From the NCBI RefSeq assembly GCF_024398015.1, contig NZ_CP073747.1:3407001-3471000 (forward strand): a stretch of DNA of 64,000 bases. The letters are read 5' to 3'. Below the pieces are notes generated by a model. The model made no database searches. It was given only the letters and a program-made list of their open reading frames with translations, and was not told the origin of the DNA. Made by a program: the position numbers and the translations under genes. Source of the DNA: Kordiimonas sp. SCSIO 12610. Its GTDB lineage: Bacteria > Pseudomonadota > Alphaproteobacteria > Sphingomonadales > Kordiimonadaceae. Below, piece by piece: positions 1 to 64,000 of the stretch. The first letter of the stretch is position 1; every line of letters starts with the position of its first letter.

Positions 1-679
1 CGGCAGTAACAGGAATAGACCCCGTGGAACCCGCTGCAATCACGTGTCCTTTCGGCGGGCGTTCCCGCCAAACATTACATAAATTCTGAATGAGAGCATC
101 ACGGCGTACAACAGGATCAACCAAGCCCTGTGTTTTAAGAATTTTCGGCCATTCACCTGTGATAATTTGGAGGAACTCAAGGGTAACTTCCCAGTGATGA
201 GCAAGTCCTTCAGGGACCAGTTTTGCCAAGTCCTTATACCTTAATCCTTCGGTTTGAACCTGATCCATAAACCTCGATAAATCACGGGCAAGGCGCCATG
301 CCTGTGCAGCGGACGTCTTAGCAGGGAAAAACTCTCTCTCAACAAGAATTTTAGCGAGCAGCATCAATCGACGCGTATCGGATATAGCTGGCAAACTTTC
401 TGCGTGATCAACAGCTGCAAGCCCTGCGCCTAGAAATCCAATTTCATCTTCGTCTACATCACCAATAGGGCGCATTAAAGGTAACAATAATGGCTTGTCG
501 CCCGCCAGTCTCAGGAATGCTTCACGTAAGGTTTTCTGTGCACGGCGATTTGGCAGCAAAATGGTATAATCATTCAAATTGTTATTATGACGATTCGAAT
601 GAGATAAAACCCCAAATGCCAGTGCGTCTACGAAACAAACGGTTGGCGGAATAGTGTAAATCGTGGGATGGCCAAGCAT
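1..679 (-). CDS. addB: AddB, double-strand break repair helicase-nuclease subunit (partial)
   Basis: N-terminal 226 codons of AddB; the rest lies beyond the left edge. AddB pairs with AddA to resect DNA ends for RecA recombination in bacteria lacking RecBCD. The visible translation begins MLGHPTIYTIPP and carries the family's early blocks: LLPNRRA (motif Ia-like), LLLPLMRPIGDVDEDE, and a helical stretch around RLARDLSRFMDQVQTEG. The N-terminal domain of alphaproteobacterial AddB is like this. The ATG at 679 overlaps the stop of the upstream nucleotidyltransferase gene by one base (TAATG), which implies translational coupling. addA is expected further left but is not in the window. Confidence 0.88.
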   Translation of the reverse strand, partial: MLGHPTIYTIPPTVCFVDALAFGVLSHSNRHNNNLNDYTILLPNRRAQKTLREAFLRLAGDKPLLLPLMRPIGDVDEDEIGFLGAGLAAVDHAESLPAISDTRRLMLLAKILVEREFFPAKTSAAQAWRLARDLSRFMDQVQTEGLRYKDLAKLVPEGLAHHWEVTLEFLQIITGEWPKILKTQGLVDPVVRRDALIQNLCNVWRERPPKGHVIAAGSTGSIPVTA

Positions 680-1422
680 TATGGTACAAATTCCATCTTG
701 GCCAAGCGTGTTTCAGCCTCAAAAATTGCTGCTTCAGTCCCAACATGCATCCACAGGCCTTGGTGCCGGATACCATACAAACGACCAGCCTTCTGTGCTT
801 TCTTAAATATTTCCCGATTAGACCAGGAACCGTTTGGCATATCATCATAGAGCGATGATTTGACGATCAAAACACCACCGTACATGAAAGGTGATGTCGC
901 TGCTTCCTCCCGAAATCTGATTGGCCCCACACCAGCATCCTGCTCGTCTAAGAAAAAATCACCTACACCTTCATAGCCATAGGCAACGCCGGTCGGGATT
1001 AATAACAATAGAGCATCCATTTTCTCTGGATTCCAAGCCCCTTGCATAGACTTCAAACTATTCAACGAAGGGTTCAAGTCCTCCCATAATATATCGCTGT
1101 TGACGACAAAAAATTCACTATCAAGAAGCGGGATTGCTTTCTTTACTCCGCCGCCTGTCTCAAGTATTTCATCACACTCATCGGAAATACAAACATCCCC
1201 GCGCATAACATATGATGACAGATGACTTTCAATTTTATCGGCGAGATGATGAATATTGACAACAATCGGCGCCAAATCGAGATCTAACAGTTTCGCCAGA
1301 ATACGATCCAATAAAGATTTGCCCGCAACCATGGTGAGTGGTTTAGGTGTCGTTTTAGATAAATCCCCCATGCGACGCCCAAGACCAGCTGCAAGGACCA
1401 TTGCCTTTGCTAATTCAGCCAT
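679..1422 (-). CDS. murU: Nucleotidyltransferase, MurU-like (N-acetylmuramate-1-phosphate uridylyltransferase)
   Basis: A 247-residue sugar-1-phosphate nucleotidyltransferase. Near the N-terminus is the nucleotide-binding loop LAAGLGRRM (about residues 11-19), followed by TPKPL, and then the metal-binding VNSDILWED (about 107-115). In the family MurU converts MurNAc-1-phosphate plus UTP to UDP-MurNAc in cell wall recycling. Start and stop overlap tsaE and addB, both as TAATG, so the three are translated as a coupled unit. In many alphaproteobacteria a sugar kinase gene (amgK) sits between tsaE and murU; here there is no room for one. The substrate is inferred from family and position; another hexose-1-phosphate is possible. 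Confidence 0.75.
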   Translation of the reverse strand: MAELAKAMVLAAGLGRRMGDLSKTTPKPLTMVAGKSLLDRILAKLLDLDLAPIVVNIHHLADKIESHLSSYVMRGDVCISDECDEILETGGGVKKAIPLLDSEFFVVNSDILWEDLNPSLNSLKSMQGAWNPEKMDALLLLIPTGVAYGYEGVGDFFLDEQDAGVGPIRFREEAATSPFMYGGVLIVKSSLYDDMPNGSWSNREIFKKAQKAGRLYGIRHQGLWMHVGTEAAIFEAETRLAKMEFVP

Positions 1423-1919
1423 TATTGAGTCCCTTGAAAGGTGCGAGCATTTTCAAAACGCTCTAGCCAGTTATTACCACCAACTATTTGCAATTCACGG
1501 GCATCATTGTTTTTCACATCTGGTATTATTTTCAATAAAATGTGCAAAGCTTCTTCCTGCCAATCTTGTGGCAGTTTTTCGGGCCATTCTACCAAAAAAA
1601 TACCATTTTCCCTCATGTCCTCAAAACCCAACTCATACAATTCTTCTTCATCATTCAAGCGGTACAGGTCAGCATGACAAACCTCAGGGCCATTGGGAGC
1701 AGCATAGGTTTGTAATAAGGTAAAAGTTGGACTGGGCACTTCGAGGTTTGGTTCTAAAAACAATTTGCGAATTAAGGCCCTTACCAACGTGGTTTTACCC
1801 GCGCCCAGATCACCCGTGAATGTCACCACGTCACCGACACGCAATAGCGACGACAGCCATTCACCAAATTTCTCGGTATCTGACTGGCCAGAGAGCTGCT
1901 TGTTAAAGAGGACTTGCAT
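1422..1919 (-). CDS. tsaE: TsaE, tRNA threonylcarbamoyladenosine biosynthesis ATPase
   Basis: About 165 residues. TsaE drives the TsaBDE complex that makes t6A37 in ANN-decoding tRNAs. The P-loop GDLGAGKTT is at residues 36-44, followed by SPTFTLLQTY, HADLYRL and FLVEWPEKL, all family blocks. I chose the ATG at 1919, one base after the stop of divL and giving MQVLFNKQ; an in-frame ATG at 1937 would overlap divL by 17 bases. A GGGGGC run about eight bases upstream may serve as ribosome binding site. The stop overlaps the murU-like start. Confidence 0.92.
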   Translation of the reverse strand: MQVLFNKQLSGQSDTEKFGEWLSSLLRVGDVVTFTGDLGAGKTTLVRALIRKLFLEPNLEVPSPTFTLLQTYAAPNGPEVCHADLYRLNDEEELYELGFEDMRENGIFLVEWPEKLPQDWQEEALHILLKIIPDVKNNDARELQIVGGNNWLERFENARTFQGTQ

Positions 1920-1920
1920 G

Positions 1921-4299
1921 TTATGCCCCCACAACATCCATACCGACCGCTAAAATAGCTTTGCGCGGTAAATCGCAGGCCAGCATTACCCCTTCTTGAC
2001 CGTATGGTTCCAGCCGCACTATTCCGCCGTGCAGGGTTACAATACTTCGAACCAGCGCGAGATCCAGACCACTACTTCTTCTGCTTCCCGAACTGATACC
2101 CATTGCTATTGTGCTAATTAATCGATCACGTTCACGCGGAGATAAATTACATTTCTCGGAAGAAACCGACACAGAGATCATGTCAGCACCATCCTTACAT
2201 TCAATCACTAATTTAGACTCGGATTTAGCTAGTTTTATCACTGTTGAGATCATATTGAAGAAGGCTTGGTGCAATCTGTTCGCATCCCCCTCTACAAACC
2301 CTGCTTCATAAGGTTTGAATTTAAATTCAACCTTGCTCTTTTCTATCAGGTCTGAAGCCTTTGACACACCTTCCTTGATAGCAAAAATGATATCAACACT
2401 ATCAATATCTAACGTCATCTCACCCGCTTCAATGACAGCAAGGTCCAGTACGTCCGCCACCATCCCTTTCAATTCACCTGCGCCTTGCAAAATATTTTTT
2501 ACATATTCTTTCTGATGCGCATTCAAATCACCGAAAATTTCCTGATCAAGAAGCTCAGAAAAGCCGATGATAGAATTCAAAGGCGTTCTGAGCTCATAAC
2601 TCATATTCGTAATGAATTCACTCTTGAGTTTATCAGCCATCTCAAGGGCTCTTGAGCGATCCCTGAGGGCTTTTTCAATTTGGAAACTGTCGGTAATATC
2701 CGTTTGCGTCAGCATCATACCGCCATCAGGCAAGGGAACGAGCGCGTACTCAACCACTACATTATCTGATCTATACCAACGGCCAGATCGATGGTTACGA
2801 TCCGTAATAGACGCTTTTAGAAAAGTTTTAAAAAGCTTGTTTTCTTCATGGAATTCATCACTTGTTTCCAGAATATTTAAAAGCTCACTCAGTCGGGCAT
2901 CTTTTTGCAGGTGATTTTCATTCAATTGCCAAAGCGCGGCGAAGGCAGGATTTGACAGTTGCAAAGAACCGTCACCTCCAAAAACCGCAACACTTTCGCG
3001 CATATTATCCAGCGTTTCCTGTTGCACGGCAATCAAGGTATTATACGATCGCTCTAACGCTAATCGATCGGTTACATCTTCAAACAGTATTAACAATCCA
3101 CCAAGCGGGTGCGGCTGAGAGACCACCCTATGGGCTGTTCCATCTGGCAAGTGCCACATTTCTTCAAACGGTTCGAGCAGAGTTGTGTATTGTTTAAGAA
3201 GATCTTCTTTCCATTTTTTGAAATCGGCCTGCTCAGGAAGGCGGCGTTTTTCATACATAATATCAAGAAGTTCACTATGCCGAAGTTCAGATGAAAGGAT
3301 ATCTTCGGGAAGATGCGATAGGCGGGCAAATGCACTATTATAGAAACGAAGGGTTTGACTTGGACCAAAAATAGCAACAGGACTGCGTAATCTGTTTAAT
3401 GTTTCAGATTGCGATTCTAAAACTCGTCCCAATTCAGAAAGGGCTTCTTCTTCACCAGTAACATCAACCGCAAGTCCTAAAACTCTGCGTCCTTCCTCCA
3501 AGTATATGTGCGTAACAGAAAAGGCCCGCCTCTGGCCATCAACAACACCGAAAATTCGCTCTCTAGAGCGATGGTGAGACTCTTGAACCTGCCGCGCCAA
3601 TTGCATCTGTTTATTGCCGAAAAGCAACTTGTTTTCTCTAATAACAGATCGAACACTCGTACTATCAACAGCTTTGACGTAAGCATCATTGACCTCAATG
3701 ATTTTTAAGTCCTGATCATGGATCCAAATAGCAAAAGGCAAACCATTCAGCGCGGACACAAGGCTTTCGACCCTGAACTGCATACCATGCACGCCAGAGC
3801 GCCCAAGCACCATGCTATTTCCAGCGTACTCTTCAAGCCATACAACCAACGACGGCCAGCTATCATCCACGGGAATTAACTTTTTGATATCTACAATAAT
3901 CTGGGCGCGATCTTCCCCAAGTGCCGCCAAAAATGTGGTTTGGTCAACTTTCTCACCATTGGTCACAGCTTGGATACGCTCTAATACCTTGCGAGGGAGA
4001 CCAAGCGTATCAACATTAGAGGCCACCTCAGCAGAAGTAACCGAGTTATCAGTGATACCCAGAAGACTTTTAACTTCTGAAGTTGTCTGAATAGAACCAT
4101 CAGCCCAAATCCACACAGGATGGCGACGATCCGACCTGATCATATTGTCGAAAAACGAACGCAAACTGGTTAAAGCACCAATTTTATCGTTCAACTGCCC
4201 CGCCCGCCAGAGTGCATAAACGCCAGCACTTGCCCAAGTGATAATCACCCCTACCAAGATAGCTGTTACAATATAAACTGGCAGCGAAGACAAGGTCAT
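1921..4299 (-). CDS. divL: DivL-type PAS sensor with tyrosine in place of the phosphorylated histidine
   Basis: A 792-residue membrane-anchored signalling protein. One N-terminal transmembrane segment (about residues 8-30) is followed by a long PAS-containing region (about 180-540) and a HisKA/HATPase module. The H-box reads NMSYELRTPLNSIIGFSELL, with Tyr568 where the phosphoacceptor histidine should be. This is the hallmark of DivL, which in Caulobacter works through CckA and DivK to control CtrA rather than as an ordinary kinase. The ATPase part is degenerate: the N-box region reads NMISTVIKLA. Position beside the ahcY/tsaE block matches divL in other alphaproteobacteria. AAGGGG lies six bases before the ATG. 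Confidence 0.88.
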   Translation of the reverse strand: MTLSSLPVYIVTAILVGVIITWASAGVYALWRAGQLNDKIGALTSLRSFFDNMIRSDRRHPVWIWADGSIQTTSEVKSLLGITDNSVTSAEVASNVDTLGLPRKVLERIQAVTNGEKVDQTTFLAALGEDRAQIIVDIKKLIPVDDSWPSLVVWLEEYAGNSMVLGRSGVHGMQFRVESLVSALNGLPFAIWIHDQDLKIIEVNDAYVKAVDSTSVRSVIRENKLLFGNKQMQLARQVQESHHRSRERIFGVVDGQRRAFSVTHIYLEEGRRVLGLAVDVTGEEEALSELGRVLESQSETLNRLRSPVAIFGPSQTLRFYNSAFARLSHLPEDILSSELRHSELLDIMYEKRRLPEQADFKKWKEDLLKQYTTLLEPFEEMWHLPDGTAHRVVSQPHPLGGLLILFEDVTDRLALERSYNTLIAVQQETLDNMRESVAVFGGDGSLQLSNPAFAALWQLNENHLQKDARLSELLNILETSDEFHEENKLFKTFLKASITDRNHRSGRWYRSDNVVVEYALVPLPDGGMMLTQTDITDSFQIEKALRDRSRALEMADKLKSEFITNMSYELRTPLNSIIGFSELLDQEIFGDLNAHQKEYVKNILQGAGELKGMVADVLDLAVIEAGEMTLDIDSVDIIFAIKEGVSKASDLIEKSKVEFKFKPYEAGFVEGDANRLHQAFFNMISTVIKLAKSESKLVIECKDGADMISVSVSSEKCNLSPRERDRLISTIAMGISSGSRRSSGLDLALVRSIVTLHGGIVRLEPYGQEGVMLACDLPRKAILAVGMDVVGA

Positions 4300-4357
4300 T
4301 CAAAACCCCTTAAAGTCGATTTAAAATTCTACTTTCGAAGGTAATCGCTTGCACACA

Positions 4358-4394
4358 TAAAAACAAGCGAGAGGATGCATACCCCCCGCTTGTT
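4358..4394 (-). terminator. Rho-independent terminator after metK
   Basis: Read on the minus strand, a 13-base-pair stem (AACAAGCG arm, two G-U pairs) with loop TATGCAT is followed at once by TTTTTAT. It lies just after the metK stop and before divL, so ahcY-metK and divL are probably mostly separate transcripts. Confidence 0.82.
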
Positions 4395-4417
4395 AGAATA
4401 ATTTTATATATAGCTAT

Positions 4418-5581
4418 TTACGCAAATACTGACTTTAATTGATCCACAAGGTCAGTACGTTCCCATGCAAAACCACCGTCATCCGTGGGCGTTCTTCCAA
4501 AGTGTCCATAGGCAGCTGTGCGCGCATAAATTGGCTTATTCAGGCCTAAATGCTCCCGAATTCCACGCGGTGACAAATCAACCATATCCTGAAGAACATC
4601 AGATAATTTCTGAACATCAACTTGCGTGTTACCCCATGTATCAACATAAACAGCCAAAGGTTTGGAAACACCGATAGCGTATGCAAGCTGAATAGTGCAG
4701 TTGCTAGTCAAACCCGCTGCTACAACATTTTTTGCGAGATAACGGGCTGCATAAGCGGCCGATCGGTCAACTTTTGTTGGGTCTTTACCGGAAAAAGCGC
4801 CACCACCATGAGGTGCTGCACCACCATACGTATCCACTATTATCTTACGGCCAGTTAGGCCCGCATCGCCGTCAGGGCCGCCGATAACAAAATTACCGGT
4901 AGGATTAACATAGAACTCTTCTTCCGGGCACATCCACCCTTCAGGGAGAACCCCCTCGACATGACCGCGAACCAAATCACGTAAATCTGCTTGCGAGGCA
5001 CCTTCTTTATGCTGTGTTGATACAACGACGCTGGTTGCACCAACAGGGCGGCCATCAACATAACGCAAAGTCACTTGGCTCTTGCTGTCGGGTTCCAGAA
5101 TACTATTTATATCTTTATGGCGTTCATCAGCCAACGACCTCAGTATACGATGTGAAAAGTCGATAGGAGCAGGCATAAGGTTATCAGTTTCATCACACGC
5201 ATAACCAAACATGATACCCTGATCGCCAGCACCTTCATCTTTGCTATCAGCAGCGTCCACACCGACAGCAATATCAGCGGATTGTGCATGAAGGTGGGAT
5301 TCAAAAGACGCGTTTTTCCAATGAAACCCATCCTGTTCGTAACCGATGTCTTTCACAGCATTACGGGCAGCGGCTTCAATATCGTCTTTCGTGATACTCG
5401 CGGGACCGCGAACCTCGCCCGCGACGATAATACGATTTGTTGTCACTAATGTCTCAGCGGCAACACGCGCTTCCGCTTCCCGACCAAGATAAAGATCAAC
5501 GATCTCATCAGAAATACGGTCTGCAACCTTATCGGGGTGCCCTTCAGAAACAGATTCGCTCGTGAAAAGATATTCTGACAT
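4418..5581 (-). CDS. metK: S-adenosylmethionine synthase
   Basis: A 387-residue enzyme making S-adenosylmethionine from methionine and ATP. The start [19 protein letters not shown] has the family's ATP-binding EGHPDK. Later come [16 protein letters not shown], the methionine and metal site, and the glycine-rich [26 protein letters not shown] precedes the ATG, and ahcY ends only 20 bases upstream, so the two form an operon for the SAM/SAH cycle. Length is usual for the alphaproteobacterial form. Its position between ahcY and divL is not the arrangement I would expect from memory of related genomes. Confidence 0.97.
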
Positions 5582-5601
5582 GTGAACTATCCTTTCAGTA
5601 T

Positions 5602-6888
5602 CTAGTAACGATAATGTTCAGGCTTAAATGGCCCTGCGACATCAAGACCAAGATACTTCGACTGTTCTTCGGTTAATTCGGTCAATTTCACACCAAGCTT
5701 ATCAAGATGAAGTGCCGCAACTTTCTCATCCAAATGCTTCGGAAGCACATAAACTTCTTTGTCATAATTTTCATAATTATTCCAAAGTTCGATTTGTGCT
5801 AGAACCTGATTAGTAAAACTAGCAGACATGACAAAGCTTGGGTGACCAGTTGCACAGCCGAGGTTCACAAGACGACCTTTTGCGAGCACAATTAGACGCT
5901 TACCGTCTGGAAAAACAACTTCGTCAACCTGCGGCTTAACTTCTTCCCATTTGTAGTTATTCAGACTAGCGATCTGAATCTCGCTATCAAAGTGGCCAAT
6001 GTTACATACAATGGCGCGATCTTTCATTTCGCGCATATGCTCTAGTGTGATGACATCTTTATTGCCTGTCGCTGTAACAAAGACATCACCAAGCGGCGCA
6101 GCATCTTCCATTGTAACAACTTCATACCCCTGCATCGCAGCCTGAAGGGCGCAGATTGGGTCAATTTCTGTTACCATAACCCGAGCACCCTGACTTCGCA
6201 GCGATTCGGCGCTACCTTTGCCAACGTCACCGTAGCCACATACAACAGCAACCTTACCGGCAAGCATTACATCTGTTGCACGCTTGATGCCATCCACGAG
6301 TGATTCGCGGCATCCATACAGGTTATCGAATTTTGACTTGGTTACGCTATCATTCACATTGATAGCAGGTACCATTAACTTATTGTCCTTAGCCATTTCA
6401 TATAGGCGCAGAACTCCTGTTGTTGTTTCCTCGGAAATGCCGCGCACATCAGCCATTAACTCAGGATAATCCTGATGCATAATCGCCGTCAGGTCGCCGC
6501 CATCATCAAGAATAATGTTTGGCACCCAACCATCAGGACCTTTAATCGTTTGATGAATACACCATTCTGCCTCTTCCTCAGTTTCACCCTTCCAAGCAAA
6601 AACAGGAATGCCGGCAGCAGCCATCGCTGCGGCGGCCTGATCTTGGGTTGAAAAGATATTACAGCTGGACCAACGTACTTCTGCACCAAGGGCCGTCAGA
6701 GTTTCGATTAAAACTGCTGTTTGGATTGTCATATGCAAACAACCGGCAATCCTCGCACCCTTTAGGGGTTGTGCCGCACCATACTCAGCGCGCAATGCCA
6801 TCAAACCAGGCATTTCTGTTTCAGCAATATTGATTTCTTTACGCCCCCAATCAGCAAGCGAAAGATCAGCGATTTTATAATCAGCCAT
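5602..6888 (-). CDS. ahcY: Adenosylhomocysteinase
   Basis: A 428-residue NAD-dependent hydrolase that splits S-adenosylhomocysteine to adenosine and homocysteine, relieving product inhibition of methyltransferases. Visible blocks are [15 protein letters not shown], the catalytic [16 protein letters not shown], the NAD-binding [26 protein letters not shown], and the C-terminal KPEHYRY ending shared by the family. It leads the ahcY-metK operon. Upstream lies a perfect 16-base palindrome that may be the operator. The ribosome binding site is weak. Confidence 0.97.
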
Positions 6889-6950
6889 ATGACAGGTCTT
6901 TCATTGTAAATTTACGTTTAAAACGATTTATATCAGAATATATATATAAG

Positions 6951-6966
6951 ATAAAGAATTCTTTAT
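6951..6966. promoter_or_regulatory. Palindromic candidate operator upstream of ahcY-metK
   Basis: ATAAAGAATTCTTTAT is a perfect 16-base palindrome set in an AT-rich interval, about 60 bases ahead of the ahcY start; a further half-site ATCTTTAT occurs at 6981-6988. In Proteobacteria SAM-cycle genes are often controlled by the ArsR-family regulator SahR. That this is its site is inference from position and symmetry. Confidence 0.5.
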
Positions 6967-7028
6967 ATATAGATTTTTTTATCTTTATGGTTTCAGTAGA
7001 ACTGATCAAAAATCAAATGCTTTATTGA

Positions 7029-7295
7029 TTATTCGTCTTCATCAAATTTGGCGGTAACCAGATCCATCAAGGCCTGAATGGCTTCTTCAGACTGCGTCCC
7101 GGTAGACGTTACAGAGATTGTGTCGCCTTTAGCGGCACCCAACATCATCAACCCCATAATTGAAGTTGCTGTAACTATTGTTCCGTTCTTCTCAACTTTA
7201 GTGTCGGCATCAAATTGGCCTGCAATTTTCGCAAACTTCGCTGAAGCCCTGGCGTGCAGGCCACGACGATTAACAATTTCCATCAATTGCTGCAT
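7029..7295 (-). CDS. ptsH: HPr phosphocarrier protein (regulatory PTS-Ntr type)
   Basis: An 88-residue HPr. The phosphorylated His14 lies in RRGLHARASAKF and Ser45, the HPr kinase target, in ATSIMGLMML. With the EIIA next door and the HPr kinase nearby this is the regulatory phosphotransfer chain of alphaproteobacteria, which usually does not transport sugars. GAGG seven bases before the ATG at 7295 decides that start over the in-frame ATG at 7283. Enzyme I is not in the window. Confidence 0.96.
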   Translation of the reverse strand: MQQLMEIVNRRGLHARASAKFAKIAGQFDADTKVEKNGTIVTATSIMGLMMLGAAKGDTISVTSTGTQSEEAIQALMDLVTAKFDEDE

Positions 7296-7350
7296 ATAGC
7301 GACCTCATAAAATTGGGCGGTAGTGAAAATTGTTCGCTGAAACTCGCCAT

Positions 7351-7749
7351 CTAAGAGCCAAGAATTTCACTCGCAACATTGATATATTTAACACCCGCTT
7401 CTTTAGCGGCTGCAACAGTCGCAGCTAAATCAGAACCACTGCGGACACTCGCCAGCTTAATTAACATCGGCAAATTAATCCCCGCAATGACTTCTACTGT
7501 TCCCTTTTCCAGTAGAGAAATAGCTAAATTAGACGGTGTGCCGCCAAACATATCCGTAAGTAAAATAACACCTTCACCAGAATTAACGGCCTTAACAGCC
7601 TCCATGATCTCACTTCTGCGAAGTTCCATATCATCATCAGGGCCGATACAAATGGCGCGGATATCATCTTGTGGGCCTACAACATGTTCGGTAGCTGCAA
7701 CAAACTCATCAGCGAGCTTCCCGTGCGTTACCAATACCATTCCAATCAT
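7351..7749 (-). CDS. PTS mannose-family EIIA component
   Basis: A 132-residue EIIA-Man-fold protein. The phosphorylated His9 is in LVTHGKLADEF, and TDMFGGTPSNLA is the other family signature. No EIIB, EIIC or EIID gene accompanies it, so it probably acts as a phosphorylation-state sensor rather than in sugar uptake. It lies between rapZ and ptsH in the same direction, 55 bases from ptsH and 36 from rapZ. A GGAGTG motif precedes the start. The same arrangement is common near ChvGI loci. Confidence 0.93.
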   Translation of the reverse strand: MIGMVLVTHGKLADEFVAATEHVVGPQDDIRAICIGPDDDMELRRSEIMEAVKAVNSGEGVILLTDMFGGTPSNLAISLLEKGTVEVIAGINLPMLIKLASVRSGSDLAATVAAAKEAGVKYINVASEILGS

Positions 7750-7785
7750 TAAATCACACTCCGAAAATACCTAACCATTTACTAT

Positions 7786-8655
7786 TTATATAGCGTCTAT
7801 ATCCCTGTGGTAAATATTAGTTTTACGACCTTCTTTTGTAATCAAACGGGCCATTGTCTCCGCCATCATAACAGACCGATGTTTACCACCCGTGCAACCG
7901 AAGGCTATCGTCAAATATGATTTTCCTTCCACTTCATATCTTGGAAGCAGGAATTCAACCATATCCTGTACTTTTGATACAAACTCAGCGAACCCTTCAT
8001 CAGCCCGAACATAGTTTGCTACAGCTTCGTCCTGTCCAGTCATTTTTTTTAGCTCAGGCACGTAATGAGGGTTCCTTAGAAAACGGACGTCAAAAATCAG
8101 ATCAACATCACGAGGAACTCCTTTTGAAAACCCAAAGGACGTTGTTGTTATGACCATCGATTTTTCTGCTTTATCGGAAAACCGTTCAACCACAACCCTA
8201 CGAGTATCCGTACTACTACGATTACTCGTATCGATTATACCATCCAACGCCAACCTTAACTCCGACATCAACTGCCGCTCTTCTTTTATGGCTTGGCGCA
8301 AGGGTTTTCCGCTCTCCAGCGGATGCCGCCTTCTGGTTTCCGAAAAACGCTTCATTAGAACGTCAGTTGAGGCATCCATAAAAAGAACATGGAGATCGAT
8401 CGTATCTTGCTTTCTTAAAGCACGCATCTCGCTCAAAAACAGGTCTGGGGAAAAATGTAAGGTCCGAGAATCGATACCTATCGCCAGCGGTGTATCAACA
8501 GCTTTCTCGCTCGCCTCTTTCAGAAGGTCATTCAACATTGTCAGAGGCAAATTATCAATCGCATGATATGATATATCTTCAAAGGCCCTTAACGCACTGG
8601 ATTTTCCGGCACCGGACAAACCTGTTACAACAACAATTCTTCGCTTTTCCTGCAC
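7786..8655 (-). CDS. rapZ: RapZ/YvcJ-family nucleotide-binding protein (RNase adapter)
   Basis: About 290 residues. The P-loop GLSGAGKS is at residues 12-19; YHAIDNLP and the C-terminal GCTGGKHRSV are RapZ signatures. In enterobacteria RapZ guides RNase E to the GlmZ small RNA; the role in alphaproteobacteria is less certain. I chose the GTG at 8655, 13 bases after the hprK stop and preceded by AAGGGTGAGGG. An in-frame ATG at 8712 would overlap hprK by 44 bases and add 19 residues that the family normally lacks. Confidence 0.9.
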   Translation of the reverse strand: MQEKRRIVVVTGLSGAGKSSALRAFEDISYHAIDNLPLTMLNDLLKEASEKAVDTPLAIGIDSRTLHFSPDLFLSEMRALRKQDTIDLHVLFMDASTDVLMKRFSETRRRHPLESGKPLRQAIKEERQLMSELRLALDGIIDTSNRSSTDTRRVVVERFSDKAEKSMVITTTSFGFSKGVPRDVDLIFDVRFLRNPHYVPELKKMTGQDEAVANYVRADEGFAEFVSKVQDMVEFLLPRYEVEGKSYLTIAFGCTGGKHRSVMMAETMARLITKEGRKTNIYHRDIDAI

Positions 8656-8668
8656 TATACTGATTCCC

Positions 8669-9121
8669 TCACCCTTCAAAATCAATATCAAGGACTGTAT
8701 ATTTTTTGGCAAGTACCAATTCTATTTTTATCGGCGTTGAGTGATCAAAAGAATACAATGCGAGTTTGGGAAAAGCGACGCCGCATATAACCTCTGTTGG
8801 CATATTGGGCGAAACTTCAGGGAGACGCTCAACTTGGTCACGCGGAATCAAATCGACAACCAAATCTAGCCTTTGGCTAGCCGCGCACGGTACCTGGACA
8901 ATGCCAACACCTCGAACCTCCAATAGCCCTTTTAATTGATCAGGGGCTGACATTCGCAATTTGGATTCCGCTTGGGTAATAATAACCTGATCGTCACTTA
9001 CTAAAACCGCACCGCGATCAATCAGTCTGAGCGCTAAATCGGACTTCCCAGAACCAGACGGTCCACGCAGCAAAATACCTTTATCCCCATATTTCAGCGC
9101 TGTACCGTAAATAGTATCCAT
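8669..9121 (-). CDS. hprK: Short HPr kinase/phosphorylase (C-terminal domain only)
   Basis: A 150-residue form keeping only the catalytic domain of HPr kinase, as is normal in alphaproteobacteria (Firmicute enzymes are about 310 residues). The P-loop GPSGSGKS is at residues 20-27, followed by LIDRGAVLVSDDQV. VRGVGIVQVP corresponds to the family's C-terminal signature region. It should phosphorylate the serine of the HPr encoded nearby. The ATG lies two bases after the chvG stop, so chvG-hprK are coupled, and it leads straight into rapZ. Confidence 0.93.
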   Translation of the reverse strand: MDTIYGTALKYGDKGILLRGPSGSGKSDLALRLIDRGAVLVSDDQVIITQAESKLRMSAPDQLKGLLEVRGVGIVQVPCAASQRLDLVVDLIPRDQVERLPEVSPNMPTEVICGVAFPKLALYSFDHSTPIKIELVLAKKYTVLDIDFEG

Positions 9122-9123
9122 TT

Positions 9124-10746
9124 TTACGTTTCCGCAGCGGGAATTTGTACGGTAAAGCGCGCACCTAATATTTCGTTCGCACTACCACGCCTATTTTCGG
9201 CTGAGATACGCCCTCCATGAGCTTCAATCACTTGTTTTGATATGGCAAGCCCCAATCCCGAATGATTTCCAAACGCCTCATTATCTGGTCTTTCGGAGTA
9301 GAACCGTTTGAAGATTTTTTGCTCAGCGCCATCTGGTAATCCCGGTCCATCATCGTCAACCATTAACGTAACATACTTATTTTTGCTGGTTATCGATATT
9401 CGAACAGAACCACCTTCAGGACTGAAGCTAATGGCGTTGTCAATTAAGTTTCTCCAAACTTGCCCCAATCGGGCCTCAATACCTTTAACACGGAATATGC
9501 GATCGCTAAATTCACCTGCTCGAACCTGAATATCTCGCGGGATATTCATCGTACTATAAGCATCCAACAAGGTTGTCATCATAGCACCAAGGTCAAATAT
9601 TTCCATTTTCCCCCGGGTAAGTTCAGCGTCCAACCTCGACGCATCCGAGATATCACTAATTAATCTGTCAACTCGCTTTACATCCTCAGCGAGAATAGCA
9701 AACAAACGCTTTTGAACATCTGGTTTATCCGTCATCTGCAACGTTTCCAGTGCACTCCGCATACTTGAGAGAGGGTTCTTAATCTCATGCGCTACATCAG
9801 CTGCAAATCGCTCAACAGCATCAATCTGATTATAAAGTGCACGCGTCATATCTGATAAAGATCTTGATAGATCACCGATCTCATCCAGACGCTCTGCAAA
9901 TTCTGGTATGCGTTCCTCCCTCCCGATTCCACGGCGAACACGTTCCGCCGAACGGGCTAACACTCGAATAGGGCGAACAAGTGTTCTGCCGAGGAAGAAC
10001 GAGAGGAGAAGCGTGATCGTAAAGGCACCAGCAAACACTTGCACGGTCAATAACTGCTCAGACCTGACGATCGCTTCGATATCTTCTGTTTGTCCTGTTA
10101 ACAATAAAACACCAAGAACGCGTCTAAAACGCTGCACAGGAACAGCAACATTCACAACATACTGACCATCCTCACGGACACGTATCTGACTTTTTTCGAC
10201 ACCTTCAATTGCGTTCAAAACCTCGACAAAATCAATGGCCCGCATGCCCGGGCGATCAACACTTAGCGGAGCCTCCGGTTTTCGAGTAAAAACATTTAAG
10301 ACATCGAGAATAGTTTCTTCGATTTGATATTTGAGCGATTCTTCGCCGTCAAATGCACCCAAAGGTTCTTCCACAAGGCGTTTATCGCCTGCGAGAAAAC
10401 GACTATCGACCAGAAGCCCACCCTCAAAAGAAAACAACCTGGCCCTTAGTTCCGTTGGGCCAACAAGACGCGTCAAAATATTTCGGGCTGCCGGTAAATC
10501 AATCTCTGACGCTTCGGGCCCTCCGGATGCAGACTCGCCAACCGCACCTGCAATAATTTTAGCCTGAATTAACAGAGCCGATGTGCGTGCTTCGATTAAA
10601 TTGTCACGAAATTGGTTTAGGTAAAGAACACCACCAACCAAAATAATAAGGGCGATCGCATTAACGACCATGATCCTTACCATCAAAGGGGAAAGACCAC
10701 GGGTATAATGGCGCGGTTGGACCGATGCGTTATGATATTCACTCAT
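9124..10746 (-). CDS. chvG: ChvG-type sensor histidine kinase
   Basis: A 540-residue inner-membrane kinase. Segments: N-terminal cytoplasmic tail, transmembrane helix about 22-44, periplasmic sensor domain about 45-225, second helix about 228-250, HAMP linker, then HisKA with phosphoacceptor His320 in DVAHEIKNPLSS and a complete HATPase (N-box NLIDNAISFS, DDDGPGLP, GLGLAI). ChvG/ExoS senses acid or envelope stress and phosphorylates ChvI; in Rhizobiales ExoR represses it from the periplasm, but no exoR is here. chvI lies 107 bases upstream and hprK follows directly. Confidence 0.93.
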   Translation of the reverse strand: MSEYHNASVQPRHYTRGLSPLMVRIMVVNAIALIILVGGVLYLNQFRDNLIEARTSALLIQAKIIAGAVGESASGGPEASEIDLPAARNILTRLVGPTELRARLFSFEGGLLVDSRFLAGDKRLVEEPLGAFDGEESLKYQIEETILDVLNVFTRKPEAPLSVDRPGMRAIDFVEVLNAIEGVEKSQIRVREDGQYVVNVAVPVQRFRRVLGVLLLTGQTEDIEAIVRSEQLLTVQVFAGAFTITLLLSFFLGRTLVRPIRVLARSAERVRRGIGREERIPEFAERLDEIGDLSRSLSDMTRALYNQIDAVERFAADVAHEIKNPLSSMRSALETLQMTDKPDVQKRLFAILAEDVKRVDRLISDISDASRLDAELTRGKMEIFDLGAMMTTLLDAYSTMNIPRDIQVRAGEFSDRIFRVKGIEARLGQVWRNLIDNAISFSPEGGSVRISITSKNKYVTLMVDDDGPGLPDGAEQKIFKRFYSERPDNEAFGNHSGLGLAISKQVIEAHGGRISAENRRGSANEILGARFTVQIPAAET

Positions 10747-10794
10747 TGCGCACTGATCCTGTCCATAACCGATTTGAAATGATAAATTCCATAC

Positions 10795-10827
10795 ACATGT
10801 CAGTAAATTTTATCTCTACTGACATGT
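10795..10827. repeat. Perfect inverted repeat between chvI and chvG
   Basis: ACATGTCAGTA at 10795-10805 is matched exactly by TACTGACATGT at 10817-10827 around an 11-base loop. On the minus strand it would form a stable hairpin in the chvI-chvG messenger. There is no U-run directly after it, so it is not a typical terminator; it may be a processing or stabilising element, or a protein site. Confidence 0.6.
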
Positions 10828-10853
10828 TAGTGAAAATTCCATTTTATGAAAGA

Positions 10854-11561
10854 TTAATCTTCCTTAAAACGGTAACCGACGCCGTAAAGCGTTTCAATCC
10901 CGATAAAATCGGAGTCAGTCATTCTGAATTTTCTACGCAGTCGTTTTATATGGCTATCAATCGTTCTATCATCCACATAAACATCATCTGAGTATGCGGC
11001 GTCCATCAATTGATCCCGGCTTTTTACATGCCCCGGATGGATAGCCAAGGTTTGCAGAATCAAGAACTCGGTAACGGTAAGCGTAACATCATTACCTTTC
11101 CATGTGACCCGGTGCCTGACAGGATCTAGCGTAAGGTGGCCACGCTCTAAAATTTCGTCTTCATCCTTAACTTCTTCAACAGCAGTTACTTGCCGCATTT
11201 CTGTACGGCGCAATAAGGCTCTGATCCTCTCGATCAACAGACGCTGTGAAAAAGGTTTTCCAATATAATCGTCTGCTCCCATGCGTAGCCCTAATAACTG
11301 ATCAATTTCCTCATCTTTTGATGTTAGAAAAATGACCGGCATCATTGTCACTTCCCGCAACCGGCGCAACAGTTCCATACCATCCATGCGCGGCATCTTA
11401 ACATCCAATACAGCGAGGTCCGCTGGGTTCTTCGAAAGCGCTTCCCAAGCCTTCTGGCCATCAGGATAAGTCCGGACGCGAAAACCTTCGGATTCAAGAG
11501 CAATCGTAACCGAAGTTAAGATGTTACGATCATCATCTACGAGTGCGATCGAAGCTGTCAT
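10854..11561 (-). CDS. chvI: ChvI-type response regulator
   Basis: A 235-residue OmpR-family regulator. The receiver domain (about 1-120) has the acidic pocket VDDD and phosphoacceptor Asp53 in [10 protein letters not shown], plus conserved Thr and Lys (FLTSKDE, IGKPFS). The winged helix (about 135-233) ends [19 protein letters not shown] and LYGVGYRF. ChvI answers to ChvG and controls envelope, exopolysaccharide and acid-stress genes in relatives. AGAGGAT lies six bases before the ATG. pckA diverges from it, as in Rhizobiales. Confidence 0.95.
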
Positions 11562-11840
11562 ATATCAATCCTCTATATGAAATTGGCATCGTTGAACATT
11601 AGCATAGGCTAATAAACTATATATGAAAATGACTTAAGGTCGATTTAAGACAAAAACATGGCAAATTCGTGCCCTCTAAATGGCAGCGCTGTCATAATAA
11701 ATATATGAAACTATTGAGTAATATCAACAGATTCATATTGATTTCCCAGCCATTTTCCGCAAGGTTAGCGCCACATTCAAAAGGCGAGCAGAATATATAG
11801 ACGCTTCCTACTGACAGAAACCCATCCGGAGGGCTTGACG
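11562..11840. promoter_or_regulatory. Divergent chvI-pckA regulatory interval with repeated TATATGAAA
   Basis: The nonamer TATATGAAA occurs three times on the plus strand, at 11574-11582, 11620-11628 and 11702-11710. Also present are the short inverted repeats ATTAGC/GCTAAT (11598-11613) and CTTAA/TTAAG (about 11633-11649). Promoters for both genes must lie here. Whether ChvI binds the repeats is not known from the sequence. Confidence 0.45.
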
Positions 11841-13445
11841 TTGAAATCGACCGACGCAGTTAAAAGTAACTTTTCACTCGAAAATCAAGGTATCACAGGT
11901 GTCGCCAATCAATATTGGAACCTAAACACTCCTCAATTGTACGAAGAAGCTATCCGTCGCGGTGAAGGACAGATCGCCAAAGACGGCCCGCTTGTTGTTA
12001 AAACTGGCAAACACACTGGCCGTTCAGCGAATGACAAATTCACTGTCCGCGATGAAACCACTGAAAACACTGTATGGTGGGGTGATGTAAACCGCGACAT
12101 AAGTAGCGAGCAATTTGACGCCATTCACAACACATTCCTTGAGCACATTAAAGAAAAGGATGTATTTGTTCAGGATTTGTGGGGCGGATCTGATCCAGAC
12201 CACCGTGTTGCCGTTCGGACAATTGGTGAATACGCATGGCACAGCCTGTTTTGCCGGACAATGTTGGTCAGACCAGAAATCGAAGAACTGGCTGACTTTA
12301 AACCACAATTCACGATCATTAACCTGCCAAGCTTCAAAGCTGACCCTGCAACAATGGGTACGCGCTCTGAGACGGTTATCGCCGTTAACTTCGCCAAAGG
12401 TCTCGTCTTAATTGGCGGTACAGAATATGCCGGTGAAAACAAGAAATCAGTGTTCTCTATCCTGAATTATCTGCTTCCTGAAAAAGGCATTATGCCGATG
12501 CATTGCTCAGCAAACATCGGGCCAGAGGGCGATGTTGCCATTTTCTTTGGCCTGTCAGGAACAGGCAAAACTACACTCTCTGCTGACAGCACCCGCACAC
12601 TCATCGGTGATGATGAACATGGCTGGTCTGACGAGAGCGTCTTCAATTTTGAAGGTGGATGCTACGCAAAGATGATTCGCCTATCAGAGGAAGCAGAGCC
12701 GGAAATTTATGCTACAACACGTAAATACGGCACAATCCTCGAGAATGTGGTGATGGATGAAGTCACCCGTGAATTGGATTTGGATGACAATACACTTGCG
12801 GAAAACACACGCGGTGCTTACCCCATTGATTTTATTCCAAACACAAGCGAACACAATCGCGGTGGATTACCCAAAAACATAATCATGCTAACAGCAGATG
12901 CGTTTGGTGTTCTTCCCCCAATTGCACGCCTAACCCCGGAACAAGCCATGTATCACTTCCTGTCCGGCTACACCGCAAAGGTTGCCGGAACAGAGATTGG
13001 CGTTAAAGAACCGCAAGCAACCTTCTCAACTTGTTTTGGTGCCCCGTTTATGCCGCGCCACCCAAGCGTATATGGTAACTTGCTCAGAAAGAAAATTGCA
13101 GAAGGCGGTGTGAACTGCTGGCTTGTAAATACTGGCTGGACAGGCGGTGAATATGGAACTGGAAACCGTATGCCGATCAAGGCAACACGTGCGCTCCTGC
13201 ATGCCGCTCTTGATGGCAGCCTGAATAACGCGCCAATGCGGGTTGACCCATATTTTGGCTTTGAAGTACCAACGGAAGTGCCGGGCGTTGACACAGGTAT
13301 TTTGAATCCACGGGATACATGGGCAGATAAAGATGCCTATGACGCCAAAGCGGAATACCTGGTCGGCTTGTTTGTCGATAACTTTAAGACCTTTATCGAC
13401 CACGTGGATGATCAGGTTAAAACGGCTGGCCCGAAAGCTTCCTAA
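11841..13445 (+). CDS. pckA: Phosphoenolpyruvate carboxykinase (ATP)
   Basis: A roughly 534-residue ATP-type PEPCK turning oxaloacetate into phosphoenolpyruvate, the entry to gluconeogenesis. The kinase loop [13 protein letters not shown] lies near residue 245, and [16 protein letters not shown] and [20 protein letters not shown] are family blocks. Two in-frame TTG codons lie at 11835 and 11841. The ribosome binding site CGGAGGG at 11827-11833 is only about two bases from the first but about eight from the second, so I chose 11841. There is no ATG near. A strong terminator follows. Confidence 0.95.
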
Positions 13446-13467
13446 CCAAAGGTAATTGAAACATTTA

Positions 13468-13500
13468 AAAGGCGTGTAATCAGTATTACACGCCTTTATC
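13468..13500. terminator. Terminator between pckA and tag
   Basis: A perfect 13-base-pair stem with AAAGGCGTGTAAT as left arm, loop CAGT, matched by ATTACACGCCTTT. T-rich tails on both strands (CCTTTATC on plus, CCTTTTAAA on minus) suit a bidirectional terminator between the convergent genes. Confidence 0.85.
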
Positions 13501-13533
13501 TTGTATATCGACTACCCGTTCCTAATACCCACC

Positions 13534-14202
13534 CTAGCCAACACTCAGTGCTAAAATTCTCGAAATATGCGCATATGGCCTGCCACTCTCAAGATGCCAG
13601 ATATTAAATGCATCCTGAACTTTCCGCATCGCGCCCTTTGACGTTGGTTTTTTGTCAACCACACCTTCACGTATCAAGGCTTTCGTTACATCCTCTGACA
13701 AGACAAATCCGTCTTTTCCTATAAACCTTAAGAACAACTGTGCGGTAGCACCGCCCAATCTACTCCCCCTTTTCTTGAGCATGTCAAGAAGCCCAATAAA
13801 ATCGGTCATTTCCCATTCAGCAATACATTTTGCGGCAGAACCATATTCATCCTGAAGATCACAGACTAAGGACGCATTCTCGCGCACTGTCACAATCTTC
13901 ATGCCGTTGCGAACAATCCTCGTATCCTTCAAGAGGCTATCCAAATCATCATCTGACATAAATTTCCAACGAACCGGATCAAATCTTTCAAAAGCGGCTT
14001 CAAACCCGTCCCACTTGCTATCAATCACCTTCCAGCTAAATCCAGCCTTGAAAATCGCCTTTGTCATTTCAGAGAGAATTCTATCATCCGTGCGCAAGAG
14101 GAGGTCTTCATTAGATTTAATTTCAGGCATTAGGGATTGAACAACGTCAATACTTCCTTTGTGCAGAGCCGCCATATCATAGATAGCTTCAAATTTATTC
14201 AT
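13534..14202 (-). CDS. DNA-3-methyladenine glycosylase I family protein
   Basis: A 222-residue protein of the Tag-related family that removes alkylated adenine from DNA. Helical blocks include KAGFSWKVIDSKWDGFEAAFERFDP, GSRLGGATAQLFLRFIGKD and LIREGVVDKKPTSKGAM. It lacks the N-terminal Cys and C-terminal His/Cys zinc ligands of E. coli Tag, as I recall is usual for this alphaproteobacterial branch, so activity on 3-methyladenine is inferred from fold and family. A strong AGGAGG precedes the ATG. It converges on pckA and diverges from the J-domain gene. Confidence 0.78.
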   Translation of the reverse strand: MNKFEAIYDMAALHKGSIDVVQSLMPEIKSNEDLLLRTDDRILSEMTKAIFKAGFSWKVIDSKWDGFEAAFERFDPVRWKFMSDDDLDSLLKDTRIVRNGMKIVTVRENASLVCDLQDEYGSAAKCIAEWEMTDFIGLLDMLKKRGSRLGGATAQLFLRFIGKDGFVLSEDVTKALIREGVVDKKPTSKGAMRKVQDAFNIWHLESGRPYAHISRILALSVG

Positions 14203-14304
14203 GTGCCCCTCCTGCTCTTATGCTATAATTTTCTCATGTCTGGACGAGTATATTTTTATGGTGTAAAGCACTGCACCGATGGATATGTTTTTCAAGAGTA
14301 ACAC

Positions 14305-14820
14305 ATGCCAAGTGACATTAAAAATTTCGGGTTCCCCCGATGGGGTGAATATGGCCGCGAACGCGAAGCCGAAATTGTGAGAATGTGCGATTATGCCGGA
14401 TGTAATGAAAAGGGTGAGCATCCAGCCCCCAAATCCCCCGGCTCCAATGAACGCTGGTATTTTTGTCGAAGCCACGCGGCCGAATATAATCGGAACTGGG
14501 ATTTCTTTCAGGGTATGAGCGACGAAGAAGCCATGCGCCACATGAACGACACGAGCGAGTCTGCCGACGCATTTGCACATGCACGCACCTACGAATGGGG
14601 CGGCGGACTTGATGATGACGGTTTTTCTTCAACCGAGAACAGGGCGTTTGACACGCTGGAACTTGATAACACGGCTAGTCAGGAAGACATCAAACGACAG
14701 TTTCGTAAACTCGCAAAAATTTACCACCCAGATGCCAACCCAGGCGACCCTGCTGCTGCTGAAAGATTTCAAGAAATTCAAGCGGCTTATGACCTATTGA
14801 AAGAACGCCCTGTCTTTTAA
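14305..14820 (+). CDS. J-domain protein with N-terminal cysteine motif
   Basis: 171 residues. The C-terminal 60 form a J domain with the HPD tripeptide in KLAKIYHPDANPGD, the part that stimulates DnaK ATPase. The N-terminal half has Cys/His pairs (CDYAGCNEKGEHPAPKS, WYFCRSHAAEYN) and WDFFQGMSDEEAM, seen in a conserved alphaproteobacterial J-protein family. It is not DnaJ itself: no G/F region or zinc-finger repeats. The client is unknown. Confidence 0.88.
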   Translation: MPSDIKNFGFPRWGEYGREREAEIVRMCDYAGCNEKGEHPAPKSPGSNERWYFCRSHAAEYNRNWDFFQGMSDEEAMRHMNDTSESADAFAHARTYEWGGGLDDDGFSSTENRAFDTLELDNTASQEDIKRQFRKLAKIYHPDANPGDPAAAERFQEIQAAYDLLKERPVF

Positions 14821-14854
14821 ATACCGGCAATACCCGAAGGTTTTGCAACGCCGA

Positions 14855-15163
14855 TCAGCGGTGTTGCGGATCAATATCTTTTATATTTCCCGCAAATTTT
14901 TTATGCTGCGCGACATCAACAGGCTTATGTACGCGCTCTAAATTCGGGAGTTGATGATCCCTAGACACACCTTTCCGCCATTCCTGCCGAGGTCGAATAG
15001 GGCGCTTTACAAACCCACCGCCGCAATTAGGGCAAACATTTTCGAGAACAGCGTCTACACAATCAATGCAAAACGTACACTCATAAGAGCAGATCATTGC
15101 CTCACCACTATCGGTTGGCAGGTTTTTATCGCAATGTTCGCAGTTTGGTCGTAGTTGAAGCAT
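14855..15163 (-). CDS. DUF1272-type zinc-ribbon protein
   Basis: About 102 residues. The start MLQLRPNCEHCDKNLP and the paired cysteines CEHC, CSYEC, CIDC and CPNC followed by GGGFVKRPIRP match the small DUF1272 family, presumed to bind zinc. The C-terminal 40 residues, rich in charged residues, extend beyond the domain. I chose the ATG at 15163 because AAGGGGCG sits six bases upstream; an in-frame start at 15184 would add seven residues. Function unknown. Confidence 0.82.
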   Translation of the reverse strand: MLQLRPNCEHCDKNLPTDSGEAMICSYECTFCIDCVDAVLENVCPNCGGGFVKRPIRPRQEWRKGVSRDHQLPNLERVHKPVDVAQHKKFAGNIKDIDPQHR

Positions 15164-15315
15164 AGACGCCCCTTGCACTATCACAGTGAATTCATTGATA
15201 TTCTACGCAGGAATCGCCGTAAAATACACCAGTTATTAACCTTATTTCTTTACTGATTGATTGTAATCGGTAATAGAAAGAAACTATATTATAACAATAG
15301 CTTAAAGGGCCTAAA

Positions 15316-16065
15316 ATGATTAAACTCATCATTTCATCGGCAATCACTGTATCTTTGATATTTTTATCTACAAATACAGTTGCACAAGATGCATGGTCCT
15401 ATGAAGGAAATACCGGACCGGATAACTGGGGCAATTTATCCCCCGACTATAAACTATGCAGCGCTGGCCAATACCAATCCCCAATAAACATCGAGGGTAC
15501 TGATCCTGCAATCCTGCATGATTTGCAACTAAACTATAATGTTCATCCAGTTGACCTGCGCCACCACGGCAAACATATCGTTCAGAATTATAGCAACCAA
15601 AGTGTTTTGAATGTTGGTGCCAGCGCGTATGAACTCAAAACCTTGACGTTCAAGAGCCCTGCCGAACACACTATTGCTGGTAATCGCTATCCGCTCGAAA
15701 TCCAATTAACTCATCAAAATAAAAATGGCGAAGTCGCAATCCTAAGTATTTTTGGTGCAACAGGTTCCGAAAATCTTGCCCTTAATGAGATTATAGCCAA
15801 TCTTCCACTTGAAGCAGGACAAACAAGCAAGAATGATAAAGTGGTTTTCAACGCCCGTGATCTGACGCCGCACAATAAGGCCTATTATCGATATAATGGA
15901 TCCTTGACGACACCGCCCTGCACTGAAGGGGTGAATTGGTATATTCTCAAAACACCTATCGAGGCTTCCCCCCAGCAAATTAACATGCTGAATGCATTAA
16001 GCGGTAATAACGCAAGACCCGTAAACACGCGCAACCACCGTATTATTTTGGATACCAATCAATAA
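15316..16065 (+). CDS. Exported alpha-carbonic-anhydrase-like protein lacking the zinc ligands
   Basis: 249 residues with a signal peptide (about 1-23, ending NTVAQ). The alpha carbonic anhydrase fold is clear: WGNLSPDYKLCSAGQYQSPINI, the SPAEHTIAGNRYP block, and NGSLTTPPCTEGVNW near the C-terminus. But the three histidines that bind zinc (94, 96 and 119 in human CA II) are replaced: the QFHFH-type motif reads TLTFK, with Thr111 and Lys113, and the E-x-H strand reads EIQ, with Gln130. Catalysis by the known mechanism should be impossible. The protein is likely periplasmic with a binding or structural role. A SPOR lipoprotein gene starts 13 bases downstream. Confidence 0.88.
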   Translation: MIKLIISSAITVSLIFLSTNTVAQDAWSYEGNTGPDNWGNLSPDYKLCSAGQYQSPINIEGTDPAILHDLQLNYNVHPVDLRHHGKHIVQNYSNQSVLNVGASAYELKTLTFKSPAEHTIAGNRYPLEIQLTHQNKNGEVAILSIFGATGSENLALNEIIANLPLEAGQTSKNDKVVFNARDLTPHNKAYYRYNGSLTTPPCTEGVNWYILKTPIEASPQQINMLNALSGNNARPVNTRNHRIILDTNQ

Positions 16066-16078
16066 ACTGGAACTTACA

Positions 16079-16957
16079 ATGAAACGCCTAAAATCCAGTT
16101 CACTGATGATATCGTGTGTTATTATTCTGTCCGCATGCGGTGCTGGCAACAGCCTAGACACAACAAACATCAACGACCCTGACACCTTAGGGGCAAATGA
16201 AGTGGTGACTTTAGGCCCCATAGAAACGGCCATTTGCGAAAATCGTCCAGAGGGTGTCCCTTCAATCCTTAGTCAATTCCAGTCCTTTCAAACATATGAT
16301 CGTTTTCTTAGTGCCTACGCCTATGAACTGGATGGCCATCCGATAAGGGCAAAGGCGATTTATACGTCACTTGACAAAACCACTTTGGATGACACAGCCG
16401 TCTCGTTAACTTGTGGCAACACAAAACATTTCGAAGGCACAATACGTGCCATCATTACCATGCGCCTCAGCGCTATTGATAGCCAATTGAAATCACTCGG
16501 CGTCAATTTTGTTGGTCCGCTTAAACCGTTGCATGCGGGACTAGCAGCCGCACCGCGTCAACCTATTCAAATAGTGCAAACACCTACTCCAGAGCCAATA
16601 GTGAGAAAGGCCGCCGAGAAACCAAAGGCGATCAAACCCAACGACAAACCATCGCAAGCCAATCCTTTCTTTAAACCACTTGAGGTTACTTTGCCTGAAA
16701 GTGTAAATGCGAATGGTCGATGGTTTTCCCATATCGCCTCCTACGGCACACTAGAAAACGCAAATTCATATCGCAGCAGGTTAGAGGACAAATATCCGGC
16801 ACTTGTCGGTCACATTCAAGACTGGCAAGTCACCGCGAAAAACGGAACCGCGTGGAGGCTCGGTGTCCGCGTTAATGAATGGTCTGACGCGGATCGCTTG
16901 TGTGTGATCATTCGTTCTAAAGAAGAATACTGCCGCGTCCTCGATACAGCAAAATAA
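16079..16957 (+). CDS. Lipoprotein with C-terminal SPOR-like domain
   Basis: 292 residues. A lipoprotein signal peptide ends in the lipobox LSAC (Cys about residue 20). The middle is unrecognised, with a Pro/Lys-rich linker at about 165-205. The C-terminal 75 residues (RWFSHIASYGTLENANSYRSR to the end) match the SPOR pattern, which binds denuded peptidoglycan glycans at division sites. It probably sits on a membrane facing the wall. The 13-base gap to the carbonic-anhydrase-like gene suggests one messenger. The SPOR call rests on pattern and is not certain. Confidence 0.68.
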   Translation: MKRLKSSSLMISCVIILSACGAGNSLDTTNINDPDTLGANEVVTLGPIETAICENRPEGVPSILSQFQSFQTYDRFLSAYAYELDGHPIRAKAIYTSLDKTTLDDTAVSLTCGNTKHFEGTIRAIITMRLSAIDSQLKSLGVNFVGPLKPLHAGLAAAPRQPIQIVQTPTPEPIVRKAAEKPKAIKPNDKPSQANPFFKPLEVTLPESVNANGRWFSHIASYGTLENANSYRSRLEDKYPALVGHIQDWQVTAKNGTAWRLGVRVNEWSDADRLCVIIRSKEEYCRVLDTAK

Positions 16958-17154
16958 AATTATCAGAACGCTAATGTTTTTAGCATGATCATACCATTTA
17001 GCATGAAATCCGATTTATAACTGGCGAAACGCGGGAAGCGCTTATAGTATGCCACAAAAATTGAATTGGCCTCAGGCCAGTTTAAAAGGTGGGGTAAAAT
17101 CTGGGTTTCTGTTTCCATGACTGTGGAAGCACACTTATAGGGGAGAATATTCTC

Positions 17155-18504
17155 ATGGCGTCTTCTTCAAACGCTCAATGGTCATCACGCTGGGCATTCA
17201 TTATGGCCGCGGTTGGCAGTGCAGTTGGTCTTGGTAATATATGGGGTTTTCCATATGAAGCTGGCCAAGGTGGCGGCGGTGCATTCGTACTGATTTATCT
17301 GTTTTTCGTATTCGTAATTGGTATGCCATTGCTGATCGCTGAATTATCCCTTGGCCGCCGTGGAAGAATGTCCCCAATCGGCTCGATGAAAAAAATCGCC
17401 GAGGAAGAAGGCAAGAGCACCCTTTGGCAACTTATCGGTTGGTCAGGTGTTATTGGTGCCTTTATCGTTATCAGCTTCTATTCCGTAGTAGGCGGCTGGG
17501 TATTGGCATATGTAGTAAAAGCCCTTAGCGGCTTCTCCGGTCTGGCAGCGGACAGTTCAGCAGAGGTCTTCACCTCCTTCATCGCTGATCCATATTTACC
17601 AATTATTTCTCATGCGGCCTTTATGGGCATTACGATATTTATCGTTGCCAAGGGCGTCGAAGGTGGTCTTGAGAAAGCCGTTACCTTCCTAATGCCAGCA
17701 TTATTTGTTTTGCTGGTCGGCCTTGTGATTTATTCGGCGTTCACTGGTGCCTTTGCACAAACCCTGAGTTTCTTATTTGCGCCAGATTTCTCAAAATTAA
17801 CGCTGAATGTCGCGCTTAATGCGTTAGGCCAATCCTTCTTCTCGCTCTCTCTAGCGCTCGGTTCCATTATGACATACGGGGCTTACTTGAAACGTGATGT
17901 GAATATCGGTAAATCAGCCGCCATTATCGCAAGTGCTGATACGGGCGTCGCTGTATTGGCGGGCCTCGCGATTTTCCCGATCGTGTTTGCATATGGTCTT
18001 AATCCAGGTGCAGGGGGCGGTCTTGTATTTATATCGTTGCCGATTGCATTCGGTCAAATGCCGGGCGGTGTCGTGATTGGTACGCTATTCTTTAGCTTGC
18101 TTGCTGTTGCCGCAATCACCAGCGCGATTTCACTATTGGAACCATCTGTATCCTATGTTTCAGAAAAAACAGGTAAAGACCGCAGAAAAGTTGCCGCTAC
18201 AATCGGGTTTGCAGCCTTTATTCTGGGTATATTCTCTTCGCTTGGTCAAAGCGGTAATATTTTGGGTGATGTCTCTATTTTCGGCTACTCTATTATGGAC
18301 GCAAAGGACTCGCTCACCAAAAACTGGATGATGCCACTTGGCGGCATGTTCACTGCCCTATTTGTAGGTTGGTTCGTCAGCAGAAAGTCTATGATGGAAG
18401 AATTAGCCATGAATGATAGCTCATTCAAAATCTGGTACTTCCTTGTGCGGTTTGTGTGCCCTGTCGCAATAGCCGCGGTGTTTATTTCTATCGTATTCCT
18501 GTAA
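17155..18504 (+). CDS. Sodium-dependent transporter, NSS/SNF family
   Basis: A 449-residue inner-membrane symporter of the neurotransmitter:sodium family, with about 11 hydrophobic helices. The first helix holds the family signature WSSRWAFIMAAVGSAVGLGNIWGFPY (sodium and substrate site), and GRRGRMSPIG follows in the first loop. Bacterial members carry amino acids; the substrate here cannot be named. GGGGAG precedes the ATG by ten bases. It stands alone between a 197-base gap and a terminator. Confidence 0.92.
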   Translation: MASSSNAQWSSRWAFIMAAVGSAVGLGNIWGFPYEAGQGGGGAFVLIYLFFVFVIGMPLLIAELSLGRRGRMSPIGSMKKIAEEEGKSTLWQLIGWSGVIGAFIVISFYSVVGGWVLAYVVKALSGFSGLAADSSAEVFTSFIADPYLPIISHAAFMGITIFIVAKGVEGGLEKAVTFLMPALFVLLVGLVIYSAFTGAFAQTLSFLFAPDFSKLTLNVALNALGQSFFSLSLALGSIMTYGAYLKRDVNIGKSAAIIASADTGVAVLAGLAIFPIVFAYGLNPGAGGGLVFISLPIAFGQMPGGVVIGTLFFSLLAVAAITSAISLLEPSVSYVSEKTGKDRRKVAATIGFAAFILGIFSSLGQSGNILGDVSIFGYSIMDAKDSLTKNWMMPLGGMFTALFVGWFVSRKSMMEELAMNDSSFKIWYFLVRFVCPVAIAAVFISIVFL

Positions 18505-18532
18505 GCACCAAACATCTATTACAGTGACAATA

Positions 18533-18559
18533 AAAAGGCCCCATATGGGGCCTTTTCTA
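18533..18559. terminator. Terminator between the NSS transporter and sufE
   Basis: AAAAGGCCCC and GGGGCCTTTT form a perfect ten-base-pair stem with loop ATAT and T-rich tails on both strands, suited to stop both convergent genes. Confidence 0.88.
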
Positions 18560-18579
18560 TATCTAAATATAACTTACTT

Positions 18580-18996
18580 TCAACCAGCGTTCGCAGCGAT
18601 TTCCCTGATACGTTCAACCATAGAGAACAGACCATTTGCTCGCATGGGTGACAGGTGGGATGACAATCCTAAATCCGCCAAAACTTTCTTGGCGTCGGTA
18701 CCTAAAATTTCTGCGGACGTTTTACCAGAGTAGACAAGCAACATAAGTGCAACCAATCCCTTAACGATATGGGCATCACTATCGCCCCTCAATGTAATCG
18801 AATTGGCCTCAATTTCGGGAATAAGCCATACCTTTGACTGACAGCCACGAACCTTGAAAGCATCAACCATCTCATCCTCACCGAGCGGCGGTAATTTGCG
18901 CCCCAGATCGATAATATATTTATAGCGATCTTCCCAATCGTCGAGAAATTCAAATGTATCGATCACTTCTTCGAGCGTGATATCTGATAAAGACAT
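18580..18996 (-). CDS. sufE: SufE-family cysteine desulfurase activator
   Basis: 138 residues. SufE takes sulfur from the desulfurase SufS for iron-sulfur cluster assembly. The acceptor Cys52 lies in KVRGCQSKVW, preceded by LGRKLPPL; SDAHIVKGLVALMLLVYSGKT is the family's second block. No suf operon is adjacent, as is common in alphaproteobacteria. AAGG lies nine bases before the ATG. Confidence 0.93.
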   Translation of the reverse strand: MSLSDITLEEVIDTFEFLDDWEDRYKYIIDLGRKLPPLGEDEMVDAFKVRGCQSKVWLIPEIEANSITLRGDSDAHIVKGLVALMLLVYSGKTSAEILGTDAKKVLADLGLSSHLSPMRANGLFSMVERIREIAANAG

Positions 18997-19162
18997 ATCA
19001 ATCAGCCTTCTGTTTAAACGTCAGTATTTTCATGACGTGTTTAGAGAGAAAAATCAGCAAGTGCAAATAGCAACTTATGAATTCTGCTCAGATGTTGCTT
19101 GCAATCAGCCATAACACATGCATAGGGTTGTATGGGTGGGAAATAATGGGAGGCATTAGGGA

Positions 19163-20521
19163 ATGAGTGAAAAATCATCTATACAGTATCCAACAACAGG
19201 GTACGCCTGGTATACTGTCTTCCTGCTCCTGGTTGTTTACACCTTCTCTTTTATTGACCGACAAATCCTGGCCCTCCTTGGCCCGATGATCATTGATGAC
19301 TTTCAGTTGTCTGACACAGAATTTGGTGTCTTAAGCGGATTTGCCTTTGCAATTTTCTATACCATCTTCGGTCTATACTTCGCTCGTATCGCTGATAACA
19401 AAAGCCGAAAACTGCTAATCGCAGCAGGCTTGGTCATCTGGAGTGTTATGACAGCAGCATCAGCGTTTGCCCGTTCCCATACGACATTGTTTCTTATGCG
19501 GATTGGTGTTGGTATCGGTGAAGCGACACTATCGCCCGCGGCTGGGTCAATTATTGCGGACAGTTTCCCAAAGGATAAGCTCGCAACCGCACTCTCGATC
19601 TATGCCATGGGTATACCTTTCGGTATCGGCTTCTCCTATCTGCTTGGCGGGCAAATGATTACTGTTGCATCGTCAATTCCTGACATTCAGTTTCTTGATT
19701 TCACAATTGATAAAATTTGGCAGAAAACTTTCTTGCTTGTTGGCCTGCCGGGACTTTTGATTACTATATTGGTATTGTTCCTTAAAGAACCCACGCGTAA
19801 AGGCACCAGCGCAACTCATGTAGCAATGCCGTTTTCAGAAGTATATGAAATCTTTAAGCAACGCTGGAAAGCTTATATTTCAATATCATTGGGTACTTCA
19901 TTTATCGCAGCACTGGGTTTTGGCACCGCTGCATTTCTACCGGCCTTTTTCTTGCGAATTCACGATGTGGCTCCTTCAGAAATGGGGCAAACCTTTGGAA
20001 TAATCGCAATGGTCACTGGACCGCTTGGGCTGTTACTCGGCGGGATTGCTGCCGATCTGGGCGCAAAAAAAGGGCACCGGGATGCACATTTGAAAGCATT
20101 AATGCTGGCTCCTCTGGGGTTTGCCATTCCATCTACTATTTTACCGTTTCTAGAATACTCCTCAACTTTGTGGATAATGGTAGGGATTTCCAATTTATTT
20201 CTTAACCTGCCCGCTGGTGTCGCCTTTGCCAGTCTTCAGCTTATTTCACCCAATCGTATGCGCGGGCAAATCATTGCATTCCATATCTTTTTAACCAGTA
20301 TTATCGGATATGGCTTAGGGCCAACTATGATTGGATACTTCGCCGACACATTCTTTACCGGCCCTGAAAGTATTGGTTACGGCGCTGCGGTGGTTGCCGC
20401 GATTGCATTTCCTGCCAGTTTAATACTGTATCAATGGGGAAGAAAACCGTTCAAGAAAGCGCTTATTGAAGAAGAAAAACGCATTGCCGAACGGTTGGCG
20501 GTTTCAAGTGATGCGTCATAG
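19163..20521 (+). CDS. MFS transporter, spinster-like
   Basis: 452 residues with 12 predicted transmembrane helices. The first loop carries FARIADNKSRK, the MFS motif A variant, and FSFIDRQILALLGPMIIDDF in helix 1 resembles the spinster-type MFS family. GEATLSPAAGSIIADSFP is another conserved block. Substrate unknown; family members are annotated for sphingolipid-like or organic acid cargo. It stands alone with its own terminator. Confidence 0.88.
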   Translation: MSEKSSIQYPTTGYAWYTVFLLLVVYTFSFIDRQILALLGPMIIDDFQLSDTEFGVLSGFAFAIFYTIFGLYFARIADNKSRKLLIAAGLVIWSVMTAASAFARSHTTLFLMRIGVGIGEATLSPAAGSIIADSFPKDKLATALSIYAMGIPFGIGFSYLLGGQMITVASSIPDIQFLDFTIDKIWQKTFLLVGLPGLLITILVLFLKEPTRKGTSATHVAMPFSEVYEIFKQRWKAYISISLGTSFIAALGFGTAAFLPAFFLRIHDVAPSEMGQTFGIIAMVTGPLGLLLGGIAADLGAKKGHRDAHLKALMLAPLGFAIPSTILPFLEYSSTLWIMVGISNLFLNLPAGVAFASLQLISPNRMRGQIIAFHIFLTSIIGYGLGPTMIGYFADTFFTGPESIGYGAAVVAAIAFPASLILYQWGRKPFKKALIEEEKRIAERLAVSSDAS

Positions 20522-20524
20522 AAA

Positions 20525-20553
20525 AAAAGGTGACGATAAACGTCACCTTTTGA
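20525..20553. terminator. Terminator after the MFS gene
   Basis: AAAAGGTGACG and CGTCACCTTTT form an 11-base-pair stem with loop ATAAA. The minus strand has a run of seven Ts, so it may also stop the convergent gene at 20691-21200. Confidence 0.85.
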
Positions 20554-20690
20554 GTTCAGACTGAAAGAAGCCTAAATACTGATTAAGCTTCATGGTTAAT
20601 ATAGTTATAAACTATTAATATTGCAAATAATGTAAGCTCACTTTTGCGCGATTGTTACAAACCCGTGACATTATCATAATTTTTATAGCT

Positions 20691-21200
20691 TTATTTTGTG
20701 GCGATCAGATCAATCGCTTCAGCTTCGACATGCTCATTGTTAGGTCTAAATTTTAATACAACCCCTGGAATAAGACCAATTTCCAACTCAATTTCTTCAA
20801 AATGAAATCTTTTGAAATTCAGCTTTCTACGGGCTGCGCTCGCTCTAAACAATGACGATAAAATCGTATTGATTAATGTCTTACCTTTGGTTTCCTCCAG
20901 AAGCACTTGCTGTTCAGCTTCATCAATTAACTCACGAAGCTTAAGATGAGGAACCACCTTGGGCGAAAGGCCCAACGCAACTTCAACCTCAGTTACATCA
21001 TAGCCAGCACGTTCAATATAAGGCAGGGCTTCATTGAATTGCTGTGCAGTTTTAGAGAGCGTATCACCGCCAAGATTTTTTAATTCCTGTGTCATCGCGC
21101 CGTAGGCATGGACGGCACTTTCCTGAAGATTTAAATCCTTACCCTTGCCAAACAGGGCCTGACGCAAGTCTTCAAAAATATCAGGCAATCGTTTAGTCAT
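20691..21200 (-). CDS. Hypothetical protein
   Basis: 169 residues, no signal peptide and no membrane segment. I do not recognise the family. The first two thirds look helical (QESAVHAYGAMTQELKNLG; KLRELIDEAEQQVLLEETKGKTL) and the last third, starting about SAARRKLNFKRFHFEEIELEIGL, looks like beta strands with IPGVVLKFRPN. A good ribosome site (AGAGGG, eight bases) supports it as real. It is in the same direction as nothing close except the dehydrogenase 58 bases upstream, with which it could be co-transcribed. Confidence 0.65.
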   Translation of the reverse strand: MTKRLPDIFEDLRQALFGKGKDLNLQESAVHAYGAMTQELKNLGGDTLSKTAQQFNEALPYIERAGYDVTEVEVALGLSPKVVPHLKLRELIDEAEQQVLLEETKGKTLINTILSSLFRASAARRKLNFKRFHFEEIELEIGLIPGVVLKFRPNNEHVEAEAIDLIATK

Positions 21201-21258
21201 TTGTGAAACCCTCTCTGTTTTATAAATTCTTATATCAGAGAGATATAAGTATCACTGG

Positions 21259-22305
21259 CTAAGATTGAAAGTCATCAATCACAGAAAGACCGTCGGGGGG
21301 TACTTCAGCCATTGTCATTAATATCGAAGCCGCATCAGATAGAGCGACAGTATTTCCCAAAAGCCTCTGCGGCTCTAACCTGCCATCCGTGATCATCTCA
21401 AGCATGTCAGGATATTTGTGTGCCTGCATTCCATGACTACCCAGCAAATCAAGCTCACGGCCAATGACCAGATTCATCGGGATTTTCATATCTTTATAAC
21501 TATCAACCGCCAACCCAATCTGGATATGCCTGCCACGTTTCCTAAGGCACGCAATCGAATTGTATGCTGTTATCGGGGACCCAAGGGCATCAACGGAAAC
21601 ATGTGCTCCACCATCGGTTATGTCCATAATAGCTTCAACTACGCTTTCGACTGCGCTCGCATCAATGCAGATATCCGCACCGATATCCTCTGCTTTTTGA
21701 AGCGCAGACCTTTTCACATCAACAGCAACCGTCTGCGCACCTAATGCCTTGGCAATCATAATGGCGGATAACCCTATGCCGCCAGCCCCGTGGACCACCA
21801 CCCATTCCTCAGAAACTACCGCAGCCCGGGCCGTCATCGCCCGAAAACTGGTCATAAACCGGCACCCCAAGCTCGCGGCAGTCACCGGCGAAATGGCGTC
21901 CGGCAATCGAACCAGATTAACATCGGCATAATCGATGGCACAATATTCAGCAAAGGCCCCATAGGCGGTGAAACCAGGCTGAAAATCATTATCGCAGATA
22001 TGTTGATTATCGGACTTACAGCTTGTGCATCGACCACATCCGCCAGAAAAAGGAACGATAACCCGATCACCAACGGACCAGTGTTTAACGCCTTTGCCTA
22101 CCTCTACTATTTCACCGCAGCATTCATGCCCCGGCACGTTCGGAAGGTTAATCGCGGGGTCATGCCCCATCCAGCCATGCCAATCACTTCGGCAAATTCC
22201 GTTTGCCAAGGTTTTAATGACAACACCGTCCTGACTGGAGCCTGGGTCCTTGATATTTTCTATTGTTATCTCACCGCCAAATTCACGGTAAATCGCCGCC
22301 CGCAT
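21259..22305 (-). CDS. Zinc-dependent alcohol dehydrogenase family protein
   Basis: A 348-residue medium-chain dehydrogenase. Catalytic zinc residues: Cys in GICRSDWHGW (about 38) and the GHECCGEIVEVG block. Structural zinc loop: GCGRCTSCKSDNQHIC, four cysteines. NAD(P)-binding: GAGGIGLSA (about 173-181). Substrate unknown; such enzymes act on alcohols or aldehydes. AGGGAGG precedes the ATG. It diverges from the nitrilase gene across a 141-base interval. Confidence 0.9.
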   Translation of the reverse strand: MRAAIYREFGGEITIENIKDPGSSQDGVVIKTLANGICRSDWHGWMGHDPAINLPNVPGHECCGEIVEVGKGVKHWSVGDRVIVPFSGGCGRCTSCKSDNQHICDNDFQPGFTAYGAFAEYCAIDYADVNLVRLPDAISPVTAASLGCRFMTSFRAMTARAAVVSEEWVVVHGAGGIGLSAIMIAKALGAQTVAVDVKRSALQKAEDIGADICIDASAVESVVEAIMDITDGGAHVSVDALGSPITAYNSIACLRKRGRHIQIGLAVDSYKDMKIPMNLVIGRELDLLGSHGMQAHKYPDMLEMITDGRLEPQRLLGNTVALSDAASILMTMAEVPPDGLSVIDDFQS

Positions 22306-22446
22306 GCATACCCTCCCTTAAGGTGTTTGTATGCCAACCATTTTCTAGATTAGGCCTGATTTGTCACATCACGAATTCGCCAATTGACTTCATAATGTGC
22401 AATCTCCTACATCAGACTATATATCTTCAATAATCGGAGCGCGCAT

Positions 22447-23394
22447 ATGTCTGTCACAACACCTTTCGCAGCAGCTGTTGTACAAGCATCACCTGTTATT
22501 TTTGACCTTGATCGGTCGATCGAAAAATTTGCTGACTTAGCAAGTGATGCACAAGCGCAAGGCTCCAAGCTGACAGTATTTCCAGAAGCGTTCTTATCCG
22601 CCTATCCAAAGGACAGTGATTTTGGCACACGCTTTGGCTATCGCACCGAAGAAGGCCGCAATGAATTCAAACGGTACTATGAAAGTGCAATTGAAATTGG
22701 TAGCCCTGAAATGGAACGCCTGTCAAAATCGATCAAAAAAATTGGCACTCAAATCGTTTTAGGCGTTATCGAACGCGACGGCGGTACTTTATACTGCTCA
22801 GTCTTTTTCTTTAATAAAAATGGTGATTTTCTTGGTAAACACAGAAAACTCATGCCTACAGCCTTGGAGCGTTTAACATGGGGACAGGGCGATGGTTCGA
22901 CCCTACCCGTTCTTGATACGCCAGAAGGCAAAGTGGGCGGTGTGATTTGCTGGGAAAACTATATGCCGCTTCTTCGAACCACTATGTACGCAAAAGGTAT
23001 CGAACTTTACTGCGCACCTACAGTTGATGACCGCGACACATGGCAATCCACCATGCGTCACATTTCCTGCGAGGGCCGTTGTTTTGTATTATCCGCATGT
23101 CAGTACATGACGGTGAACGACCTGCCTGAAGGGTATAATAGCGGGCCTATGGTTGCAGGCGGCGGACCATTGATAAGAGGCGGAAGCACAATTATTGCCC
23201 CTAGGGGGGAAGTATTAGCGGATGCCGTATACGGCAGAGAATGTATTTTAACGGCAGAAATTGACCTGAACGAAATCCCCCGGGGTAAGTATGATTTTGA
23301 TGCCGTCGGTCACTATGGCCGCCCTGACATATTTACGCTAACCGTTGATGAGCGCTCAAAAAAGAACGTCCACCTGATCAAGGACAGCGAATAA
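22447..23394 (+). CDS. Nitrilase
   Basis: A 315-residue carbon-nitrogen hydrolase of the nitrilase branch. The catalytic triad is complete: Glu47 in FPEAF, Lys134 in GKHRKLMPT and Cys168 in GVICWENYMP. The GVICWENYMPL context is typical of true aliphatic/aromatic nitrilases and cyanide hydratases rather than amidases. It would turn R-CN into the acid and ammonia. CGGAGCG lies eight bases before the ATG. The divergent dehydrogenase may or may not be functionally related. Confidence 0.92.
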   Translation: MSVTTPFAAAVVQASPVIFDLDRSIEKFADLASDAQAQGSKLTVFPEAFLSAYPKDSDFGTRFGYRTEEGRNEFKRYYESAIEIGSPEMERLSKSIKKIGTQIVLGVIERDGGTLYCSVFFFNKNGDFLGKHRKLMPTALERLTWGQGDGSTLPVLDTPEGKVGGVICWENYMPLLRTTMYAKGIELYCAPTVDDRDTWQSTMRHISCEGRCFVLSACQYMTVNDLPEGYNSGPMVAGGGPLIRGGSTIIAPRGEVLADAVYGRECILTAEIDLNEIPRGKYDFDAVGHYGRPDIFTLTVDERSKKNVHLIKDSE

Positions 23395-23523
23395 AACGTA
23401 AGTCATGTTCAAAGTCTTCGCTTGGGCCCACAATAATATAATGATCCAGATAATAACTTCATATTGAAGATTGTTGGGAATACTCTATAGAATCTTTCCA
23501 ACACTCAATTCAGGGACAAGTTA

Positions 23524-24426
23524 TTGGCTCAACCAGATATAACCTCTAAGGCTAGTTCAAGCGTAGAAGCAGCATCCCTTATGGTACTCGCAGGGATTTG
23601 CTTTGCAGGTGTTAACACACTTACCCAGTATGTAACAATGCGGTTAGGCCTTGCTTCAACCACTGTAGCCTTCTGGCAATATTTTGCAGCGTTATTATTT
23701 GGTGTTCCCTGGTTAGTTAAAAACGGGCTCACTCACCTCAGAACCGCAAACCTTAAACTTCACCTTCTCAGGGTTGCACTTGCAAGTGTCGGGGTTCAAT
23801 TCTGGATTGCTGGGCTCGCGAGCGTCCCCATATGGCAAGCAATTGCCCTTGTGATGACCTCACCCTTTTTTGTTACACTTGGCGCATCACTGTTTCTCGG
23901 TGAGAAAATCGGTGCCCACAGGTGGCTTGCAACTCTCTTGGGCTTTACCGGAGGGATGATTATTCTAGCACCCTGGTCTGATGCCTTTTCCCTGGATGCG
24001 GTTTTACCAGTTGTCGCAGCCGTTTTATGGGCAGGTGTGTCCTTAATTACAAAGCGATTAACAGTTAGTGAAACACCAGAAAGTATTACCATTTACCTAT
24101 TGCTATTGCTTACTCCCATCAACGCTGCCCTAGCGTTTGGCGATGGTGGTTTTCTTATCACGGATGAACTTGCCATCATGATGATTGGTATCCTCGGTAT
24201 CCTCACCATGCTTGCGCAGTTTTTTATCGCTAAAGCCTATGACCGAGCAGACGCATCTTATATCCAGCCTTTTGATCATTTGAAATTACCGCTAAATATT
24301 CTTGCTGGCTGGCTCGTGTTTGGCTTTTTGCCAACAGGGAACCTTTGGATAGGTGCCGTTATGATTGTCGCTGCATCACTATATATCGTTCACCGCGAAA
24401 GCGTATCAGGCAAAGCACGCAATTAA
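23524..24426 (+). CDS. DMT-superfamily (EamA) transporter
   Basis: 300 residues with about ten hydrophobic helices in two EamA repeats (about 14-145 and 155-290), giving the drug/metabolite transporter fold. LFLGEKIGAHRWLATLLGFTGG is the conserved end of the first repeat. Substrate unknown. The start is a TTG at 23524 preceded by AGGGA; no ATG or GTG fits better. It converges on the flippase gene with 28 bases between stops. Confidence 0.85.
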   Translation: MAQPDITSKASSSVEAASLMVLAGICFAGVNTLTQYVTMRLGLASTTVAFWQYFAALLFGVPWLVKNGLTHLRTANLKLHLLRVALASVGVQFWIAGLASVPIWQAIALVMTSPFFVTLGASLFLGEKIGAHRWLATLLGFTGGMIILAPWSDAFSLDAVLPVVAAVLWAGVSLITKRLTVSETPESITIYLLLLLTPINAALAFGDGGFLITDELAIMMIGILGILTMLAQFFIAKAYDRADASYIQPFDHLKLPLNILAGWLVFGFLPTGNLWIGAVMIVAASLYIVHRESVSGKARN

Positions 24427-24454
24427 TCCCTTTATGCGAAATCAGGTTCTGTGT

Positions 24455-25864
24455 TTATGGCTGCTTAAAATGTATTAGCTTTTGCAGCACCAAATGCTTT
24501 AGTGGTGATCGCGTGATAAACAACAATATAAGTATATAAATACCACCGGCCGCCCCTGCCCCAAGGAATGCCCAGACTAGATCAACATCAAGCTTCTCAA
24601 TGAAGAAGCGACTAGCTAGAAGGCCAAAGACTAACAAGACGACAAGGCATAGCGGCCTGCCTATGGTTTTCAGGAAATCGTGGAATTGAAAGTCAATAAT
24701 CCGGGATAGAATCCACTGACTGAAAATCATGTATAAAACCGCAGGCACGATCAGGGCAATCGCGACACTTTCAATATCATGTCTCGCGGCGACGAACACA
24801 GCAGCCAATCGTGTCATAAAAACAAATAGATCTAAGAGGAAAAACGCCTTTGTTTTTCCAAGCGCAACACCCAGTTCTTTTGCGATTGAGAAAGGAGCGG
24901 CAAAGATAATTGATACGGCGAGGATCCGGGCAATTGATCCAGCCTGTACCCATTGATCGCCAAACAATATTTGAACCGCATAATCACCAAATATCGCAAG
25001 CCATATCAATAATGGCCACAATAAATCCAGTACACACCGAAGGCGGTAAAAATAGGCCTGTTTCAGATCACGACCGTCACGTTTTTCCTGCGCGAAACTA
25101 GAGAATAAAACCTGACCGATTGCCGGATAAATCTGTTCCCACACCAAACGTGTAACGGTCGCGGCACGATCGTACATTCCGGCAATCGAGAAGCCCTGGA
25201 ATTTGCCGACTATCAAATCAACCATCGCAGTGTTCAATTGATATACAACATTAGAACCGGTCACCCATCCACCAAAAGCAAGCAGCGCTCGCGCACGGAT
25301 AAGGCCGAGCCCATAATCCTTTATGGCGAAATGCCGAACACCACATGTAAGAGTGGATACAAAGCTGAAGGCAATAGTGCCATAGGCAAGCGCCATTGCA
25401 CCATATCCTATATAGGCAAGATAAACTGACACTGCCGAAGAAATACAAGCCGCAACCAATTCTGCGAACGCCATCCAACCAAAATCATGAGCTCTGGCTG
25501 CTTTGGATTGCACCATAATTGTAAATGGAAAAATAAGGAAATTTACCGCTAGTATTTTCAGCATGTCTCCCATTTGGGGTGTTTCATACCAATTTGATAG
25601 ATATGATGCCCCAAAGTTAGTGAGCACATATAAAATCAAACCCATTATGGATACTAATGTAAATGCGGTTCGCGTAACGGTTTTATCCAGTACATCAATT
25701 TGGATCATGTAAGCGCCGACACCAAGACCACGAAACCCATTCATCATCAACATAACCGCATAAGATACGGCGAACAGACCAATTTCAGCCGGACTCAGGA
25801 TACGAGCAACAATAATCGCACTTATCAACTGGATAGCAGATTGAAAAACCCTACCCGTTAACAA
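24455..25864 (-). CDS. Oligosaccharide flippase family protein (Wzx-like)
   Basis: A 469-residue, roughly 12-helix MOP-superfamily membrane protein. The start QSAIQLISAIIVARILSPAEIGLFA is typical of polysaccharide flippases, and GDQWVQAG in the second half is common to the ExoT/AmsL/WzxC branch. It should flip lipid-linked glycans. No glycosyltransferase or polymerase genes sit beside it. The only usable start in the open frame is a TTG at 25864 with no clear ribosome site; the frame opens about 15 codons upstream, so the N-terminus is uncertain. Confidence 0.8.
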   Translation of the reverse strand: MLTGRVFQSAIQLISAIIVARILSPAEIGLFAVSYAVMLMMNGFRGLGVGAYMIQIDVLDKTVTRTAFTLVSIMGLILYVLTNFGASYLSNWYETPQMGDMLKILAVNFLIFPFTIMVQSKAARAHDFGWMAFAELVAACISSAVSVYLAYIGYGAMALAYGTIAFSFVSTLTCGVRHFAIKDYGLGLIRARALLAFGGWVTGSNVVYQLNTAMVDLIVGKFQGFSIAGMYDRAATVTRLVWEQIYPAIGQVLFSSFAQEKRDGRDLKQAYFYRLRCVLDLLWPLLIWLAIFGDYAVQILFGDQWVQAGSIARILAVSIIFAAPFSIAKELGVALGKTKAFFLLDLFVFMTRLAAVFVAARHDIESVAIALIVPAVLYMIFSQWILSRIIDFQFHDFLKTIGRPLCLVVLLVFGLLASRFFIEKLDVDLVWAFLGAGAAGGIYILILLFITRSPLKHLVLQKLIHFKQP

Positions 25865-26002
25865 ACGCGATATAGAGACCGAAACTCTTGGGACAGAAAC
25901 GATTGTATATCACCCTATTCAGAATGTGGACACCCACACTAGCAAGTAATGTTGCTACACCAAACCTACATTAATTCGTATTTTATAGCGTAAAAGGGTC
26001 TT

Positions 26003-26047
26003 TATAAAAATAAAAAGGACATGCCTCCCCCATCTGAGACACGTCCT
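26003..26047 (-). terminator. Terminator after the exported peptidase gene
   Basis: On the minus strand AGGACGTG pairs with CATGTCCT (one G-U pair) around an inner CTC/GAG-containing loop and is followed by TTTTTATTTTTATA. It lies about 95 bases after the M24 peptidase stop. A small extra palindrome ATCACG-CATT-CGTGAT lies at 26063-26078. Confidence 0.7.
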
Positions 26048-26142
26048 GATTATAACATGCGAATCACGCATTCGTGATATCAATCTAGCTGATTGCTAAA
26101 ATTTTTCTAGAGAAAAATCGTCGCAGCCTTAAGAGAAAGCAC

Positions 26143-27429
26143 CTATCCAAGCGCTCCAATTGGGTTTTCCAGACTTTCAGGCGGTGTTGTGAACCAGGCT
26201 GGACCCTCTTTGGTCATATATATACAATCCTCAAAGCGTACTCCAAATTCACCAAAAATATAAATGCCTGGCTCATTAGAGAAGCACATTCCGGGCGCCA
26301 ATTTAGTTTCTTCACCGTGGACAAAATTCACACTTTCATGCCCGTCCATACCAATTCCATGGCCTGTTCGATGGCTAAGGCCTGGTGTTTTGTAACCTGG
26401 CCCATAGCCAAGGCTTTCATAATAACGGCGCACAGCATCATCAACCTGGCCAGCTGGTGTACCTAACTGAGCGGCTTCAAAGGCAATTTCCTGACCACGT
26501 TTTACAGTATTCCAGACCTCTCGTTGGCGCTTATTTGGTTCACCGAAAACAAATGTTCTTGAAATATCAGATTGATATCCATGGACCGAACATCCACAGT
26601 CCATCAGAACGATTTGTCCTTCTTCAACCGTTTGCGGCTGACTTGTGCCATGCGGATATGCACTCGCTTCACCCATCAAAATCAATGCCCAAGCATTTTG
26701 GCCACCAAGAGCGCGTTGGGATGCACCCATCAATGCACGTACATCAGCTGGTGTCATTCCCTTATCCAACTGACTATAGACATGCGCATAGGCTCCTAAC
26801 GTAACTTCATTAGCCTTTTTCATAAGTTGCAGTTCATGCTCGGATTTAAACATTCTGCATCCAAGCGTTATCGGCAATGCGGACACTATCTCGTAATCCG
26901 AGGATGCAGTTTTAAGGCCCTCAACAACAAAATACCTTACTGTATCCTCAAACCCAATTTTTCCGGCTTTGATGCCTCTGTCTTTAAGGATACCAACAAC
27001 ACGCTCAAACGGGCTTTCGTGCTCGTGCCATGTACGAACATCATCGCCAAAAGTCATACTTTCACGCACACTTGGTTCTTCAAAGAACGGTGTGACAACG
27101 GCAAGATCACCTTCGCGTGGAATGACAATGGCTGTTAAGCGTTCGCTTCTACGCCACCGGATACCAGTAAAATACAGCATCGCTGAACCTGGTTCCAAAA
27201 CGATAGCGTCTATGCCTTTCTCTGCCATCAATGTTTGCGCTTTGCGCACACGATCAACACGTTCTTGAACAGTGATTGGTGATACACTACCCGTGATATC
27301 TTCCAGTTTACTTTTCTGCACGCTTGTTGCGTTACGCGTTAACGGTGATGCTGCCAGCGATGCGCCCGCAGCGCCAATTGCTCCGGCAGCACCTGTTAGC
27401 TTCAAGAAATTTCGTTTACTAATAGACAT
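26143..27429 (-). CDS. Exported M24 family metallopeptidase (Xaa-Pro peptidase type)
   Basis: 428 residues. The leader MSISKRNFLKLTGAAGAIGAAGASLA looks like a Tat signal with Lys-Arg in place of Arg-Arg. Then a creatinase-like N-terminal domain (about 55-190) and a pita-bread M24 domain with metal ligands visible in LMDCGCSVHGYQSDISRTF (two Asp), SHRTGHGIG (His), SNEPGIY (Glu) and VRFED (Glu). M24B members cut Xaa-Pro bonds. It follows the amidohydrolase gene by 66 bases; both products look exported and may act on the same peptides. AGGGGA precedes the ATG. Confidence 0.88.
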   Translation of the reverse strand: MSISKRNFLKLTGAAGAIGAAGASLAASPLTRNATSVQKSKLEDITGSVSPITVQERVDRVRKAQTLMAEKGIDAIVLEPGSAMLYFTGIRWRRSERLTAIVIPREGDLAVVTPFFEEPSVRESMTFGDDVRTWHEHESPFERVVGILKDRGIKAGKIGFEDTVRYFVVEGLKTASSDYEIVSALPITLGCRMFKSEHELQLMKKANEVTLGAYAHVYSQLDKGMTPADVRALMGASQRALGGQNAWALILMGEASAYPHGTSQPQTVEEGQIVLMDCGCSVHGYQSDISRTFVFGEPNKRQREVWNTVKRGQEIAFEAAQLGTPAGQVDDAVRRYYESLGYGPGYKTPGLSHRTGHGIGMDGHESVNFVHGEETKLAPGMCFSNEPGIYIFGEFGVRFEDCIYMTKEGPAWFTTPPESLENPIGALG

Positions 27430-27495
27430 ATTTTTTCCCCTACCCTCTTCTGCTTTTTCAGCTAATACGCATTGCGTTATCGTGTACGGCCCTGT

Positions 27496-28776
27496 TTACT
27501 GCTCAGGTGTTTTATAGGTTTCGCCTTCTTTCATGACAAAGGCTACATTCTCAAGAATGCTGACATCGTCCAAAGGGTTTCCACGAACAGCGATAATATC
27601 CGCCATATATCCTTCCTCTAAAAGGCCAAGATCACCCTCTCGTCCGAGAAGCGTAGCAGAATTAATTGTCGCTGCCTGCAATGCCTGAAGCGGCGTCATG
27701 CCATACCTGACCATACGGGATAATTGCTTGGCATTATCACCATGCGGATAAATGGCAGCATCACTACCAAACACCATTTTGGCTCCAGCTTTCACAGCGC
27801 GACTAAAGCTATCTCTCTGGCGTTTTGAAACCTGGCGTTCCTTATTCAGGTTTTCTTCTGGAACACCATTTTTTTCACCAAATGTAAGCGTGTATTCAGT
27901 GTTATAAATATCCATCGACAGATAGGTACCATATTCCTTGGCAAGTTCGATTGCCTCAGCGTCCAGAAAACTTGCGTGCTCCACGGAGTCTACACCACCA
28001 ATAATGGCTGCTTTGATACCCTCGGTTCCATGAGCGTGCGCTGCAACCGTCAACCCGCGCCTGTGGGCTTCATCGACAGCCGCTTTGATTTCATCAACCG
28101 TATATTGCTGAATACCGACCTTGGTTCCCTTGGAAAACACACCGCCTGTTGCGCACAATTTAATCGCGTTAGCACCGTATTTGATGTTTTCTCTTACTTT
28201 GGCGCGAACGGCGGCAACACCATCGGCAACCCCTTCGGATTTCACCTTCAATTCCGGTGCTAGAAAGTTATTATCACAGTGTCCGCCAGTAATGCCCAAA
28301 GATGGCCCAGCAGCATAAATACGAGGGCCAACGATATCGCCGTCATTAATGCCATCACGGACACCAATCACACTATAACCAGGTGCTCCCACATTTCTGA
28401 CTGTTGTGTAACCCGCCATCAATGTTGTCTTGGCGTTCTTAACAGCAACAACAGTTTGACGCGGAAGAGAATACCCCATTTCAACAAAAAACGGGGTGGT
28501 TGCATCACCCGTTAGATGAACATGCATGTCCATCAGGCCCGGCATGATAGTATGGCCTGTTAAATCTACCTCATCCATTCCTTGAGGCTTAGGTAGGTTT
28601 TTTTGAGTGCCAATGCGAACAATTTTTCCATTACTAATAATTAAAGCAGGGCTGGAAACTATCTTACCCGTTTTAATATCAACCATTGCATCAGCCGTAA
28701 GATATTGATCAGTCGCTTCAATATGCGCGGATACCGCAAGTGCCATAATAGAGCCGATAATAGTGGTAGTTCGCAT
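27496..28776 (-). CDS. Exported amidohydrolase, imidazolonepropionase/prolidase-like
   Basis: 426 residues with a probable signal peptide (about 1-21, MRTTTIIGSIMALAVSAHIEA). Metal site: HVH in GLMDMHVHL, the likely carboxylated Lys in AIKLCATGGV, His in AAHAHG and VEHASF, and Asp in FGSDAA. This pattern is that of the binuclear amidohydrolase subgroup that includes Xaa-Pro and Xaa-Arg dipeptidases. Its M24 peptidase neighbour suggests peptide breakdown in the periplasm. First gene of the pair; AAGGAAA lies upstream. Confidence 0.85.
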   Translation of the reverse strand: MRTTTIIGSIMALAVSAHIEATDQYLTADAMVDIKTGKIVSSPALIISNGKIVRIGTQKNLPKPQGMDEVDLTGHTIMPGLMDMHVHLTGDATTPFFVEMGYSLPRQTVVAVKNAKTTLMAGYTTVRNVGAPGYSVIGVRDGINDGDIVGPRIYAAGPSLGITGGHCDNNFLAPELKVKSEGVADGVAAVRAKVRENIKYGANAIKLCATGGVFSKGTKVGIQQYTVDEIKAAVDEAHRRGLTVAAHAHGTEGIKAAIIGGVDSVEHASFLDAEAIELAKEYGTYLSMDIYNTEYTLTFGEKNGVPEENLNKERQVSKRQRDSFSRAVKAGAKMVFGSDAAIYPHGDNAKQLSRMVRYGMTPLQALQAATINSATLLGREGDLGLLEEGYMADIIAVRGNPLDDVSILENVAFVMKEGETYKTPEQ

Positions 28777-29055
28777 TTTTATGATTTCCTTACTCTTCGC
28801 TTGTTATTTGCAAAACAAGCTAGGTGTTATCAAAAGCCTTGTCCAGCGCTAGTGCCCAATCACCTCAAAAGATTTATCAGGGATCGAAACCAACACAGGT
28901 CTGATAGTTTGCAGTGATAATTACCACACAAAGCCGGGGTTTCTTCAAACCAAATAACCTGCTAGTGAGCGAATAGCCTTGCCAATTAGCAAAAATCGGC
29001 ATACGAGCCATTAGGTTTCTTTTTCTAAGTCTAACATAAAATTCAAGAGTTCCTC

Positions 29056-30429
29056 ATGTTGAAGGATAGCACCCCGCTCGCCCCCTCGTGGTTTAAAGAG
29101 CGGTTAAAACGTCATCTCAGTGAACTCGGCCGCCTAGCGCTGCCGGTCGTTTTAACGCGTGTGGGTGTTCTGGGTTTGGGAATGGTCGATACGGCCATGG
29201 TTGGTCACTATGCCACGAACCATTTGGCTTGGTTAAATCTTGCCAATCAATCGGTCGTCATGTTTGCGCTTGTTGTCGGCATTGGTTTGATGATGGGTAT
29301 TCTCATCATGACTGCAAGCGCTTTTGGTGAAGAAAACTATGAAGAGTGTGGCCAGGTATGGCGCCGAACACTTCCTTTCACGCTATTGGTCGGCCTGAGT
29401 GTTCTAATCATTTCATGGCCCGCTGAGTTTTGGTTATCGCTGCTCGGTCAAAGTGATGAGCCTGCAAAAGAAGCCGGGAAATTGATCCAAATCCTAGCCA
29501 TCGGCTTGCCTGCTAATCTTCTGTTCGTAAATTGCTCTATGTTTCTGGAAGGTATTAAACGCGCAGAAATTGGCTTTTACCTTATGTTTGCCGCTAACAT
29601 TGTGAATGTTGGTTTGAACTACATACTGATATATGGATTTGCGGGCATACCGGAAATGGGTGCAACCGGATCGGCATGGGCTTCAACTGGCGTAAGACTA
29701 TTTCTGGCTGCTGCTGCGATAGCATTTATTTGGTACGCACCAAGCATTCAGAAGTTTGGTGTTCGTAACCCAGTAAAAAGCAAATGGCGGGAATGGAAAG
29801 ACCAGCGCCATATCGGATATGCATCCGCTGTATCACTTGCCGCAGAAGTCATTGCTTTCTCAGCAATTGCAGTTTTTGCGGGATGGCTTGGAACCATTCC
29901 TCTCGCCGCGCACGGCGTTATGTATCAGGTGCTTGGCCTACCAATTATGATTGCGGTAGGCATTGGCATCGCAACAAGTGTGCGCGTGGGTATAGCTTTC
30001 TCGCGTAAAGACGCCGCAGATACCATGCTGGCAGGGTTATCAGGTTTTATTTTAAATTTAGTTGTCGTGACGGGTCTCGCTATTGTCATCCTGCTTCAAC
30101 CGGAAGCACTCATAAAGATTTTTACCTCTGACAGCGAAATAGTGACGCTGTTGATACCCATAACGTTTATTTTCACGGTTGGAATGATCTTTGATGGTTC
30201 ACAGATGGTGTCTGCTGGCATGTTAAGAGGCCTCAAGGAAACTTGGTGGCCTACTTATCTACAAACCCTGTCTTTTGTAGGGGTTATGTTACCTGCGTCT
30301 TATATCCTTGCTTTTTCATTGGATCGAGGGTTTTTAGGCTTAATGGAAGGTACCTTTATTGGGGTATTTGTTTCCTGGGTTTTACTAAGCGTTCGCTTTG
30401 TATGGCTCATGAAATCTGGCCGCATCTAA
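29056..30429 (+). CDS. MATE family efflux transporter
   Basis: A 457-residue, 12-helix exporter. The N-terminus ELGRLALPVVLTRVGVLGLGMVDTAMVGHY is the MATE signature; the second half repeats the fold (SLAAEVIAFSAIAVFAGWLG). It would expel cations or drugs using a sodium or proton gradient. Upstream are 279 bases with no recognisable gene or motif. AAGAG precedes the ATG. Confidence 0.93.
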   Translation: MLKDSTPLAPSWFKERLKRHLSELGRLALPVVLTRVGVLGLGMVDTAMVGHYATNHLAWLNLANQSVVMFALVVGIGLMMGILIMTASAFGEENYEECGQVWRRTLPFTLLVGLSVLIISWPAEFWLSLLGQSDEPAKEAGKLIQILAIGLPANLLFVNCSMFLEGIKRAEIGFYLMFAANIVNVGLNYILIYGFAGIPEMGATGSAWASTGVRLFLAAAAIAFIWYAPSIQKFGVRNPVKSKWREWKDQRHIGYASAVSLAAEVIAFSAIAVFAGWLGTIPLAAHGVMYQVLGLPIMIAVGIGIATSVRVGIAFSRKDAADTMLAGLSGFILNLVVVTGLAIVILLQPEALIKIFTSDSEIVTLLIPITFIFTVGMIFDGSQMVSAGMLRGLKETWWPTYLQTLSFVGVMLPASYILAFSLDRGFLGLMEGTFIGVFVSWVLLSVRFVWLMKSGRI

Positions 30430-30457
30430 GCACAAGAAACTTTTTCATCTGCCATAT

Positions 30458-30483
30458 CAAATAAAAACCTATCGTTTTATTTG
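30458..30483. terminator. Possible terminator after the MATE gene
   Basis: CAAATAAAA and TTTTATTTG pair over nine bases around an eight-base loop, flanked by direct copies of GCCATAT. The stem is AT-rich and weak, with a partial T-run further on. Confidence 0.4.
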
Positions 30484-30567
30484 CCATATTTTTACCATTT
30501 TAAAGCTATTTTATTGCCTGATGCGTTCCATTAATTATAATGATTGTTCAACACATTCAGGTACTTT

Positions 30568-31497
30568 ATGCGGTCGATAATTCGTAATTTTCATTTCAGC
30601 CCCTTTAGAATCTTGGCCTTAAAGCGTGCCATCTTCCTTTGGATGAATGCATTCTTTTTTACACTTGTAATTAACTTCAATGCGAATGCCCAAGGAACAG
30701 GCATCTTTGACCGTTTCTCAGACGCTCTTGAAACGGTTCAGGATGGCCTTGAGCTAATTTTACCCGATGACGTCGACATGAAAAATGATGTCCGAGTGCA
30801 AATAGGCTTGGGTAATGGATTTGTTCCGGATTATTCCGGGTCAAACAATTATCGTTACAGATTCCTGCCGATGGTGAATATTCGTTATAAAGACCTGTGG
30901 CATTTGAATAATGGTCGATTAAACATACCCCTGTATCATAAGGGCAATTTTGAAGTAGGCCCTTTGGTAAATCTTTTATTTGGCCGGCAAGAAAACCGGA
31001 ATGCCGCCCTAGCAGGACTAGGCGATATAAACACAACAATCGAAATCGGCACCTATGTTCGGTACCGCACCAAGGCAACGCTTATTGAAGCGAACTTCCG
31101 ACAAGCGCTAGGCGCAGGACAAGGGCGATCTCTACGGATAACCGCTGGCCAGGGCATATATAAAAATGGCGATTTTTCTTTGGCGCTCGCTGGTCGTGCC
31201 AGGTGGCAATCACGAGAAGCTACCCAGACCAACTACGGGATAACAGCCGAACAAGCAGAAAATTCCAGTTTTGGCCTCACTGAGTTCCAAACCACCGCTG
31301 GTTTTTCAGAAATCAATGGCAATCTTATCGGGTCTTATGAACTTACGGAACAAACCCGGTTGCTGGGGTTGCTTTCATACGGAAGGTTGCTCGGCGATGC
31401 AGCAAATTCCCCGTTAGTCTCTGGGAATAACGGGGATGGAATTGGTTCATCGAACCAGTTTATTGGTGGAATTGCAATATCATACCGCTTTCAGTAA
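30568..31497 (+). CDS. MipA/OmpV family outer-membrane protein
   Basis: About 309 residues. A leader rich in hydrophobics ends FNANAQG, then the mature part shows MipA/OmpV-like strands: VGLGNGFVPDYSGSNNYRYRFLPMVNIRY-type opening, repeated amphipathic strands, and a final aromatic Phe (ISYRFQ-end) as in outer-membrane barrels. MipA scaffolds murein enzymes in E. coli; other members are porin-like. An ATG at 30568 with AGGT upstream is preferred; an in-frame TTG at 30544 is possible, as is a later ATG giving MNAFFFTLVINFNANA, which looks like a shorter signal peptide. Confidence 0.8.
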   Translation: MRSIIRNFHFSPFRILALKRAIFLWMNAFFFTLVINFNANAQGTGIFDRFSDALETVQDGLELILPDDVDMKNDVRVQIGLGNGFVPDYSGSNNYRYRFLPMVNIRYKDLWHLNNGRLNIPLYHKGNFEVGPLVNLLFGRQENRNAALAGLGDINTTIEIGTYVRYRTKATLIEANFRQALGAGQGRSLRITAGQGIYKNGDFSLALAGRARWQSREATQTNYGITAEQAENSSFGLTEFQTTAGFSEINGNLIGSYELTEQTRLLGLLSYGRLLGDAANSPLVSGNNGDGIGSSNQFIGGIAISYRFQ

Positions 31498-31508
31498 TTA
31501 TACTGGCA

Positions 31509-32180
31509 TTAAATCCAGCTGATAATCTCATCAAGTGGCTTTTTACTTAGTTTTGGCACCTTCACTTCATCCGCTGGATAACCAGCAACGATAAGCATAA
31601 TCGGTTTTTCATTTTTGGGGCGTCCGCAAATCTCACTGAGGAAATTCATCGGCGACGGTGTGTGAGTAAGTGTCGCCAAGCCTGCATAATGGAGTGCAGA
31701 GATCAAGAAGCCACACGCAATACCGGCACTTTCATGAACATAATAGTTTGCAACACGCCCGCCCGTTTCAGGATCAATCCCATAATTTTCACGGAATACA
31801 GCGATTAACCAAGGGGCGGTTTCAAGAAAAGGTTTGTTGGCATCTGTTTCGAACACTTCGAGGTCTTTAAGCCACTCTTCACCAGCGCGTCCTCCATAAA
31901 ATTCACGCTCTTCCTCTTCTGCAGCCTCGCGTAATTTTGCCTTCACATCAGCGGAAGAAATAACAGCAAAATGCCATGGTTGCTTATTAGCACCATTGGG
32001 TGCACGGCCAGCCGCCGCGATAGCATTTTCAATAACCTCACGCGGGACCGGTTTTTCTGCAAAGTCACGAATCGTTCTGCGCGTCTTAATCATGTCAAAA
32101 AAATCTTTCGATCTTTCAATCATTTCCTCATGATCCCGGTTTACAAAACCTTCGAGCGGAACAAAATTCGATTTGGTCAT
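31509..32180 (-). CDS. Nitroreductase family protein
   Basis: A 223-residue flavoenzyme. RRTIRDFAEKPVPREVIENAIAAAGRAPNGANKQPWHF is the FMN-binding start of the family, and MLIVAGYPADE near the end is conserved. Such enzymes reduce nitro compounds, quinones or similar with NAD(P)H. A subgroup with this C-terminus is related to iodotyrosine deiodinase. GAGG lies eight bases before the ATG. It converges on the MipA gene and diverges from the beta-lactamase-like gene. Confidence 0.9.
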   Translation of the reverse strand: MTKSNFVPLEGFVNRDHEEMIERSKDFFDMIKTRRTIRDFAEKPVPREVIENAIAAAGRAPNGANKQPWHFAVISSADVKAKLREAAEEEEREFYGGRAGEEWLKDLEVFETDANKPFLETAPWLIAVFRENYGIDPETGGRVANYYVHESAGIACGFLISALHYAGLATLTHTPSPMNFLSEICGRPKNEKPIMLIVAGYPADEVKVPKLSKKPLDEIISWI

Positions 32181-32286
32181 TATGACAACCTCGGCTAAGA
32201 CTAATAGGTGGCTTTCTAAATATGATAGCGAGACAAAAACCTTGTGTAGAAATACAGTCAGTTTTCCGACCTACCCCATCATTCGA

Positions 32287-34041
32287 ATGGTCACTTTTAT
32301 ATGCCTAATTCTGTTTGTGCAAGTCGCGGCGTTCGGCCAAGCTATCCTATTACCCAAGGATGATGTTTTACCCAGACTGGAACAACTCAAGCAAACAGGC
32401 AATCTGGCATTTTATGTCAACGGGCCCTTTACATATGGGTTATCAGATACCGAAGCAGATCAATATTATGAATTAGGACGCACCAGCCAGATTATTCTTT
32501 CTGCTGTGACCTTACGCCTGATCGATCAAGGCAAATTGTCACTTGATGATCCAGCACCCGTTTTAATTCCAGATATTCTTGAAGAAATCCCGTTTCGTAA
32601 AGTTATCACGATCAAAGATTTGCTTTCAAACACAGCGGGCTTTGCGGTACCACCGTGGCATGCATACTTGGATTATTCCATCGCAGAATCACCCAATATT
32701 ATCGTTAATGATTTCAAGCCTTATATCATTCAAGTTCGCGGGGCAGCACAGATACCCCATGACGACCCTGTTGGCTGGGCTGTTTTGGCTCAGGTCCTAT
32801 CAACGGTATCAGCAAAGCCAATCAATCAGGTGGTCACGGAAGAATTTTTAACACCTCTTGGGCTAAGAAATACCGATATCGCATGGGATCAGGGCTCGGG
32901 TATATTTTCACCTGTTATTAACGTTAAAGGATCAGGAAGATTAATTGCAGAAATTGGGCGCCTATTGATTAGAAATCGTTCCCTTAATGCTCGGTACCTA
33001 TCGCCAGAAACCTATGAGTTACTAACGGATACTCCAAGCTGGAAGCTGCATCCCTTAGCGCCTAAAAGAGTATTATCGCTTGAAAAATCATATGTTAATG
33101 GGGTTCCTCAGTTAGAGACTCTTACCAGTGCTATCCAGATAGTGGCATTTCCAGATCAGGGGGCCGCATTCATCTTCGAACCCTCACCGAAAATAGATAC
33201 CGATACATTCGTTGATACTTTGGCAAAAGAGTATTTTCCTCAAGGGTCTGGCAACCCTGAAATACAATTGGCAGATAAGCTCCGTGAACCGAAATTCCTA
33301 AACGGTGTTTATGTCAAAGAACAATATCCCAACGCTTCTCTAAAATTGCGATTGCAAAATATCGAGAACTCAACAGTCAAAATAAACCGTCTTCCCAACG
33401 GGGACTTATCCCTTACAGGCGACTTTGATAATCTAGACAACAGTGTTGCTTTTGCTGAGCAAAACATCCTGTTTTTCAAAAAAGTCGCGCCCTATTATTA
33501 TGTAAATCATAAAGATCAAAATGACTCTTTGGTTTTTTCACCAGCGCGCGCAGGCGGTTATTTTCAGTATAAAAACCAAACATACAGGCATGTTGGCCTA
33601 TTGGGTGACAAAAGCCTGGTGATAGACCCAGCGATCTGGTTAATCGCTCTCCTCTTATCGGCAATCGTCTACTATCCAAAGATTGTATTTCAAAAACAGC
33701 CTCTTGCGATTCAGATTCGTCGTATGGGATTGTTTAGTTTCCTCGGCGCGGCCTTAATCGCTATCAGTATAAGCTGTGAAATATTTCTTTGGTCAGAAAT
33801 GCTATATGTCTCAGACAAACCGATATATATTTTTCTCTGGCGGTTATTGTTAAATATCGGCCTCATGGCAATCCTAACAATTCCAATGTTTACGCTTTCT
33901 ATCACCAAACGGAAATTGATCCCCTCCGGGCTTATTGGTCTTGCGATGAATATGCATATTATCTTCCTGACAGCGGCATCGCTGCTTTTGTTTTTTATTA
34001 CGATTGCATGGGGAGTAGCTGGTGAATTTTGGGCCTATTAA
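32287..34041 (+). CDS. Beta-lactamase-like (PBP4*/AmpC-fold) membrane protein with lost catalytic motifs
   Basis: About 584 residues: a leader (MVTFICLILFVQVAAFGQA), a serine-hydrolase-fold domain, a middle beta-rich part and four C-terminal transmembrane helices. Helix and sheet landmarks fit the class C beta-lactamase family (RLIDQGKLSLDDPAPVLIP; TIKDLLSNTAGF; FLTPLGLRNTDI). The SxxK site reads Arg65-Thr-Ser-Gln68, the YxN site reads Asp159-Asp-Pro161, and no HxG or KTG motif is seen, so it is probably inactive. I prefer the ATG at 32287, which leaves 106 bases for promoters; ATG 32182 would touch the divergent start. Confidence 0.7.
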   Translation: MVTFICLILFVQVAAFGQAILLPKDDVLPRLEQLKQTGNLAFYVNGPFTYGLSDTEADQYYELGRTSQIILSAVTLRLIDQGKLSLDDPAPVLIPDILEEIPFRKVITIKDLLSNTAGFAVPPWHAYLDYSIAESPNIIVNDFKPYIIQVRGAAQIPHDDPVGWAVLAQVLSTVSAKPINQVVTEEFLTPLGLRNTDIAWDQGSGIFSPVINVKGSGRLIAEIGRLLIRNRSLNARYLSPETYELLTDTPSWKLHPLAPKRVLSLEKSYVNGVPQLETLTSAIQIVAFPDQGAAFIFEPSPKIDTDTFVDTLAKEYFPQGSGNPEIQLADKLREPKFLNGVYVKEQYPNASLKLRLQNIENSTVKINRLPNGDLSLTGDFDNLDNSVAFAEQNILFFKKVAPYYYVNHKDQNDSLVFSPARAGGYFQYKNQTYRHVGLLGDKSLVIDPAIWLIALLLSAIVYYPKIVFQKQPLAIQIRRMGLFSFLGAALIAISISCEIFLWSEMLYVSDKPIYIFLWRLLLNIGLMAILTIPMFTLSITKRKLIPSGLIGLAMNMHIIFLTAASLLLFFITIAWGVAGEFWAY

Positions 34042-34097
34042 TTCTTCCGGCTTTCATGTAACACCAATAGAACATATAAAGAACACTGAGAAGCTAT

Positions 34098-34733
34098 ATG
34101 GGTGACAAAAATTTTCAACTCGACAAACCAGCAATTCAAAATGCTTTAACCACGCTTGCAAAAACTGACGGCCATGTCAAAGCGGCGATCGACCTTGTTG
34201 GATATCCTGATGAGCGCAAACGGCCGCATGGGTTTGCAACCCTCCTTCGGGTTATCGTTGGGCAGCAACTATCAGTTAAAGCAGCGGCATCGATTGCCGA
34301 ACATGTCGAAGCGCTGATGGATAATAAACCCAAACCCGAATTACTAATGACTTTTGATGACGAAACCTTAAGGGGTGCCGGATTATCCCGCCAAAAAATT
34401 GGATATGTTCGCAGCCTATGCGAAGCTGTGACAAACGGACCACTTGATATTATGGCCTTGCCTGATATGTCAGATGAGGAAGCAATGAAGGCCATTACAT
34501 CTGTGAAAGGATTAGGCCGCTGGAGCGCAGAAATGTATATGATGTTCTCTTTAGGGAGAACCGATGTATGGCCAGTTGGTGATTTGGCAGTCCGCGCAGG
34601 CATCGGGCGCATCATAGAATTGACCGAACGCCCTAATGAGAAAGAACTTGATGTAATTGGAGAGCGCTGGCGACCTTACAGAAGTTCTATGGCATTGCTT
34701 GCATGGCACTATTATTCAAATGCACCGATGTAA
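34098..34733 (+). CDS. DNA-3-methyladenine glycosylase II family protein (AlkA-like)
   Basis: A 211-residue HhH-GPD base-excision glycosylase. The helix-hairpin-helix is VKGLGRWSAEMYMMFSLGR, followed by the catalytic Asp in DVWPVGDLAVR. VIVGQQLSVKAAASI is the usual N-terminal block. It removes alkylated bases; lacking the N-terminal TBP-like domain of E. coli AlkA, it matches the short form common in alphaproteobacteria. Two further alkylation repair-type genes (13534, 57693) lie in the window. Confidence 0.9.
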   Translation: MGDKNFQLDKPAIQNALTTLAKTDGHVKAAIDLVGYPDERKRPHGFATLLRVIVGQQLSVKAAASIAEHVEALMDNKPKPELLMTFDDETLRGAGLSRQKIGYVRSLCEAVTNGPLDIMALPDMSDEEAMKAITSVKGLGRWSAEMYMMFSLGRTDVWPVGDLAVRAGIGRIIELTERPNEKELDVIGERWRPYRSSMALLAWHYYSNAPM

Positions 34734-34771
34734 ATAAATAGCAATATGTATCAAAAAAGGTAACAACACCC

Positions 34772-35218
34772 ATGGCTGAGTTTAAAAAACTGGACGAAAA
34801 CTTCACCGTCTCCACCCAAATGACCAAAGCTGATTTTGCGGAAGCTGCGCAAATGGGGGTTAAAACCATTATATGTAACCGCGTTGAAGGTGAAGAAGCA
34901 GGACAACCCTTAAATATAACCATGATGTCCAACGCCGCTGAGCATGATATGGACTTTGCCGCTCTTCCTGTTGGCGGCACTTTTCCAATAGAGGAAGCCG
35001 GTGAGTTGGCAAAACTGTTACGCGAAACATCTGACCCAATTCATGGATATTGCAAATCAGGCACACGTTCCGCCATGTTATGGGGGCTTGCGGTTGCCCT
35101 TAATCGCTCAAAAACACCCAACGAAATTATGGCAATTACAAGTGCAGCTGGTTTCGACCTATCGAATATCGAACCAGCATTTCATCAGTTCTACGAGTCA
35201 GCACAGCGCAAGCAATAA
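34772..35218 (+). CDS. TIGR01244/DUF442 family phosphatase-like protein
   Basis: 148 residues. This family (also called beta-lactamase hydrolase-like protein domain) resembles dual-specificity phosphatases. The loop GYCKSGTRSAMLW holds the likely catalytic Cys and Arg, with four residues between them as in this family. TIICNRVEGEE and GGTFPIEE are other conserved parts. Partners include sulfide oxidation genes in some genomes, not here. AAAGGTAAC precedes the ATG. Confidence 0.85.
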   Translation: MAEFKKLDENFTVSTQMTKADFAEAAQMGVKTIICNRVEGEEAGQPLNITMMSNAAEHDMDFAALPVGGTFPIEEAGELAKLLRETSDPIHGYCKSGTRSAMLWGLAVALNRSKTPNEIMAITSAAGFDLSNIEPAFHQFYESAQRKQ

Positions 35219-35243
35219 AAACAACCAAACGTTCGGTTATATA

Positions 35244-37352
35244 TCAATCCGTTTTATCAAATGCCATCAGGAGGAATGTATATTCCTCCGCAACTTCGTG
35301 AATGCGCTCAAAACGGCCTGATTTCCCGCCATGGCCTGCTTCCATGTTTATTTTCATAACTAGAAGATTGTCATCCGATTTTACAGCACGCATTTTTGCT
35401 GTCCATTTTGCGGGTTCCCAATAAGTCACGCGTGGGTCATTAATCCCACCGGTAACCATCATTGGTGGATACTCTTTTGCTACAATATTAGTGTATGGAC
35501 AATATGACCGTATATGATCATATGCAGCCTCACTTTCAATCGGATTTCCCCACTCGGGCCACTCGATTGGCGTGAGCGGAAGATCTTTATCAAGCATAGT
35601 ATTCAGAACATCAACAAAAGGGACATGCAGAACAGCAGCCTTAAAAAGCTCTGGTGCCTGATTTAGAACGGCCCCCATCAACTCACCACCTGCACTACCA
35701 CCGGAAATACTGATACCCCCTTTTTCAGCATATCCAGATTCCGTTAGATAGCGTGCAACGTCAACAAAGTCGTTGAATGTATTTTCACGGCGATCCAGTT
35801 TACCAGCTTGATACCAAGTGTACCCCAATTCATCGCCGCCACGAATATGTGCAATAGCGTAAGCAAATTCACGGTCCAGCAAACTTAATCTGGTACTTGA
35901 GAATGAGGGCGACATGCCAAGACCGTATGCCCCGTATCCATAAAGATGGAGCGGCGCACCAGAATTTTTCTTCCAATCCTTGTGATAAACAACACTAACC
36001 GGAACCTTAACACCGTCACGCGCTTCCACCATCAGTCGCTCGGTTTGATACAAACTTTTATCATATCCTGATGGTATTTCCTGTTCTTTACGAATAACAA
36101 GCTCACGTGCCGCCAGATCAAAATCAAAAACTGTTGGCGGTGTTATCATGCTGGAATACCCAAACCGTAAATGGGTTTGAGAATATTCGGGGTTATTTCC
36201 GATGGATGCCTCATAAGCGGCTTCTGGCATATCAATATGAAATGCCTCACCGTCTTTGGGCTGAATTAAGATTTGATCTAGGCCATCAATACGTTCTTGG
36301 ACGACCCTAAAGGTTTCAAACAATTGGAACCCACGGATATAGCGATTTGCAGAGCCTTCATGAACACAGGTCCAGTTCTTCGCATCTTCCCCTAACTTCG
36401 CCTGATACAAAGAGAAATTCACCTGATCTTTGTTAGAGCGCACAATAAATCCGTCAATACCATGATCCAGATAGTAATCATGATCGGTTTGACGGCCCAC
36501 AAAAACTTGTGTCTTTAATCCCGTATCATGAAGCGATAAAACATGGCTTTCCGCCGTTACATGGTCAGCAGATCGAATAACCAGATACTGCTTGGAACTT
36601 GTTTCAGATATATGGACAAAGAAGCTTGTATCTTGTTCTTCATAGACATCGGATGTCATACCGCCCAATTTATGATGAAGTACAAGATAGGGCCGCCATT
36701 CTTCAGACACCTTAACACAGAAAAAGCTTTTACTATTCTGCGACCAAACAATTTCCCCGGAACTTTCAGGTATCTGATCGTTTAATGTTTCACCTGTGGT
36801 TAGATTACGAACAAAGATTGTAAATCGCTCTGAACCATTTGTGTCGGCGCTAAATGCCATCAAATGCCCATCAGGACTAATCGCCATATCCCCAAGCTTG
36901 AAAAAGTCTTTGTCTGCCGCTTCTGAAGCCTCATCGAGTATAACATCCCAATCACCGCCCGGAAATTCCCCGCCAAATGCATCGATCGTTCGCGGGCGCC
37001 GATACCATGTTCGATACTGCGCCCCCTTCTTAAAAGCCCAGCGATATTCATAATCACCGTCCTGCCAGGGAACACCGTCCTCATCTTCCTTGATCCGGCC
37101 CTTCACCTCTTCAAACAACTGACTGGTCAGGCCTGATTTCTCACTCATTACGGAAGTGTAATATTTATTTTCTTCGCGAAGGTAAGACAGTATTTCTTCG
37201 TCTGTAACATTTGGATACCCTTGGTCCTTGAGCCAGAAATAATCATCTTCATGGGTTTTACCATGATGGGTCTGTGTGTACGGGTTACGCTTTGCGATAG
37301 GTGCTGCAATATTTGTGGGTGCTGTCAGGCGAAATGCATTGGTATTAGACAT
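35244..37352 (-). CDS. S9 family serine peptidase, oligopeptidase B type
   Basis: 702 residues: an N-terminal beta-propeller (about 70-410) and a C-terminal alpha/beta hydrolase. The nucleophile Ser is in ISGGSAGGELMGAV, the Asp near GGINDPRV and the His in MEAGHGGKSGRFE. The opening HGKTHEDDYFWLKDQ and the PLTPIEWPEWGNP block are characteristic of oligopeptidase B (PtrB), which cuts short peptides after basic residues. No signal peptide, so it is cytosolic. Faces the divergent aminopeptidase P gene. Confidence 0.92.
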   Translation of the reverse strand: MSNTNAFRLTAPTNIAAPIAKRNPYTQTHHGKTHEDDYFWLKDQGYPNVTDEEILSYLREENKYYTSVMSEKSGLTSQLFEEVKGRIKEDEDGVPWQDGDYEYRWAFKKGAQYRTWYRRPRTIDAFGGEFPGGDWDVILDEASEAADKDFFKLGDMAISPDGHLMAFSADTNGSERFTIFVRNLTTGETLNDQIPESSGEIVWSQNSKSFFCVKVSEEWRPYLVLHHKLGGMTSDVYEEQDTSFFVHISETSSKQYLVIRSADHVTAESHVLSLHDTGLKTQVFVGRQTDHDYYLDHGIDGFIVRSNKDQVNFSLYQAKLGEDAKNWTCVHEGSANRYIRGFQLFETFRVVQERIDGLDQILIQPKDGEAFHIDMPEAAYEASIGNNPEYSQTHLRFGYSSMITPPTVFDFDLAARELVIRKEQEIPSGYDKSLYQTERLMVEARDGVKVPVSVVYHKDWKKNSGAPLHLYGYGAYGLGMSPSFSSTRLSLLDREFAYAIAHIRGGDELGYTWYQAGKLDRRENTFNDFVDVARYLTESGYAEKGGISISGGSAGGELMGAVLNQAPELFKAAVLHVPFVDVLNTMLDKDLPLTPIEWPEWGNPIESEAAYDHIRSYCPYTNIVAKEYPPMMVTGGINDPRVTYWEPAKWTAKMRAVKSDDNLLVMKINMEAGHGGKSGRFERIHEVAEEYTFLLMAFDKTD

Positions 37353-37466
37353 TAAAGGATATCCATTTAAACAAGTATATAGATGAGGAATAACGCGCTA
37401 AAACCATTGCTGTAAAGTCGAAACCATCTATAAACAATCTGAAAAGCATTTTCCAAGGACCAAACT

Positions 37467-39251
37467 ATGACAACCAAACCTGAGCGACTTAAAGCCTTAA
37501 GAGAAGAGTTAAATCGACAACAGTTAGATGGCTTTATCATACCGCTGACCGACGAACATATGAGCGAATATGTAGGCGCATATGCCCATCGCCTTGCGTG
37601 GGTTACGGGATTTGAAGGCTCCGCCGGTAATGCTGCTATTTTGTTGGATAAAGCTGCCTTATTTGTTGACGGGCGCTATACCCTCCAAGCCAAAGACCAA
37701 ATTGATCCAAATCTTATTGAAGATCATCATTTCGAAACATACCCCCTTCTTGATTGGGTTTTGGACCATGCACCAGAAGGCGCTCGTATTGGCTATGATG
37801 CCGAACTTGCCACTGTTGGCTGGCAGCAAACAGCTACCCAAAAATTTGCTAAGAAAAACATCAACCTTATCTCCGTCGAGACGAACCCCGTAGATCAGGT
37901 TTGGAACGATCAACCATCAGCACCACTTGATATGGTCATCCCACATGCAGACAAGTATGCTGGCCAGTCGGCCGCGGACAAAAGAAGTGAAATCGCTTCG
38001 CATTTAAGGGAAAAAGGCGCTGATGCAGCCATTATCACCATGCTCGATAGTGTCGCATGGGCCTTCAATATTCGCGGTAGCGATGTAGATAACACCCCTG
38101 TTCCTCATGCTTTCGCAGTGCTTAAAAATAATGAAAGCGCTGTTCTTTTTGTCAACGATCAGAAGGTTGATGAAAACCTTCGCGTGCATTTGGGTAATTC
38201 TGTTGAAATCAAACCAAGGGATGCCTTCTATCAATATCTCTCAGAATTTGGTGCAGCAGGTAAAACCGCTCTTGTAGACCCAATGAGCAATAATGCCAAA
38301 GTGTTCGAAGCTCTTGAAAGTGCCGGCGCCCGCCTTATTGAAAGTGCCGACCCTTGTATCATCCGAAAGGCTGTTAAAAACACCACTGAACAGCAGGGCT
38401 CGCGGGATGCACACGTTCGCGACGGGGCAGCCATTTGTGATTTCCTGCACTGGCTTTCTGTTGAAGGGCCGAAAGGCAATGTTGATGAATTAAAAGCGAT
38501 TGATCACTTATGGAACTGCCGTAGCCGCTTTAGCGACCTGCTTCGCAGCTCCAGCTTCGATACGATTTCTGGCTCAGGACCAAACGGTGCAATCGTACAT
38601 TACCGAGCTAGTGAAGCAACAAACCGTAAGCTCGAAATAGATAATATTTTCCTGATCGATAGCGGCGGTCAATACCTGGATGGCACTACAGATATTACCC
38701 GCACGGTTATCATTGGCACACCAACCAATGAAATGAAGGATCGATTTACCCGGGTTCTTAAAGGCCATATAGCTCTTTCAACAACAAAATTCGCTCATGG
38801 CACCTCGGGCCACGCGTTGGACAGTATCGCGCGGCACCCGCTGTGGCAGGTTGGTCTTGATTATGATCACGGAACGGGCCACGGAGTCGGGTCTTTCCTC
38901 GCCGTTCACGAAGGGCCACAACGTATCGCAAAATTTGGTAGTCCAGTTCCGCTGGAGCCGGGCATGATTTTATCAAACGAACCTGGTTATTATAAAGCAG
39001 GAGAATATGGCATCCGGATTGAAAACCTGGTGTTAGTTCGCCAAGTTGACGAAGAAACTGAATATACTATGCATGAGTTTGAAAACCTGACTTGGGCACC
39101 TATCGATAGAAACTTAATCGACACGACGATTATGACAGCCCCCGAGCGCGAATGGTTAAACACATATCATCAAAAAACTTACGACAAACTTAAGGACATA
39201 GTGCTTCCTGAAACACTGGAATGGCTCAAGTACGCTACCGCACCAATCTGA
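37467..39251 (+). CDS. Xaa-Pro aminopeptidase (aminopeptidase P family, long form)
   Basis: A 594-residue M24B enzyme of the three-domain eukaryote-like type: two creatinase-like domains (about 1-310) then the M24 catalytic domain. Metal ligands: Asp in LIDSGGQYLDGTTDITRT (two), His in YDHGTGHGVGSFLAVHEG, Glu in LSNEPGYY and IRIENLV. It releases the N-terminal residue before proline. No signal peptide, so cytosolic, in contrast to the exported M24 enzyme at 26143. AAGGA precedes the ATG. Confidence 0.94.
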   Translation: MTTKPERLKALREELNRQQLDGFIIPLTDEHMSEYVGAYAHRLAWVTGFEGSAGNAAILLDKAALFVDGRYTLQAKDQIDPNLIEDHHFETYPLLDWVLDHAPEGARIGYDAELATVGWQQTATQKFAKKNINLISVETNPVDQVWNDQPSAPLDMVIPHADKYAGQSAADKRSEIASHLREKGADAAIITMLDSVAWAFNIRGSDVDNTPVPHAFAVLKNNESAVLFVNDQKVDENLRVHLGNSVEIKPRDAFYQYLSEFGAAGKTALVDPMSNNAKVFEALESAGARLIESADPCIIRKAVKNTTEQQGSRDAHVRDGAAICDFLHWLSVEGPKGNVDELKAIDHLWNCRSRFSDLLRSSSFDTISGSGPNGAIVHYRASEATNRKLEIDNIFLIDSGGQYLDGTTDITRTVIIGTPTNEMKDRFTRVLKGHIALSTTKFAHGTSGHALDSIARHPLWQVGLDYDHGTGHGVGSFLAVHEGPQRIAKFGSPVPLEPGMILSNEPGYYKAGEYGIRIENLVLVRQVDEETEYTMHEFENLTWAPIDRNLIDTTIMTAPEREWLNTYHQKTYDKLKDIVLPETLEWLKYATAPI

Positions 39252-39306
39252 TATACGAACACAAGAGATCAGGGCTATTTGGGCTCCACACAACGAGAGA
39301 AAACAT

Positions 39307-39495
39307 ATGGCAATTAAATACGCAGTTTTGCATGAAGTGAACGGGCATGAAGTTTTTTATAATTTCGCACCTGCGGGTGAAAGTTATCAGGAACATACAA
39401 CAGCTGATAAAGCCCTTGCTGAAGGTATTGAGGATAAACTTTCCCGCAACAAAGACATTGCTTGGGCTGGTATTATCGAAGTGGTAGATGGCTAA
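39307..39495 (+). CDS. Small hypothetical protein
   Basis: 62 residues, MAIKYAVLHEVNGHEVF to the end, soluble and acidic. No family recognised. It is probably real: GAGAG lies just upstream of the ATG and its stop overlaps the start of the next gene as TAATG, which implies translational coupling. It may be co-transcribed with the aminopeptidase P gene 55 bases upstream. Confidence 0.65.
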   Translation: MAIKYAVLHEVNGHEVFYNFAPAGESYQEHTTADKALAEGIEDKLSRNKDIAWAGIIEVVDG

Positions 39496-39995
39496 TGCAA
39501 TTTCCTGCATTCCTCCACAGCCCTAAAACAACTCTATGGGCATTTATAACAACTGTTATAATCTCGATCAGTTTCGTGCTTGTCATGGGCTATTGGGATT
39601 TTGTTGTCATCGATGAAATCATAGATATCGAACAGCTTCGCCATCATATATCCGAGCTAACAAGCACGCAGAGATCTGTTCATACATGGGCAACGCTTAC
39701 ACTTGATGTCCTTTACCCTTTTGCGTACGCATCGCTTTTCATCAGTCTGGCTTTGCGAGCATTTAAGGATTGGGGGAAGTATTTCGCTTTACCGAGCCTG
39801 ATTTGTATTCCCACAGATCTTACTGAAGGGATTATTCAGGTACTGCTTCTGAATGATATCGCAAATCTCTATGCCTTAAAGGTCAACGTTACAGCTCTTA
39901 AATTCACCCTATTTGGTGTTGGTTTTTTAGTCGCTATTATTGCTTTGGTTAAACTCTGTGTGGAGCACATAAAGAAAAAGGCTGCGCGGGATTAA
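39495..39995 (+). CDS. Hypothetical membrane protein
   Basis: 166 residues with four hydrophobic helices (about 12-32, 70-88, 97-120 and 130-150) and a basic tail (HIKKKAARD). The loop between helices 1 and 2 is acidic. No family recognised. The ATG at 39495 shares its A with the stop of the 62-residue gene before it; an in-frame start at 39462 would lie inside that gene. Function unknown. Confidence 0.68.
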   Translation: MQFPAFLHSPKTTLWAFITTVIISISFVLVMGYWDFVVIDEIIDIEQLRHHISELTSTQRSVHTWATLTLDVLYPFAYASLFISLALRAFKDWGKYFALPSLICIPTDLTEGIIQVLLLNDIANLYALKVNVTALKFTLFGVGFLVAIIALVKLCVEHIKKKAARD

Positions 39996-40007
39996 CCGGA
40001 CAGCCTT
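39978..40007. terminator. Hairpin at the end of the membrane protein gene
   Basis: AAGGCTG and CAGCCTT pair across a 16-base loop that contains the stop codon of the preceding gene. It may end transcription, but the T-run is poor. Confidence 0.45.
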
Positions 40008-40027
40008 CATACATTTTATATTTCGAT

Positions 40028-40900
40028 TTATTCAGCAGCTTCGAGTTTGTCCTGCGTTCTCAGTTCAAAATCGCTTGCATCATGGCGCTCGCGGAGTTGC
40101 TCATTAAGCTCACCCCAAGCACGGTTTACCATCTTACCGCGCTGAATGGCCGGACGTTCGCCGATTTCCTTTTCCCAGCGATTGACATGCTCATATTCAT
40201 GCGTGCTTAAAAACTCAGCAGCCTCATATATGCGATTGGCTACAAGTGCGCCGTACCAAGGCCAAATCGCCATGTCTGCAATTGTATATTCGTCGCCGGA
40301 CATATAACGATTATTGGCGAGATGACGATCCAAAACATCAAGCTGGCGCTTTACTTCCATCGCAAATCGATCAATACAATACTCGATCTTAAACGGTGCG
40401 TAAGAATAGAAATGGCCAAAACCGCCACCAAGATATGGTGCGCTACCCATCTGCCAGAAAAGCCAGTTCATACATTCTGTTCGTGCAGCAGGGTCTTTTG
40501 GTAAAAACTCACCGAACTTCTCAGCCAGATATAAAAGGATAGAACCAGACTCGAAAACACGCTGAGGTGTGTCACCGCTGCGGTCCATCAAGGCAGGGAT
40601 TTTTGAATTTGGGTTAATATCGACAAATCCACTACCAAACTGGTCGCCGTCACCAATGTTAATCAGATACGCATCATACTCTGCGCCTGCGTGACCAAGC
40701 TCAAGTAATTCCTCAAGCATAACTGTAACCTTAACACCGTTCGGTGTTGCAAGCGAATATAGCTGCAAAGGGTGTTTTCCAACTGGTAGCTCTTTTTCAC
40801 TGGTTGCACCAGCGATTGGACGATTAATTTTAGCCCAATTGCCACCATTTTCCGAATTCCATTTCCAGACTTTGGGTGGGGTGTATTCAGTATCTGTCAT
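40028..40900 (-). CDS. yghU: Glutathione-dependent disulfide-bond oxidoreductase (YghU-like)
   Basis: About 290 residues of the Nu-class GST family. The N-terminal extension MTDTEYTPPKVWKWN, the thioredoxin-like domain with LYSLATPNGVKVTVMLEEL, and INPNSKIPALMD are as in E. coli YghU, which reduces disulfides with two glutathione molecules. GAGGGA eight bases upstream decides for the ATG at 40900; a TTG at 40915 would overlap that site. OsmC lies 109 bases upstream in the same direction. Confidence 0.92.
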   Translation of the reverse strand: MTDTEYTPPKVWKWNSENGGNWAKINRPIAGATSEKELPVGKHPLQLYSLATPNGVKVTVMLEELLELGHAGAEYDAYLINIGDGDQFGSGFVDINPNSKIPALMDRSGDTPQRVFESGSILLYLAEKFGEFLPKDPAARTECMNWLFWQMGSAPYLGGGFGHFYSYAPFKIEYCIDRFAMEVKRQLDVLDRHLANNRYMSGDEYTIADMAIWPWYGALVANRIYEAAEFLSTHEYEHVNRWEKEIGERPAIQRGKMVNRAWGELNEQLRERHDASDFELRTQDKLEAAE

Positions 40901-41009
40901 GATATTTTCCCTCAAGCAATTCTATGACTAATGTGTGTAAAATTATCTATGCATATTCAGTTATATTACAACCACCATCGAACATGATCGCGTGATTGTG
41001 AGCATATTA

Positions 41010-41432
41010 CTACGCATTGATAATTTCATAACTTGTCGTGATTTTAGCAAGCGCCCCCAATTGCACCGAGGCGGAACAATATTTCTCCTGCGATAATTCA
41101 ATCGCACGCTCAACATGATGGTCCGCAACATCCGTACCCTTAATGACGAAATGGGCATGGATTTTTGTGAAATATCTTGGATGATCATCAGCACGTTCAC
41201 CCTCTAATTCAACCCATGCATCGACAACATTCTGTCGGGCCTTCTTTAGGATCAGCATTACATCAATGCTGGCGCAGCCCCCCATACCCAGCAGAAGCAT
41301 TTCCATTGGGCGAATTCCATGGTCCCGCCCGCCATCAGCTGAGCCTGAGTCCATCACAACAGCATGACCAGATGGCGATTCGCCGATAAAAGTCATATCT
41401 CCTGCCCATTTTACCCTTGCTTTACGTGTCAT
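41010..41432 (-). CDS. OsmC family protein (peroxidase-like)
   Basis: About 140 residues, MTRKARVKWAGDMTF onward. OsmC-type proteins reduce organic peroxides with two reactive cysteines, here in GMGGCASIDVML and SQEKYCSASVQLG. The compact form resembles YhfA. AGGAG eight bases before the ATG at 41432 supports this start over the in-frame ATG at 41459. Confidence 0.9.
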   Translation of the reverse strand: MTRKARVKWAGDMTFIGESPSGHAVVMDSGSADGGRDHGIRPMEMLLLGMGGCASIDVMLILKKARQNVVDAWVELEGERADDHPRYFTKIHAHFVIKGTDVADHHVERAIELSQEKYCSASVQLGALAKITTSYEIINA

Positions 41433-41638
41433 TGTTGAATGCTCCTTATTAAATGGCATGTAGCTTTATTCGATTACATGCAGATTATTTCGATTAGTAA
41501 AGTCTCTCTTGCGCCTTATCGCAGATTAATAACCTTTTATCGCATCTCTATTTTCAATTCGGAAGCCTGCAAGTAGCGTTAACTTAATGATAAAAACCCT
41601 GCCCGAGTTACGACAATCAGAACATATAATTTCCCCCT

Positions 41639-41665
41639 CCTAAGCGTGATTATAAAGCGCTTAGG
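41639..41665. repeat. Inverted repeat downstream of the GST gene
   Basis: CCTAAGCG and CGCTTAGG form a perfect eight-base-pair stem around an 11-base loop. No T-run follows on the minus strand (AGGGGG instead), so it is not a typical terminator. The rest of 41433-41684 shows nothing I can interpret. Confidence 0.4.
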
Positions 41666-41684
41666 CAGCCATGCTCATTATTTT

Positions 41685-42350
41685 CTATACCTTTAATGAG
41701 AGGGGGAAGTCTATTTCGCTCTCACCTTCATGCCATTGGGGGAACTTTGGCATTATGCTTTTAAAACGAGGGCTATCCAAAAAATCAGCTAGCCACCTTT
41801 GAACATTCGTGTATTTGCTTGATGGGAACCAACTTTGACTGGCATTTACAAACTGCCTGATAAAAGGCGCGATCGCGGCGTCAGCAAAACTGAAAGTAGA
41901 GCCACATAAGTAAGGCCTATCGGTCAGTCTGGCGTCTAAAGTTTCTAAAAACTTCTCAGCTTCCATGCGGTGGGCCATTGGATCCGCATTTTCATACCGC
42001 GTATGATATTTATAGCGATCCAAATGGTATTTGAAATCGCCGTCGCACCGATCAACAAGCGAGTTCATTTCTTCACTGGAAGTGCCCGTTGGGGTCAACC
42101 AACAATCGGGGTCAGACTGACTGAGCGCCCAATTCATGATATCGCGGCTCTCGTCAATCACGGTTCCATCATCAAGCATCAGAACCGGTACAGTTCCCTT
42201 GGGCGATATTTCAAGCATATGGGCTGGCTTGTCTCTAAGCACAACTTCACGCAACTTTACATTTTGACCACTCGCGACAACCGCAAGTCTGGCCCGCATT
42301 GCATAGGGGCAACGTCGGAAACTATATAAAATTGGCGCATTGTCTGTCAT
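41685..42350 (-). CDS. Glutathione S-transferase family protein
   Basis: 221 residues. A thioredoxin-fold N-terminus with FRRCPYAMRARLAV (Cys about residue 14, glutaredoxin-like CPYA), cis-Pro in KGTVPVLML, ESRDIMNWAL, and a helical C-terminal domain with FADAAIAPFIRQF. The Cys-containing site suggests disulfide reduction or deglutathionylation more than conjugation. The ATG is two bases after the trhO stop, so the pair is coupled. Confidence 0.88.
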   Translation of the reverse strand: MTDNAPILYSFRRCPYAMRARLAVVASGQNVKLREVVLRDKPAHMLEISPKGTVPVLMLDDGTVIDESRDIMNWALSQSDPDCWLTPTGTSSEEMNSLVDRCDGDFKYHLDRYKYHTRYENADPMAHRMEAEKFLETLDARLTDRPYLCGSTFSFADAAIAPFIRQFVNASQSWFPSSKYTNVQRWLADFLDSPRFKSIMPKFPQWHEGESEIDFPLSLKV

Positions 42351-42352
42351 TA

Positions 42353-43297
42353 CTAGGCCGTACCCTCGTTTACGTCTCTGAGCGGAAACTGAATACCACG
42401 GTGAAGCTCCCCGCGTTTACGAGCAAGCTCCATCTGTTTTTGACGTTCTGCAAACCGTTCTTTCTGATCATCCGTTAATTCGTCATGACAAAATGGGCAC
42501 GTTACACCAGCAACATAATACTCAGATTGTTTATCTTCATCACTGATTGGGCGACGACATCCGTGACACATATCGTATGGGCCTTCCTTCAGGCCGTGTC
42601 CCACAGAAACACGGTCATCAAAAACAAAGCATTCGCCGTCCCACATGCTCTCACCCTCTGGGATTTCTTCCAGATATTTCAAAATACCACCTTCAAGGTG
42701 ATAAACCTCTTCGTAACCTTGTTCTTTCATATAGGCCGTTGATTTTTCGCAGCGAATCCCCCCCGTACAGAACATGGCAACCTTTGGCTTGTTTAATAGC
42801 TCTTTGTTATCCTCTGCCCATTTTGGAAATTCGCGAAACGATTTTGTTTTCGGATCAACTGCCCCTTTGAAAGTTCCAATTGCAACCTCATAATCATTGC
42901 GGGTGTCAACCAATACAACATCAGGATCACTAATGAGCGCATTCCATTCCTGTGGTTTGACGTAGGTTCCAACGATCTTTTTAGGGTCGATGCCCTGTAC
43001 ACCCATGGTAACAATTTCTTTTTTCAGTCGAACTTTCATGCGCGGAAATGGTGCCTCAGACGCCCATGATTCTTTATGAACCAAATCCCGAAATTCTTCC
43101 ATGCTCCGCAGAAAATCCAAAAACCTGCGCATACCTTTTTCAGGGCCAGCAACAGTGCCATTTATGCCCTCGCTTGCCAGAAGAATGGTTCCTTTAATAT
43201 CTTCTTCAATGCATTTCTCCTGAATCGGTTTTTGAAAACCTTCAAACTCAGGAAGTGAAACAAATTTATATAAAGCAGCGACAAGATAGTTCGACAT
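42353..43297 (-). CDS. trhO: TrhO, tRNA uridine-34 hydroxylase (rhodanese family)
   Basis: 314 residues. TrhO (YceA) uses oxygen to make 5-hydroxyuridine at tRNA position 34. Blocks: [31 protein letters not shown], the rhodanese loop [16 protein letters not shown] with the catalytic Cys, and the C-terminal [13 protein letters not shown] plus zinc-like CHGCRRP and CPFCHD pairs. It is coupled to a GST gene, an unusual partner. Confidence 0.94.
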
Positions 43298-43540
43298 TTG
43301 GAAGTCCGTCTTATTTAAAGTTTCGGTATATTTTTCGGGCCTTATACAGGGCTCTCAAACAAATGTAAAACCTACTCCTTAGTATATACAGCAACCGCGA
43401 CAATTTGGATCTGAAACTGCGAATTGATAGCAAAGATAATTCAAAAAAACGCCTGATATTAATAAGGACTAGCAGAAACCCATAAGTATTTTTGATAAAA
43501 ATCAAACCAACTTAAATGAAACTATAAATGGAGACATGCG

Positions 43541-44017
43541 ATGAAAGGCGACAAAGAAGTTATTCGTCATTTAAACGTGATTCTTAAGAATGAGCTAACA
43601 GCGATCAATCAATATTTCCTTCATTCCAGAATGCTCAAAGACTGGGGCATGGAGAAACTGGGTGCGAAAGAATATGAAGAATCTATCGACGAGATGAAAC
43701 ACGCCGATAGCTTGATCGAACGAATTTTATTCCTGGAAGGATTACCTAACCTTCAAGATCTTGGTAAATTACGCATAGGCGAGAATGTCGAAGAAATCTT
43801 ACGATGCGATCTTGATATCGAGCACATTGCTCATCAAGACCTTAAAGATGCTATCGCTTACTGCGAAAATATTCAGGATTATGTTTCACGTGATCTTCTC
43901 CGTGATATTTTATCATCCGAGGAAGAACATATCGATTTCCTTGAAACGCAGATTTCACTACTCGAAAAAATGGGTATCCAAAACTACGTCCAACTGCAGA
44001 GCCCATCTGCAGAGTAA
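43541..44017 (+). CDS. bfr: Bacterioferritin
   Basis: A 158-residue iron-storage subunit. Ferroxidase ligands are visible at Glu18 ([10 protein letters not shown]), Glu51 and His54, with haem ligand Met52 all within DEMKHAD, and the later [11 protein letters not shown] (Glu/His). It stores iron as a 24-mer. GGAGAC lies eight bases before the ATG. Upstream is a short TTTGAT-AAAA-ATCAAA palindrome (about 43491-43506). bfd converges on it with 30 bases between stops. Confidence 0.97.
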
Positions 44018-44047
44018 ACAAACAACTATATTGTATGATGATAAGAG

Positions 44048-44239
44048 CTATTCAGCAGCCAACAAGGTTACGTTGGGTAGCTCTTGACTAACAACTTCTT
44101 CAGCGCAGTCCTTGCAAGTACCACAGCAGAAACCAGAACCAAGTGCAGCATACGCATCAGTAGCACAAGAAACACCACCGCGCTTAACGACGCTGCGAAT
44201 GTCTTTATCTGTGTATCCGTTACACATACATACGTACAT
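44048..44239 (-). CDS. bfd: Bacterioferritin-associated ferredoxin
   Basis: 63 residues with a [2Fe-2S] site: VCMCNG at the N-terminus and FCCGTCKDC further on. Bfd docks on bacterioferritin and reduces its core to release iron under starvation. I chose the ATG at 44239 giving MYVCMCNGYT, with GGAG nine bases upstream. A long perfect inverted repeat starts 14 bases before the ATG and is a likely iron-response operator. Confidence 0.94.
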   Translation of the reverse strand: MYVCMCNGYTDKDIRSVVKRGGVSCATDAYAALGSGFCCGTCKDCAEEVVSQELPNVTLLAAE

Positions 44240-44252
44240 GAATACTGCTCCG

Positions 44253-44281
44253 TTAATATTGCGAACCGTTCGCAATATTAA
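44253..44281. promoter_or_regulatory. 29-base inverted repeat ahead of bfd, candidate iron-regulator site
   Basis: TTAATATTGCGAA at 44253-44265 is repeated inverted and without mismatch at 44269-44281 around CCG. The core TTGCGAA-CCG-TTCGCAA resembles Fur-type boxes. It lies directly upstream of the bfd ribosome binding site, as expected for a repressor operator. Which regulator binds is inference. Confidence 0.65.
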
Positions 44282-44414
44282 TAGCAAAACATAAATATAT
44301 GTCAAGCACAAGCCACAAAGCGCTCATGGCTTTACTTAGATCTTTGATTTCATTGAAAGATTTGAGTGCTAGAATTCTCGGATCAGAAAATTTCTAGACG
44401 AATCACCTCATTTT

Positions 44415-45323
44415 CTACTCAGCGGGCACACCGTAAGCTGCGATTGAACTTGCACGGCACTGCAAAATTTCCGCAACCTGATCATGATCAAGCGGTTTAT
44501 CAACATCAATAGCAGCCTCAGCGAACGGCAATCGAACCACAGTAGTATCCACGCCCAGGACTTCAGAAGCACGTTCAAAGGCCTGGTCAACGGTGAAGCG
44601 CTTCATCAGCAACCCGAATAGATTTTTATATCCAAATGCCTTGAATAACTTCCAAGGTTTCTTGCGCTGCTGTTCAATATGCTCCCAAAAATCAATGGCA
44701 TTTTTTGCAGCATCAGAAACGAACGCAAATAAATTCGCACCAGACAATTCAGCATCACGAAAAGCGAGGTAGGTACGAGACGACTCTGGATAACTGGCTT
44801 CCAATTCCGTGCGTGTCACCATTCCCACAGAAACGCCTTTGCTAGCCTTAGCATCGGTACAAAAGTGATCCACCATCTCTTTTGTCAGCAAAGGATGATC
44901 TGCTGTTGTCACCAAATACGGCCAGTTTTCGCCGCTTGCCTGTATCGCTGCTATTACGCTTGCGCTTATTGATTTACCACAGGACACAATTTGCATGTCT
45001 GTACCGCCGGGCAATTCTTCAAATTCAGGGCATGTATCAAGTAAGGTGGTTTCGCATTCAAATACTACGATGATTTTTTTGATAAAATCAGAACTATCAA
45101 GCGTTGAAACCACATGACAAATCATAGGCTGACCAACCATGGGAACCAATGCTTTGTATTTCTCGCCGAAAGCTTGCGCCACCGGGTCGCAGCCCGGACG
45201 ACAGCCCGCCAATACGATTGCGGTGAAATCAGCATTAGCCTTTGGGTTATTCTGATTTTTTGAAATCATCCCACCATCAAAACGAAGAGCTTCCCCCGTC
45301 TCTTCAATACTCACATTACTCAA
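44415..45323 (-). CDS. Nucleotidyltransferase family protein (MobA-like fold)
   Basis: 302 residues. After a 30-residue extension comes IVLAGCRPGCDPVAQAFGEKYKALVPMVGQPM, the nucleotide-binding loop and Lys of NTP-transferases, and TTADHPLLT, the metal-binding Asp block. The C-terminal half is specific to this family and unassigned. Its product is probably an activated sugar or alcohol. A nearby ATG for residue 19 could be the true start. It diverges, across 800 bases, from a glycosyltransferase gene. Confidence 0.75.
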   Translation of the reverse strand: MSNVSIEETGEALRFDGGMISKNQNNPKANADFTAIVLAGCRPGCDPVAQAFGEKYKALVPMVGQPMICHVVSTLDSSDFIKKIIVVFECETTLLDTCPEFEELPGGTDMQIVSCGKSISASVIAAIQASGENWPYLVTTADHPLLTKEMVDHFCTDAKASKGVSVGMVTRTELEASYPESSRTYLAFRDAELSGANLFAFVSDAAKNAIDFWEHIEQQRKKPWKLFKAFGYKNLFGLLMKRFTVDQAFERASEVLGVDTTVVRLPFAEAAIDVDKPLDHDQVAEILQCRASSIAAYGVPAE

Positions 45324-46127
45324 ACGTCGTCCCCTTAAGAGTTACTTACTGAAATTCATTTCAGTGCTCTTCAGTACTAAGATGTTCAATCCATAAACAC
45401 TTAGCAAATTCTGTTCAACCAACCTGCGAAAACATCCGCCGATCAATACACCCCCAATAAACACGCTACAATCCGTTTAGTTTAATCATCCCTCCCGAAA
45501 AAATGATTACTAAACGTCGTGCTTGAATTTTCAGTGTGCACTCGAAAACAGAAAAATACCACGAGAAAATACACAACAATTGATCTTAATGCTTTGTCGC
45601 CACGGAAATCCATACTCTTCGCTTGAATGAAATGAAGTATAATACGTAGTCTACAGAAGCTAAAAGTACTTTTAAAACAGTAACTAATCAAAAATACACT
45701 CAAAACACAATAACCATAATTTCTACAGTTTTCTGTTAGATTCTTTGTAATTTCAGACGTATGTTACTAGAGAAATTTCGACTGAAAATTTAACGTTATC
45801 GGCGTGGAGATAGGCTACCGGATAAAATGTGCGTGATTCCAATCATACCAAGAAGCAGATCCCGCCTGCACCTTTGATGACACTCAATGTCAAACCCAAT
45901 AGCAATCTATTCCAACTGTTATTTTAGCATGACAGAGTATAATCTGCTCACACCACCCGACAATATACAGAGTGTCATTAAATTCCTTATTTTTGCAGTA
46001 TTTTCTGCAAATTCCCGCCTTTGTCGCCCCGTATTTTTTGTAACAAGCTCGCAATAAAGATGTCACAAAAAAAAGATTTATCGAGCTTATCCTAATCATA
46101 GAACGATGGCAGCAAATAGAGGTGACT
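45324..46127. other. Long AT-rich interval without a supported gene
   Basis: About 800 bases between divergent genes. Minus-strand open frames of 73 and 88 codons exist but lack ribosome sites, recognisable sequence or normal composition. A small hairpin TTGCAG-TATTTT-CTGCAA lies near 45994-46011. I found no tRNA. It must hold promoters of both neighbours, yet is longer than any other gap in the window. Confidence 0.6.
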
Positions 46128-47330
46128 ATGCCTTTTGATAAGCAAAATATCCCCATTAAACGTGTCGCATTATTTTCAGGTAATTATAATTGTGTTGTTG
46201 ACGGTGCCAACCGGGCACTCAACCAATTAGTAAGTTTTCTGGAAAAAAAAGATATCAACGTTCAGGTCTTTGCCCCAACATGTAGAAATCCGGCATTTAA
46301 ACCAGCTGGAAACCTGAATTCAGTACCGTCAATACCGATACCAGGCCGCAGTGAATACCGCGTTGCATGTGGTCTTACACCTAAATTAAAGCATCAATTG
46401 CTCGAATTTGATCCAGATATTATTCACCTGTCAGCACCCGACATTCTAGGAAATTCAGCCTTGAAATGGGGCAAGCAGAATAAAATCCCGGTCGTCGCTT
46501 CATTTCACACACGCTTTGACACATACCCACGCTACTATCATATGGCGTGGCTTGAGAAATACCTAATTCGGTACATGAAAACCTTTTATAGTCAATGTGA
46601 CCAGGTTTATTCTCCTGCTGATTGCATCACCGACTTCCTAAAAGAACATGATATGTCCCAGAATATTCGCCGTTGGGGTCGCGGCATTGATACAGATTTA
46701 TTCAACCCCAATAAGCGCGATATGGCTTGGCGCCAGAGTTTAGGTATCAAACCAGAAGAGAAAGTCATTCTATTTGTCGGTAGGCTTGTTCTGGAAAAAG
46801 GCCTTGATGTTTATGCGCAAATTCTTGATAGCCTTACGACAAAAGGTATCACACACAAAGCCTTGATTGTAGGCGAAGGCCCTGAACGAGACGCTTTCCA
46901 AAGGCGGCTACCAAACGCTATTTTTACCGGATTTCAAAACGGCGAAAACCTTGCGAGGGCATACGCATCTTCTGATATCTTCGTGAACCCAAGCATCACC
47001 GAAGCCTTTGGAAATGTAACCTTGGAAGCAATGGCATCAGGAGTTCCCGCCATATGCGCAGATGCATCTGGGGCACGTGTTATCGTAAAACCTGATGTGA
47101 CAGGCTTTCTTGTGAGCCCCAAAAATATTGACGCGTACGTCAACAAAATAGAAGAATTTATTAATAACGATACACTCCACCAACAATTTTGTCTGGCAAG
47201 CGAACGCCATAGCCAGAACCTGACATGGGAGTCAGTACTATCGGAATTATTTGCGCAATATGAAGAAGTCGTGGAAACCTATTCGGCACAAACAAAACTT
47301 TCGCCGAGCTATATACACCGGAGCTTATAA
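46128..47330 (+). CDS. Glycosyltransferase, GT4 family
   Basis: About 400 residues with two Rossmann domains. N-terminal: VALFSGNYNCVVDGANRAL and DIIHLSAPDILG; C-terminal: ILFVGRLVLEKGLDV and the donor-binding EAFGNVTLEAMASGVP (E-x7-E). The layout is that of MgtA/SqdX-like lipid glycosyltransferases that add mannose, glucuronate or sulfoquinovose to diacylglycerol, but the substrate is unproved. The ATG at 46128 follows AGAGGTG; a GTG two codons earlier is possible. A polytopic membrane protein gene follows 113 bases later. Confidence 0.88.
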   Translation: MPFDKQNIPIKRVALFSGNYNCVVDGANRALNQLVSFLEKKDINVQVFAPTCRNPAFKPAGNLNSVPSIPIPGRSEYRVACGLTPKLKHQLLEFDPDIIHLSAPDILGNSALKWGKQNKIPVVASFHTRFDTYPRYYHMAWLEKYLIRYMKTFYSQCDQVYSPADCITDFLKEHDMSQNIRRWGRGIDTDLFNPNKRDMAWRQSLGIKPEEKVILFVGRLVLEKGLDVYAQILDSLTTKGITHKALIVGEGPERDAFQRRLPNAIFTGFQNGENLARAYASSDIFVNPSITEAFGNVTLEAMASGVPAICADASGARVIVKPDVTGFLVSPKNIDAYVNKIEEFINNDTLHQQFCLASERHSQNLTWESVLSELFAQYEEVVETYSAQTKLSPSYIHRSL

Positions 47331-47443
47331 ACTAAATTTACTTAGATAAATAACGCACACCTGATAGATCGTGATTATACTCATGGTACCTCAAGCGCTA
47401 AGCGTATAAGGCATTAAGAGCTTATTTTTACTAAGGTAAATTT

Positions 47444-48442
47444 GTGAAGACCCTAAAAACTCTCATATCGTTTAAGACGCTAAATGAAATAGAAAATAAC
47501 AGATCAATTATCCTCTTGGGTAAAGGTATCCAGCTACTGATCGTTGTTGCTGTTGCAATCTTTCTATTCAATAAAGTCTCCGAGATTGGATGGTCGGATG
47601 TATGGGAAGCCTTACCCCAAAACCCTTTATACTATCTATTTTTCATCGCGATGTTTTTAACGCTGCCCATCTTTGAAATGATAGCTTATCGTTTTATGTG
47701 GGGAGCGGATGAGATCAACGTACGGAACAGTTTATACGCTTTCATCCGCAAACGCGTCTATAATTTCGCAGTACTAAGCTACACGGGTGAAGCATATATA
47801 GCCCTCTGGGCAAGACGAAAAACCAAAGTTGACCGTAAAACTGTTTTTGCAAATGTTAAAGATTCAACGATTTTATCTGCTGTAGCGTCCAATTCTTTCA
47901 CAATATTGATGTTAGCTGCGTTTCTGATTACCGGACAATTATCAGTCCTTATCGATGCCGACCCAGATTACAAGGTGTACTTAGGTCTTACCTTTTTTGT
48001 TGGGTTAATTATCTTACCGCTTATCATAAAGTTTAGAAACAAGATCATCGCCCTCGACAATCAGGTCGCAAAAAAGGTCTTCCTCGTTCATTTATCACGC
48101 CTGATCTTGATGCTGTTGTTTCAGGCCTTACAGTGGACGGTTGTTCTACCAGATGTACCTTTTTCCACCTGGCTATTGTTTTTAACCGCACAATTAGTCC
48201 TCACAAGGGTACCATTCCTACCAAATACAGACCTATTGTATGTAGGGCTCGGTTTAACACTTGCCAGTTATATCGATGCACCAATGGCTGTTATCGCAGG
48301 CATGTTCCTTGCGTCAGGCGCTTTGTTTCAAATCGCAAATCTGTTGGCCTTTATTTTCACATCGTTTGACGATATTAAACTTGGCCCAAGTGCGCATAAC
48401 ACGCTATCGCAGCAGCCAACACAAAAAGCCGAAGTTACTTAA
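47444..48442 (+). CDS. Polytopic membrane protein, LPG-synthase transmembrane-like
   Basis: 332 residues with about eight hydrophobic helices and a soluble loop at about 100-135 (RKRVYNFAVLSYTGEAYIALWARRKTK). The shape and the SYTGEAYIA/FLPNTDLLYVGLGL parts recall the flippase-like transmembrane domain of lysylphosphatidylglycerol synthase relatives, though this is a weak match made by eye. Starts at a GTG with AAGG seven bases upstream. It follows a glycosyltransferase and may move or modify its lipid product. Confidence 0.6.
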   Translation: MKTLKTLISFKTLNEIENNRSIILLGKGIQLLIVVAVAIFLFNKVSEIGWSDVWEALPQNPLYYLFFIAMFLTLPIFEMIAYRFMWGADEINVRNSLYAFIRKRVYNFAVLSYTGEAYIALWARRKTKVDRKTVFANVKDSTILSAVASNSFTILMLAAFLITGQLSVLIDADPDYKVYLGLTFFVGLIILPLIIKFRNKIIALDNQVAKKVFLVHLSRLILMLLFQALQWTVVLPDVPFSTWLLFLTAQLVLTRVPFLPNTDLLYVGLGLTLASYIDAPMAVIAGMFLASGALFQIANLLAFIFTSFDDIKLGPSAHNTLSQQPTQKAEVT

Positions 48443-48448
48443 CTTCGG
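48429..48448. terminator. Hairpin over the stops of two convergent genes
   Basis: CCGAAGTT and AACTTCGG form a perfect eight-base-pair stem with loop ACTT, overlapping the stop of the membrane protein gene and abutting the stop of the peroxiredoxin gene. No strong T-run on either side. Confidence 0.45.
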
Positions 48449-48449
48449 A

Positions 48450-49310
48450 TTAAACCCCAAATGCTTCCAGGAATGTTTCAGGTTCAGGGCGCATGCGATA
48501 GTTATCGGTCTGGTCAGAAAGAATGATCTTCCCTTCCTTGTCCACCGCTATCACTGTCGGCAACACGGTATCACTGTCATAACCTAAAACCTGAAGACCA
48601 AAAGGTAGTCCACTTGGCGCTTCAATCCCTAAGATTTTAGCGGCCTTATTATTTTTGTCGGTCAAAAAATGAAACGGTATATCAAACTTTCGAGCAAGCT
48701 TACGAGTTTCCTTTTCTGGCTGCGGGCTAATCAAAGCAACTTCGATACCTGCATCGATCAAACGTTTATAAGCTGCCACAACTTCTTTAATCTGGGCTAT
48801 ACACAGAGGGCACCAGTTCCCTCTAAAGAATAGGTATAATGCAGGCTTCCCTTCAAAAAAATCCGTCGAAAAAACATTGCCATTTCCATCCACAGCGGCA
48901 AAAGACGGCATCACATTGCCAACCTCGATCGCAGGGCTTGGTTTTCTTCCCAGTGTTGAATACCAATATATATAAGCAAGGAAAAACCCAAACCCCAACA
49001 CAGCCAATAAATGCGGGATATCAAAAGACTGCGGACCGCCAGTTACCGGGAATAATACTAGCCCCAAGCCGACGAGGCCAGTTCCGTATATTAGGGGAAG
49101 CTTCGAACCAGTGCGCGGTGTCGTTTGACGGATCATCCAATAGCCTATCAAAAGAGAAATCGGCAATGATGTCAGTCCAACACCAATCCAAAGCAAACTA
49201 TATCCATTCGAAATCAGATTATAGATAGAAAAACTTGCCACAATCGTCGAATAGGTTAGATAAAACGATATAAATTGCGCTTTGATAAAATTCATCGTCT
49301 TCCAAGCCAT
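48450..49310 (-). CDS. Membrane-anchored peroxiredoxin-like protein (AhpC/TSA family)
   Basis: 286 residues. The N-terminal 125 form about four transmembrane helices; the rest is a thioredoxin-fold redoxin domain with FFRGNWCPLCIAQ (reactive CxxC), VALISPQPEKETRKLA and DKEGKIILSDQTDNYRMRP. It probably reduces peroxides or disulfides at the membrane. The gene follows a GST-fold gene by 30 bases in the same direction. AAGGAT precedes the ATG. Confidence 0.85.
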   Translation of the reverse strand: MAWKTMNFIKAQFISFYLTYSTIVASFSIYNLISNGYSLLWIGVGLTSLPISLLIGYWMIRQTTPRTGSKLPLIYGTGLVGLGLVLFPVTGGPQSFDIPHLLAVLGFGFFLAYIYWYSTLGRKPSPAIEVGNVMPSFAAVDGNGNVFSTDFFEGKPALYLFFRGNWCPLCIAQIKEVVAAYKRLIDAGIEVALISPQPEKETRKLARKFDIPFHFLTDKNNKAAKILGIEAPSGLPFGLQVLGYDSDTVLPTVIAVDKEGKIILSDQTDNYRMRPEPETFLEAFGV

Positions 49311-49340
49311 GATTTATATCCTTCTTACTTTCATTATATC

Positions 49341-50129
49341 TTAAAACGGCATTTCACGAACAAGAAACCGTTCATCCACGGGTAACGGATTGTCCGGCAG
49401 ATGGCTTTGCACTGCTTTCATCCAGTTTAATATCACAGGCCGTGATTTCCATGAAAAATCACCTCGCATGCCAATCAACCAAGGCGAAATAATAATTGGG
49501 TAAGCCGAAAAATCAGCCAGAGAAGGCAATTTTAATCCACCCAGAAAAGGTCCGTCCTCGATATGCGCTTCCAATTCGTCCAATATTCTGGATCGCATAA
49601 TTTCCATTGGTTCACTGCGATCCAGCGTGTTTACCATATCCACAATGAAAGGCGCGCGCTTAACCCCAACCGGCCACATCAAACGCCACTGAAGCGGAAT
49701 AGCCGTTCCAAAATTCACAATCTTGGCAAGGCGCCATCCATTTAAAATGGAATTAAAACTATTGGTCCAATCAACAGCTTCGCGGAAGCGAGCAGGTATC
49801 ATGACATCACTGATCCATCGATCAATTGTCCAAATGGTTTGTTTTTCGGCTTCAGAATTACCTAACAATGGCTTTTCAGGATACCTTTCATCAAGCCATG
49901 CACCCAGGTCAGAAGAGTTTTTCCTCCATTCATCATTGATTTCCAGAACAGGAACCTGAGTTTGCCCAGTGAATTTAATCGCCTCGTTTGTTCTGGGCCG
50001 AACATGAACATAGGTGTATGGTAAACCTTTATACTTTAAGTATGCCGACACTTTCATAACAAAAGGGCTGGTCGCATAGCCATACAGTTTAATTCTATCC
50101 TGACACCCAGTTTCAGTATTATCAGACAT
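49341..50129 (-). CDS. Glutathione S-transferase-fold protein
   Basis: About 262 residues: N-terminal thioredoxin-like domain (IKLYGYATSPFVMKVSAYLKYKGLPY, cis-Pro in TQVPVLEIN, NSSDLGAWLDE) and a long helical C-terminal domain with GGLKLPSLADFSAYPI. The ATG at 50129 after GGTGG is preferred; in-frame starts up to 50258 would add a Cys-rich tract that does not look like the family. Probably one operon with the peroxiredoxin-like gene. Confidence 0.82.
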   Translation of the reverse strand: MSDNTETGCQDRIKLYGYATSPFVMKVSAYLKYKGLPYTYVHVRPRTNEAIKFTGQTQVPVLEINDEWRKNSSDLGAWLDERYPEKPLLGNSEAEKQTIWTIDRWISDVMIPARFREAVDWTNSFNSILNGWRLAKIVNFGTAIPLQWRLMWPVGVKRAPFIVDMVNTLDRSEPMEIMRSRILDELEAHIEDGPFLGGLKLPSLADFSAYPIIISPWLIGMRGDFSWKSRPVILNWMKAVQSHLPDNPLPVDERFLVREMPF

Positions 50130-50322
50130 CGCCCACCACCAGTTTATGAAAAAGAAAGACCCTAGATTGCACAACTGACATAAACAAGTTTCCAGAACCA
50201 GCGCACGGAATTGTGAAGTGGGAAAAGTAGCACGATAAAGGCTTTTGAAATACACCATTGCCTCACAGATGGCTTCATCCGTAACGTAAACATTAAACCT
50301 TTTGGATGGTTGGGTGCAAATT

Positions 50323-50778
50323 ATGAAAAACAGTCTATATCTTTTAATTGTTCTGATAGCGGGACTAATCAGTGCAGCAACACCGTTGAGTGCACAAGAC
50401 CTGACTTTCCATCAAACACCTGCACAAAAAGCCAACAATGCTCCATACTCTGAAGCTGTAACCGTAGGAAACATGATCTTTTTCGCGGGTCAAGTTCCCC
50501 GTGCCGAAGCTGGCGAGGAATTACCTTCAGATATTCAGGGACAGGCTCATCTGGTCATGAAGCAAATAGCGGCACTCGCAGAAAAATACGGATCCTCTAT
50601 GGACCGTGTTGCAAAATGTACCGTTTTTCTAACCGACATACGGGAATGGGCTTCTTTTAATGAAGTCTATGTTCAATATTTCAAACCCGAGCATCGCCCT
50701 GCCCGCAGTGCTTTCGAAGTCGGCGGTTTAGGCCTTGGTTACAAGCTTGAGGTTGAATGCATCGCCGTTAAAAATTAG
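50323..50778 (+). CDS. Exported RidA family protein
   Basis: About 151 residues with a signal peptide (about 1-24, ending LSAQ). RidA proteins hydrolyse reactive enamines and imines. Key parts are present: FFAGQVPRAEAGE, VAKCTVFLTDIREWASFNEVY and RPARSAFEVGGLGLGYKLEVECIAV with the conserved Arg and Glu. Most RidA proteins are cytosolic, but exported forms are known. The ATG at 50323 starts the signal peptide; an ATG at 50302 would add seven residues. Confidence 0.9.
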   Translation: MKNSLYLLIVLIAGLISAATPLSAQDLTFHQTPAQKANNAPYSEAVTVGNMIFFAGQVPRAEAGEELPSDIQGQAHLVMKQIAALAEKYGSSMDRVAKCTVFLTDIREWASFNEVYVQYFKPEHRPARSAFEVGGLGLGYKLEVECIAVKN

Positions 50779-50806
50779 TGCACACTTCCCTTTATGAAAC
50801 TGACTT

Positions 50807-50832
50807 AAAGGACGCATTTCGCGTCCTTTTTA
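50807..50832 (+). terminator. Terminator after the RidA gene
   Basis: AAAGGACGC and GCGTCCTTT form a nine-base-pair stem with loop ATTTC, followed by TTTAT on the plus strand. It lies between two convergent genes. Confidence 0.82.
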
Positions 50833-50845
50833 TCTGAACTATGAC

Positions 50846-53800
50846 TTAGGTCGCATATTCATTTGCTAGAGCCTGCGCCGACACATAATCCGTTTTACCA
50901 GTTCCAAGGACCGGAACCTCATCAACAGACTTGACGTATTTGGGTATCATTAACTCGGATAATCCTTCTCTCTGCAAATATGACCTTAATTCATCTTTGC
51001 TCGCGTCTTTGACAGTCGTTAGCAACACAAGTTGCTCACCTTTCTTTGCATCAGGAACAGAGAGAACAGCATGCATATTATCAGGCCAAAGCGTAGACAC
51101 CGCCAGCTCAACTGCGGTTAGGGAAACCATCTCGCCTGCTATTTTCGCGAAACGTTTCGCCCGACCCGCGATCTTTACAAAACCATCATCATCCAGCTCT
51201 ACAATATCGCCTGTGTCGTACCAGCCACCAGCAGGTTCTTCCAAAACACCTGGTTTCTCATGCCTAAAGTACCCCTTCATGACATTGGGACCGGATACAA
51301 TCAATTTACCTCCGGCATCGATACCGGGTACTGGTTCCAGTTTATGATCTATGCCGGGTAACAATTTACCAACAGTACCGGGCCTTACGTGCATTGGCGT
51401 ATTAACCGCAAGCACCGGTGCTGTTTCGGTCGCGCCGTATCCCTCAAATATGCGAACACCAAACTTGTTTGCATATGTGTTTCTGGTTTCCGGTTTTAGT
51501 TTCTCGGCGCCAGCGAAAATATAACGCATAGAGTAAAAATCATACGAATGTGCAAACCTTGCATATCCGGACAGGAATGTATCCGTTCCAAACATAATGG
51601 TTGCATTCGTATCATAAATAAGTTCCGGCACAATTCGGTAATGCAAGGGTGAAGGATACAAAAATGTCTTAAGGCCCGACAATAGCGGTAACAACAATCC
51701 GCCCGTTAACCCAAAAGAATGGAAAATCGGTAAGGCATTAAACACCGTATCCGCAGGTGAAAAGTCCACACGAGCGCTGATCTGCAATCTATTCGCCTGA
51801 ATATTTTTATGCGAGAGAACAACACCTTTGGGCATTCCCTCAGAACCAGATGTAAATAATATCACCGACGGGTCGTTTGCCTGTGCCTTTGCACTGAGGT
51901 GTCGGTGCCAGATCGTAGGCATAAAAGCCATTAACATGCCTTTCAGCTTTGACACCAGCCCAATTTTTTCTCTTATATCCTCAAGATAGATAACCTGATG
52001 ATCTTCTGCCAAGGCTTCTGTGATATGCCCAAGTTCCCCCAGTTCGATGAACCTTCTAGAGGTTAAAACTGTTTTGACCTTCGCCGCAGTACAAGCAGCC
52101 TTAATATTTTTTATTCCTGTTGAATAATTCAGCATCGCAGGCACACGGCCATAAACCTGCAACCCCATAAAGGTTACAACAGCACCAACCGAGTTCGGCA
52201 GCAAAAGGCCAACATTTTCACCTGCGCTTGCATATTTTTTCACTTTGCCGCCAAGAACAAATGATCCCATGATCAATCTTGAATATGTGATGGGGCTACG
52301 CTCAATATCCTCAAGGACTACTTGCTTTCGGCCATGCATTTTTTTGGCTTCCAGAACACTTTCGAACAAAGTTTGCTCAATATTGCTCGTTTGAAACATC
52401 AAGTCTGACATTAATTCATAAAGTGCTTCCCCGAGCCATGCACGGCGGGCACGCGCCGACAAGCCTTCTGGTGCCTCAAAACGAACCGCTTCCTCAATTG
52501 ACAGGGTAATCTTGGGAAAAAGCCTCAGTTTCAATAGCCCTTTCAAGCGCGAAAATGGACTAAATTGCGCGCCATCAATACGAATAGGTAGAATAGGTGC
52601 GTTCGAAAGGTTTGCGATCATTCCCGGTCCTTCATAGACCTTCATCAAGGCACCCGTTACAGTAAGACGTCCCTCGGGGAAGATAACGATCCGCCGTCCT
52701 TTTTTAACTTCCTTAACCAGTGATTTGGTAGACATGGGGTTGGTTGGATCAATAGTTAGCAAATCAAAAAGCGCAAACGCAGGCTTTACCCACCAGCGGT
52801 TTGCAATGTGCGTATTAATCGCAAACGTAAGCTGATGCGGTAAGAACGCGCTGATCAATAGGCCATCCAAAAAGGAGGTATGATTTGCAATGATCACTGC
52901 CTTATTAGAGACCTTATGGTAGTTCTCGATCCCTTTCACCTCGACGCGGTAAAACAATTTAAGCACTGTTCTAACAATGGATTGAACCAAATCCTGAGGC
53001 AGTAGCCTAACGATATAGATAGCAGCCCCAATGGAAAGCAGGGAAATAACCAAAAAGATCCCATGGATGGTAAAGTCAAATGCCAGCAACGCAGTTGATA
53101 ATATTGCGGAACCAACCATGAAAACAGCATTCATAACATTATTGGCGGCAATCACTCGTGCTCTGAGGTGTTTTGGACTACGGGATTGAAGAATAGTATA
53201 CAAAGGAACAATATAGATACCACCTGCAATCGATATCCCAAGTATATCAAGCAATATCCTCCAACTACCGTCTGCAGTTAAAAAAGCAAAGAGATCAAAC
53301 TTGGAGCCTGTAACATTTTCAAACCCAACACTGGCAAAATACAAGTCTACACCAAAAGCCGCCATGAAAATTGCTGCCACAGGTACAAAGCGAGCTGTAA
53401 TGGCACCGTTTAACAATCGGTTACACAGCATTGACCCAAGGCCAATACCTAATGAAAAAGTAGCAAGCAAAAGCGTGAATACCTTCGCGTCAGCATTTAA
53501 GACCAAATCAACATAATTGGGAAACTGAGCGAGATATGTAGCCCCAAAGAACCAAAACCAACTGATCCCCATAATGGCCAGATGTAAAACTTCGCGCTTG
53601 TGGACCTCCCGGATCAGCGAGAATGTTTCACTGAGAAAATTCTTGTTCACCTTCAGATCGGGGGCTTTTGGTTCAGCAACTGGTATGTTTCTAGAGGTTA
53701 AAAACCCAGCAACTGCAAAAACTACAATCAGGATAGAAACAATCAAAAGCCCCGCATCAGGTAATAACCCACCAAGAATAGTACCGATCAATATGGCTAA

Positions 53801-54295
53801 GAAAGTTCCAGACTCAACAAGTGCATTACCGCCAATTAATTCATTTTCATTCAAATGGTCAGGAATAATCGCATACTTCAAAGGTCCAAAAAATGTGGAC
53901 TGCGTCCCCATCAAAAACAGAACAACCATCAACAAAGGAATACTTTTGATAAAAAACCCAAATGCTCCAATGGCCATAATGCCAATTTCAAACAGCTTTA
54001 CATACCGGATCAGTTTCGATTTCTCGAGCTTATCCGCTAACTGCCCTGCAATTGCTGAAAAGAGAAAGAAAGGGAGAATAAAAAGGCCTGGTGCAAGTGT
54101 AACAAGAAAAGTAGCCGTCTCCTCACTGACCAAAAACTCACGTGCTATAATCCCGTCAGAAGATACGATACCAAATGTAATGATGGCTACGAGTGCCGTT
54201 TTGAAAACATTATCGTTGAAAGCCCCCAAAAACTGCGTTGCAAATAATGGCCAAAATCGTTTGGTTTTAAAAAGATCAAACTGAGGTTTCGACAT
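50846..54295 (-). CDS. aas: Three-domain Aas: lysophospholipid carrier, acyltransferase and acyl-ACP synthetase
   Basis: About 1,149 residues. Domain 1 (about 1-410): 12-helix MFS carrier like LplT, opening RFWPLFATQFLGAFNDNVFKTAL. Domain 2 (about 425-620): PlsC acyltransferase with NHTSFLDG (HX4D) and FPEGRLTVTGALMKVYEGPGMIA. Domain 3 (about 650-1145): AMP-forming ligase with ILFTSGSEGMPKGVVLSHKN and YDTGDIVELDDDGF. Together they re-import lyso-phospholipid and reacylate it. E. coli splits this into LplT and Aas. AAGGG before the ATG at 54295 decides it over a TTG at 54310. Confidence 0.93.
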   Translation of the reverse strand: MSKPQFDLFKTKRFWPLFATQFLGAFNDNVFKTALVAIITFGIVSSDGIIAREFLVSEETATFLVTLAPGLFILPFFLFSAIAGQLADKLEKSKLIRYVKLFEIGIMAIGAFGFFIKSIPLLMVVLFLMGTQSTFFGPLKYAIIPDHLNENELIGGNALVESGTFLAILIGTILGGLLPDAGLLIVSILIVVFAVAGFLTSRNIPVAEPKAPDLKVNKNFLSETFSLIREVHKREVLHLAIMGISWFWFFGATYLAQFPNYVDLVLNADAKVFTLLLATFSLGIGLGSMLCNRLLNGAITARFVPVAAIFMAAFGVDLYFASVGFENVTGSKFDLFAFLTADGSWRILLDILGISIAGGIYIVPLYTILQSRSPKHLRARVIAANNVMNAVFMVGSAILSTALLAFDFTIHGIFLVISLLSIGAAIYIVRLLPQDLVQSIVRTVLKLFYRVEVKGIENYHKVSNKAVIIANHTSFLDGLLISAFLPHQLTFAINTHIANRWWVKPAFALFDLLTIDPTNPMSTKSLVKEVKKGRRIVIFPEGRLTVTGALMKVYEGPGMIANLSNAPILPIRIDGAQFSPFSRLKGLLKLRLFPKITLSIEEAVRFEAPEGLSARARRAWLGEALYELMSDLMFQTSNIEQTLFESVLEAKKMHGRKQVVLEDIERSPITYSRLIMGSFVLGGKVKKYASAGENVGLLLPNSVGAVVTFMGLQVYGRVPAMLNYSTGIKNIKAACTAAKVKTVLTSRRFIELGELGHITEALAEDHQVIYLEDIREKIGLVSKLKGMLMAFMPTIWHRHLSAKAQANDPSVILFTSGSEGMPKGVVLSHKNIQANRLQISARVDFSPADTVFNALPIFHSFGLTGGLLLPLLSGLKTFLYPSPLHYRIVPELIYDTNATIMFGTDTFLSGYARFAHSYDFYSMRYIFAGAEKLKPETRNTYANKFGVRIFEGYGATETAPVLAVNTPMHVRPGTVGKLLPGIDHKLEPVPGIDAGGKLIVSGPNVMKGYFRHEKPGVLEEPAGGWYDTGDIVELDDDGFVKIAGRAKRFAKIAGEMVSLTAVELAVSTLWPDNMHAVLSVPDAKKGEQLVLLTTVKDASKDELRSYLQREGLSELMIPKYVKSVDEVPVLGTGKTDYVSAQALANEYAT

Positions 54296-54488
54296 AAATG
54301 CGCCCTTCAAATTTATTTTCTATCATCATATTGGCTTGAACTGGAGTATGTAAACCCTTGTAATGGTTTTAAAATACACTAATGAAGGGACTTAACTGCA
54401 CGCGCAATTGTGAAAATCTGCGCTTTGCCCATTGCACAGTAAGCTTCTATACTCTCAGTATTTTTAATCATTGGATACGTATCATTTT

Positions 54489-55541
54489 ATGGAATCGCTA
54501 TATTATTCAATTTCGTATGCTTGCCACAGAAAATGCAAACATTGCTACGACGATCGCTTTCGCCCGTATGTGAGAGACGCGTTGGAAAATGTTGTTCTTG
54601 AGGGTGAACAAGCGCATGAAAAAATAATCCGCAACCTCCCAGATACCATGACATATCTTGACCTCCAGAGCACGATTGAGGGCGGTGGTTTTGAGAAAAA
54701 ACAAGGCCGAATTGTCCTTTCAGGCGGCGAGGTTTTAGTGGACCCTGTTCGTACCCGAATATTGTACCCTGTACTTGAGAAGCTAACGGCTAAATATGAA
54801 AATAATGGCGGCATCAGGATCATTGTTCAAACAACGGGCGATCTGGTTACAGAGGAAATTCTTGATGACCTTCTGTCCCGTGGTGTCTGGATGATTTCTA
54901 TATCAGGGATGGATGATTATCATGTGGGCATGCAAGGCGATAAAAAAAATGACCTGATCGAAAAGCTGGAAACCATGTTTCACGCGAGGAACATGAAACC
55001 ATCCGGGCACGCCGCCCCCGTTAAAGACTGGTCAGAAGAAGAGGGCCCTGTCTATCATTTCTTCGGTGCAGAAGACGACGAATGGATCGGCAAATTATGG
55101 CCGCGTGGTCGGGCTTGGGAAAATGGCTTATCAAGGGCTACAATCAAGGATAATTTCTGCAACAATTGGTCTGGCGGCAAAGGATTTCTCAATCATGGTT
55201 ATTCAGGATCAGAGGTTTCGATTGAACCCGGCGGGGACATTTACCCATGCTGCCTGAAAACCAAAGCGCCCTATGGCAACCTAACCGAGGAAAAACTAAC
55301 GGATATTCTGGATGATCTCTCAGGTCATCCCGTTTTTGAAGCCATAAATGCTGGAAACCCGGTACGTATGGGAAAAAGCGAAGGCTGGTCGATGGAGCGT
55401 TTTTTAGAAGCCTCAAACACCGAAACACCCCAAGGAAAACCTTATGCAAACCTATGCATAGGCTGCGACAAATTCCACGCTGAAATCCTAAAACCAATCA
55501 TCGAAGAACGCCGTAAAAATCGCCTAGCGAAAAACCAATAA
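54489..55541 (+). CDS. Radical SAM protein with SPASM-like C-terminal cysteines
   Basis: About 350 residues. The radical SAM cluster motif C-x3-C-x2-C is Cys12, Cys16 and Cys19 (ACHRKCKHCYDDRF), followed by the SAM-binding SGGE. The C-terminal region holds NFCNNW, YPCCLKTKAPYGNL and LCIGCDKFH, consistent with one or two auxiliary iron-sulfur clusters as in SPASM/twitch maturases of peptides or enzymes. No substrate gene is apparent. The start is unsure: ATG at 54489 lacks a good ribosome site; a TTG at 54471 is the alternative. Confidence 0.8.
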   Translation: MESLYYSISYACHRKCKHCYDDRFRPYVRDALENVVLEGEQAHEKIIRNLPDTMTYLDLQSTIEGGGFEKKQGRIVLSGGEVLVDPVRTRILYPVLEKLTAKYENNGGIRIIVQTTGDLVTEEILDDLLSRGVWMISISGMDDYHVGMQGDKKNDLIEKLETMFHARNMKPSGHAAPVKDWSEEEGPVYHFFGAEDDEWIGKLWPRGRAWENGLSRATIKDNFCNNWSGGKGFLNHGYSGSEVSIEPGGDIYPCCLKTKAPYGNLTEEKLTDILDDLSGHPVFEAINAGNPVRMGKSEGWSMERFLEASNTETPQGKPYANLCIGCDKFHAEILKPIIEERRKNRLAKNQ

Positions 55542-55642
55542 ACGTAATCGATCAAACCCTCTGTTCACACCGCCCTAGATATACTAAGGAACAATGTATT
55601 ATGGTTTCATAATGGATCATCGCAGGCCAAATGGAGGGAAAC

Positions 55643-57142
55643 ATGGCTGATAAAATTGGTATCCTATCAATCGACCAGGGAACAACCTCCAGCAGGGCCA
55701 TTGTCTTCGACAGCAATGCGCAGATTGTCAGTGTCGCACAACAGGAATTCACACAGTATTATCCTAACGACGGATGGGTAGAACACGATGCGGAAGAAAT
55801 CTGGAGCAGTGTTGTCAATGTTTGCCAGCAGGCAATTAACGATGCTGAGATAAAAGGGTATCAGATCAAGGCATCAGGTATTACCAATCAGCGCGAAACC
55901 ACTGTTGTTTGGAACAGAAAAACCGGAAAAGCCATTTATAACGCCATCGTCTGGCAAGATCGCCGAACCGCAGAAACATGCCGTGTACTTAGCAATCCTG
56001 ACACTGAGGCTTTTATTAAAGAGACAACAGGCTTACGGCTCGACCCTTATTTTTCCGCGACAAAAATTGCGTGGATTCTTGATAATGTAGAAGGGGCAAG
56101 GAGCCTCGCCAGTATGGGCGAACTCGCGTTTGGTACAATTGACAGCTTCCTCATATGGCGGCTAACAAACGGGCACGTTCACGCAACCGACGCCACCAAT
56201 GCCAGTCGGACCAACCTTTATAATATTAAAGAAGGCAAATGGGATGAAGCGCTCCTAAACCTATTCAATGTCCCTTCGTCCGTCCTTCCAGAAGTTAAAA
56301 ATTCTGCTGACAATTTCGGCGACATTAGCCCATCCCTGTTTGGCAAAGCCATTCCTATTACTGGTGTGGCAGGTGACCAGCAGGCCGCAACAGTTGGTCA
56401 GGCATGTTTCGAGAAAGGCGATATCAAGAGCACATATGGAACCGGTTGTTTCGTGATGCAAAACACTGGTGACGACATCATTTTATCAAACAACCAATTG
56501 CTAACCACAATTGCCTATCAATTAGATGATAAACCAACTTACGCGCTCGAAGGCTCGATTTTTATCGCAGGCGCCGCAGTGCAATGGTTGCGCGATGAAC
56601 TTGGTGTCATTGAAAATGCGGCCGACAGTGAACGTATGATCGAGGAAGCCGACCCAAACACCCATATCTATCTGGTGCCTGCTTTCACTGGTCTTGGAGC
56701 ACCCCATTGGAACCCAGAAGCGCGCGGTGCAATCTTTGGTCTAACACGCGCGAGTGGCCCAAATGAATTTGTCCGCGCTGCTGTCGAATCTGTCTGCTAT
56801 CAAACCCATGACCTGTTGGCAGCCATGAAAGCAGACGGCGCACCCGCAGTAGCATTGAAAGTTGACGGTGGTATGGTTGCAAACAACTGGATGTGTGATT
56901 TTCTATCAAGCATCCTCGAACTATCAGTCCAGCGACCGACAGTGATGGAAACAACGGCATTAGGCGCCGCTTATCTTGCTGGCCTAGAAGTTGGTATCTT
57001 CAAATCGCTCGACGATATTCGCACAAATTGGAACGTCGACAGCGAATTTAATGGCTCGATAGCCTCTGAGCGCCGTGACAACCACTTAGCCAATTGGCAG
57101 AAAGCAGTACAAGCGACATTAGCCTATGCTGCTATTGAATAA
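55643..57142 (+). CDS. glpK: Glycerol kinase
   Basis: 499 residues. GlpK phosphorylates glycerol to glycerol-3-phosphate. FGGY-kinase blocks: [73 protein letters not shown], and [12 protein letters not shown] (the FGGY-type second signature). GGAGGG before the ATG at 55643 decides this over the upstream ATG at 55631, which overlaps the ribosome site. No glpD or glpF is adjacent. A GNAT gene follows after 16 bases. Confidence 0.96.
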
Positions 57143-57158
57143 TCGGTAGGAGCAAAGA

Positions 57159-57683
57159 TTGCCTTCAACCAACATGAAAATTCGGCTTGCGATATATGAT
57201 GATATACCGCGCATAATTGAGATCGAACAGCATGGCGGCAGAAAGTTCTCGGATATTGGTATGGAGTGGGTAACTGAACGTCCTTCTTCGAACAGTCGCG
57301 ATATCACAGAAGGCATCAATGCAAAATCAATCTTTGTAGCCGTTAATGATCATACTCTGGCAGGCTTTATCCATCTGGGTATGGTTGATAATCATGGTCA
57401 CATATTTGAGGTTTCTGTTGACTATGAACTACAGGGTAAAGGTGTGGGTAAGTTGCTGATGAATAGTGCGGAAGAATGGGCAAAGCACCATAATTTCAAC
57501 GCTATCAGCTTAACCACTTTCAAGCATGTTGCTTTTAATGGTCCGTGGTATCAATCACTAGGCTATATTGAAACTGATCCAGATGATAAATTACCCGAAT
57601 TAAAAGCCATTATTGATAGTGAGCGCACAAGCGACCTTAATAAGAGCGAGCGGATCGCAATGATAAAATCGCTTGATAAATAA
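57159..57683 (+). CDS. GNAT family N-acetyltransferase
   Basis: 174 residues with a typical GNAT core: IRLAIYDDIPRIIEIE at the start and the acetyl-CoA loop VDYELQGKGVGKLLMNSAEEWA. Substrate unknown. I chose the TTG at 57159 because AGGAG lies six bases before it; an ATG at 57174 is too far from that site. It shares a likely messenger with glpK. Confidence 0.85.
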   Translation: MPSTNMKIRLAIYDDIPRIIEIEQHGGRKFSDIGMEWVTERPSSNSRDITEGINAKSIFVAVNDHTLAGFIHLGMVDNHGHIFEVSVDYELQGKGVGKLLMNSAEEWAKHHNFNAISLTTFKHVAFNGPWYQSLGYIETDPDDKLPELKAIIDSERTSDLNKSERIAMIKSLDK

Positions 57684-57692
57684 TAAGGTTGA

Positions 57693-58073
57693 TTAACCAG
57701 GCCATTTAGCCTGAATCTCTAGAAAATCCATAAAGTCGATCCCAGCTTTTGTGAGCCATGTTTCGCTCGGCCCCTGCCACCTGTGTTTTTTCCAGTCTAC
57801 TTTACCACTGGGTTTGAAGGTAATTCCCTCTGCTTTCAGGAAACTACGCTGACGATCAGCACCGTCTCGTTCACTAATCGCGCCTGCACTGTTGATCACA
57901 CGTTGCCAGGGAATATCCTGACCGGACGGTGTTCCCGCCATAGCAAAGCCAACAATGCGCGGCGTTGCATTTTTAATCAGCGAGGCAATCATCCCGTAGC
58001 TTGCGACCTGCCCGGCCGGAATCTCTTTAACCAACTCATAGATCGCAGGAAAACTTTTATATTCACGGGCCAT
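57693..58073 (-). CDS. Alkyltransferase-like protein (Atl)
   Basis: 126 residues of the MGMT C-terminal-domain fold. The active-site PCHR of O6-alkylguanine methyltransferases reads PWQRV here (IPWQRVINSAG): Cys becomes Trp, as in Atl proteins, which bind O6-alkylguanine and signal nucleotide excision repair instead of repairing it. VASYGMIASLI is the helix-turn-helix recognition part. Lies 21 bases after purT in the same direction. Confidence 0.88.
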   Translation of the reverse strand: MAREYKSFPAIYELVKEIPAGQVASYGMIASLIKNATPRIVGFAMAGTPSGQDIPWQRVINSAGAISERDGADRQRSFLKAEGITFKPSGKVDWKKHRWQGPSETWLTKAGIDFMDFLEIQAKWPG

Positions 58074-58094
58074 AATTTTATACTGCTATATAGA

Positions 58095-59294
58095 TTAACT
58101 AAGCGTTGGTTTTATTTTTGACGCCGCTAGAGCAGCCTTTTGACGCGCTAAATCCGTGTCGTCACCACTAGCAACAGCAACCCCCATACGCCGCCTTTCA
58201 AATGCCTCCGGCTTACCGAACAAACGAATTTCCGTGTCAGATTCCATGAGTGCATCTGCCAACCCTGCATACGAAATAGCTTTCCCGTCCATACCGCCAT
58301 AAATGACGGCACTTGCGCCCTCTAATGTCTGGGATGTGTCCACCGGCAGCCCCAAGAGTGCACGTGCGTGCAGCTCAAATTCATTTTGTTTCTGAGTAAT
58401 CAAGGTCACGAGGCCTGTATCATGTGGTCTTGGGCTAACCTCAGAGAACCAGACATCATCGTCTTTGACAAAAAGTTCCACGCCAAAAATGCCCTGTCCA
58501 CCAAGCGCTGTCGTGACCTTCTCAGCTATCAACTGTGCGTTCGCCAAAGCTTGTTCGCTCATCGCCATTGGTTGCCAGGATTCGACATAATCACCGCTTT
58601 CCTGTCGGTGGCCAATTGGATTACAGAATGATGTTTCAACCTCACCGCCCTTGCCGATCGATCTAACTGTCAACAGCGTTATTTCATAGTCAAAATCAAC
58701 AAAGCCTTCTATGATCACGCGCGACCCCGATACACGACCACCTTCCTGCGCGTATGACCAGGCACCATCAATATCGGTCTCGCTCTTTAGAAGGCTCTGC
58801 CCTTTACCTGATGACGACATCACAGGTTTGATCAAACAAGGAAAACCAATATCGCCTGTGATTGCTTCACGCACTTCGTCAAGCGAGGAAGCGAATGCAT
58901 AGGGGCTGGTTGGCAGGCCCAATTCCTCAGCGGCAAGCGTCCTGATACCTTCGCGGTTCATAGTTAATTGCACAGCTTTCGCCGTTGGGATCACTGTGCT
59001 GACGCCCTCATCATCAACTACAGCAAGAACATCTGTCGCAATCGCCTCAATCTCTGGAACAATATAATGCGGTGAATATTTTTCGATAACTGATCTCAAT
59101 GCCTTGGGATCGGTCATATCAACCACAACTGCCTTATGAGCAACCTGATGGCCCGGCGCGTTCTCGTAGCGATCAACGGCAATCACCTCAACACCGTACC
59201 TTTGCAAGGCGATAATCACTTCCTTACCTAGTTCACCAGCCCCCAATAACATAACTCGTGTAGCGCTCTCGCTGAGCGGTGTCCCTATTTTCAT
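58095..59294 (-). CDS. purT: Formate-dependent phosphoribosylglycinamide formyltransferase
   Basis: A 399-residue ATP-grasp enzyme formylating GAR in purine synthesis using formate. [40 protein letters not shown] is the PurT N-terminus; [11 protein letters not shown] is the ATP loop; [29 protein letters not shown] the catalytic and metal part. GGAG lies upstream of the ATG. It follows the acyl-CoA dehydrogenase gene by 28 bases. Confidence 0.96.
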
Positions 59295-59322
59295 GGTCTA
59301 CTCCAAAAACTATGAGATTACT

Positions 59323-61110
59323 TTATGCAAGGCCCAATTGCTGCTCATCCAGTGCGAACAATAGCTCATCGCCCGTTTTGATTGTTGACGCCAGAGCCGT
59401 GGACACAGGCAGTAGCCGCTGTGCAAAAAACTGTGCCGTTACAATTTTTGACGTAAGGAATTTGGTATCACTATCGCCCGCTGCAATCCGATCTTGTGCC
59501 TTAAGTGCACCTTTAGCAAGAAGCCAGGCCCCAACAGTTTCTGACATCAACCGTTGATAAGGTACCGAGCCCGCAGCAACCGCGCGCGCGTTCTGACCAT
59601 GCATCTCCAGGAACCAATTGCTAACATCCAAAGCGGCATCCACAGCAGACAATAGGGATGGTTTCATACTCGATAAATCGCCGTTCAGTTTTTCCTCTGC
59701 AAAGGCTTTAATCTCAGACAACAGGCCTTTAATACCCTCACCACCGTCCATTTTTAGCTTACGGTTAGCAAGATCCCAGGATTGAATCCCATTTGTGCCC
59801 TCGTAAATTGGCGTGATGCGAACATCACGGTAAATCTGTGCGATACCCGTTTCTTCAATGAATCCCATACCACCATGGACCTGTACCGCGTCATCGACAA
59901 CAGCAACACCCATATCGGTCCCGTAAGCTTTAGAAAGTGGGGTTAAAACATCAGAAAGTGTACGCCAATATTTTCCCTGCGCATTCCCCCTTGAAGCATG
60001 CGCCATATCAATGGCTTTGCCGTTCATATAGTTGATCGCACGCGCGGCCTCTGTGCGGGCTTTCATTGTCATCAGCATCCGGCGAACATCGGCGTGATTT
60101 ATAATTGTTGCCTTTGACCCATCGCCGCCTACGGGTGTTCCCTGAACGCGCTCCGACGCATAGTGAAGCGCTTGCTGGTATCCGCGTTCTGCACAGCCGA
60201 CGCCCTGAAGGCCAACATGTAAACGCACCGTATTCATCATGGTGAACATCGCCATCAGGCCTTTGTTTTCTTCGCCAATTAAATACCCGACACATTCACC
60301 ATTGTCACCGTAAGCCATCGTACACGCGCATGACCCCTTAAGGCCCATTTTATGTTCAATGGAAACACATCTTAGATCATTTCGGATGTCATAATTACCA
60401 TCATTGTCGACAATGAATTTAGGAACCAAAAACAGGGATATACCCCTTGTTCCCTCAGGTGCGCCCTCTAGCCGTGCAAGGACCAAATGTACAATATTAT
60501 CCGTAAGGTCATGCTCACCGCAGGTAATATATATTTTCTGACCCTGAATGCGGTATGTTCCGTCATCTGCTTTTACTGCCTTAGTCGTTAGCGCACCAAC
60601 GTCAGAGCCGGCTTGGGGCTCTGTAAGGTTCATAGTTCCGCCCCATTCACCGGATACAAGCTTGTGTAGGTATTTTTCTTTTAATTCATCCGAGCCATGG
60701 GCCGCGATTGCTTCAGCCGCACCAATTGTCAATGATGGTAACTGCGCGAATGCAAGGTTGGCACCGCACAGCATTTCCTGCACGGGGGCAAAAACAGACT
60801 GGGGCATGCCGCCACCGCCAAATTCAACTTCGCTCGCGAGGCCCACAAGCCCGAGTTCCTGAACATTTTTCCATGCTTCTATCGCACCGGGGGGATAGGT
60901 GACAGTTCCATCTTCAAATTTTGCTTCAACACGATCACCGATGGCATTCATGGGAGCAATTTCATCCCGCATCAATTTCGCGCATTCATCAAGGATCGCT
61001 TCGACGACATCCGAACCTGCTTCTGCAAAAATTTCAAAATTTGTAAGTTCAGCAATTTCTACAATGTCATTGAGTGTAAACATCATGTCTTTGACGGGAG
61101 GCGAAAACAT
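59323..61110 (-). CDS. Acyl-CoA dehydrogenase, long form (DmdC/FadE5-like)
   Basis: 595 residues: N-terminal extension, the flavin acyl-CoA dehydrogenase core and a C-terminal helical domain of this subfamily. Core motifs: MNLTEPQAGSDVGALTTKA (FAD/substrate), KIYITCGEHD, and the catalytic Glu in PIYEGTNGIQSWDLA. MMFTLNDIVEIAEL is not in the core. Family members include methylmercaptopropionyl-CoA dehydrogenases (DmdC) and general acyl-CoA dehydrogenases; no other dmd gene is here, so the substrate stays open. Confidence 0.92.
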   Translation of the reverse strand: MFSPPVKDMMFTLNDIVEIAELTNFEIFAEAGSDVVEAILDECAKLMRDEIAPMNAIGDRVEAKFEDGTVTYPPGAIEAWKNVQELGLVGLASEVEFGGGGMPQSVFAPVQEMLCGANLAFAQLPSLTIGAAEAIAAHGSDELKEKYLHKLVSGEWGGTMNLTEPQAGSDVGALTTKAVKADDGTYRIQGQKIYITCGEHDLTDNIVHLVLARLEGAPEGTRGISLFLVPKFIVDNDGNYDIRNDLRCVSIEHKMGLKGSCACTMAYGDNGECVGYLIGEENKGLMAMFTMMNTVRLHVGLQGVGCAERGYQQALHYASERVQGTPVGGDGSKATIINHADVRRMLMTMKARTEAARAINYMNGKAIDMAHASRGNAQGKYWRTLSDVLTPLSKAYGTDMGVAVVDDAVQVHGGMGFIEETGIAQIYRDVRITPIYEGTNGIQSWDLANRKLKMDGGEGIKGLLSEIKAFAEEKLNGDLSSMKPSLLSAVDAALDVSNWFLEMHGQNARAVAAGSVPYQRLMSETVGAWLLAKGALKAQDRIAAGDSDTKFLTSKIVTAQFFAQRLLPVSTALASTIKTGDELLFALDEQQLGLA

Positions 61111-61169
61111 ATTGAGTATATCCTTACTAAGGTAATTAAATAATCAGTAGCCCTGAACCAAAACAGTAT

Positions 61170-61847
61170 TTAGCGTTCCAAAAAAAGAACTCTGTCACCA
61201 GTTTTCTCTAGATCGAGCGCAAAACCTTGAGCGATTAGCTTCATAATCATGGCGTCCGTTTCTGCTTTGCCGGCGATATTATAATGGATTTCCATAATAA
61301 TCTTTTCAATGCCCGACAATTCAACGTGATTGAAAAAATCAACCTCCGCCCCTTCAATATCCACGATCAAGGTATTGGCCTGTTGCTCAGAAATTGCTTT
61401 TTCGACCGACGCAACTTTGGTTGGCAGGGTCGCAGTATAAACATCCGGTTTTGTAAGAGACGATGACCAAAAGTCATCATGAACATAAAAATCGACAGTA
61501 TCAGAATTAATCTGGCTTTCCGGCATCAAAGCAACTTGATTAACAGGGATATTAAATCCATTACGCCGAAAATTATCACGCGCCCATTCAATCAGATAAG
61601 GGTTAAGCTCGTAAGTTGATATCTTGTCGCCCACGATATTACTGGCGACCATTGCAGTTATACCAATACCCGCCCCTAATTCGATAATACGATCATCCGG
61701 TTTTATTACTTTTTTGATCAGATTAACTTCGGCACTTTCATACCAACCTTTAATGAAAGACCGAAGAATCTTCAAAGAGACCGCACGTTTATCAAAACCA
61801 ATTTTATAGTTATGCAATGGAATAATATCATTCGGTTCAAAATTCAT
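61170..61847 (-). CDS. FkbM family methyltransferase
   Basis: About 225 residues. The SAM-binding loop IIELGAGIGITAMVAS and the FkbM end LIVDIEGAEVDFFNHVELSGIEKIIMEIHYN are clear. FkbM proteins O-methylate sugars, peptides or secondary products; the target is unknown. The ATG at 61847 is preferred; a start at 61889 would overlap sdaA. It lies 28 bases after sdaA with no glycan genes near. Confidence 0.83.
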   Translation of the reverse strand: MNFEPNDIIPLHNYKIGFDKRAVSLKILRSFIKGWYESAEVNLIKKVIKPDDRIIELGAGIGITAMVASNIVGDKISTYELNPYLIEWARDNFRRNGFNIPVNQVALMPESQINSDTVDFYVHDDFWSSSLTKPDVYTATLPTKVASVEKAISEQQANTLIVDIEGAEVDFFNHVELSGIEKIIMEIHYNIAGKAETDAMIMKLIAQGFALDLEKTGDRVLFLER

Positions 61848-61875
61848 ACTTCTGTGCCTTGCGTCAGGAATTCTA

Positions 61876-63273
61876 TCAACAATCAACAACTGTCGCCGCG
61901 ATAGGAACAGTCACCGCGAGCCCACCTTCCGCTGTTTCTTTATATTTTGTTTGCATATCACGCCCAGTGATCCGCATGGTGCGAATAACCTTATCCAGCG
62001 AGACAAAATGATTACCGTCACCTCGAAGCGACAATCGTGCCGCATTAATCGCCTTAACGGACGCCATTGCATTACGTTCAATACATGGAACCTGAACGAG
62101 GCCACCAATTGGATCACAGGTAAGACCAAGATTATGTTCCATCCCAATTTCTGCTGCATTCTCAACTTGCTCAGCGGTACCGCCGAGAACCTCTGTCAAA
62201 CCGGCTGCCGCCATTGAGCACGCACTTCCAACCTCACCCTGGCACCCGACCTCTGCACCAGAAATCGACGCATTTTCTTTGAATAAAATACCAACGGCAC
62301 CCGCCGTCAGCAAAAATCTGACGATACCATCATCATTGGCGCCTGGGCAAAACCTGACATAATAATGCAGAACAGCCGGTACAATGCCAGCCGCGCCGTT
62401 GGTTGGTGCTGTTACAACACGCCCACCAACAGCATTTTCCTCATTAACGGCCAGTGCATATAAATTAACCCAGTCAATAATCGTCAACGGATCAGTTAAT
62501 GCAGTTTCGGGTCTTGAGGCCAACTGTTCGTACATATCGGCGGCTCTACGCTTAATTTTAAGCCCCGGCATATTGCCTTTCTGGCTACATCCGCGCTTTA
62601 CGCAGGCTTCCATCACCTGCCAAATTTCCAGAAGGTTTTTGCGCGTTTCTTCTTCATCTCTGAACGCACTTTCATTCGCCAACATAATGTCGCTTATCGA
62701 TTTACCTGATGTTTTACAATGCGCCAACAATTCGGCCCCACTTTTAAAGGGATAGGGCTGACTAATCGGGTCCACATCATCAAAGCTATCAGCCTCGGCT
62801 TCTTCCTCGGAAACGACAAAACCGCCACCAATCGAATAAGAGATCGTTCGACAAACGATATGACCATCTTTATCAAATGCCTTGAACTCCATCCCGTTGG
62901 GATGAAAAGGGAGGCGTTCCCGAGGAACTAACAGAAGGTCTGTATCCTCGTTAAAATCTATTTCAAGTCTTCTACCGAGAGTGATCCTGTTGCCCTCCCG
63001 GACACTAAGAACCATCTCATCAATTTTGTCGACATCAACAGTTTTCGGGCTTTCCCCCATTAGTCCGAGTATAATAGCCTTGTCAGACCCGTGACCTCGT
63101 CCCGTCGCACCTAACGATCCGTACAGTTTGGATTCAACACGCCTAATTTGCATCAGCTTGCCTTCTTGATCCAACTGTTCAACAAATTGCTTGGCCGCTC
63201 TCATTGGCCCGACAGTATGCGAGCTTGAAGGTCCAACCCCAATATTGAATAAATCTAAGACACTAATGGTCAA
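61876..63273 (-). CDS. sdaA: L-serine ammonia-lyase
   Basis: A 465-residue single-chain iron-sulfur serine dehydratase giving pyruvate and ammonia. Blocks: [19 protein letters not shown] at the start; [56 protein letters not shown] and [21 protein letters not shown], whose cysteines hold the 4Fe-4S cluster. The start is a TTG at 63273, preceded by GGAGAGG. It heads a leftward run with fkbM, the acyl-CoA dehydrogenase, purT and atl. Confidence 0.95.
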
Positions 63274-63701
63274 CGCAGCCTCTCCAAATTATCGTGCTAA
63301 ATCTGAATAATTTTTAGAAAAAATATCATTTGAAACTATTCGGAATAATACACTTCCGCAACGTAAATCGATACTGATCGCCCAAGTATTTTTATTGGCA
63401 ACAAACGTTATGGATGCAGCCAATAGAACTGGATTGAGTCGCGTATTAACTGATTCTCTTAACTTTTCAGCAAGCCCCAGTTAACGGAATTCCTGATCAA
63501 CAGACCTTAAAAACAACCCATCAACTGGCCCAAATCACGTAATTCATCACTTTTTTCACCTATATACCCTTAAAAACCGTGTTAAATAAAAGGCTTAACT
63601 TGACGCACGCTATGTCCTTTGGCACGTTTGTAAGAACAGGGGCCGTGGTATGATCCCATAAGTTGACAGACATAGATGCCTTGCCCGGAGGGAGAATGAA
63701 T
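63274..63701. other. Interval between sdaA and ihfB
   Basis: About 430 bases between divergent starts with no supported gene. It contains a TTGACG at about 63600 and TTGACA at 63663, and TATGAT at about 63647-63652, which are loose promoter-like hexamers without good mutual spacing. Nothing else stands out. Confidence 0.5.
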
Positions 63702-63980
63702 ATGATCAAATCTGAATTGATCAATAAGATTGCTGAAGATAATCCTCATCTATTCCACAGAGATGTGGAACGCATTGTCTCTAAAATATTTGATGAAATC
63801 ACCGATGCACTCTCTCGTGGTGATCGGGTAGAGCTAAGGGGCTTTGGCGCTTTTTCCATCAAAAGCCGACCAGCCAGAGTTGGACGAAACCCCAGAACCG
63901 GCGAAAAAGTTGAAGTTGCGGAAAAACGTGTTCCTTATTTCAAAACAGGAAAAGACTTGCGCGAAAAGCTGAACAACTAG
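63702..63980 (+). CDS. ihfB: Integration host factor subunit beta
   Basis: 92 residues. IHF-beta bends DNA together with IHF-alpha. [17 protein letters not shown] is the family start and [27 protein letters not shown] is the DNA-binding arm with the intercalating Pro. A GGAGGGAG tract at 63687-63694 serves either ATG 63696 or 63702; I chose 63702 because it gives the family's usual MIKSE start. rpsA, often its upstream neighbour, is absent here. Confidence 0.93.
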
Positions 63981-64000
63981 AAAAGCAGCACGTTATAATC

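Follow-up and report, generated by a model that had tools for sequence, protein, structure and literature searches.

Locus and gene features

The window, i.e., the whole stretch of 64,000 nucleotides analyzed here, comes from Kordiimonas sp. SCSIO 12610, whose genome (3.50 Mb, single contig) yielded one gene matching PF00194, the alpha-carbonic anhydrase (alpha-CA) family, and one beta-CA match. The features of the alpha-CA-like gene and of its downstream neighbor are given below, with positions counted from the first letter of the window. Residue names of the type His94 refer to the numbering of human CA II, which we take to be correctly assigned via the motif; ligand patterns such as HHH are written in the order 94, 96, 119.

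15316 to 16065, + strand: putative exported pseudoenzyme of alpha-carbonic-anhydrase fold, 249 aa (open reading frame, PF00194, predicted model)
15316 to 15384, + strand: predicted signal peptide, residues 1-23, ending in TNTVA and followed by QD (by eye from the sequence)
15571 to 15573, + strand: Lys86 at the position of the proton-shuttle His64 (codon read and alignment)
15646 to 15648, + strand: Thr111 (ACG) at the position of zinc ligand His94 (codon read and alignment)
15652 to 15654, + strand: Lys113 (AAG) at the position of zinc ligand His96 (codon read and alignment)
15703 to 15705, + strand: Gln130 (CAA) at the position of zinc ligand His119 (codon read and alignment)
16079 to 16957, + strand: partner lipoprotein, 292 aa, N-terminal helical domain and C-terminal SPOR-like domain (directly downstream)

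The CA-like protein matched PF00194 at 9.8e-35 (120.8 bits against a cut-off of 27), whereas NCBIfam yielded zero matches for it and zero for the SPOR protein. The best solved relatives by sequence (phmmer) were bacterial alpha-CAs with E values of 2e-49 and weaker, and three of these alignments, gap-free across the zinc-binding strands, placed Thr111, Lys113 and Gln130 opposite the ligand histidines of solved alpha-CAs. The AF2 model had a mean pLDDT of 93.0, with low values for residues 1-20, and superimposed on 6im0 over 221 residues with a Z score of 35.6 and an rmsd of 1.0 Å; its top structural matches were bacterial alpha-CAs at 1.0-1.3 Å over about 220 residues. An earlier note on this DNA had described an exported protein of alpha-CA fold in which Thr111, Lys113 and Gln130 replace His94, His96 and His119; codons, alignments and model superposition agree with this description, and at about 1 Å from bacterial alpha-CAs the fold is intact. 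Frameshift or misreading was rejected as the source of the ligand loss, since the frame is open and the codons were read directly, and a second alpha-CA in the host genome was rejected on the single PF00194 match.

By sequence family (PF00194) and by fold the protein is an alpha-CA, but Thr, Lys and Gln stand in place of the three zinc-binding histidines, and the proton shuttle His64 is also absent (Lys86). As an alpha-CA fold that lacks at least one zinc histidine it resembles a carbonic-anhydrase-related protein (CARP), with a triplet that fits neither the R-H-Q of many animal CARPs nor the His-His-Gln of the eta-class CA. The gatekeepers Glu106 (E117) and Thr199 (T198) are retained, as are His107 and Thr200 (T199). 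Cys48 and Cys202, which probably form a disulfide, are also retained and are invariant across the 22 ligand-less homologues described below. H84 and H87, which lie near the pocket, are absent from the sister sequence L004. The nearest relative in a scan of contigs was an uncultured Kordiimonas (L031, 63% identity).

Ligand loss in Kordiimonadaceae

A homologue was found in 28 of 29 Kordiimonadaceae genomes, one per genome, and at least one zinc ligand is missing in 22 of the 28. Three ligands are lost in ten homologues, two in nine and one in three (L019 and L022, HHQ; L024, NHH), and six are HHH (L006, L009, L023, L027, L029 and L030). Position 119 holds Gln in 19 sequences, Glu in two and His in seven; His, Arg or Lys occupies 96, and the residues seen at 94 are T, K, V, S, D, E, N and H. 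The earlier note's reading of a bacterial periplasmic pseudoenzyme thus finds support, over a wider range than the note had proposed, and a one-genome oddity was rejected. A conserved Thr/Lys/Gln set was not borne out: TKQ occurs in the window genome only among the 28 (the sister L004 has TRQ), and what recurs is Gln119 together with His, Arg or Lys at 96. The shuttle His64 is retained in five of the six HHH sequences versus three of the 22 ligand-less ones. In the contig scan, whose search patterns were derived from ligand-less members and whose loci overlap with the genome set (the two counts are not independent), ligands were lost in 19 of 23 loci assigned to Kordiimonadaceae by their name or by sharing a contig with a family genome, and the 57 loci from elsewhere comprised 8 with lost ligands, 47 HHH and 2 unresolved; L089 and L101 were not placeable at the ligand columns. 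In the HHQ sequences L019 and L022, Ser-His replaces Thr199-Thr200; the zinc site is weakened there, and the additional His at 200 next to it might make up for the missing His119.

His83 of the window protein (codon 15562-15564, human position 61, normally Asn in the family) co-varies with the loss of His96: His occupies this position in nine of the ten family sequences that lost His96 (window, L004, L010, L014-L018 and L020, in two separate groups; exception L013) and in none of the 18 others. Outside Kordiimonadaceae it occurs in 11 sequences, five of them HHH, so that His83 is no marker of a new metal site. Regarding the question whether other histidines could occupy the zinc site, the alignments place Thr, Lys and Gln there; judged from sequence, His83 might nevertheless be a moved metal ligand.

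Nei-Gojobori dN/dS was 0.036-0.118 in the eight estimable pairs of 12 tried among sequences lacking two or three ligands (L007/L008, L018/L020, L026/L028, L005/L033, L014/L016, L015/L018, L015/L020 and window/L004, the last at 0.116), with dS of up to 2.6 in these pairs and saturation in four of 16 pairs overall. Values were 0.152 for the HHQ pair and 0.24-0.28 for three HHH pairs (dS 1.0-1.2). No selection difference between HHH and lost pairs was demonstrated by this crude measure, on which the HHH values are not lower and the ligand-less sequences are at least not less constrained. Internal stops were absent from all 28 family homologues. The ligand-less genes are under purifying selection and maintained; a dying gene was rejected on the dN/dS of the eight pairs.

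Number and order of losses

For tree building, five alignment columns were removed (those of the three ligands and of two second-shell positions), and several nodes of the trees have low support. HHH sequences are interspersed among those with lost ligands. In a tree of 31 sequences, the HHQ pair L019/L022 is nested in an otherwise HHH group (98/94), the NHE sequences are sister to HHH L023 (94/87), which branches alone in a tree of 65 sequences, and HHH L009 lies inside a group of otherwise lost sequences (95/92). Constraining all 23 lost sequences (the 22 and L033) to one group was rejected (p-AU 0.011), as was constraining the 20 Gln119 sequences (p-AU 0.013), whereas one group of four HHH sequences was not rejected (p-AU 0.084); the tested groups follow from the ligands but were chosen after the first tree had been seen. 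Close homologues with intact histidines, which the earlier note had named as a sign of one-off decay, do exist (6 of 28), but since the tests rejected one common origin, they point to repeated loss instead.

The number of losses depends on the assumptions, since unordered parsimony on the 65-sequence tree gave 8 changes between HHH and lost, and a model without regain on a tree of 113 sequences (a quick search with some duplicate sequences, and with L273 excluded for its very long branch) gave 17 loss events. The latter comprised 15 events at 119 (14 to Gln, one to Glu), 15 at 94 and six at 96, where the new residue was always Arg or Lys. The chance of at least 14 Gln among 15 is about 4e-8 if Gln is expected in 1/4, an expectation that takes the eight single-base changes of a His codon that alter the amino acid as equally likely and ignores mutation bias and tree error. 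All sequences without His96 also lack His119, and all except L211 (HRQ) lack His94; losses at 119 only (L019, L022, L059/L185) and at 94 only (L024, L063/L186, L206, L240) both occur. From these patterns, 96 is almost always lost last and 94 and 119 first in either order; a strict order beginning with 119 was rejected on the sequences that miss only 94. The likely path would thus lead through HHQ or xHH to the final loss of His96, and the HHQ intermediate would perhaps still be active, as in eta-CA.

Distribution outside the family

A homologue was found in 61 of 196 genomes of the order to which the window belongs, and the 17 of its 33 non-family genomes that were read for ligands were all HHH. 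In a sample of Alphaproteobacteria, 26 of 289 genomes matched the family profile; among 26 loci outside the order, nine had lost ligands (HHQ, DHH, THQ, QRQ, EHQ, DRQ, DRQ, EHH and HRQ), the profile being biased towards such loci as it was built mostly from ligand-less proteins. L185 and L186 lie at zero distance from L059 and L063, with which they group. Among the loci read, HHQ occurs in L019/L043, L022/L047 and L059/L185. A less biased PF00194 search of 398 genomes of the phylum yielded 70 match rows in 62 genomes, of which 61 of 68 readable ones were HHH and seven were not (4 of 65 outside Kordiimonadaceae); L208, L271 and L274 are fragments. Ligand loss is rare in the phylum sample; it recurs in Alphaproteobacteria, and in Kordiimonadaceae it is what most homologues show.

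The R-H-Q triplet was found in the Chromatiaceae loci L077, L080, L095, L099 and L100 (four of the five from Thiohalocapsa), which form their own long branch, and in L272. No SPOR partner was detected around the Chromatiaceae genes, and four neighboring proteins that were scanned had no common theme. Two alphaproteobacterial genomes have two alpha-CA genes each (G317, L185 HHQ and L209 HHH; G420, L186 DHH and L211 HRQ). In L062 (3995-6688, a Spirochaetia MAG) and L068 (498-3245, a Betaproteobacteria MAG), an HHH alpha-CA domain is fused to a methyl-accepting chemotaxis (MCP) receptor with a four-helix sensor and an MCP signalling domain, HAMP being present in L062 only. The fusion is possibly a CO2/bicarbonate chemoreceptor; a literature search gave no alpha-CA/chemoreceptor fusion by title among the matches listed.

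The downstream lipoprotein gene

The partner gene lies immediately 3' of the CA-like gene and on the same strand in 27 of the 28 family loci, the start of its match lying between 16 bases ahead of the CA stop and 46 bases past it (27 loci); such pairing indicates co-transcription at most. A lipobox is present in 23 of 24 partner sequences (missing in L051), Cys20 is nearly invariant, and four further cysteines (C53, C112, C275 and C285) are invariant in 25 sequences. The partner family evolves faster than the CA-like protein, and the partner gene of one genome of 27 (G015) was read with an internal stop. The sole family CA locus without the partner is L030, whose CA groups outside the family clade. 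The genomes without the gene pair, G006 (CA groups elsewhere) and G007 (no CA), gave partial SPOR-domain matches only (best E 1e-8 and 5e-10, whereas all 27 full partners matched at E below 1e-58).

The Pfam scan of the window partner returned a SPOR (PF05036) score of 18.9 bits, under the cut-off of 21, and no other domain; outgroup partners scored 19.5 bits (L052) or gave no match (L053). The AF2 model has a C-terminal beta-alpha-beta-beta-alpha-beta topology at high pLDDT (E215-222, H225-238, E246-253, E256-265, H268-280, E286-289), which is compatible with SPOR. In Foldseek, the partner matched SPOR domains from CwlC and RlpA (1x60, 6i09, 6i05) with a probability of 0.99 and weak E values of 0.04-0.11; nothing was found at E 0.001 or better, and the top-ranked match was a designed protein. 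The lipobox and a C-terminal domain of beta-alpha-beta-beta-alpha-beta order are shared with RlpA-type SPOR lipoproteins, from which the partner differs by its score under the Pfam cut-off and its four further conserved cysteines. In the first-strand motif His and Tyr replace Gln270 and Phe274 of RlpA, and glycan binding by the partner is therefore unsure. SPOR domains bind denuded, peptide-free glycan strands, which are enriched at the septum, according to the excerpted text of PMC6895207, and this suggests a role in the envelope or in division.

The gene pair is also present in the three nearest HHH outgroups (L052, L053 and L055). No partner was found beside the CA genes of L056, L058-L110, L144 and L147-L162 within the available flanks, which are short in some loci (e.g., L056 and L058). 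A weaker SPOR match (22-29 bits) adjoins an HHH gene in the Alphaproteobacteria L204, L205 and L207, and the pairing may be older. Across 17 loci, the distances of CA and partner correlated with a partial r of 0.55 after removal of two neighbors, versus 0.01-0.38 for other pairs, which lends weak support to a link between the two proteins. Five of the six HHH members of the family adjoin the same partner, and catalysis may matter in some family members.

Comparison with known systems

Among bacterial enzymes, Persephonella 6im0, Neisseria 1kop and Sulfurihydrogenibium 4g7a resemble the window protein in fold and length (36-38% identity, rmsd 1.0-1.1 Å). By alignment the periplasmic 6im0 has the three zinc histidines that the window protein lacks; 1kop and 4g7a are presumably zinc enzymes with three histidines as well. 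Open-licence literature on bacterial alpha-CAs contained no ligand-less case, by title or start of abstract among the matches listed, and the same holds for that on Kordiimonas and carbonic anhydrase.

Animal CARPs arose several times, are often R-H-Q, and in the human case are said to regain activity once HHH is restored (PMC4981384, consulted in excerpt). The window family shares with them (VIII, X, XI and cnidarian forms) the alpha-CA fold, the replacement of at least one zinc histidine and the repeated origin; it differs in being bacterial and exported, in having only one alpha-CA per genome, in its SPOR lipoprotein partner gene and in the higher density of losses. The animal triplet recurs in the five Chromatiaceae loci and not in the window, whose TKQ is not among the CARP triplets named in the excerpt of PMC4981384. 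That ligand-less members are mainly animal, as the earlier note had it, holds less strictly, since an apicomplexan case is in print: Toxoplasma TgCA_RP combines Phe-His-Gln with a shuttle Lys, showed no activity in measurements and did not gain any once HHH was restored, as far as the excerpt of PMC5437132 goes. It resembles the window protein in its replaced ligands (two of three) and its shuttle Lys; TgCA_RP differs in being eukaryotic, GPI-anchored and eta-like and in retaining the His at 96. The Plasmodium eta-CA (PfCA) is an active His-His-Gln enzyme with large insertions (PMC6968676, in excerpt); L019, L022, L059 and L185 have its triplet, whereas the window protein lacks both histidines. 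In human CA II, replacement of His94 by Asn reduces activity without abolishing it (cited in PMC5437132, in excerpt), and H119Q has a low predicted zinc probability, the largest loss of zinc affinity being that of H94A (PMC10175565, in excerpt). As a single exchange of this kind (H119Q or H94N) does not necessarily abolish activity (PMC6968676, PMC5437132), the three single-loss members of the family may, by analogy, be active.

Interpretation

A repeatedly derived, conserved family of predicted bacterial alpha-CA pseudoenzymes of the CARP kind is real, and a non-catalytic role together with the SPOR lipoprotein is the explanation we favor. We give a probability of about 0.6 to the reading that the window protein is a pseudoenzyme of the CARP type and serves the lipoprotein as a non-catalytic partner in the envelope. 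Judged from its residues, an alpha-CA fold without the three-histidine site should not hydrate CO2 and would probably hold no zinc; the gene would persist through selection on a function of the fold other than catalysis. The protein may be the periplasmic partner of the lipoprotein, docking, e.g., on its N-terminal helical domain, and the SPOR domain would then hold the pair at peptidoglycan, perhaps at the septum. A cationic side chain at 96 or 94 (Lys113 in the window, Arg or His elsewhere) may replace the charge of zinc beside Glu106. The binding module suggested in the earlier note is plausible, and the conserved SPOR-lipoprotein neighbor is the main new evidence that bears on it.

That the protein is instead a drifting remnant, its catalysis redundant with beta-CA and its gene lingering in an operon, appears quite unlikely. 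A beta-CA (PF00484) was matched in 26 of the 29 family genomes, that of the window among them, the residues at 94 are as diverse as in a relaxed site, and drift extends to the second-shell residues Q92 and E117 and to the shuttle H64; against this stand the low dN/dS of the eight pairs and the intact frames of the 28 homologues, the conservation of the cysteines and the gene pair, and the outcome of the 15 inferred losses at 119, of which 14 led to Gln. The redundancy argument fails, moreover, for G020, whose CA-like protein is VRQ and which, at a completeness of 100, has no PF00484 match, so that another CA class or none must serve there. PF00484 matches are absent from G020 (L017), G012 (L009) and G028 (L024), all of completeness 100.

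Continued activity with another metal or other ligands, after the manner of the eta-class His-His-Gln, is very unlikely for the window protein, whose ligand positions hold Thr, Lys and Gln, i.e., no His, Asp, Glu or Cys. The HHQ sequences L019, L022 and L059 do equal the eta-CA triplet (PMC6968676, in excerpt), NHE, DHQ and EHQ sequences keep potential ligands, E106 and T199 are in place in the window protein, and His83 accompanies nine of ten losses of His96; H64, however, is largely confined to HHH members (5/6 versus 3/22), and His83 outside the family is found with HHH too. A solute or glycan binder, in which the emptied cleft holds an anion, a sugar or a peptide and the SPOR neighbor is merely co-transcribed, is rather unlikely. 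It accords with the invariance of V206 and W208 in the 22 lost sequences, with T198 (Thr in 19, Ser in three) and L197 (Leu in 18), and with the CA-fold dioscorin solved with ascorbate bound (according to the structure title), but pocket positions 62, 64, 92, 94 and 200 vary among the lost sequences, which argues against one conserved ligand.

Starting from the non-catalytic envelope partner, a bolder and tentative extension, which we consider possible but doubtful, is that alpha-CA and SPOR lipoprotein form an obligate envelope module of Kordiimonadaceae at (septal) peptidoglycan. In such a module the scaffold rather than catalysis would be essential, and the zinc site would have been dismantled repeatedly along the same course, starting with 94 and 119 (the latter to Gln) and ending with 96 (to Arg or Lys), independently of animal and apicomplexan CARPs.

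Alphaproteobacterial PF00194 genes are not safely called active enzymes from family membership alone, because a ligand is missing in nine of 26 loci outside the order, found with a profile biased towards such loci; when the phylum was searched with less bias, the figure was 4 of 65 outside Kordiimonadaceae. The family bears on why animals retain zinc-less carbonic anhydrases, CARPs being described as proteins whose exact function is unknown (PMC4981384, in excerpt). Kordiimonadaceae show many stages of the loss together (HHH, HHQ, NHH, xHQ and xRQ/TKQ). They include named Kordiimonas strains and genomes with one alpha-CA gene and a conserved partner gene, so that simple genetics would allow a test of what the fold does apart from catalysis.
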